Below, piece by piece: positions 1-24,761 of a stretch of DNA of 24,761 nt. A program made the position numbers and the translations under genes. The notes under the pieces are model-generated. The model had not been told where the DNA came from and searched no databases. It saw nothing but the letters and a program-made list of their open reading frames with translations. Within the stretch, counting starts at the first letter, position 1. The number at the start of each line of letters is the position of its first letter. The DNA comes from a virus. Where the stretch lies: the IMG/VR virus record IMGVR_UViG_3300040801_000429, positions 1 through 24,761 of that record; one strand, 5' to 3'.

Positions 1-184
1 AAAACTGGACGCAGTTAATAATAATTGTGATTTAGCCAATGTTATGCCTTCGTTGCCGAGCGATGGCGAAACCGAAAAATGGTTTGATGAAAACATTGGT
101 GTAAACAGTGATTGCAGCGCTTCAAGTGCTATATACAAATTTAGGCTCTGGTTGAAAGAGCGTTTGGGATGCAATGAGGCATAA
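1..184 (+). CDS. C-terminal end of an unknown protein (partial)
   Basis: An open frame runs from base 2 (truncated by the window edge) for 60 codons to a TAA at 182-184. The visible tail is acidic to mixed, with the segment EKWFDENIGVNSDC followed by a basic helix (IYKFRLWLKERLG). I do not recognise the family. It lies 93 bp upstream of a DUF4494 gene on the same strand and could be part of the early/middle phage region that precedes packaging. It has no start in this window, so length and domains are unknown. That it is coding is supported by the uninterrupted frame to the edge and amino-acid content typical of a soluble protein, but a 60-codon fragment is modest evidence. Confidence 0.55.
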   Translation, partial: KLDAVNNNCDLANVMPSLPSDGETEKWFDENIGVNSDCSASSAIYKFRLWLKERLGCNEA

Positions 185-217
185 CACACAAATAAAAACC
201 ATTTAAAACTTTAAACA

Positions 218-253
218 ATGACAAACAAAAAAGAAATAATAAAAACAAAGTAA
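218..253 (+). CDS. Possible 11-residue leader peptide (very short ORF)
   Basis: An ATG at 218 opens an 11-codon frame (MTNKKEIIKTK) ending in TAA at 251-253, inside the A-rich 93-bp gap before the DUF4494 gene. The start context (A-rich, AAACAATG) resembles that of other genes in this window. It is lysine-rich because the region is poly-A-like, so it may be a chance frame. If translated it would end 24 bp upstream of the next ATG and could couple or tune its translation. Confidence 0.15.
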   Translation: MTNKKEIIKTK

Positions 254-277
254 AATCGTAAATTAAAATAAGTAAAT

Positions 278-715
278 ATGAATCAAAACAATTGGTACGA
301 AGTAAAAGTCAAGTACGTTCGACAACTAGAGGACGGAAGACTAAAAAGGGTAACAGAACCCTATCTATTAGACGCGGTAAGCTTCACAGATGCAGAGGCA
401 CGCATTTATGAATCAATCGGAAAGGATGTGAAAGGAGAATTTCATATCGAGTCAATTAAACGTCAAAACATATCGGATATATTCCTTTATGAAGATTCTG
501 ACACGTGGTATTCTGGAATTATGAGCTATGTTTCAGTAGATGGAGATACAGGTAAAGAAAAGAAAGTTCGCCATAAGATGTTTATTTCTGCTGAATCAGT
601 AAAGCAAGCAGATGAACGTTTAAAGGAATGTCTCAAAGACATGGTAGTAACCTACGAAATCAAAGAGATAAAAGAAACAAAGGTGGTGGACGTAATTCCG
701 TATAACCCTGAGTAA
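278..715 (+). CDS. DUF4494 domain protein
   Basis: The 145-residue protein matches, from memory of the family, the DUF4494 pattern: an N-terminal WYEVKVKY strand, the segment VTEPYLLDAVSFTDAEARI (about residues 25-43), a central GEFHIESIKRQNISDIF and the C-terminal VVDVIPY motif. The domain fills the whole protein, as is usual. DUF4494 proteins are small soluble proteins found widely in Bacteroidota genomes, prophages and phages; no biochemical role is established that I know of. The ATG at 278 follows an A/T-rich stretch with no Shine-Dalgarno, normal for Bacteroidota. It is closed by a strong hairpin terminator (733-772), so it is probably the last gene of an upstream transcript rather than part of the late operon. 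I saw no TAnnTTTG promoter in its 93-bp leader. Confidence 0.85.
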   Translation: MNQNNWYEVKVKYVRQLEDGRLKRVTEPYLLDAVSFTDAEARIYESIGKDVKGEFHIESIKRQNISDIFLYEDSDTWYSGIMSYVSVDGDTGKEKKVRHKMFISAESVKQADERLKECLKDMVVTYEIKEIKETKVVDVIPYNPE

Positions 716-732
716 CCAATAATTCAAAGACA

Positions 733-772
733 AAACACCGTGCTATTTAGTGCGGTGTTTATGTTTTTTTTA
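733..772 (+). terminator. Intrinsic terminator after the DUF4494 gene
   Basis: The arms AAACACCG (733-740) and CGGTGTTT (753-760) are perfectly complementary and can extend inward through G-U pairs to a TATTTA loop. A run of eight T begins three bases after the stem. It separates the DUF4494 transcript from the packaging genes, and a new promoter follows about 50 bp downstream. Confidence 0.85.
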
Positions 773-796
773 GTAAATTTAAGGTATATATCCAAA

Positions 797-856
797 TATT
801 GAGTTATAACCAAAATAGCAATATCTTTGAATTGTGAAGTAAAAATTGTAAATTTG
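797..856 (+). promoter_or_regulatory. Tandem overlapping Bacteroidota-type promoters for the packaging operon
   Basis: Two matches to the Bacteroidota sigma-A consensus (TTTG, 19-21 bp, TAnnTTTG) overlap. The first is TATTG at 797-801 with TATCTTTG at 822-829 (20 bp between the TTG and the -7 box), predicting transcription from about 834. The second is TTTG at 826-829 with TAAATTTG at 849-856 (19 bp between), predicting a start at about 861-863, i.e. on the ATG at 862. The TTTG of the first -7 box would serve as the -33 box of the second. They follow the terminator at 733-772 and probably drive the PLD-like gene, terS and terL. Which one is active cannot be told from the sequence. Confidence 0.6.
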
Positions 857-861
857 TAATT

Positions 862-1506
862 ATGGGATGGGATTCAGAAACATCATGGAGTCATGAAAAT
901 GAATTAATAAATGTCAAAAAAGATGCTAATGATTCAGGACTTGAAAGCTTAGAAGATTCTAAGTACAAAAAGTTTATTGAAAAAACTTACAAAGTAATTC
1001 AAAAAGTTGAAGAAATTGGATTGCCTAAAAAAAATGAGCAGTTAAAAATTATAACTTTTAGACCATTTAACGCTGCGGTTTTTTTAAAATACATTGCAGA
1101 AAAAGAAGGTATTAAAAATGCTCAAATAGTAGTTTATTTAATTAATGGAGAAGCAGCGTTAATGATTGACAAAATGATTAAAGATGAATTAATCGGTAAA
1201 TGTCAAATATTAATGTCAAATCTTAGAAACAAAGCGCATAGAAAAAAAGAACAAATAACTAGAGATTTATTTGTTGACAATCCAAAAGTTGATTTGTTTT
1301 TTGCTTCATCTCATGCTAAAATTTTAAGCGTTGAAACGAACAAAGGTAATTTCTACTCTTTAGAAGGATCGGGAAATATGAGTTTTAATAGTCGTGTTGA
1401 AAACTATTGCATTGATAATGACGAAAAATTATATAATTTTCATTGTGATTGGATGAATGAAATAAAAACTTTCTTAAAAGACAAGAAAGAGCTCGTTTTA
1501 ACTTAA
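862..1506 (+). CDS. PLD-like (single HxK motif) protein, candidate nuclease
   Basis: The 214-residue protein carries one phospholipase-D superfamily signature near its C-terminus: H151-A-K153 followed after four residues by E158 (canonical Asp), then GSGN at 169-172 with S174, N176 and E180. A single copy of the motif is typical of dimeric PLD-fold nucleases (the Nuc and BfiI type), in which two subunits share the active site. The region before it (about 60-150) has alternating strands and helices compatible with the PLD fold; the first 40 residues are acidic and probably flexible. There is no signal peptide, so a cytoplasmic role acting on nucleic acid is more likely than a lipase role. It has its own promoter and lies 21 bp before the small terminase. 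It could help packaging, as HNH nucleases beside terminases do in some other phages, or be an accessory gene. The nuclease activity is inferred. Confidence 0.7.
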   Translation: MGWDSETSWSHENELINVKKDANDSGLESLEDSKYKKFIEKTYKVIQKVEEIGLPKKNEQLKIITFRPFNAAVFLKYIAEKEGIKNAQIVVYLINGEAALMIDKMIKDELIGKCQILMSNLRNKAHRKKEQITRDLFVDNPKVDLFFASSHAKILSVETNKGNFYSLEGSGNMSFNSRVENYCIDNDEKLYNFHCDWMNEIKTFLKDKKELVLT

Positions 1507-1527
1507 CACTCAAAAAACAGTCGAAAA

Positions 1528-1950
1528 ATGCCAGGAGGTAAAGGAAATATCAAACCAGAAGATGGAAAGCCTTTTAAAAAAGGTGATCCTAGGATAAATC
1601 GAAAAGGTAGACCTAGAAAATTAATATCTGATTGTATAGTCGAAATGGAAAAATCGGGTGTAAAAGAAACTAATTCTGAGCAAATAAAATCGGTATATCT
1701 TAGACTGATTAATTTAACCATAAAAGAACTTCAAGAAAAAGTATCAAATGATGATGAACCTGCACTAACTAGAATAGTTGGAAAAAATATACTTTCAGGA
1801 AAAGGATTTGATATTATTGAAAAAATGTTCGATAGAAGTTTAGGCAAACCACAACAAAACGTTGACCTATCAAACACGGATGGCACTTTATCCTTATCTG
1901 CAGAAGAACGCACAAAAAGAATTGCAGAACTAAAAAGCAAGCTTAAATAA
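1528..1950 (+). CDS. terS: Putative terminase small subunit
   Basis: The 140-residue protein begins with a basic Gly/Lys/Arg-rich region (GGKGNIKPEDGKPFKKGDPRI, then NRKGRPRKL, residues 3-32) of the kind seen in DUF5681-like proteins, which commonly precede large terminases in phages. A helical region follows (about 33-110), with the polar tail LSAEERTKRIAELKSKLK. Small terminases bind the packaging initiation site and recruit and regulate the large subunit; the basic N-terminus fits DNA binding. It is four bases upstream of terL, which is the strongest argument for the call. The chosen ATG is preceded by CGAAAA, 21 bp after the upstream stop. Small terminases diverge quickly, so the assignment rests on position and on the N-terminal motif. 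Confidence 0.7.
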   Translation: MPGGKGNIKPEDGKPFKKGDPRINRKGRPRKLISDCIVEMEKSGVKETNSEQIKSVYLRLINLTIKELQEKVSNDDEPALTRIVGKNILSGKGFDIIEKMFDRSLGKPQQNVDLSNTDGTLSLSAEERTKRIAELKSKLK

Positions 1951-1954
1951 ATGT

Positions 1955-3385
1955 ATGTTAACGGATTCAGAATTAATTGAGCTTGAAAAACTACTTCATC
2001 AACAGGAAATTGATGATCGCAGAAGCGCATTAATTGATCCTAATCATAAAGACCATACAAAGAATTACAAGTTCATTCAAAAACAGAATAACGAACGTGA
2101 ATACGATTCTAAGGGCAACTTAATAAAAGGCACAAAAATAACCACATTAGAAGGTTCTGCCCGTTCAGGAAAGACAATATCAATAGTTGATGAAACAATT
2201 AGGATTGGACTATACGAGACAGCAAGCACCATATTTATAGTTCGTGAAACTTATGCAGAATTTAAAACCACGCTTTACAAAGATTACAAAGAGCGCTTAG
2301 ATTATTTTGATTTGCCTAATCCATTTCACGATAAAGAAGAGGTTAAGAGTTTTAAAATTGGTAATGCTCGAATTACCTTCCTTGGAGCTGATAAAATCGG
2401 TAAAAAACTAGGTGCCGGATCGGATTACTTATTCTTCAATGAGGTGTTATTCGGAATTAAAGAGAGTGTATTTAAGCAGTTGGTTACTCGTTGTTCTATT
2501 GCGGTGTATTGTGATTATAACCCAGCATTTACAAAACACTGGTTTTATGATAAAGTATTAAAGCGTTCAGATGTTGCTTATTTGCGTACTACTTACAAAG
2601 ATAACCAATACTGCCCACCAGCTCAAAAGCAAGAGATTGAAGCATCCGAACCGTGGGATCATGGAACCTATGATATAATAGATGATGAGCTATTTTACAA
2701 CTATGAGCCAATTGATGAAAACAATCAACCACCAATTAACAAGCGTAATCACGAAAATGGAACCATAGACCAAGAATATTGGATGGTTTACGGCCTTGGA
2801 CTTCGTGGGGCCATGAAAGGACGTATATTCAAAAAAGTAAGATACATTGATGAGTTTCCAGATTTGCCATATATAATTGGAAATGATTTTGGTTTTACAT
2901 CGGACCCGAACGCCACGCTAAAATACACGCAAACCAAAACAGACATCTACATTGAGCCTTTAATTTACGAGCCAATTGAAAGCCCTGAATTACTCGATGA
3001 AGCATTTCAAAGTGTAGGTATAAGCTACGATAGTGTTATCATAGCAGATTCAGCAGATAGGTATGTCAGCGGAAAGCATGGAGTTGTCAAGATGGTCCAG
3101 GACTTGTACCAACTAGGTTACATCAATATTTCAAAGGTATCAAAAACTAAAAGCGTTGCTTATTGGCTTGGAAAGATGAAAACTAAGCGAATAAATATAG
3201 TACGCACAGGAAATAAACACCTAGACGAAGCTATGCAACGTAATTTTGAGAACCTAATATGGAAGGAAATAAACGGTATTCAGTTAAATATTCCAGACGA
3301 TAAGTGCGAGGATCACAATTGCGATGCGTCACGCTATTGCTATATGTCATGGGAGTTCGCTAATTTTAGTGTTGATACGAATTGA
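1955..3385 (+). CDS. terL: Terminase large subunit (packaging ATPase/nuclease)
   Basis: The 476-residue protein has the two domains of the DNA-packaging motor. The N-terminal ATPase shows a Walker A-like loop G67-SARSGKT (67-74) and a Walker B segment YLFFNE (158-163), in which Asn precedes the catalytic Glu. A motif III candidate is CDYNP (186-190). The C-terminal RNase H-like nuclease domain shows the expected acidic residues: D311 in IIGNDFGF, D365 in IIADSADRY and D457 in HNCDASRY, which would bind the two metal ions that cut concatemeric DNA. Length is normal for the family. The ATG at 1955 is used because the closer ATG at 1951 is out of frame and soon stops. The gene ends normally and is followed by a 531-bp non-coding gap instead of directly by the portal gene, which is unusual in this compact region. 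Confidence 0.93.
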   Translation: MLTDSELIELEKLLHQQEIDDRRSALIDPNHKDHTKNYKFIQKQNNEREYDSKGNLIKGTKITTLEGSARSGKTISIVDETIRIGLYETASTIFIVRETYAEFKTTLYKDYKERLDYFDLPNPFHDKEEVKSFKIGNARITFLGADKIGKKLGAGSDYLFFNEVLFGIKESVFKQLVTRCSIAVYCDYNPAFTKHWFYDKVLKRSDVAYLRTTYKDNQYCPPAQKQEIEASEPWDHGTYDIIDDELFYNYEPIDENNQPPINKRNHENGTIDQEYWMVYGLGLRGAMKGRIFKKVRYIDEFPDLPYIIGNDFGFTSDPNATLKYTQTKTDIYIEPLIYEPIESPELLDEAFQSVGISYDSVIIADSADRYVSGKHGVVKMVQDLYQLGYINISKVSKTKSVAYWLGKMKTKRINIVRTGNKHLDEAMQRNFENLIWKEINGIQLNIPDDKCEDHNCDASRYCYMSWEFANFSVDTN

Positions 3386-3411
3386 TTTTTAATAATTATT
3401 ATTATATTTGC
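3382..3411 (+). promoter_or_regulatory. Bacteroidota-type promoter directly after terL
   Basis: TATATTTGC at 3403-3411 is an exact match to the -7 element TAnnTTTG. ATTG at 3381-3384, overlapping the terL stop codon, gives a -33-like box with an 18-bp spacer. Transcription is predicted to start near 3414-3418, exactly where the first stem of the small RNA candidate begins (3414). There is no long reading frame downstream until 3917, so the promoter appears to serve an RNA. Confidence 0.65.
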
Positions 3412-3413
3412 AG

Positions 3414-3490
3414 AAGCGGATTGTAGTTTAACCTTTAGCGGGGTTTTATGAAGTCCTTTCCATCTTGTGGACGTGCCGCTTATTTTTTTT
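3414..3490 (+). ncRNA. Candidate small structured RNA between terL and portal
   Basis: The predicted transcript starts within or just before AAGCGG (3414-3419), which pairs with CCGCTT (3476-3481). A run of eight T (3483-3490) follows immediately, so the closing stem plus U-tract looks like a self-terminating RNA of about 77 nt. Inside are two hairpins: AACCT (3430-3434) with GGGTT (3441-3445), and GTCC (3453-3456) with GGAC (3469-3472). Together these make a three-way junction. The 12-nt loop of the second hairpin contains CCATCTTG (3460-3467), perfectly complementary to CAAGATGG at 3512-3519. No Rfam family is recognised; the size resembles tRNA but the T-arm and anticodon arm are absent. 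Pairings were found by eye, without energy calculation. Confidence 0.5.
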
Positions 3491-3760
3491 ATTTAAAGAT
3501 GGGACATAAGGCAAGATGGTTTGGTTCTACGTGGTAACCTGTAAACGATAAAAAACACGATAAACCCATTTTCTAAGTAAATAAAGGCAGTCAAACCAAA
3601 AACTATGCAATGTCCAACCTTGACAACATAGTCCTTGAAACACTATTTATAGTGCTGAATTTAAAAAAGACTGATCGAAAAGTTTAAGGAGTATAAGAAC
3701 TTACTTAACACCTCAGAAGAGGTCAAGGGCGAAATTACTTTATTTGCTTTGGGGTTTTTT
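3491..3760 (+). ncRNA. Possible larger structured or switching RNA downstream of the small RNA
   Basis: This A/T-rich stretch has no gene longer than a 12-codon frame (ATG 3499, MGHKARWFGSTW, stop at 3535-3537). It holds many complementary segments: AAGATGGG (3496-3503) with CCCATTTT (3565-3572), TGGTTTG (3517-3523) with CAAACCA (3592-3598), and GGACAT (3502-3507) with ATGTCC (3610-3615). The first two cross, as in an H-type pseudoknot; the first and third compete. Local hairpins are CTATG/CATAG enclosing TGTC/GACA (3603-3631), CACTA/TAGTG with a TTTA loop near 3640-3655, and ACCTC/GAGGT (3710-3723). A weak terminator-like end is CAAGG with CTTTG (3724-3728 with 3747-3751) followed by GGG and six T (3755-3760). 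Read-through from the 3403 promoter would make one RNA of about 350 nt. Function unknown. Confidence 0.35.
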
Positions 3761-3867
3761 ATGTAAACCTTCTAATAATTCTAATCTTTAGTTTGTAAGA
3801 TTTCAAGGGTAATAGGGTAACTATATCTAAAATAACAACAAAAAGCTTTAAAATAAAAAAAAATCCT
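3761..3867 (+). other. A/T-rich spacer with a short tandem repeat
   Basis: No credible gene lies here. The only feature noticed is AGGGTAAT at 3806-3813 followed directly by AGGGTAAC at 3814-3821, a tandem octamer with one mismatch, which could be a protein-binding site or chance. The rest is A/T-rich and leads into the -7 box at 3868. Confidence 0.3.
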
Positions 3868-3876
3868 TACATTTGC
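3845..3876 (+). promoter_or_regulatory. Candidate promoter for the head/tail operon
   Basis: TACATTTGC at 3868-3876 exactly matches the Bacteroidota -7 element. The upstream box is weak (CTTTA at 3846-3850, about 17 bp away), so activity may need a phage-encoded activator. Transcription would start near 3881 and place the palindrome at 3891-3911 at about +10 to +30, directly before the portal ATG at 3917. Confidence 0.5.
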
Positions 3877-3890
3877 TACATAATCAAAGG

Positions 3891-3911
3891 ACTGATTAAA
3901 TATTAATCAGT
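3891..3911 (+). promoter_or_regulatory. Perfect 9-bp palindrome just upstream of the portal start
   Basis: The arm ACTGATTAA (3891-3899) is followed by a three-base spacer ATA and the exact reverse complement TTAATCAGT (3903-3911), ending five bases before the ATG at 3917. In DNA it is a good operator for a dimeric repressor or activator acting just downstream of the promoter at 3868. In RNA it is a 9-bp hairpin beside the start codon that could limit ribosome loading. It has no U-tract, so it is not a terminator. Confidence 0.6.
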
Positions 3912-3916
3912 ATTTT

Positions 3917-5644
3917 ATGACAGGAAAAGAATTCATTCTGGAGGGGCTAAACGGCTCGGACTTATCAATTGCTAAAAGGCAACAAAAGCAATTAGATCAT
4001 TTTGTAATATCCGAAGTTCAAGAAGATATATCTATCGAGTACATCAAAGAATGGGCAGATAGAAAGTATATAACTAACGATTATTTCCTTAATTTCGTTA
4101 AAACGGTATTCAAAGACGAAAATTTTAAATCATTTTACAAATACCTACGATACCCATTAGCCTCATCAATTATTATACGTGAAGAAGTTATTCCAGAATT
4201 AGAGCGTGTATTTCATTCAGATGATGCGTATAGCGAATATTACATTAGAGGCAATAAAGAAAAAGAAGTTCAGGAACTAAATAATGATTTATTTGATCGG
4301 GAGTTATTCCAAAATCTAATGTACAATCATAATTCTATCATTGTTACAAAATTAGATGAAAACGGAGAATTAAAACGTGAGTTTATATCGATTGAAAATG
4401 TAGTTGCTATTGAATGTAGTTACAATGATATTCAAAGAGTAGCTTATAAAGGCACAATGCCCAATGAATTTAATGAAGAAATTGAAGGGTATATTTACAT
4501 TGATAACAATGTGTTTGAGTTCTATGAGTTAGGAGAAAAGGATATGATTAATGAGCCTTTAATTATATGGCCACATGGTCAAGATTATACGCCTGTTTGC
4601 TTTACCTCACCAAAACCATATTATCAAAAGAAAAAATATGCAGTACGCTATTCTGTATTCTCAAGCATTCGACCTGATTTAGAAGAGTACGTTTTTTTAA
4701 AGACGATCCAAAGAATGACCGAGCCAAATGGAGCTATTCCGATAGTTACAAAACTTAAAACAAATGAGGTTAAAAAGTCAGGCCAGGCATTAAACAAAGA
4801 CCAAACTAAAGATGGGCTACCATTATCTGCTGAAACTTTAGGCGGTCAACAAGCTGAGTACAATAAGGAATCATTAAATTCAGGCGGTCCAATGCAAGCG
4901 GGAACTATTTATGAAATTCCTGCAATGAAAACAGAGAGTGGCTCCCTCGACATGGATGCGGTTCAAAACTTCATTAAGTTTTTCTACATTCCAACCGAGG
5001 CATTGGAATATCTTAATAACCGAGTAAATGAAATTGAACATAAGATAGTACGTAAAGTAGTAGGTGATTATTCAGAAGCGAATGAATCAGCTAAAAATGA
5101 AAAGCAAGTACAAAAATCTTACGTATCAAAACAAGACAAGCTTAGAAATATATCTAAATGGTTAAGTGAAGTCGCAACCAAGGCAGATAACTACGCACTA
5201 TCTTATTTATTTGGCTCAGGAAATTATGCAGAGCGTTTCTTTGGATCTGATTTCTTTATCGAAACTAAAGATCAGATTTATGAAATGATTAAAAACGCTC
5301 CGAATCCAATCGAGAAAAGAAATTTACTCAAAAGGCTTTCGGGTGTAAATAATAAGGGTAATAAGGACAGTATACAGAAAGACAAAATAATGTATATGCT
5401 ACTTCCATACGCAACTGATGAAGATTTTGATAAAGCTGTTCTTCGTGGTACTATGTCAAATGAAATATTTGAACTACAAACACGCTTTAATTATTGGTTA
5501 AGCTTGTTTGAGGCGAGCTATGGTAGCATAGTATTGTTTTGGCAAGGTATGGGAGATAGCCCCGAAAATGAAAAACTAATCACAATAAATAATTTATTGA
5601 TTGATTTAATAATAAACAACACAAATACAAATGACAATGAGTAA
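3917..5644 (+). CDS. Portal protein
   Basis: The 575-residue protein follows the packaging genes and precedes scaffold and capsid, the canonical portal position. Portals form the 12-subunit ring at one capsid vertex through which DNA is pumped by terminase and to which the tail attaches. The sequence is consistent: a mixed N-terminal region, a beta-rich wing (about 135-280), a polar flexible segment (about 285-330), a long helical stem/crown region with FYIPTEALEYLNNRVNEIEHKIVRK (about 356-380) and helices continuing past 420. There is no signal peptide or membrane segment. The start lies five bases after a palindrome. The end overlaps the next gene by 14 bases (ATGACAATGAG arrangement). I identify it mainly by size, helical pattern and synteny, as portals share little sequence between groups. 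Confidence 0.8.
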   Translation: MTGKEFILEGLNGSDLSIAKRQQKQLDHFVISEVQEDISIEYIKEWADRKYITNDYFLNFVKTVFKDENFKSFYKYLRYPLASSIIIREEVIPELERVFHSDDAYSEYYIRGNKEKEVQELNNDLFDRELFQNLMYNHNSIIVTKLDENGELKREFISIENVVAIECSYNDIQRVAYKGTMPNEFNEEIEGYIYIDNNVFEFYELGEKDMINEPLIIWPHGQDYTPVCFTSPKPYYQKKKYAVRYSVFSSIRPDLEEYVFLKTIQRMTEPNGAIPIVTKLKTNEVKKSGQALNKDQTKDGLPLSAETLGGQQAEYNKESLNSGGPMQAGTIYEIPAMKTESGSLDMDAVQNFIKFFYIPTEALEYLNNRVNEIEHKIVRKVVGDYSEANESAKNEKQVQKSYVSKQDKLRNISKWLSEVATKADNYALSYLFGSGNYAERFFGSDFFIETKDQIYEMIKNAPNPIEKRNLLKRLSGVNNKGNKDSIQKDKIMYMLLPYATDEDFDKAVLRGTMSNEIFELQTRFNYWLSLFEASYGSIVLFWQGMGDSPENEKLITINNLLIDLIINNTNTNDNE

Positions 5645-6323
5645 AGTAGTGAAACTTAGATTGTTTATAGGTGAAGAAGCCTATAACAAAGAGGGTAAAT
5701 TAGTTACCAAAAATGATACCGTGAAACTTATTTACGGTGGAAAGGAATGGAAAAATGTATTAAATAATGCGGGTTTATTTGGATATAGTTCTGCTAAAGT
5801 GATTTCAGTCATTGAAGCTGAAAACAAAGCTTTAACAGATGCTAGAAAACAATTAGACAAGGCTCGTAAAATTCCATCAACTCCAACAAAAGATATTGAG
5901 ATATTAGAGTCTAAAATAGCTAAATTGGTAGATAAGCCTTTGAAAGAAGAAAAAAGCATTGAAAAATATCAATTAGAAGTTGATTCGTTTTTTGAAAAAG
6001 AAGCGCCAAAAGAAGAAAATAGTAACTCTTCTAAAGAATTGGAAGCACTTAAAAAGCAAAACGAGTTACTTATGAAGCGTTTAGATGCCTTGGAAAATGG
6101 AGAAGGTGTTAATAAAAAAGATCAAGCCGAAGATGAAAAAACTAACGATTCAAAAGAAAGCAATGAAACTATTGAGCTTTCAGACGATGAATTAGAAGCT
6201 GAAAGAACTGAACTTTCAGAAAAATACAAAGCTTTAAAAGGCAAAGCACCTCATCATAAGGTAGCTGCAAATATTGAGATATTGAGGAAAGCAGTATCTG
6301 AATTAGAAGCTGAAAACAAGTAA
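5631..6323 (+). CDS. Phage head-region protein with coiled coil, unknown role
   Basis: The 230-residue protein begins inside the end of the portal gene; either ATG 5631 or ATG 5637 (MSKVVKL) could be the true start. The N-terminal 60 residues look globular (beta-rich KLRLFIGEEAY, then KLIYGGKEWKNVL). A long charged region rich in Lys and Glu (about 65-185) is predicted to form coiled coils and disordered linkers. The C-terminus (about 185-228) is a helical hairpin of the form LSEKYKALKGKAPHHKVAANIEILRKAV, resembling the small helix-extended-helix modules at the ends of some phage structural proteins. Position between portal and scaffold suggests a head-assembly role, possibly a portal- or scaffold-associated factor. 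No enzyme motif is visible. Confidence 0.6.
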   Translation: MTMSKVVKLRLFIGEEAYNKEGKLVTKNDTVKLIYGGKEWKNVLNNAGLFGYSSAKVISVIEAENKALTDARKQLDKARKIPSTPTKDIEILESKIAKLVDKPLKEEKSIEKYQLEVDSFFEKEAPKEENSNSSKELEALKKQNELLMKRLDALENGEGVNKKDQAEDEKTNDSKESNETIELSDDELEAERTELSEKYKALKGKAPHHKVAANIEILRKAVSELEAENK

Positions 6324-6352
6324 TTAATAACAAATAAAATACATAAAAGACT

Positions 6353-7249
6353 ATGGAATTTGAATTAAATGAAGACCAAGTAAAGGATTTAGGACTTAAT
6401 GAAGAACAAGTAACTAAGATTAAATCTATTGGTTCAGAAAGTATTGCTAACATTCAGAAAACTTTGGATGAAAAGTATAAGAATGAAGCTAACACTCATG
6501 CAGAGGGTATTTTGTCGGGAGCGGCTAAGCTTGTCCAAGAGAAAACAGGTATCGAAAGAAATAAAGGTGAAAAGCTTGCTGATTATTTTAATCGTACTGG
6601 AACATCATTCTTAGAAGAAAAGCAAAAAAGTTTAGATACTTTAAAAGCTGAATACGAAGAAAAGATTAAAGGCGTTAAAGACGGTTCTAAACTTAAAGAT
6701 GAGTTAGAAACTTATCAAAAAAAGGTTGCTGAATTAGAGCCTTTGAAAGAGTTCAAGGAAAAATATGAGGAGGTTAATGGCAAGTATTCAACGCTAAAGA
6801 TAGAGACAGCATTCTCTAAAGCGTTACCAAAAATACCTGAGTCGATTAACCAATTTGAGAAAAAAGCACGCTTATATGAAGTTCGTAAAGAAATTTTATC
6901 TAAATTTGATATTGAGTTCGATGAAAATAACGAGCCAATAGCATTTGATAAAGAAAACAAATTCAATCGAAAGCCGTTAAGTGAGTTACTTTCTGACAAT
7001 GAATCAATCAAAGCGATGATTGATAGCACCGACGAAAAAGAAGGTGTTAAAGGTTTCGGAGGCAAACCAAAGGGAGATCCTTTAAAGATAGAGGGTGTTC
7101 CGTTTGAAGTAACCAAAGAAATGACATCAAGTGATCGAGCTAAAGCAATTAGAGATTATTTAACTAAGAAGGGTATAAGCACAATTAGTCCAGAGTACTC
7201 AAAACAATTTAGCGAGCTTAATACAAAAATATTGAAAGGGTTGCAATAG
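6353..7249 (+). CDS. Probable capsid scaffolding protein
   Basis: The 298-residue protein is highly charged and almost wholly helical up to about residue 160, with heptad-like stretches (KSLDTLKAEYEEKIKGVKD, then KLKDELETYQKKVAELEPLKEFKEKYEEV). A compact C-terminal part includes ARLYEVRKEILSKFDIEFDENNEPIAFD. It sits immediately before the major capsid gene. This length, composition and position are classic for internal scaffolds, which direct coat assembly around the portal and then leave or are cleaved. No protease motif is seen in it or nearby, so scaffold removal may rely on exit rather than on a dedicated phage protease. It starts 29 bp after the previous stop. A stem-loop (7233-7259) overlaps its last codons. 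Confidence 0.7.
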   Translation: MEFELNEDQVKDLGLNEEQVTKIKSIGSESIANIQKTLDEKYKNEANTHAEGILSGAAKLVQEKTGIERNKGEKLADYFNRTGTSFLEEKQKSLDTLKAEYEEKIKGVKDGSKLKDELETYQKKVAELEPLKEFKEKYEEVNGKYSTLKIETAFSKALPKIPESINQFEKKARLYEVRKEILSKFDIEFDENNEPIAFDKENKFNRKPLSELLSDNESIKAMIDSTDEKEGVKGFGGKPKGDPLKIEGVPFEVTKEMTSSDRAKAIRDYLTKKGISTISPEYSKQFSELNTKILKGLQ

Positions 7250-7259
7250 CGCCCTTTCA
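7233..7259 (+). other. Stem-loop at the scaffold/capsid gene junction without U-tract
   Basis: TGAAAGGG (7233-7240) and CCCTTTCA (7252-7259) form a perfect 8-bp stem with an 11-nt loop spanning the scaffold stop codon. No T-run follows, so it is unlikely to terminate transcription. It could mark an mRNA processing or stabilising element at the 5' end of the capsid message. Confidence 0.45.
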
Positions 7260-7327
7260 TACATCCCAAAGGCAAAGGACTGCCACAACAACAGTAAGTT
7301 TATTTATTAATTTTAAATTGAAAAACA

Positions 7328-8404
7328 ATGAGTTTTATTAATGCTACATTGTGGAATGATTTACAGTCCTCTAATGCAACAAACGAAAAACGTTTTGCGC
7401 CTTTGGGTCTTGTAGATTCAGTTAAAGATTCCACGCCAGGGGTTGATTTTATCATGCCCTCAGAATTAGAGAAAATGAGAACTATCTCATCTTTGCGAAA
7501 TTTAAAGATTCCAGTAATTGTTGACCAACAAGTTACAGTTACTCAATCTCCAGGATTTACTATTCCTTCAAACTTAGAAGAAAGTGCAAATTATTTCTTC
7601 CAACCATTTGATGTGTTTAGTGGATTTAGACACTATCCAGCTGCGTACCAAAATAACCAGATTGATTCTGAATTTGCAGTACAGCAGAAAATGAAAAACG
7701 TTGCTTATGCAATGGGTCAGACTATTGAGGGTATTGTTCAGTCACAGTTAGAGTTGAGAAAAACACAGCTTTTGAACTTTACCGATCAAGTGAGTTATGC
7801 GGGTAATTACAACTTCAATTCTGGTACTGACATCTTAGAAGTTGACTTAGCAGCGCAAGAAGGTACAATGTTCTACGCATTGGAAAATCTAATGGAAGCA
7901 AACGAATTAGGCGGTGATTATCGTTTAGTTACTTCAAGAGCAGGTTTAGTTCGTCAAAAAGCAGAAATGCTACAGAACCGTGCTAACAATGCAGTAGACA
8001 AGGAAAACCTTGGAATGTTCCCAATGACTAGTTTATACGAGTCAAGCACAATTGATGCAGGATCAGATATCTTTAATGGATATATGTTCCGAAATGGATC
8101 AGTTGGGTTCGTTGAAAACTTCCCTTTTGATTTCCGTAATGGAACAGAAATAGGGGGTGCTAAATGGGATGTTACTGATGTAGAGCTACCATTCACAAGA
8201 ATGAGAGCTAACGTGTTTACTAATAAATTTGCATCAAATGCTCAATCTATGATTACAGCAGGCGCAGATAGTAACTTAAACATGACGCACGGAGAAGAAA
8301 TGGGTATTTGGCATCGTTTTTACATGGTATATGAGTACAACTCAGACCTTGCAACAAGAGCAAATACAGTTGTTAAACTTAAAGGACTTACTACTACTGT
8401 TTAA
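7328..8404 (+). CDS. Major capsid protein
   Basis: The 358-residue protein is next after the scaffold and has the profile of an HK97-fold coat protein. It has an N-terminal arm, then a beta region with KIPVIVDQQVTVTQSPGFTIP (about 60-80) like an E-loop or P-domain strand. A long spine helix with MKNVAYAMGQTIEGIVQSQLELRKTQLL (about 120-150) is followed by an A-domain region with DYRLVTSRAGLVRQKAEML and a C-terminal segment with GIWHRFYMVYEYNSDLATRANTVVKL. It should be the most abundant virion protein. Consistently, its codons look more regular and it is followed directly by a hairpin terminator (8390-8424) that could make it the end of a major transcript. The ATG at 7328 follows GAAAAACA with no Shine-Dalgarno. 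The assignment rests on position, size and pattern. Confidence 0.8.
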   Translation: MSFINATLWNDLQSSNATNEKRFAPLGLVDSVKDSTPGVDFIMPSELEKMRTISSLRNLKIPVIVDQQVTVTQSPGFTIPSNLEESANYFFQPFDVFSGFRHYPAAYQNNQIDSEFAVQQKMKNVAYAMGQTIEGIVQSQLELRKTQLLNFTDQVSYAGNYNFNSGTDILEVDLAAQEGTMFYALENLMEANELGGDYRLVTSRAGLVRQKAEMLQNRANNAVDKENLGMFPMTSLYESSTIDAGSDIFNGYMFRNGSVGFVENFPFDFRNGTEIGGAKWDVTDVELPFTRMRANVFTNKFASNAQSMITAGADSNLNMTHGEEMGIWHRFYMVYEYNSDLATRANTVVKLKGLTTTV

Positions 8405-8424
8405 TCAGTAGTGGTTTGTTTTTT
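8390..8424 (+). terminator. Intrinsic terminator/attenuator after the major capsid gene
   Basis: Bases 8390-8399 (ACTACTACTG) pair with 8406-8415 (CAGTAGTGGT) to give a 10-bp stem with one G-U pair and a TTTAAT loop that contains the capsid stop codon. TTTGTTTTTT (8415-8424) follows directly. It should terminate a fraction of transcripts so that downstream structural genes are made at lower levels than the coat protein. Confidence 0.75.
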
Positions 8425-8441
8425 GCAATACTTTTAAAATT

Positions 8442-8879
8442 ATGAAATTTTATAGAGCGCAATCAAACGGAGATATACACCCTATTGAAGCAATGGGCTT
8501 GTATATTCCACAGGTAACAACTGATGAAGATTTAACAATCGAATCGGTTGAATCAATTCTAAGTGTTAATGTTGATGTTGATGGTGGTGTTGTTACACTT
8601 CCAAAAATCACAGCAGATAACCTTGGGATGCGTATTTTAGTACGCAACATCGGAGCAGACGGTGCCTACTTAGTAAGTGTATCGCCTGACGCTGTTGATG
8701 GAATAAATGGAACTATCTCAAATGCTGCAGCCGATTCAGTTGCAAGCGGTGTAGTTGATAAAGATTTATCAAACACTAAATCGACAGCTAATAAGGGTGA
8801 CTATGTCATACTTGAAGCAGTTGCAGAAACTGAATGGTACATCGTTGGCGGTGTTGGTATTTGGGCTAGTGAAGCTTAA
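8442..8879 (+). CDS. Probable capsid decoration (head stabilising) protein
   Basis: The 145-residue protein is rich in short beta-strands, Val, Asp and Gly and has almost no helix-forming stretches. Its order is a leading FYRAQSNGDIHPIEAMGLYIPQV, a strand set with VESILSVNVDVDGGVVTLPKI (about 34-55), VRNIGADGAYLVSVSPDAVDGINGTI, and a terminal strand YVILEAVAETEWYIVGG. Small beta-rich proteins directly after the major capsid gene are usually decoration proteins that bind the capsid surface as trimers. It is separated from the capsid gene by the attenuator. No enzyme motif is present. An alternative is a head fibre or a connector protein. Confidence 0.5.
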   Translation: MKFYRAQSNGDIHPIEAMGLYIPQVTTDEDLTIESVESILSVNVDVDGGVVTLPKITADNLGMRILVRNIGADGAYLVSVSPDAVDGINGTISNAAADSVASGVVDKDLSNTKSTANKGDYVILEAVAETEWYIVGGVGIWASEA

Positions 8880-8890
8880 AAATTAGAACA

Positions 8891-10036
8891 ATGGTATTAG
8901 GAATAACAGAAGATTTTTCATTGCAAGTAGATTTGGATAGTGAATTAACCACTATCCCAAAGAATGGTATTTATATTAATTCCGGGGTTAATCCAATGAT
9001 TACAATGTCTAATCTTCTGTCGTTCTTACCTATCAAAGGTTATTATTTTGAGGCATACGACAATGCTAAAGAATACCTACCATTTAAAGAGAGCAGAAAC
9101 ATCAAAAAGTCCATTGTCGAAGATAATGGCACATTATACCAATGTATCAAAACTTCAACAGGTAACACAGTTACAGATACTGAATTTTGGCTTGAAACAA
9201 ATATCGAAAGTTTGCGTTTAAAGTCATTTCTTTACACCATTTTAGATCGAGTTAATGCTGATTTAGCACTTGAAAATCGACTCATAGACAATCAATACTT
9301 ATACGAAATCGGAAAGTTTAAACACTTGCCCGAAGGAGATTATTTTGGTTGGGCTATTGAGCCAAAGAACAGCGATTATGTCAAGTTAACATTAAATGAG
9401 CTATCTATCCAAAACGATATATCGGGTTTAGTAAATGTATATGTCGTAAACCAAGGGGAGCTAATTGATACATTGCAAGTTGAAGGAGGTGACGGAAAAG
9501 TCAAATTTGAAAGAACTGATTATGATTTTTACGGAAAAGGAACTTTTTATTTTCTTATTGAAAAAGAGGAAATTTACAGAAAAAATAAGTATGTAGATTG
9601 GCAGCGCTACGAAGGTTTTGTGGCGTACCCTGTAACGGCTATTGGAACGAGTTGGGATGCTCTTGACATTAATCCAACGGGGTCAGCAAATGGTGTGGGT
9701 TTGAATATTTCAGCCACACTTGAATCAAATGTTTACTTAGAAAACTGTCTAAAAAACATCGCTTATTACGTCCGTTCAACATTCGAGTACATGGCACTTC
9801 AGCTATTTGCTCAAAACTCAAATACTAGATTAAACGCAACTGTCAGAGATCAAAGAGATCAAGTTGATGCAAAAATTGTATTAGCTGAATTGAAAGACAA
9901 CAGTAGTGATACTGAAAGCGTTGTGAAAAGGTATTTGAAACAAAGAAAAGAAGCTTTGTTGGTAATTCAAAAAACTTTTGATGCTCACCTTCATAAAGAC
10001 AATGATGGGATAACAGTAACAGTAAGTAGCGTATAA
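8891..10036 (+). CDS. Phage structural protein of unknown function (head/neck region)
   Basis: The 381-residue protein is not recognised as a named family. Residues about 75-104 hold ESRNIKKSIVEDNGTLYQCI followed by a Trp (YQCIKTSTGNTVTDTEFW). This resembles the small aromatic module of chitin-binding type 3-like domains that recur in phage structural proteins, so it may bind a surface polysaccharide or another protein. The rest is mixed alpha/beta, with a C-terminal helical end (VRDQRDQVDAKIVLAELKD, then VVKRYLKQRKEALLVIQKTFDAHLHKD). Position between capsid/decoration and the small connector gene suggests a head-completion, neck or decoration role. It begins 11 bp after the previous stop. 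Its TAA overlaps the next ATG by one base (TAATG), a sign of translational coupling. Confidence 0.55.
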   Translation: MVLGITEDFSLQVDLDSELTTIPKNGIYINSGVNPMITMSNLLSFLPIKGYYFEAYDNAKEYLPFKESRNIKKSIVEDNGTLYQCIKTSTGNTVTDTEFWLETNIESLRLKSFLYTILDRVNADLALENRLIDNQYLYEIGKFKHLPEGDYFGWAIEPKNSDYVKLTLNELSIQNDISGLVNVYVVNQGELIDTLQVEGGDGKVKFERTDYDFYGKGTFYFLIEKEEIYRKNKYVDWQRYEGFVAYPVTAIGTSWDALDINPTGSANGVGLNISATLESNVYLENCLKNIAYYVRSTFEYMALQLFAQNSNTRLNATVRDQRDQVDAKIVLAELKDNSSDTESVVKRYLKQRKEALLVIQKTFDAHLHKDNDGITVTVSSV

Positions 10037-10581
10037 TGGCTAATTTAATACAAATACCAAATTGCATAGGCGTTGATTGCTCAATAAAGAGCGTTCAAAC
10101 TGTGATATATGAGTCGCTTCAAAAAATATGGAGTGCTAATTGGAACTGTTACCCACGTGTATATAAAAACAAGAAGTATTCACAAGAGAATGGATATTTC
10201 TTTGTTCCTGAATTTTTGCAGGGAAATCATGAATATACAACAGATACGTTATTTGATGATACAGTAGATGTGGTAAGTTACTTCTTAGTCGACGATAATA
10301 GACCGTTTAATGAGGATAACACCACCGTTGAAGTATCATTGATATTTTCGTGTTTGATTGATAAGCTTTACGACAGACCTCAAAAACCAGATGAAGAAAT
10401 GCACCGAGATATTATCAATGTACTTAATGATCTACCTCCAACATGGGAGAAGAATAGAATGAGTACAGGAGTAGATGAGGTGTATAGGGAATTCATCAAA
10501 AATGGATTGAATTACAGCGACATGAGTAATCGACACCTAGTAAGGTTTGATTTTGATGTCGTTTACGATTATAATTGTTAA
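10036..10581 (+). CDS. Probable head-tail connector or tail terminator protein
   Basis: The 181-residue protein starts on the last base of the preceding stop codon and lies immediately upstream of the tail tube gene. In siphophages that slot is normally filled by the tail terminator or a neck protein that joins head and tail. The sequence is alpha/beta with an N-terminal cysteine-containing segment (IPNCIGVDCSIKSVQTVIYESLQKIW), a central DDTVDVVSYFLVDD, and a C-terminal strand set with HLVRFDFDVVYDYNC. This pattern (helices flanking a sheet whose last strand ends the protein) suits tail terminator folds. No catalytic motif is visible. The function is inferred from position only. Confidence 0.45.
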   Translation: MANLIQIPNCIGVDCSIKSVQTVIYESLQKIWSANWNCYPRVYKNKKYSQENGYFFVPEFLQGNHEYTTDTLFDDTVDVVSYFLVDDNRPFNEDNTTVEVSLIFSCLIDKLYDRPQKPDEEMHRDIINVLNDLPPTWEKNRMSTGVDEVYREFIKNGLNYSDMSNRHLVRFDFDVVYDYNC

Positions 10582-10600
10582 ACACATAAAATTTAAAATT

Positions 10601-11557
10601 ATGGCAAATCAAATTCCGGGCTGTTTTTGTGACGGAAAGTTACCAAATTCAGGCTTACCGAATAAGCAAGAGATATTCGGTATTTTAACGGGTAAATATG
10701 TTACCCCTCTAGTTGCCAATGATGGCACTAGAAACTCATTAAACTTAGCAGCTTCAGACTTAGGTCAAGAGTTGTTAGATAAGATTAATCATCCAGACCC
10801 ATCAAAGCGTTGGTATCCTTATTACAAACTAAAGAATGTAGGTGAGGATCAAGCAGATGCAAACTTTGATGAAGCGGATGACGGTTCTAAGGAATTCTTA
10901 AGCAAAGGGATTAAATCAAAGACTATGGAAATGTGGTCAAGAGGAAATCAGTACTTTGCTAAGGTGCCGGGTAACTGTGTTGAATTTGGTGAGTATGATA
11001 TTGACGATTGTGCAAATGTTAGAGGTGAAAAAGAGTCTTTAGATTCTACTGAACTTTTTCCACGAGAGGTTAACCACCGATCAATTGATAATAAGTTCAT
11101 GAACAAAACAAACGACATGACTCAAAAAATCATTATCACTTATGATTATGATAAGCAGTCAAGTGACGAAAATCAGTACATGGTTCCAGCGTCAGCTTTT
11201 GCCCCTCACAACCCATTGAAGTTGTCAGGAATGCTTGATACGTATCTAACTTTGCAAGCATTGACAAATACAACTATTCAAGTAGATGCTACTTTAGGTT
11301 TTGGAACTGCAATTGACTTAATTAAAGTACAGGGTCTAGTTACTGCGGATTTTGAGGTGATTAACTTAACCACGTCCTCAACTCTTACTGTAACTGTAAC
11401 TGAATCTACTACTGTTGCTGGACAGTATGTGATTGAGATAGATGCAGGTGACGCTCCAACAGCTTCAGATGTATTAACTGTTAAAGTCTTTAAGGCTGCG
11501 ACAGGTAACAACATTAAAGGCAAGGAGTCTGCTGCAACTCAAGTTATTGCAGTATAA
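10601..11557 (+). CDS. Major tail tube protein with C-terminal Ig-like extension
   Basis: I start this 318-residue gene at ATG 10601 (MANQIPGCFCDG), preceded by the typical AATTTAAAATT leader. A longer frame from 10547 would overlap the previous gene by 35 bases and add a hydrophobic, implausible extension. Residues 1-220 form the tube-like domain with several strands (ITYDYDKQSSDENQYMVPASAF near its end). Residues about 225-318 (IQVDATLGFGTAIDLIKVQG to the end) are Thr/Val-rich and look like a bacterial Ig-like domain, a common decoration on siphophage tube proteins that projects from the tail and may bind cell-surface glycans. Position before chaperones and tape measure supports the call. 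The stop overlaps the next ATG (TAATG), and a strong hairpin terminator lies 15 bases downstream. Confidence 0.7.
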   Translation: MANQIPGCFCDGKLPNSGLPNKQEIFGILTGKYVTPLVANDGTRNSLNLAASDLGQELLDKINHPDPSKRWYPYYKLKNVGEDQADANFDEADDGSKEFLSKGIKSKTMEMWSRGNQYFAKVPGNCVEFGEYDIDDCANVRGEKESLDSTELFPREVNHRSIDNKFMNKTNDMTQKIIITYDYDKQSSDENQYMVPASAFAPHNPLKLSGMLDTYLTLQALTNTTIQVDATLGFGTAIDLIKVQGLVTADFEVINLTTSSTLTVTVTESTTVAGQYVIEIDAGDAPTASDVLTVKVFKAATGNNIKGKESAATQVIAV

Positions 11558-11784
11558 TGGATATTAAAGAGAAAAACGGTGCTGTCATTATAGGCGAGCA
11601 CCGTTTTTTAAAAACTTGGCTAAAATCTACAAGACTCCAGCAGGTTTTGAGAATTTGTAAAGCCAAACCAAAGGATGTTGTTACCGAGGCATGGAATTAC
11701 GCCAACGGTATTAAAACAACCCCGACAAAATCCAGCACAAAAAGCAAAACTAAAAGCTCAAAAAAGAGCGATGAAAAAGGTTAG
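11557..11784 (+). CDS. Small basic protein after the tail tube gene, unknown function
   Basis: The 75-residue protein starts on the final base of the tail tube stop codon (TAATG). Its first 50 residues look folded (VIIGEHRFLKTWLKSTRLQQVLRICK, then VVTEAWNYANG). The end is a Lys/Ser/Thr-rich low-complexity tail (from about 54, with repeats of KS, KT and KSS). The product is strongly basic. A perfect 12-bp inverted repeat with a T6 tract (11572-11609) lies inside codons 6 to 18, so the gene is likely expressed only by the fraction of transcripts that read through. Small genes here in siphophages often encode tail assembly factors; I infer that role weakly. Confidence 0.6.
   Translation: MDIKEKNGAVIIGEHRFLKTWLKSTRLQQVLRICKAKPKDVVTEAWNYANGIKTTPTKSSTKSKTKSSKKSDEKG
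11572..11609 (+). terminator. Strong intrinsic terminator inside the next reading frame, after the tail tube gene
   Basis: AAAAACGGTGCT (11572-11583) and AGCACCGTTTTT (11597-11608) are perfect 12-base complements with a 13-nt loop. The 3' arm ends in a run of six T (11604-11609). This is a textbook terminator; its A/T outer pairs and T-tract overlap. It starts 15 bases after the tail tube stop but lies within the coding sequence of the next gene, so it acts as an attenuator between tube and assembly genes. Confidence 0.8.
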
Positions 11785-11797
11785 CTAGAAAGGAGGG

Positions 11798-11825
11798 AGG
11801 GGGCGGTAATTCGCTCCCTTTTTTT
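11798..11825 (+). terminator. Second intrinsic terminator downstream of the tail tube
   Basis: GGGGGCG (11799-11805) pairs with CGCTCCC (11812-11818) with one G-U pair and a GTAATT loop, followed by seven T (11819-11825). An alternative longer stem uses AAAGGAGGGAG further upstream. The purine stretch GGAGGGAGGGGGCGG (11792-11806) could also form a G-quadruplex in RNA. It lies in the 55-bp gap before the next gene and reinforces the attenuator at 11572. Confidence 0.8.
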
Positions 11826-11839
11826 AAAACTTTGAAATA

Positions 11840-12283
11840 ATGGGAATTGGAAACACTAGACTACATAAGTTTTTGCGAAATGGTAGGTTACTATCAGATT
11901 CATTAGCTTGGTACAGCGTATTCGATGCTCAAACTTCAAAGACTATACTAGATTGGGTTAGAAATGATCAGTTATTTAATAAGGGTGTTGATTCCGAGGG
12001 CGAGGTTATTGGGCTATATACCCCATTTACTGAAATGATTAACCCAGAAAAAGAAGCAGGAACACACTACACGCTAAAGTATACAGGAGATTTATACCGA
12101 TCGCTTTACATAGTAGCATTGAGAGATGCATTTGTAATTGAGGGAGATATTCAAAAAATACAGGATCAAGATTGGTTTAGTGATAAAATACTATCGCTAA
12201 CCGATGAAAGCAAAGAAAAATTAAAACCAATTATACTTGAAAAATACAAAGAACATATCAGAGAAGTATTACACCGAGCTTGA
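11840..12283 (+). CDS. Putative tail assembly/completion protein
   Basis: The 147-residue protein lies between two terminators and the chaperone/tape measure genes. It contains a segment GTHYTLKYTGDLYRSLYIV (about 74-92); the G-x-x-YTL-x-x-TG-x-hydrophobic-x-x-S form is a pattern I associate with small tail-region proteins of Bacteroidota phages, without a known function. A helical C-terminus follows (SDKILSLTDESKEKLKPIILEKYKEHIREVL). There is no signal peptide or membrane segment, so it is likely a cytoplasmic assembly factor or minor tail component. Its ATG at 11840 follows GAAATA. The next open frame overlaps its end, which recalls the paired overlapping chaperone genes before tape measure genes in many siphophages. 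Function is inferred. Confidence 0.55.
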   Translation: MGIGNTRLHKFLRNGRLLSDSLAWYSVFDAQTSKTILDWVRNDQLFNKGVDSEGEVIGLYTPFTEMINPEKEAGTHYTLKYTGDLYRSLYIVALRDAFVIEGDIQKIQDQDWFSDKILSLTDESKEKLKPIILEKYKEHIREVLHRA

Positions 12284-12287
12284 CCAA

Positions 12288-12722
12288 ATGCCATTGTATA
12301 ATTGGCGTAAATGCTTAGAGGGTAGATTTCATTTTATGCTTATAGATTCCCCAAAGAAAAAGCGTAAGATGAAAGATGTTTTCAATGACAGAATAGCGTT
12401 TGAATCTTTGTATAATAAGTATATTGAAGCCTATGGACTTGGCGAAAGAATGGAAGATTATATCGAATCAAAAAGACGTGTTATTGAATACAGATTAGAC
12501 TATATTCAGACAGGTGACAAGGCTTTATTAACTGAAATCGAAATAGAGGAAAAACTATTAAAAGATAATGACCCCACCAACTACAAAGGCATGAGTATTG
12601 GGGAGGTATTGGTACATATTAATAAATGGATGGGGGGGTCGTGGAAAAGTGACAGACAATTAACAGTAGCAGAATTTCAAGATTTAATTAAACAGTATGA
12701 GCAGTCCAATAAAAAAGGATGA
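12288..12722 (+). CDS. Putative tail assembly chaperone (upstream of tape measure)
   Basis: I choose ATG 12288, five bases after the previous stop codon begins to be cleared, giving 144 residues (MPLYNWRKCLEGRF at the start). The frame is open from 12225 and a TTG at 12237 could give 17 more residues. The protein is helical and charged, with ERMEDYIESKRRVIEYRLDYIQTGDKALLTEIEIEEKLL in the middle and a Trp-rich segment INKWMGGSWKSDRQLT near residues 111-126. It ends 26 bases inside the tape measure gene. Size, helix content and position match tail assembly chaperones, which coat the tape measure before tube polymerisation. A G7 run (12632-12638) falls exactly as G GGG GGG in frame, a possible -1 slippery site; the shifted frame stops four codons later. 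Confidence 0.55.
   Translation: MPLYNWRKCLEGRFHFMLIDSPKKKRKMKDVFNDRIAFESLYNKYIEAYGLGERMEDYIESKRRVIEYRLDYIQTGDKALLTEIEIEEKLLKDNDPTNYKGMSIGEVLVHINKWMGGSWKSDRQLTVAEFQDLIKQYEQSNKKG
12632..12638 (+). repeat. G7 homopolymer, candidate slippery site in the chaperone gene
   Basis: Seven consecutive G in the codons ATG GGG GGG TCG form the heptamer G GGG GGG in the zero frame. A -1 shift would read GTC GTG GAA AAG and then stop at TGA 12650, giving a product about 23 residues shorter with a new four-residue end, as in dnaX-type frameshifting. It could instead be a hypermutable tract. Confidence 0.4.
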
Positions 12723-15700
12723 ATTTATCCAAGGTGATTTTATAGAGGAAATCAAAAAAGGTTTTGAGGACTCTTTAAGTGCGTTAGATCAATATGATAA
12801 GTCATTAAAATCTATTGCTACCACTATGAGCGGTGAGTTTGCTAAAACTCAAAAAGCTACTATTCAAAATATTGAAAAGCTCAATAAATTAGACTTGCAA
12901 TCTGAAAAGCTAGCTAAGCAAAAGCTACAAACTGAGCAACAAAAAATAAGAGTAACCGAGCAACAAAAAAAGGCTTTAATTGCAGAGGAGCGTTTAAAAC
13001 AATCAAAGCTAAGGACTGACCAACAATTAAGGCGAGAAGCTGAAAGACAAGAAAAACAACAAAAGAAATTAGCTAAAGATTTAGCTGATCAAAATAATGC
13101 ATACAAAAAACTATCTAGGTCATCTTTAGAATATAAAAACCGATCAAAAAGATTAGGCGCTGAATTATTACTATTAGAGCAGTCGGGCAAAAAGAACAAC
13201 AGAACTTGGACAGAAACTAAAAGGCGTTATGATGAGGCCACAAGACAGGCGCAAATTACTGATAAGCAATTAAAAAAGTTAGATGCAACAGTTGGCGACC
13301 ATCAACGTAAAGTAGGTAATTACAGCAAAGCTCTTAATGGTGCTTCACGTGCATTAGGTCAACTTGGTATTGCCATGGGAGTTGGTGCAGTTGCAAAAGG
13401 TATATTTGACTTTAATAAAAACCTATCCAAAGCGACAAACCAAGCGCAAACCTTATTCGAAGTAAGCGAGGAAGGAGCAAAACAAATAGCACAAGATGCT
13501 ACGATAATAGCTAAGGCTTATGGTAAGGATGTTAACGAGGTATTAAAAGCGGGCAACGTATTACAACGTCAATTTGGAGTAAGTTCTGAACAATCATTTG
13601 AAATATTAAATAGAGGTTTTGAGAAAGGTGCTGATGTTTCAGGAGAATTACTTGAGAATATAAACGAGTATTCTACACAATTAAGACTTGCAGGATTAAA
13701 TGCTGAGCAATCAATATCAATTATCACCCAATCACAGCAACAAGGGGTGTTTAGTGATAAAGGTATTGACGCGATTAAAGAAGCTACATTGTCATTAAGA
13801 GAGATGACACCAGCAGCAGCAGAGGCACTAGATGCAATTGGAATGAGTGCTGAGCAAGTGCAAAGAGATATTGCGAGCGGTTCAAAAACTTACTTTGATG
13901 TTATTCAAGAAATTGCTGCACGTACAAATGACATAGGAGAGAACACACAAGCAGCGGGTCTTATACTTGCCGACGTATTCAAAGGGGCAGGAGAAGATGC
14001 AGGAGACTTTATATTCTCGTTAGGCGAAATGAACACCGAGTTAAACGATTTAGAGGACACAAATAAAGGCGTTGAAGGTGCTATACAGAATTTAACTAAA
14101 GAGTTTTACGAACTTGTTTTTGGAGTTAATGAAAGTTTAAATGTAACAGGGTTATTTTCAGGTGCTATAAACTTTTTAGCAGACAACCTAGGCACTATAA
14201 TAGGTTTAATTCCAAGGTTATTAGCTTACTGGGTTGTTTATGCTAATCGTGTTAAGATAGCAAGAGCGGAGCAGTTTTTATTTAACGGTGGATTGGTTAA
14301 AACCATTAGAAATATACCTAAAATGATAAAGGGATTAAAGATGTCTTCTTTGTCTTTTAAAAGTTTAGGTGCATCCATGAAGTCCATACCTTTTGTGGCT
14401 ATAATAGCTTTAATTGTTGAACTTGTCAGTTGGTTGTGGAACACGGCAGACGCAACAGATGCGGTTACAGATGCTGAAAACGCTTCAACAGATGCTTATA
14501 AAAAAGGAAATGAAGCAAGAGCTGAAAGGATAAGTCAGCAAAAAACTATTGAAGACCAAGTAAAAATGGCTAATAGTTTAACACAAACACAATTAAAACT
14601 ACTAAGAGACAAAATAAAGGCACAAATTGACGATACAGAATCAAATGATTTGGCAATAAAAACAGCTAAAGAAGTTATCGATCAAAACAAAAATGAAACA
14701 AAGGAAATTAGAAATAAAATTGACGCTTTAAGAGAAAAAAGACGTGAAATGACTCTCGATGCAGATGCGTCTTTAGATGAAATAAATGCAATTACAGATA
14801 AAATAAAACAACTTCAAAAGGAGGATGTAAGACTCAAAGAAAATCAAAAATTAAGAGCTCAAGGTTTAGAATTAACAGATAACGAAATAGAAAGAAGAAA
14901 TAAATTACAAAAACAATTAGCAATAATCCTACCCTTAATCAAAGAAGAAACAAGAGAAAGACCGAAAATAACACGTGAAACAAAAAAACAAAACGAAGTA
15001 GTCGAGGAGCAAATAGACCTATGGCAAGAATATATTGACCAGATTAAAAAAGTGCGTGAACAACAAGACTTAATGTCTATTGATATTGATGAAGATAGTT
15101 TAATTGGTGATGCGCCTAGTTTAACTGAACCAATGAATAAAGCGTTAGATGAAACTAGAAAGATATACAACATACAGGAAACTGATTTAATCAACTCATT
15201 AAGAAAAAGAGAAATAACACAGTCTCAATTTGATCAAAGAATGCTTGATATGAAGTTGGAAAGACTTCGTAAAGAGCGTGAAATCATGTACGTTCACGGT
15301 GAGGATATAACCGAAATTGATAAGCAGATAGCGCGAACACTTTTAGACCAAAATTTAAAAGCGCAAGAAGAATACTTTGAACAAGTAGCACAGATAGCTC
15401 AAAAAGCAAACGAAATACTACAAGATCAGTTTGATTCGCGTATGCAAATGGAGCAAGATAAAGCAGATGCAGCTAAAAGAGAACAAGACCGTATTATAGC
15501 ATTTGCTGCAGAAGGAAACGACAAAGCAAACGAATCTTTAAAAGCTCAAATTCAAGCCGAAAGAGATGCTTTAAACGAAAAGGAACGGATTAGAAAACAA
15601 AAGGAAAGAGCTGAATTTATCACAACAGCACTTCAAAATGTACAAAATCAATTAGCAAATGGAGCAACTGCAACAGAAGCCATTGGTTCAACGGTTGCAT

Positions 15701-16149
15701 TAGAGGCTGCATTGCGTGCATTATTTGCAGGATTTCAAGGATTCTACAAAGGTACAGATAACGCCCCCGAAGGTTTTGCATGGCTTCATGAAAAAGGTGG
15801 AGAGGCTGTTTTGGATAAAAAAGGAAGGCTTAAAGAGATTGGTAGTAACATTGGGCCACAACTCCGATACTTAGATAAAGGCGACAAAGTTATACCACAC
15901 AAAAAAACAATGGATATACTTAATAGCCATTCTAATTTAGAGGGCGCTAGCAAGGTTGCTAAACAAATGACTTATGGAAGTGATGGTGGGGCTGAGTTAT
16001 TGAGAGAAATGAAACGAAACAATCAATTATTGAAACGTATTCCGCAAAATGCTCTTAGCGCAGAGAGAATAGGGAATATTATTAAGATGATTTCAACTGA
16101 AAGAAAAGCGGGTAGAACAAGAATAAACACATTTAAAATTAAAGGATAA
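12697..16149 (+). CDS. Tail tape measure protein
   Basis: At 1150 residues this is the longest gene of the tail region. The tape measure fixes tail length and helps DNA pass the cell envelope. Residues about 20-210 are a long Gln/Lys/Glu-rich coiled coil. A glycine/alanine-rich hydrophobic stretch follows (LGQLGIAMGVGAVAKGIF, about 217-235). The conserved tape measure core lies at about 260-450, with AIGMSAEQVQRDI followed by a phage-tail minor domain-like region. There are hydrophobic segments near 486-516 and 561-581, likely membrane-active. More coiled coil fills 600-980. The C-terminal motif KGTDNAPEGFAWLHEKGGEAVLDKKG (about 1018-1043) is typical of tape measure ends in this host group. 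By the usual 1.5 angstrom per residue rule the tail would be around 170 nm. It overlaps the previous gene by 26 bases and the next by one. Confidence 0.9.
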   Translation: MSSPIKKDEFIQGDFIEEIKKGFEDSLSALDQYDKSLKSIATTMSGEFAKTQKATIQNIEKLNKLDLQSEKLAKQKLQTEQQKIRVTEQQKKALIAEERLKQSKLRTDQQLRREAERQEKQQKKLAKDLADQNNAYKKLSRSSLEYKNRSKRLGAELLLLEQSGKKNNRTWTETKRRYDEATRQAQITDKQLKKLDATVGDHQRKVGNYSKALNGASRALGQLGIAMGVGAVAKGIFDFNKNLSKATNQAQTLFEVSEEGAKQIAQDATIIAKAYGKDVNEVLKAGNVLQRQFGVSSEQSFEILNRGFEKGADVSGELLENINEYSTQLRLAGLNAEQSISIITQSQQQGVFSDKGIDAIKEATLSLREMTPAAAEALDAIGMSAEQVQRDIASGSKTYFDVIQEIAARTNDIGENTQAAGLILADVFKGAGEDAGDFIFSLGEMNTELNDLEDTNKGVEGAIQNLTKEFYELVFGVNESLNVTGLFSGAINFLADNLGTIIGLIPRLLAYWVVYANRVKIARAEQFLFNGGLVKTIRNIPKMIKGLKMSSLSFKSLGASMKSIPFVAIIALIVELVSWLWNTADATDAVTDAENASTDAYKKGNEARAERISQQKTIEDQVKMANSLTQTQLKLLRDKIKAQIDDTESNDLAIKTAKEVIDQNKNETKEIRNKIDALREKRREMTLDADASLDEINAITDKIKQLQKEDVRLKENQKLRAQGLELTDNEIERRNKLQKQLAIILPLIKEETRERPKITRETKKQNEVVEEQIDLWQEYIDQIKKVREQQDLMSIDIDEDSLIGDAPSLTEPMNKALDETRKIYNIQETDLINSLRKREITQSQFDQRMLDMKLERLRKEREIMYVHGEDITEIDKQIARTLLDQNLKAQEEYFEQVAQIAQKANEILQDQFDSRMQMEQDKADAAKREQDRIIAFAAEGNDKANESLKAQIQAERDALNEKERIRKQKERAEFITTALQNVQNQLANGATATEAIGSTVALEAALRALFAGFQGFYKGTDNAPEGFAWLHEKGGEAVLDKKGRLKEIGSNIGPQLRYLDKGDKVIPHKKTMDILNSHSNLEGASKVAKQMTYGSDGGAELLREMKRNNQLLKRIPQNALSAERIGNIIKMISTERKAGRTRINTFKIKG

Positions 16150-17831
16150 TGATTCAATATTTCTTAGATGGCCAACCTTGTAACCCGAAAGATTCGGAGT
16201 TAATTGATTTTGAATTAGATTTTAGAACTAAAAGACAGAAAAGAATAGAGCCGTCAGTTTCAACAGTTACCTTTGTTCGTGAGGACAGACAAAGAGTAGT
16301 TGACTTTATTACACAATATTCGACATTAGAAGGAATGCCTTTTGATATTCAAATGGGGTCTTTGCTTTTGCAATACGAGTTAGACTTTACAACGGAAAGC
16401 TTTGAAAAAGGAGATACTTTTGTTGTTTGTGAATTTAGGCGAAGAAGAGGGTTAGATTCTTTTTTTAAGAATGCAGACTCTACAAGCTGGAGAATAGTTG
16501 ATTTCCAACCTGGAGATTTTCGTTCAATTGAATACATTGTCAAACCTAATCAACAAGGGCTTTATTTTATATCGCTTTCTTTAGCGTTGCTTTCTTTGCG
16601 ACAAGAAATAGCTAAATCAGTTCAAGAAGTTCAAGAGGGTATTGCAGATGTTGTTAAGGCATCTGTGCCAGTTGGCGCTCCCCCTGCTCCAGATTGGGGA
16701 GCTATAATTGTTGCTTCAATTAAGCTTGCTGCAAGAATAGCTTATTTTATATTTATTTTTGCGGCTTTAATATCGACAGTCCTAGACATTATAAGGTTGA
16801 TATTTCCTTTGGTGCGTGAATTTAAATGTATAGGCTTAAAAAGAATGGTGGAGGTTGGATGTCAAGAGTTGGGATATACGCTTGAAAGCAATTTATTAGA
16901 TTCATTAGAAGAGTTAACTATTATACCAGTACCGCTGAACAACCCTGATAAAACATGGTTTAGAGAGGTTTTTATGCCTCAATCGCTAGCTTATACATTA
17001 GGTTACCCAACAGAAAGAGATGTTTTTCCTTATTTTGGAGACGTATTAGAATTTATTGAAAATACATTTAATGCCGAAATTAAAGTATCTAATGGAGTAG
17101 TGAAAATTGAAAACGAAAGCTATTTTCTCCAAAATCCAAGCGGTGTAAAAGATGCAGCGTTTAACCTAGTTCCAGATAACGAAACGGTTGTTCGCTATAA
17201 TAATGACGATCAATTTAAAAGAAAAATATTTGTTCAAGCAATTGATTCAAGCGATGTAAATACGATGGATGACACTAACGATACTATTCTTGAATTAAGA
17301 GGCGAAACAATTACAAGTCCACATAATTTATCGAATTTAAGGAATGTGTTGAAAATAGAAATAGACACTGCTAGAGCGACAAACAAAGGAAAATTAAACA
17401 TAGTAGAGAAATTTGCCAAAACAATAGCAAAAGCAGTGGATGTTTTTACTGGTGGTAGTTTGGCTTCAAATATCGCTGATCGAGTTAATATAATGCAAGT
17501 CTCAGATCAATACTTTACACGAACAAAATGGGCTTGGATGCAAGGCAAAAGACTTCATCCCGATCAAAATAAATATATTGGAATGTCAGCAATATACAAC
17601 AACTATCACATTTCAAAAAATAATGAAAATAACCTAAAAGAAATAACAGAAAAAATGCCACAGGCATTAAATATGAATAAGTTTTTTAACATTGAACAAA
17701 ATAATTACGTAACTTTGAACGGAGAAGTTGCGAAAATTTTGTATGTTAAATTCAATGAGTGGGATAGGTTTGCCGAAATAGACTACGAAAAACGTGTGCA
17801 AAATAACAACGTAATAACGACTGTAATATGA
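16149..17831 (+). CDS. Tail hub/distal tail or baseplate protein
   Basis: The 560-residue protein follows the tape measure with a TAATG junction, the place of distal tail and hub proteins in siphophages. The N-terminus (MIQYFLDGQPCNPKDSELIDFELDF) is beta-rich, as in distal tail proteins. A long hydrophobic segment at about 182-217 (IIVASIKLAARIAYFIFIFAALISTVLDIIRLIFPL) is unusual for a hub and could be a membrane-active region used in DNA entry. The C-terminal half (about 250-560) is mixed, with YFGDVLEFIENTFNAEIKV and a final strand set (NNYVTLNGEVAKILYVKFNEWDRFAEIDYEKRV) typical of tail-tip beta domains. It overlaps the next gene by four bases (ATGA). Function is inferred from position and fold pattern. 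Confidence 0.6.
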   Translation: MIQYFLDGQPCNPKDSELIDFELDFRTKRQKRIEPSVSTVTFVREDRQRVVDFITQYSTLEGMPFDIQMGSLLLQYELDFTTESFEKGDTFVVCEFRRRRGLDSFFKNADSTSWRIVDFQPGDFRSIEYIVKPNQQGLYFISLSLALLSLRQEIAKSVQEVQEGIADVVKASVPVGAPPAPDWGAIIVASIKLAARIAYFIFIFAALISTVLDIIRLIFPLVREFKCIGLKRMVEVGCQELGYTLESNLLDSLEELTIIPVPLNNPDKTWFREVFMPQSLAYTLGYPTERDVFPYFGDVLEFIENTFNAEIKVSNGVVKIENESYFLQNPSGVKDAAFNLVPDNETVVRYNNDDQFKRKIFVQAIDSSDVNTMDDTNDTILELRGETITSPHNLSNLRNVLKIEIDTARATNKGKLNIVEKFAKTIAKAVDVFTGGSLASNIADRVNIMQVSDQYFTRTKWAWMQGKRLHPDQNKYIGMSAIYNNYHISKNNENNLKEITEKMPQALNMNKFFNIEQNNYVTLNGEVAKILYVKFNEWDRFAEIDYEKRVQNNNVITTVI

Positions 17832-18055
17832 TTGATTTAGGGGATATAGATGGAGATGTTTTTAACAAAATGAAGAGTCAAATAGATTCTTTAGCTAACG
17901 TAATTTATAAAGCTCAAAAAGAAGCAGAAAAAGATCCAGAGCTTCAAAAAATACATGGTGAAGGCATGGAAAAGGCAAAGGAAATATTAAGAGAAGCTAA
18001 AATAAAATCAGGCAACATAGATAAAGATATTGAAGAACTTAAAAACTATAAATAA
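17828..18055 (+). CDS. Small helical protein between tail hub and tail-tip genes
   Basis: The 75-residue protein starts with an ATGA overlap on the hub gene and its TAA overlaps the next ATG (TAATG), so all three are translationally coupled. It is almost entirely helical and charged (VFNKMKSQIDSLANVIYKAQKEAEKDPELQKIHGEGMEKAKEILREAKIK), with no membrane segment, cysteine or signal peptide. A coiled-coil linker or assembly factor at the tail tip is plausible. I recognise no family. Confidence 0.6.
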   Translation: MIDLGDIDGDVFNKMKSQIDSLANVIYKAQKEAEKDPELQKIHGEGMEKAKEILREAKIKSGNIDKDIEELKNYK

Positions 18056-20886
18056 TGCCAATAGGAACATCATCACACACGTTTAGAACATCTTTAACCG
18101 CCTTACCAGCGGATGCAACTAATTTTCCATTATGGAATATTCCTCAAATTATTGAGCATAGATTTAACGTGTTGTTTACTTTTGATTTCAATTCAAGTGT
18201 TACAGAACAAGTAATTATATCTTCACCAGCTCAATTAACGGTGCTTTCTGGTGATTGGCAAGGCAAAGGGGTTGTAATTGGTGATTCTCTAACTATTACA
18301 GCTACAATAGATGGTGCTTCAAATATTAATGCAACAGGTACGGTACAAGACATACAAGGCAATGAATTGTTTTTTACAACCTCTATATTTTCAACTTCAG
18401 AGGTTGGGCTAAACTTTCCTCAAGCGCCAGATAATGGCGTAATGACAATTTCTAATAACACAAGAGATACTCCAGAGGTTTTAGAGATTTTTTACAATAT
18501 GATTGAAAATTCAGCATCTTTTAATTTAGATTCTTTATTAGATGGTGAGGTAAATAGGTTCAGAGTTACTATACCTACAACGGATTCAACAGTTCCTTTT
18601 GAACAATTAGGTAATAAAAGCGGTGGGGGGTTTATTGATGCGGATTTAAGTAGAATAACGGCTGGTCCTGTAACTATTTTTTCTTGTCGCTTTAAGTATT
18701 TTAATTGGCTGGCTTTTGAAGATGCAAATTTTGATGAACCAGATTGGTTTAGCGCCAACAACTCATTAAAACCAGTGTTAAGGGTTAAAGGTTTTCCAGT
18801 GTTCAACAACCCTAATAGTTTTCTTGACGGTCAGTATATGAGTCAAAATGGAAATATCGGGAGGTATGGAGAGAATTATAACCAAGGCATAAACGATTAT
18901 ACGCTTAATTCTGTAGTTTATGAAAACTTATCGGGTGACGTTATTCCGAATATAGACCATGGACAAACAACAGTTGTTAGGGTTTCAGCAACAAGCGCAA
19001 CAGGTACGCCACGAAATTATTATGAAGCAGAGTTATTAACATTACCACCGACTAACAATTGGAAAAACAACGAATATTCAAACGCTCAAAATACATATAG
19101 AAGTCATTTATTTTGGGATGGTTCAACAGATGAAAATATTAACGCTGCTAAATTAGGCGCTTCTGTTACAATGGAACACGTATCAGTAAATGTTTCTGGA
19201 AATAATATTGAATTTGTTTTTAGGATCATTCCAAATAGTGTATTTACTAATTTTATAGATTCTTTGCAACCATTTGAAAGATTGTTTTCTTTGGTTTGTT
19301 GTGTTCAGGATGTAGGAGGTGATTCAAATGAGTTTAATAATGTAGCTTTAGTTTTGGGTCAATCAGCATTTGAGTCTCAACCAATACAAGGGCAAGTACT
19401 GAATACTAATTTATTAGGGTTTTATCCTCATTCGCAAGATATAAGCGGTTCAATAACACCGATATATAACGGATGTACGGAAGATGATTTTCTTTATCGC
19501 GCGAAATTAAATTTAAGTAAAAATGAAGTTATTGACACGATTAAAACTTCAATTCAAGTAGTTAGAGATTCAGATAATTTAGTTGTTGCAACCTTAGAAG
19601 ATTATGTATTTAATACTTCAAATGTAGTCATGTTGAATGGCGTCTTACAATTAAATGAATTTCAATCATTGAATCAATTCTTGGATGCGCCAAACAGAAA
19701 TTCAGCGCAAATAACATTAACAGGAAATGAAACGTCAAATGATTATGAAATAGACATAATTATATCATTAATTGCTAATTGGAGATACTGGCAAGCACAA
19801 AATAATAACGTAAATGATTTCTTTGATTTATCCTTGCCTAATAACGGACAAAATAGAGAATGGATGAGGTATTTACGTTTACCGGGTTATTCATTAAGAG
19901 CAAGAACTGAAATAATTAAAAACAATGTTGCTGATTATTTTGATGCAGAAATTCAATTACAGGATTATGAAGATAATTTAACTTCACCAACTGTAAATAC
20001 AACAATAAGTATAATTGACACTAATGGGGATGCTATATCTGCTATACCGAATAATCAAGAATTGATATTTAGGGCTGATCATGTTTTATTGTCTGGTGCG
20101 GCATGGGATGTGAATGACACTTATGGCTTCAATATGCTCAGAGCTAAAGAACAAGACCCAAGGCCACAGATAACAACTGTATGGGCTTGGACAACGCAAA
20201 ATAGTCCTTTACAACCTTTGACTGGAGAAACAGAAGCTCAATTAACTTTTCCTGCTCCAGACACAGCTAGGATAGAAAATAGGTTTAATTCTTCTATGTT
20301 GCAAGATGGTGAACATACTTTTGTTTCTCGAATTGAAAGCCCTATTAATCCTGAATGTATATTGCCCTTAACGTGGCTTTTTGATACAATGGAAACTTTT
20401 GGTGGAACACAACGAGAAAAGTTTGAGTTTTTTGTTCAATTGGCAAGAACTGGTGAGTTAAGTGCTAACGGTCTATGTTGCGCTGATTGTGACATTTCAG
20501 AAAGCCCAAGTCCAATTTACAAAGGCATGGCATTTGGTTCACTTGACGTAACAACAAATGATTTACCTACTATATGGACTGCTCCATTTTGTTGTCATGA
20601 TATTTATTTAGGAGATGGAGGGTGTACAGCTACATTTGACGCTCAAATTGATGCTATATTTGCAGGAATAGACGGTGACTTAACAGCGTTTGAAGGCTTG
20701 AATGTGCCAACTCAAGCTAATCCTTTCGGGGGTGCTAATTGGGAACTATTAGGACAAAAAATATTTGACTTTACAACCGATGAGGTTCTACGCTATGACA
20801 TGGTGAGTTACTTTATATTAAACGGTATAGCGATATATTGTGACCCAAGTGGCGCTACAATTTTCCAAACTTTAAATGTTACATAA
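18055..20886 (+). CDS. Large tail-tip structural protein
   Basis: The 943-residue protein is dominated by short beta-strands with Thr, Ser, Asn and Asp-rich turns, and shows no signal peptide or membrane segment. It probably consists of stacked beta-sandwich domains forming the tail tip or its side fibres. Cysteine clusters stand out: VCCVQD near residue 413, LCCADCD near 806 and FCCHD near 845 with GGCTAT shortly after. These could bind metal or form disulfides after release from the cell. No glycosidase or peptidase motif is recognisable. A G6 run occurs at 18625-18630 (codons GGT GGG GGG in a Gly stretch). It is directly adjacent to the following fibre gene, with stop and start codons touching, so the two are likely co-translated partners of one adsorption apparatus. 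Confidence 0.6.
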   Translation: MPIGTSSHTFRTSLTALPADATNFPLWNIPQIIEHRFNVLFTFDFNSSVTEQVIISSPAQLTVLSGDWQGKGVVIGDSLTITATIDGASNINATGTVQDIQGNELFFTTSIFSTSEVGLNFPQAPDNGVMTISNNTRDTPEVLEIFYNMIENSASFNLDSLLDGEVNRFRVTIPTTDSTVPFEQLGNKSGGGFIDADLSRITAGPVTIFSCRFKYFNWLAFEDANFDEPDWFSANNSLKPVLRVKGFPVFNNPNSFLDGQYMSQNGNIGRYGENYNQGINDYTLNSVVYENLSGDVIPNIDHGQTTVVRVSATSATGTPRNYYEAELLTLPPTNNWKNNEYSNAQNTYRSHLFWDGSTDENINAAKLGASVTMEHVSVNVSGNNIEFVFRIIPNSVFTNFIDSLQPFERLFSLVCCVQDVGGDSNEFNNVALVLGQSAFESQPIQGQVLNTNLLGFYPHSQDISGSITPIYNGCTEDDFLYRAKLNLSKNEVIDTIKTSIQVVRDSDNLVVATLEDYVFNTSNVVMLNGVLQLNEFQSLNQFLDAPNRNSAQITLTGNETSNDYEIDIIISLIANWRYWQAQNNNVNDFFDLSLPNNGQNREWMRYLRLPGYSLRARTEIIKNNVADYFDAEIQLQDYEDNLTSPTVNTTISIIDTNGDAISAIPNNQELIFRADHVLLSGAAWDVNDTYGFNMLRAKEQDPRPQITTVWAWTTQNSPLQPLTGETEAQLTFPAPDTARIENRFNSSMLQDGEHTFVSRIESPINPECILPLTWLFDTMETFGGTQREKFEFFVQLARTGELSANGLCCADCDISESPSPIYKGMAFGSLDVTTNDLPTIWTAPFCCHDIYLGDGGCTATFDAQIDAIFAGIDGDLTAFEGLNVPTQANPFGGANWELLGQKIFDFTTDEVLRYDMVSYFILNGIAIYCDPSGATIFQTLNVT
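18625..18630 (+). repeat. G6 homopolymer in the tail-tip gene
   Basis: Six G follow CGGT within a Gly-rich turn (SGGGF). Single-base changes here would frameshift the 943-residue protein after about residue 192. The tract is uncommon in this AT-rich sequence and matters mainly because similar G7 tracts occur at 12632 and 22402. Confidence 0.35.
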
Positions 20887-23406
20887 ATGAGAAATGTCAA
20901 AAAAACAGAGTTTAAAAAAATAGACATACCTCTAATTGCTCAAAGAGAAGATAGGGGCTTTGATTCTTGTAAAGAACCGCTTTTAAAATTGGCGGATCCA
21001 GGAGATTCAACCACATGGAAAAATGACATATCTCTTGTTTTTCAAAAATGCGATACGCTTAATGTTTTCACAATCAAAGACGGAGTTAAAGAGCCTGCAA
21101 TAGGCAATGTTATACAGTTTCCAAATGATGATGACGCTAAGGGATTCGTTATTAATTGGAGAGAATACTACGACACCAACAACGACTTAAAACAAGGATG
21201 CTACAAAGTATGGGTAGAGTGTATATGGGAGGGTTTTGAATTTGAATTTTACCATTCAGTTGTTAATTTACGTCTTTACTCGACTAAGAATAGCGAGGGG
21301 ACTGTACGTATTAATTCGATATTCAACGATTGGAGTGACAAATTAAAGATCAATTTTACAGGTTCAGGCGCACAAGATACGGTTAGATTTCGTGGATTTT
21401 TCGGCAAAAGACAACCAAATTACACAACTGAGAATATCACTTACACAGATAGAACACGCCAAAAAGTGTACAATGATGCACGTCCTACCTACTCATTAAT
21501 TTGTAATCCTTCAACTTATTGTGTAACTTATTGGGTTGAGCAATTTCATTTACTTCACGCAAATGTGATGTATATGAGCGACTATAACGGCTACAACCAT
21601 CAAGAATATAAAGAGTTTCCAGTTATTTTAAGTGACGAAGATGGTCCAGAATACGACCACTTCGACGGCACAGGAACTGACAAAGCAAAGATTGTAGCCA
21701 CATTTAAAGAAAAAGTAAGTAATACAAAATCGAAATACGAGACTGATATTAACGGTTCAGACATTCCAAATATTGGGCTTTGGAATGGTGTCGTTTGTCC
21801 TATTCCTACCTGCGACCCCGTCAACATCAACGTCAACTCCACCAACCTAGGTACGGTTGCTAGTGGCGACACTTTGGAGGTCTCTACTGTAGATACAGAT
21901 GGAAATCCAATAGCTAGCAACAACACGCTAACAGGTAATGATTTGGAAATTGAAGCACCTGATGCAAATTATACAGTTCAATACGTTAACGGAACACTAA
22001 TTGAAAGCGGCACTATTCCAAGTGGTGGAAGTGTTACAGTTAACGTTCCAAACATTCCTACTTGTGATGATGCTACATGGGAGCTTAGAGATAGTAATAA
22101 TGTTTTACTAGATAGCGGTAGCATTGCAAGCGGTGGAAGTGCTACGATAATAGCACCTGATGCTAACATATCTTTAAATGGCGTATCTTTTCCAAGTATT
22201 CCAAGTGGAGGAAGTGATAATATACAAGTAAGGCAAGAAAACACAGCTACACAAATAGGGTTTCAACAAGGGCAATATTGGCGAATAGATGACTCCCCAA
22301 TATCAGTGAACGGAGATGCATACACAGATTTACCTGCTACTGATTCTTTAAATATTCCTGTTGAAGATGAAAATGGAAATACATTAGACACAACTATTAT
22401 CGGGGGGGTTGTTGAAGTTTTCCTTTATTGGTATATGTCAATTGTGTTAGCATTCAGAACTAGAATGATTGCAGAATCAGCAACATTTGAAACGCCTGAA
22501 TCATTAACAACGAGTTTGATTGAGTTGGGAGAAACCGATTACAACGATGCTACTCTTGTGTTAACACCTCATGCTTATTCAGTTGGTACACTATATTCGG
22601 TGAAACCTAATGATGGAACTGCGGACTTCTCATATACGCAGAACACAGCTAACGGAACGCGAATCAATGAGAACGGAATCATTGAGATATTACCAGCAAA
22701 CACACCTCGTATTACATGGGAGAATGGGGAGCCTTTAATTTTGGTTGAGGAGAGTATTACAAACATGAATCCAACTTCTTTATCTTTTGATTGGCAGCCT
22801 ATACGGATTGCAGTTGATGCTTCAAACCCTAATGGAGGATTTGGAGATTTACCTTATCAAGAATTGTCCAGAATAGACTCAGGAGTTGTTTTTAGAGATA
22901 TCAACCCGACAACAACAGATAATACTTCTATTAGATTTTATATCAGAAATATAGGTATGCCATTCCAAATATGGTTGCGTTCGATAAATACAACTTCTCA
23001 AGTTCTAATTGAAATAGACTCATTGTATAATGTTACAGAAGTGAGTGTTAATTCTGGGAGTTATAGTGTTTTCAACACTAATGATAATGGTTGGCACGAA
23101 GTCATCTTAACTTTAACTTCTGCTGTAGGAGATAGAGTTATCTTGTATTTAGATCACCTTTCAATAATAGGTAATTCTTTTGATCTTTGTCAACTTGACT
23201 TAATACAAGACATTAATTTGACTTCACCAATTATAACAAACGGATCGACAGAAACAAGAAATGACGATATATACAGCGTAACACCTCCATCAGGAACATC
23301 GGAAATAAAAGAGTATCTAGCAAACGGAACAATTAACACAATAACAACTATTCCTGCAACTTATACGCCTGCGGTTGGGAAGTACAAAAAAATAGTAATG
23401 TCATGA
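20887..23406 (+). CDS. Tail fibre / receptor-binding protein with modular repeats
   Basis: The 839-residue protein has a tripartite layout. Residues 1-315 form a virion-proximal part with several cysteines and Trp-rich segments (WVECIWEGFEFEFYHSV, then YWVEQFHLLHANVMYMSDYNGYN). Residues about 320-450 contain short repeats built around S-G-G-S turns (TVASGDT, TIPSGGS, SIASGGS, SIPSGGS), a common modular shaft in phage tail proteins of this host group. The C-terminal half has a motif PRITWENGEPLILVEESITNM (about 607-627), resembling the linker that precedes binding modules in tail fibres. It then has a jelly-roll-like domain (about 640-770; FYIRNIGMPFQIWLRSINT and WHEVILTLTSAVGDRVILYLDHLS) suggestive of carbohydrate binding. 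A G7 tract at 22402-22408 lies just before that half. It probably recognises a surface polysaccharide or protein. Confidence 0.65.
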   Translation: MRNVKKTEFKKIDIPLIAQREDRGFDSCKEPLLKLADPGDSTTWKNDISLVFQKCDTLNVFTIKDGVKEPAIGNVIQFPNDDDAKGFVINWREYYDTNNDLKQGCYKVWVECIWEGFEFEFYHSVVNLRLYSTKNSEGTVRINSIFNDWSDKLKINFTGSGAQDTVRFRGFFGKRQPNYTTENITYTDRTRQKVYNDARPTYSLICNPSTYCVTYWVEQFHLLHANVMYMSDYNGYNHQEYKEFPVILSDEDGPEYDHFDGTGTDKAKIVATFKEKVSNTKSKYETDINGSDIPNIGLWNGVVCPIPTCDPVNINVNSTNLGTVASGDTLEVSTVDTDGNPIASNNTLTGNDLEIEAPDANYTVQYVNGTLIESGTIPSGGSVTVNVPNIPTCDDATWELRDSNNVLLDSGSIASGGSATIIAPDANISLNGVSFPSIPSGGSDNIQVRQENTATQIGFQQGQYWRIDDSPISVNGDAYTDLPATDSLNIPVEDENGNTLDTTIIGGVVEVFLYWYMSIVLAFRTRMIAESATFETPESLTTSLIELGETDYNDATLVLTPHAYSVGTLYSVKPNDGTADFSYTQNTANGTRINENGIIEILPANTPRITWENGEPLILVEESITNMNPTSLSFDWQPIRIAVDASNPNGGFGDLPYQELSRIDSGVVFRDINPTTTDNTSIRFYIRNIGMPFQIWLRSINTTSQVLIEIDSLYNVTEVSVNSGSYSVFNTNDNGWHEVILTLTSAVGDRVILYLDHLSIIGNSFDLCQLDLIQDINLTSPIITNGSTETRNDDIYSVTPPSGTSEIKEYLANGTINTITTIPATYTPAVGKYKKIVMS
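21847..22230 (+). repeat. Degenerate tandem repeats encoding the fibre shaft (SGGS turns)
   Basis: Four imperfect repeats of about 20 to 45 codons share the pattern of a short strand, then x-I-x-S-G-G-S, then a strand ending in P-D or P-N. The second and third also share a D/N-G-T/N-x-L-hydrophobic-x-S-G segment. The first copy (TVASGDT) is the most diverged. Such repeats let fibres lengthen, shorten or recombine. Confidence 0.6.
22402..22408 (+). repeat. G7 homopolymer in the tail fibre gene
   Basis: Seven G occupy codons GGG GGG G of residues about 506-508. Loss of one G shifts to a frame that stops within about 15 codons; gain of one G stops three codons on. Either change would remove the C-terminal 330 residues with the putative binding domain, so the tract can act as an on/off contingency site. 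Confidence 0.45.
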
Positions 23407-23786
23407 AATTAGCGATACTATTCATATTAATTTCATTCTCATTGTCAGCGCAATTTCAATCATTGGAAAATGCCGATTGGACATTCCACCGAAAAGACCA
23501 TCAACTCCACTATTTCGGATCAATTGGATTAACCATTCTTGTTAGTGGTTTTTCCACTTATGCAGATTTAGATAATCCGAATATCAAGAAAGGATTGATC
23601 AATGGTGCTGTTTTTGGTGGTGGAGTTGCTATTGCAAAGGAAGTTATTTGGGATTTAGCATTTAGTCTCGGTGCGCCAACTTATCCTGATTTAGTGTATA
23701 GCTTTGCAGGTGTAGCAGTTGGATTAGCTACAACTTATTTAATGTATAAAATAGACAAATATTTTGAGGAAAAGTTTAAATTATGA
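23403..23786 (+). CDS. Exported membrane protein in the lysis cassette (YfiM/DUF2279-like)
   Basis: The 127-residue protein begins with a signal peptide or anchor (MKLAILFILISFSLSAQ, residues 1-17; the SAQ end is typical of Bacteroidota signal peptides). A KDHQLHYFGSIG motif (31-42) follows, then AKEVIWD (78-84) and PTYPDLVYSFAGVAVGL (92-108). The combination of a D-x-x-x-H-x-x-G segment, K-E-x-x-D and D-x-x-x-x-x-x-G recalls the YfiM/DUF2279 group of small membrane proteins. It has about three hydrophobic segments and a charged end (YKIDKYFEEKFKL). It overlaps the fibre gene by four bases and the holin by four bases. In a lysis cassette it could act like a spanin or inner-membrane accessory factor; that role is inferred and the family link is by eye. 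Confidence 0.55.
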   Translation: MKLAILFILISFSLSAQFQSLENADWTFHRKDHQLHYFGSIGLTILVSGFSTYADLDNPNIKKGLINGAVFGGGVAIAKEVIWDLAFSLGAPTYPDLVYSFAGVAVGLATTYLMYKIDKYFEEKFKL

Positions 23787-24088
23787 AGGAAAACATGGAC
23801 GTATATACAGTAACTGTCGGTTTAATTAGTTCAATTCTAAAAGGCATTAAGAAGAATTTTAACATTAAGACAATTATTATTAGTGCTGTGAGTGGTGGAT
23901 TATTAGCACTCGGAACATTAGGGGTTGTGATGTATTTCATGGATGACATGGACACCAGAATGGCTATCTTTGTTGCTTTTGTTGTTGGATGGGTCAGCAG
24001 CGACATAACGGACGCGCTCGAGTCAATAGTGAAAGATGCGTACGAAATATTTCAGGCTTGGATGAGGTCGAAAATTAAGAAGAAATGA
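23783..24088 (+). CDS. Probable holin
   Basis: The 101-residue protein has a short amphipathic N-terminus (MKENMDVYTVTVGLISSILKGIKK) and two hydrophobic segments (about 29-53, IIISAVSGGLLALGTLGVVMYFM, and about 59-74, MAIFVAFVVGWVSSD) joined by the acidic turn DDMDT. It ends in a charged tail RSKIKKK. This is the usual holin architecture: small, two membrane passes, basic C-terminus, directly upstream of the endolysin. Holins accumulate in the inner membrane and then form lesions that let endolysin reach the cell wall. ATGA overlaps with both neighbours indicate coupled translation. I do not assign a numbered holin family. Confidence 0.7.
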   Translation: MKENMDVYTVTVGLISSILKGIKKNFNIKTIIISAVSGGLLALGTLGVVMYFMDDMDTRMAIFVAFVVGWVSSDITDALESIVKDAYEIFQAWMRSKIKKK

Positions 24089-24504
24089 GACTCGAAATAG
24101 TCAGAATATATCAAAGCCCGGTCGAAGATCCAAAACAAACTGAAGGCGAACTTTATGTTGTGAAGGATAATAAAATCATATACGATTGCAAAGTTCTGGA
24201 GTTGCCATGGCGAAAAAACATGAGGCGAATCAGTTGTATAACAGCGGGAAATTTTCCAACTAACAAACACATTAGCCCGAAATTCGGAAAGTCATTTCAT
24301 ATTCAAAAAGTGCCAAATAGATCAGAGATTCTTATTCATGCAGGAAATTACAATACTGACACATTAGGTTGCCCATTAGTTGGTCAATCATTTACCGACA
24401 TCAACAAAGATGGACTAATGGATGTAACTCATTCAAGAAAAACGATCAATGAACTTTGGGAGATTTTGCCTAATCAATTTGATACAGTTGTTAGGTGGCG
24501 TTAA
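24085..24504 (+). CDS. DUF5675 family protein, probable endolysin
   Basis: The 139-residue protein matches the DUF5675 layout, from memory of the family: an opening strand and turn (MRLEIVRIYQ, then EGELYVV), an L-E-L-P-W motif (38-42), SCITAGNFPT (50-59), SPKFGKSFHIQKVPNRSEILIHAGN (64-88) with H85, LGCPLVG (94-100) with C96, and an S-x-x-T helix (117-120). The IHAGN...GC pairing resembles the active-site arrangement of cysteine-dependent peptidoglycan enzymes of the L,D-transpeptidase type, so peptidoglycan cleavage is likely though not demonstrated here. It has no signal peptide and depends on the holin directly upstream. Its stop codon overlaps that of the convergent minus-strand gene. Confidence 0.75.
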   Translation: MRLEIVRIYQSPVEDPKQTEGELYVVKDNKIIYDCKVLELPWRKNMRRISCITAGNFPTNKHISPKFGKSFHIQKVPNRSEILIHAGNYNTDTLGCPLVGQSFTDINKDGLMDVTHSRKTINELWEILPNQFDTVVRWR

Positions 24505-24725
24505 TCATTCTGCACCACAAACTTAAAGCCCCAAATATTCACGACGTTTCTGTGGTTGTAAACACCTTGGACTGTTATTCCATTTCGGTCTGAATAGTCC
24601 TTAACACTCATAATATTACCATACGCTCCCACGTGTTTAATTAATTCAACTATATCATCATTAGATAGCTCATTATTATACATTGCATCGTCAATAGATG
24701 CCTTTATTTTATTGACTTTTGACAT
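24501..24725 (-). CDS. Small putative DNA-binding protein, convergent to the lysis genes
   Basis: The 74-residue minus-strand protein has a helical N-terminus (KVNKIKASIDDAMYNNELSNDDIVELIKHV) and a C-terminal segment MSVKDYSDRNGITVQGVYNHRNVVNIWGFKFVVQND (39-74). The latter has the form of a helix-turn-helix or excisionase-like fold, in which YSDRNGITVQGVYNHRN reads as helix, turn (NG) and recognition helix. It could regulate the late operon or mark the start of an adjacent module read leftwards. Its TAA (24503-24501) and the endolysin TAA (24502-24504) share the palindrome TTAA. No promoter is visible in the 36 bp between its start and the window edge. Confidence 0.6.
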   Translation of the reverse strand: MSKVNKIKASIDDAMYNNELSNDDIVELIKHVGAYGNIMSVKDYSDRNGITVQGVYNHRNVVNIWGFKFVVQND

Positions 24726-24761
24726 GGTTTAAATTTTTAAATGTTGTTTACCGATTAGTTA

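Follow-up and report, generated by a model that had tools for sequence, protein, structure and literature searches.

The question raised by this locus is what occupies the 531-bp gap (positions 3386-3916) between the genes for the terminase large subunit (terL) and the portal protein of a tailed phage. The window, i.e., the whole stretch of DNA that was analysed, comprises 24,761 nucleotides of a virus record (24.8 kb). A sequence-only reading had proposed that the beginning of the gap encodes an autonomous small RNA with its own promoter, a branched structure, and a terminator. The observation is partly confirmed here, and its interpretation is partly supported. The reading that we prefer, with a probability of about 0.5, is that the gap is a moron-like cargo slot free of open reading frames (ORFs), which has its own predicted promoter and gives a short or leaky transcript lacking any conserved or unusually stable structure.

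The genes recognized in the record (PHROGs and Pfam) run in one direction and include terL, portal, virion structural genes, a tail gene, and a tape measure gene. TerL relatives are associated with Flavobacterium, Chryseobacterium, Cellulophaga, Bacteroides, and other hosts, of which nearly all are Bacteroidota. Such relatives were obtained from TerL alignments; a portal query in IMG/VR and TerL alone in genomes gave none. The features discussed below are listed in Table 1.

Table 1. Features in and around the terL-portal gap (positions are those of the window).
Feature	Position	Strand	Basis
terL (terminase large subunit, 476 aa), immediately preceding the gap	1955-3385	+	PHROG 3717/5653/979, Pfam Terminase_3
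TATATTTG, predicted -7 box of a Bacteroidota sigma-A promoter	3403-3410	+	Sequence; T-12 to G-5 rule (PMC6847099)
AAGCGG, 5′ arm of the candidate closing stem P1	3414-3419	+	Sequence; pair probability ~0.5-0.75 in isolated RNA, ~0 in RNA to 3502 or longer
CCGCTT, 3′ arm of P1	3476-3481	+	Sequence; same pair probabilities as the 5′ arm
Rival helix, CCATCTTGT (3460-3468) / GCAAGATGG (3511-3519); a second AAGATGG (3496-3502) pairs with the same arm	3460-3519	+	Pair probabilities
T8 run, candidate end of a 76-nt transcript (3415-3490)	3483-3490	+	One of two + strand T8 runs; unmatched in the terminator scan
Short ORF, 25 aa, probably due to chance	3610-3687	+	Coding score within random range; no relative
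TACATTTG, likely promoter of the portal operon	3868-3875	+	TAnnTTTG box, also upstream of portal in relatives
Portal protein (575 aa), immediately following the gap	3917-5644	+	PHROG 7376, E 2.7e-32

It had been argued that terL and portal usually abut, and that a gap of this length therefore calls for a special explanation. Across the 23 related loci whose portal gene is homologous, several of which are near-duplicates, the interval ranges from approximately 20 to 1940 bp (one of the 23 values is negative, probably owing to a misplaced start), so that a gap of 531 bp is ordinary for the group. Most of the long intervals carry small ORFs that differ between phages, and in the nearest relative (TerL 72% identical), four ORFs encoding 66-95 aa occupy an interval of 1642 bp. 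The present phage is the only one with a long gap lacking an ORF of at least 40 aa. Some of the cargo ORFs are accompanied by signals of their own, such as a TAnnTTTG box 22-33 nt upstream (L008 and L021) or a terminator (L020, 6122-6145). The variability of the interval in the 23 loci is a more secure outcome than the small-RNA reading, and the description of this interval as a cargo slot with a promoter box at its end, just before portal, provides a useful annotation rule for the group.

A variable slot of ~0.3-1.9 kb with changing small ORFs is present in L002, L006-L009, L012, L018, L020, L021, L076, L078, L092, L099, and L100, and is usually closed by a TAnnTTTG box shortly before portal. 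In L006 and L007, the first 221 bases after terL contain a conserved small frame with CxxC and CHNC motifs (recognized by eye), whose putative product looks like a small zinc-binding protein.

With regard to coding potential, no ORF of at least 60 aa is found in 3386-3916, in agreement with the earlier statement that the region holds no gene. The best coding score of the gap, 4.5 per 99 nt, corresponds to the 5th percentile of this phage's genes and is equalled by 24% of random sequences, and the 29-aa ORF at 3448-3537 scores -10.5. No relative of the small gap frames was detected in phages, Pfam, or related loci. A coding or decayed gene was rejected as an explanation, since the signal lies within the random range and shows no similarity to the genes of relatives. 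An A6 run is located at 3663-3668, where a one-base change of frame would join 3610-3687 to a frame ending at 3765 (51 aa).

Bacteroidota promoters carry a TAnnTTTG box, which in Flavobacterium johnsoniae spans -12 to -5 and avoids G at both free positions (PMC6847099). TATATTTG fits the F. johnsoniae rule, which places the predicted transcription start at ~3415, inside the intergenic stretch and at the second base of the AAGCGG arm. The box lies 17 bp 3′ of the terL stop codon, and the TTG at 3382-3384 is a possible -33 element. In the 1446 nt of intergenic + strand sequence, TAHHTTTG occurs four times (at 822, 849, 3403, and 3868) as opposed to 0.95 expected (P 0.013). By the rules for Bacteroidota, the promoter at 3403 is a good one that would be expected to fire; the claim that the gap has its own promoter is well supported by the exact box, as a prediction from sequence. 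In addition, 20 of the 23 relatives have a TAnnTTTG box in the 120 nt that precede the predicted start of portal. In three short-gap relatives (L030, L031, and L033), the portal promoter is located 39 nt after terL and resembles the 3403 box. The latter may have arrived with the cargo or may be an old portal promoter that was split off by an insertion. The portal leader (3886-3916) contains an imperfect hairpin, AAAGGACTGATTAA / TTAATCAGTATTTT, directly 5′ of the start codon.

The promoter box, both arms of P1, and the T8 run are found exactly where the sequence-only reading had put them, and the two arms are perfect Watson-Crick complements. Two details need correction: the box and the stem are separated by three bases (3411-3413) instead of about four, and the T8 run, said to follow the stem at once, is preceded by a single A (3482). 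The proposed branched structure did not withstand comparison with shuffled sequences, as the fold of 3410-3490 has -16.9 kcal/mol vs. -16.1 ± 2.7 for the shuffles (z -0.30), and 3415-3482 gives z -0.24. The second inner hairpin is comprised of 4 bp with a 12-nt loop. In an isolated RNA of 72-81 nt, P1 is predicted to form with a probability of ~50-75%. The claim of a terminator is not borne out by the terminator scan, which found no standard hairpin at 3483, and the 6-bp P1 would enclose a 56-nt loop. The only other + strand run of eight T, at 764, directly follows a clean terminator hairpin. Termination of the gap transcript at its own T8 run is possible but weakly supported.

When 411 windows, each of 120 nt, were scanned, those of the gap were unremarkable in fold, and other places reached z -5 to -6. 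The entire 3411-3770 is somewhat better folded than its shuffles (z -2.0, 2/100 shuffles), which speaks against the slot reading; a larger structured RNA across 3411-3770 was considered and rejected, given that its z is only -2.0 and that conservation is lacking. Elsewhere in the window, 11521-11640 is predicted to form a very stable RNA (z -5.2, no shuffle as good), far stronger than 3410-3490, in which the helix GGAGUCU/AGACUCC encloses a 12-bp hairpin resembling a terminator, AAAACGGUGC..GCACCGUUUUUU, in the first codons of ORF 11557-11784. This region has no Rfam match at the gathering score and no DNA relative among phage records. A fold z of -6.4 was obtained for 10381-10800, which extends from the end of ORF 10036-10581 into the start of the next gene.

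The arrangement of the motifs is less ordinary than the fold. When this stretch is shuffled, 0.1-0.5% of the shuffles have ends that close with 6 bp of Watson-Crick pairs, at least four of them G-C; if G-U pairs are admitted, the figure is 4-16%. Under a strict rule, a promoter box must be joined within 10 nt by a 6-bp arm containing four or more G-C, and the complement of this arm must precede a run of at least five T. This rule was satisfied by 0/400 and 0/1500 random windows, and a looser one by 2.5%. Because both rules are post hoc, the strict one having been written after the hit was seen, the support that they lend to a short transcript is real but modest. The strict rule found two sites in 0.83 Mb of other loci, which represent one phage included twice. 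The exact coincidence of the stem with the predicted start, together with the rare T8 run behind it, is rarer than chance under the strict rule and argues against the slot reading.

Relatives of the candidate RNA were sought in several collections. Rfam gave no match over 3300-3950 at the gathering threshold, nor when E values up to 5 were accepted, and neither tRNA nor tmRNA was found. Nothing similar to the gap sequence was detected among 50,697 phage records, plasmids gave just two short weak matches, and blastn and nhmmer revealed no relative of the gap in the TerL-related loci. Two blastn matches in 397 genomes of one bacterial family (L111 and L112) are both within unrelated genes and were dismissed as chance; the same holds for the single match of four exact patterns in IMG/VR (L102), which lies on an unrelated GC-rich contig. 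The covariance search that had been suggested, run with a single-sequence model (R1), had the query as its sole match in 99 sources (812,702 bases), and R1 found nothing in 395 genomes of the phylum, where the model has no positive control. None of these searches gave a homologue in which P1 or the two competing helices described below might covary. The absence of relatives may reflect thin sampling, with only one close relative known, and to that extent it would count against the slot reading. A comparison with the 23 gene starts in the window gave no antisense target beyond chance (best z -1.5). The list of repeats includes an 8-bp match between 3452-3459 and the portal leader (3886-3893), although duplex energy gives the portal start a low rank.

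A further point is how the fold would change in a longer transcript. CCATCTT may pair with AAGATGG at 3496-3502 or at 3513-3519, and either pairing is predicted to replace and abolish P1. The first has a probability of ~0.96 from transcript end 3502, at which P1 drops to ~1% or less, and the helix with 3511-3519 reaches 0.87-0.99 from transcript end 3518 on. In silico, the gap would contain mutually exclusive helices of the terminator/antiterminator type, which raises the alternative of an upstream promoter of the portal operon with an attenuating leader, where P1 and T8 stop transcription unless the helix 3460-3468/3511-3519 forms. The exclusive pairing with its sharp switch at 3502, as well as the resemblance of the 3403 box to the portal promoter of the short-gap relatives, would suit such a leader. 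However, chance alone should yield helices of 7-9 bp in AT-rich sequences of such lengths (by our estimate), the late helix would arise only once T8 had been passed, conservation is absent, and portal has a promoter box of its own, which makes attenuation quite unlikely. That the gap gives rise to a true autonomous small RNA (~76 nt, 3415-3490), which P1 would close and T8 would end, and which would be lineage-specific and act on host or phage targets by base pairing or by protein binding, appears doubtful yet worth entertaining: the good promoter, the stem at the predicted start with the rare T8 right behind it, and the strict combination in 0/1500 random windows stand against a fold z of -0.3, the missing standard terminator hairpin, the absence of homologues in the searches, and gene-start targets within chance. 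It was reported that 27 of 49 high-confidence Bacteroides small RNAs are strain-specific (PMC7366714), so that absent relatives are compatible with a small RNA.

The two ideas may also be combined, in that the slot could carry a lineage-specific small RNA, with the choice between stopping at T8 and forming the later helix resulting in either a short RNA or read-through to portal; we consider this unlikely. To our knowledge, late transcription of Bacteroidota phages has been little studied; a short RNA, if truly made here, would mean that the packaging region of one of them encodes a small RNA. A small protein gene (ORF 3448-3537 or the frame-broken 51-aa ORF 3610-3765) would accord with the small proteins encoded by the slot in relatives and with the 5th-percentile score, but the frequency of that score in random sequences, the negative score of the 29-aa ORF, and the lack of relatives make it improbable. 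A packaging RNA of the motor like phi29 pRNA, one of the roles that had been suggested, shares with the candidate nothing except the position between terL and portal. The candidate is too short and wrongly placed, has no Rfam match even at E 5, is absent from every TerL relative examined, and accompanies an ordinary Terminase_3-type large subunit; this role is barely credible.

The moron-like slot is the reading that we favour, and the gap lengths and ORFs of relatives, the box or terminator that accompanies the cargo in some of them, the promoter match and enrichment, and the absence of coding signal, stable fold, and relatives all argue for it. Under the slot reading, 3386-3916 would be this phage's version of a variable slot into which relatives put differing small genes. 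A promoter of the type used by the main sigma factor of the host, just after terL, would drive transcription of the slot from ~3415, and the RNA would probably end partly at T8, the remainder continuing towards the portal operon, which would also have its own promoter at 3868. The unit would be a young or decayed moron-like element, whose transcript probably has no function, and not an established regulatory or packaging RNA.

Among known systems, phi29 pRNA measures 120-174 nt, has its gene at the end of the genome, and is considered to be confined to the phi29 group (PMC11476376). Both are RNAs, known or candidate, near phage packaging genes, whereas the ~76-nt candidate differs in its terL-portal site, sequence, structure, and Terminase_3-type TerL, and has no Rfam match. 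Attenuators likewise have two mutually exclusive helices around a T-run; in contrast to them, the present case has no conservation, a non-canonical terminator helix, and an only putative regulated gene. The intergenic small RNAs of Bacteroidota, such as GibS and other small RNAs of B. thetaiotaomicron (PMC7366714), share with the candidate the TAnnTTTG promoter, the small size, the intergenic location, and the lineage specificity, while the candidate lies in a phage late region, is predicted from sequence, and lacks a clear hairpin of an intrinsic terminator. Phage cargo units of the moron type have been described with their own promoter and terminator (PMC2147016). Like them, the unit lies between two conserved late genes, is missing or replaced in relatives, and has a predicted promoter of its own; it differs in that its putative terminator is comprised of T8 and a 6-bp stem with a 56-nt loop, and in that no recognizable gene is present. 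Since it carries no gene, it is called moron-like and not a moron.
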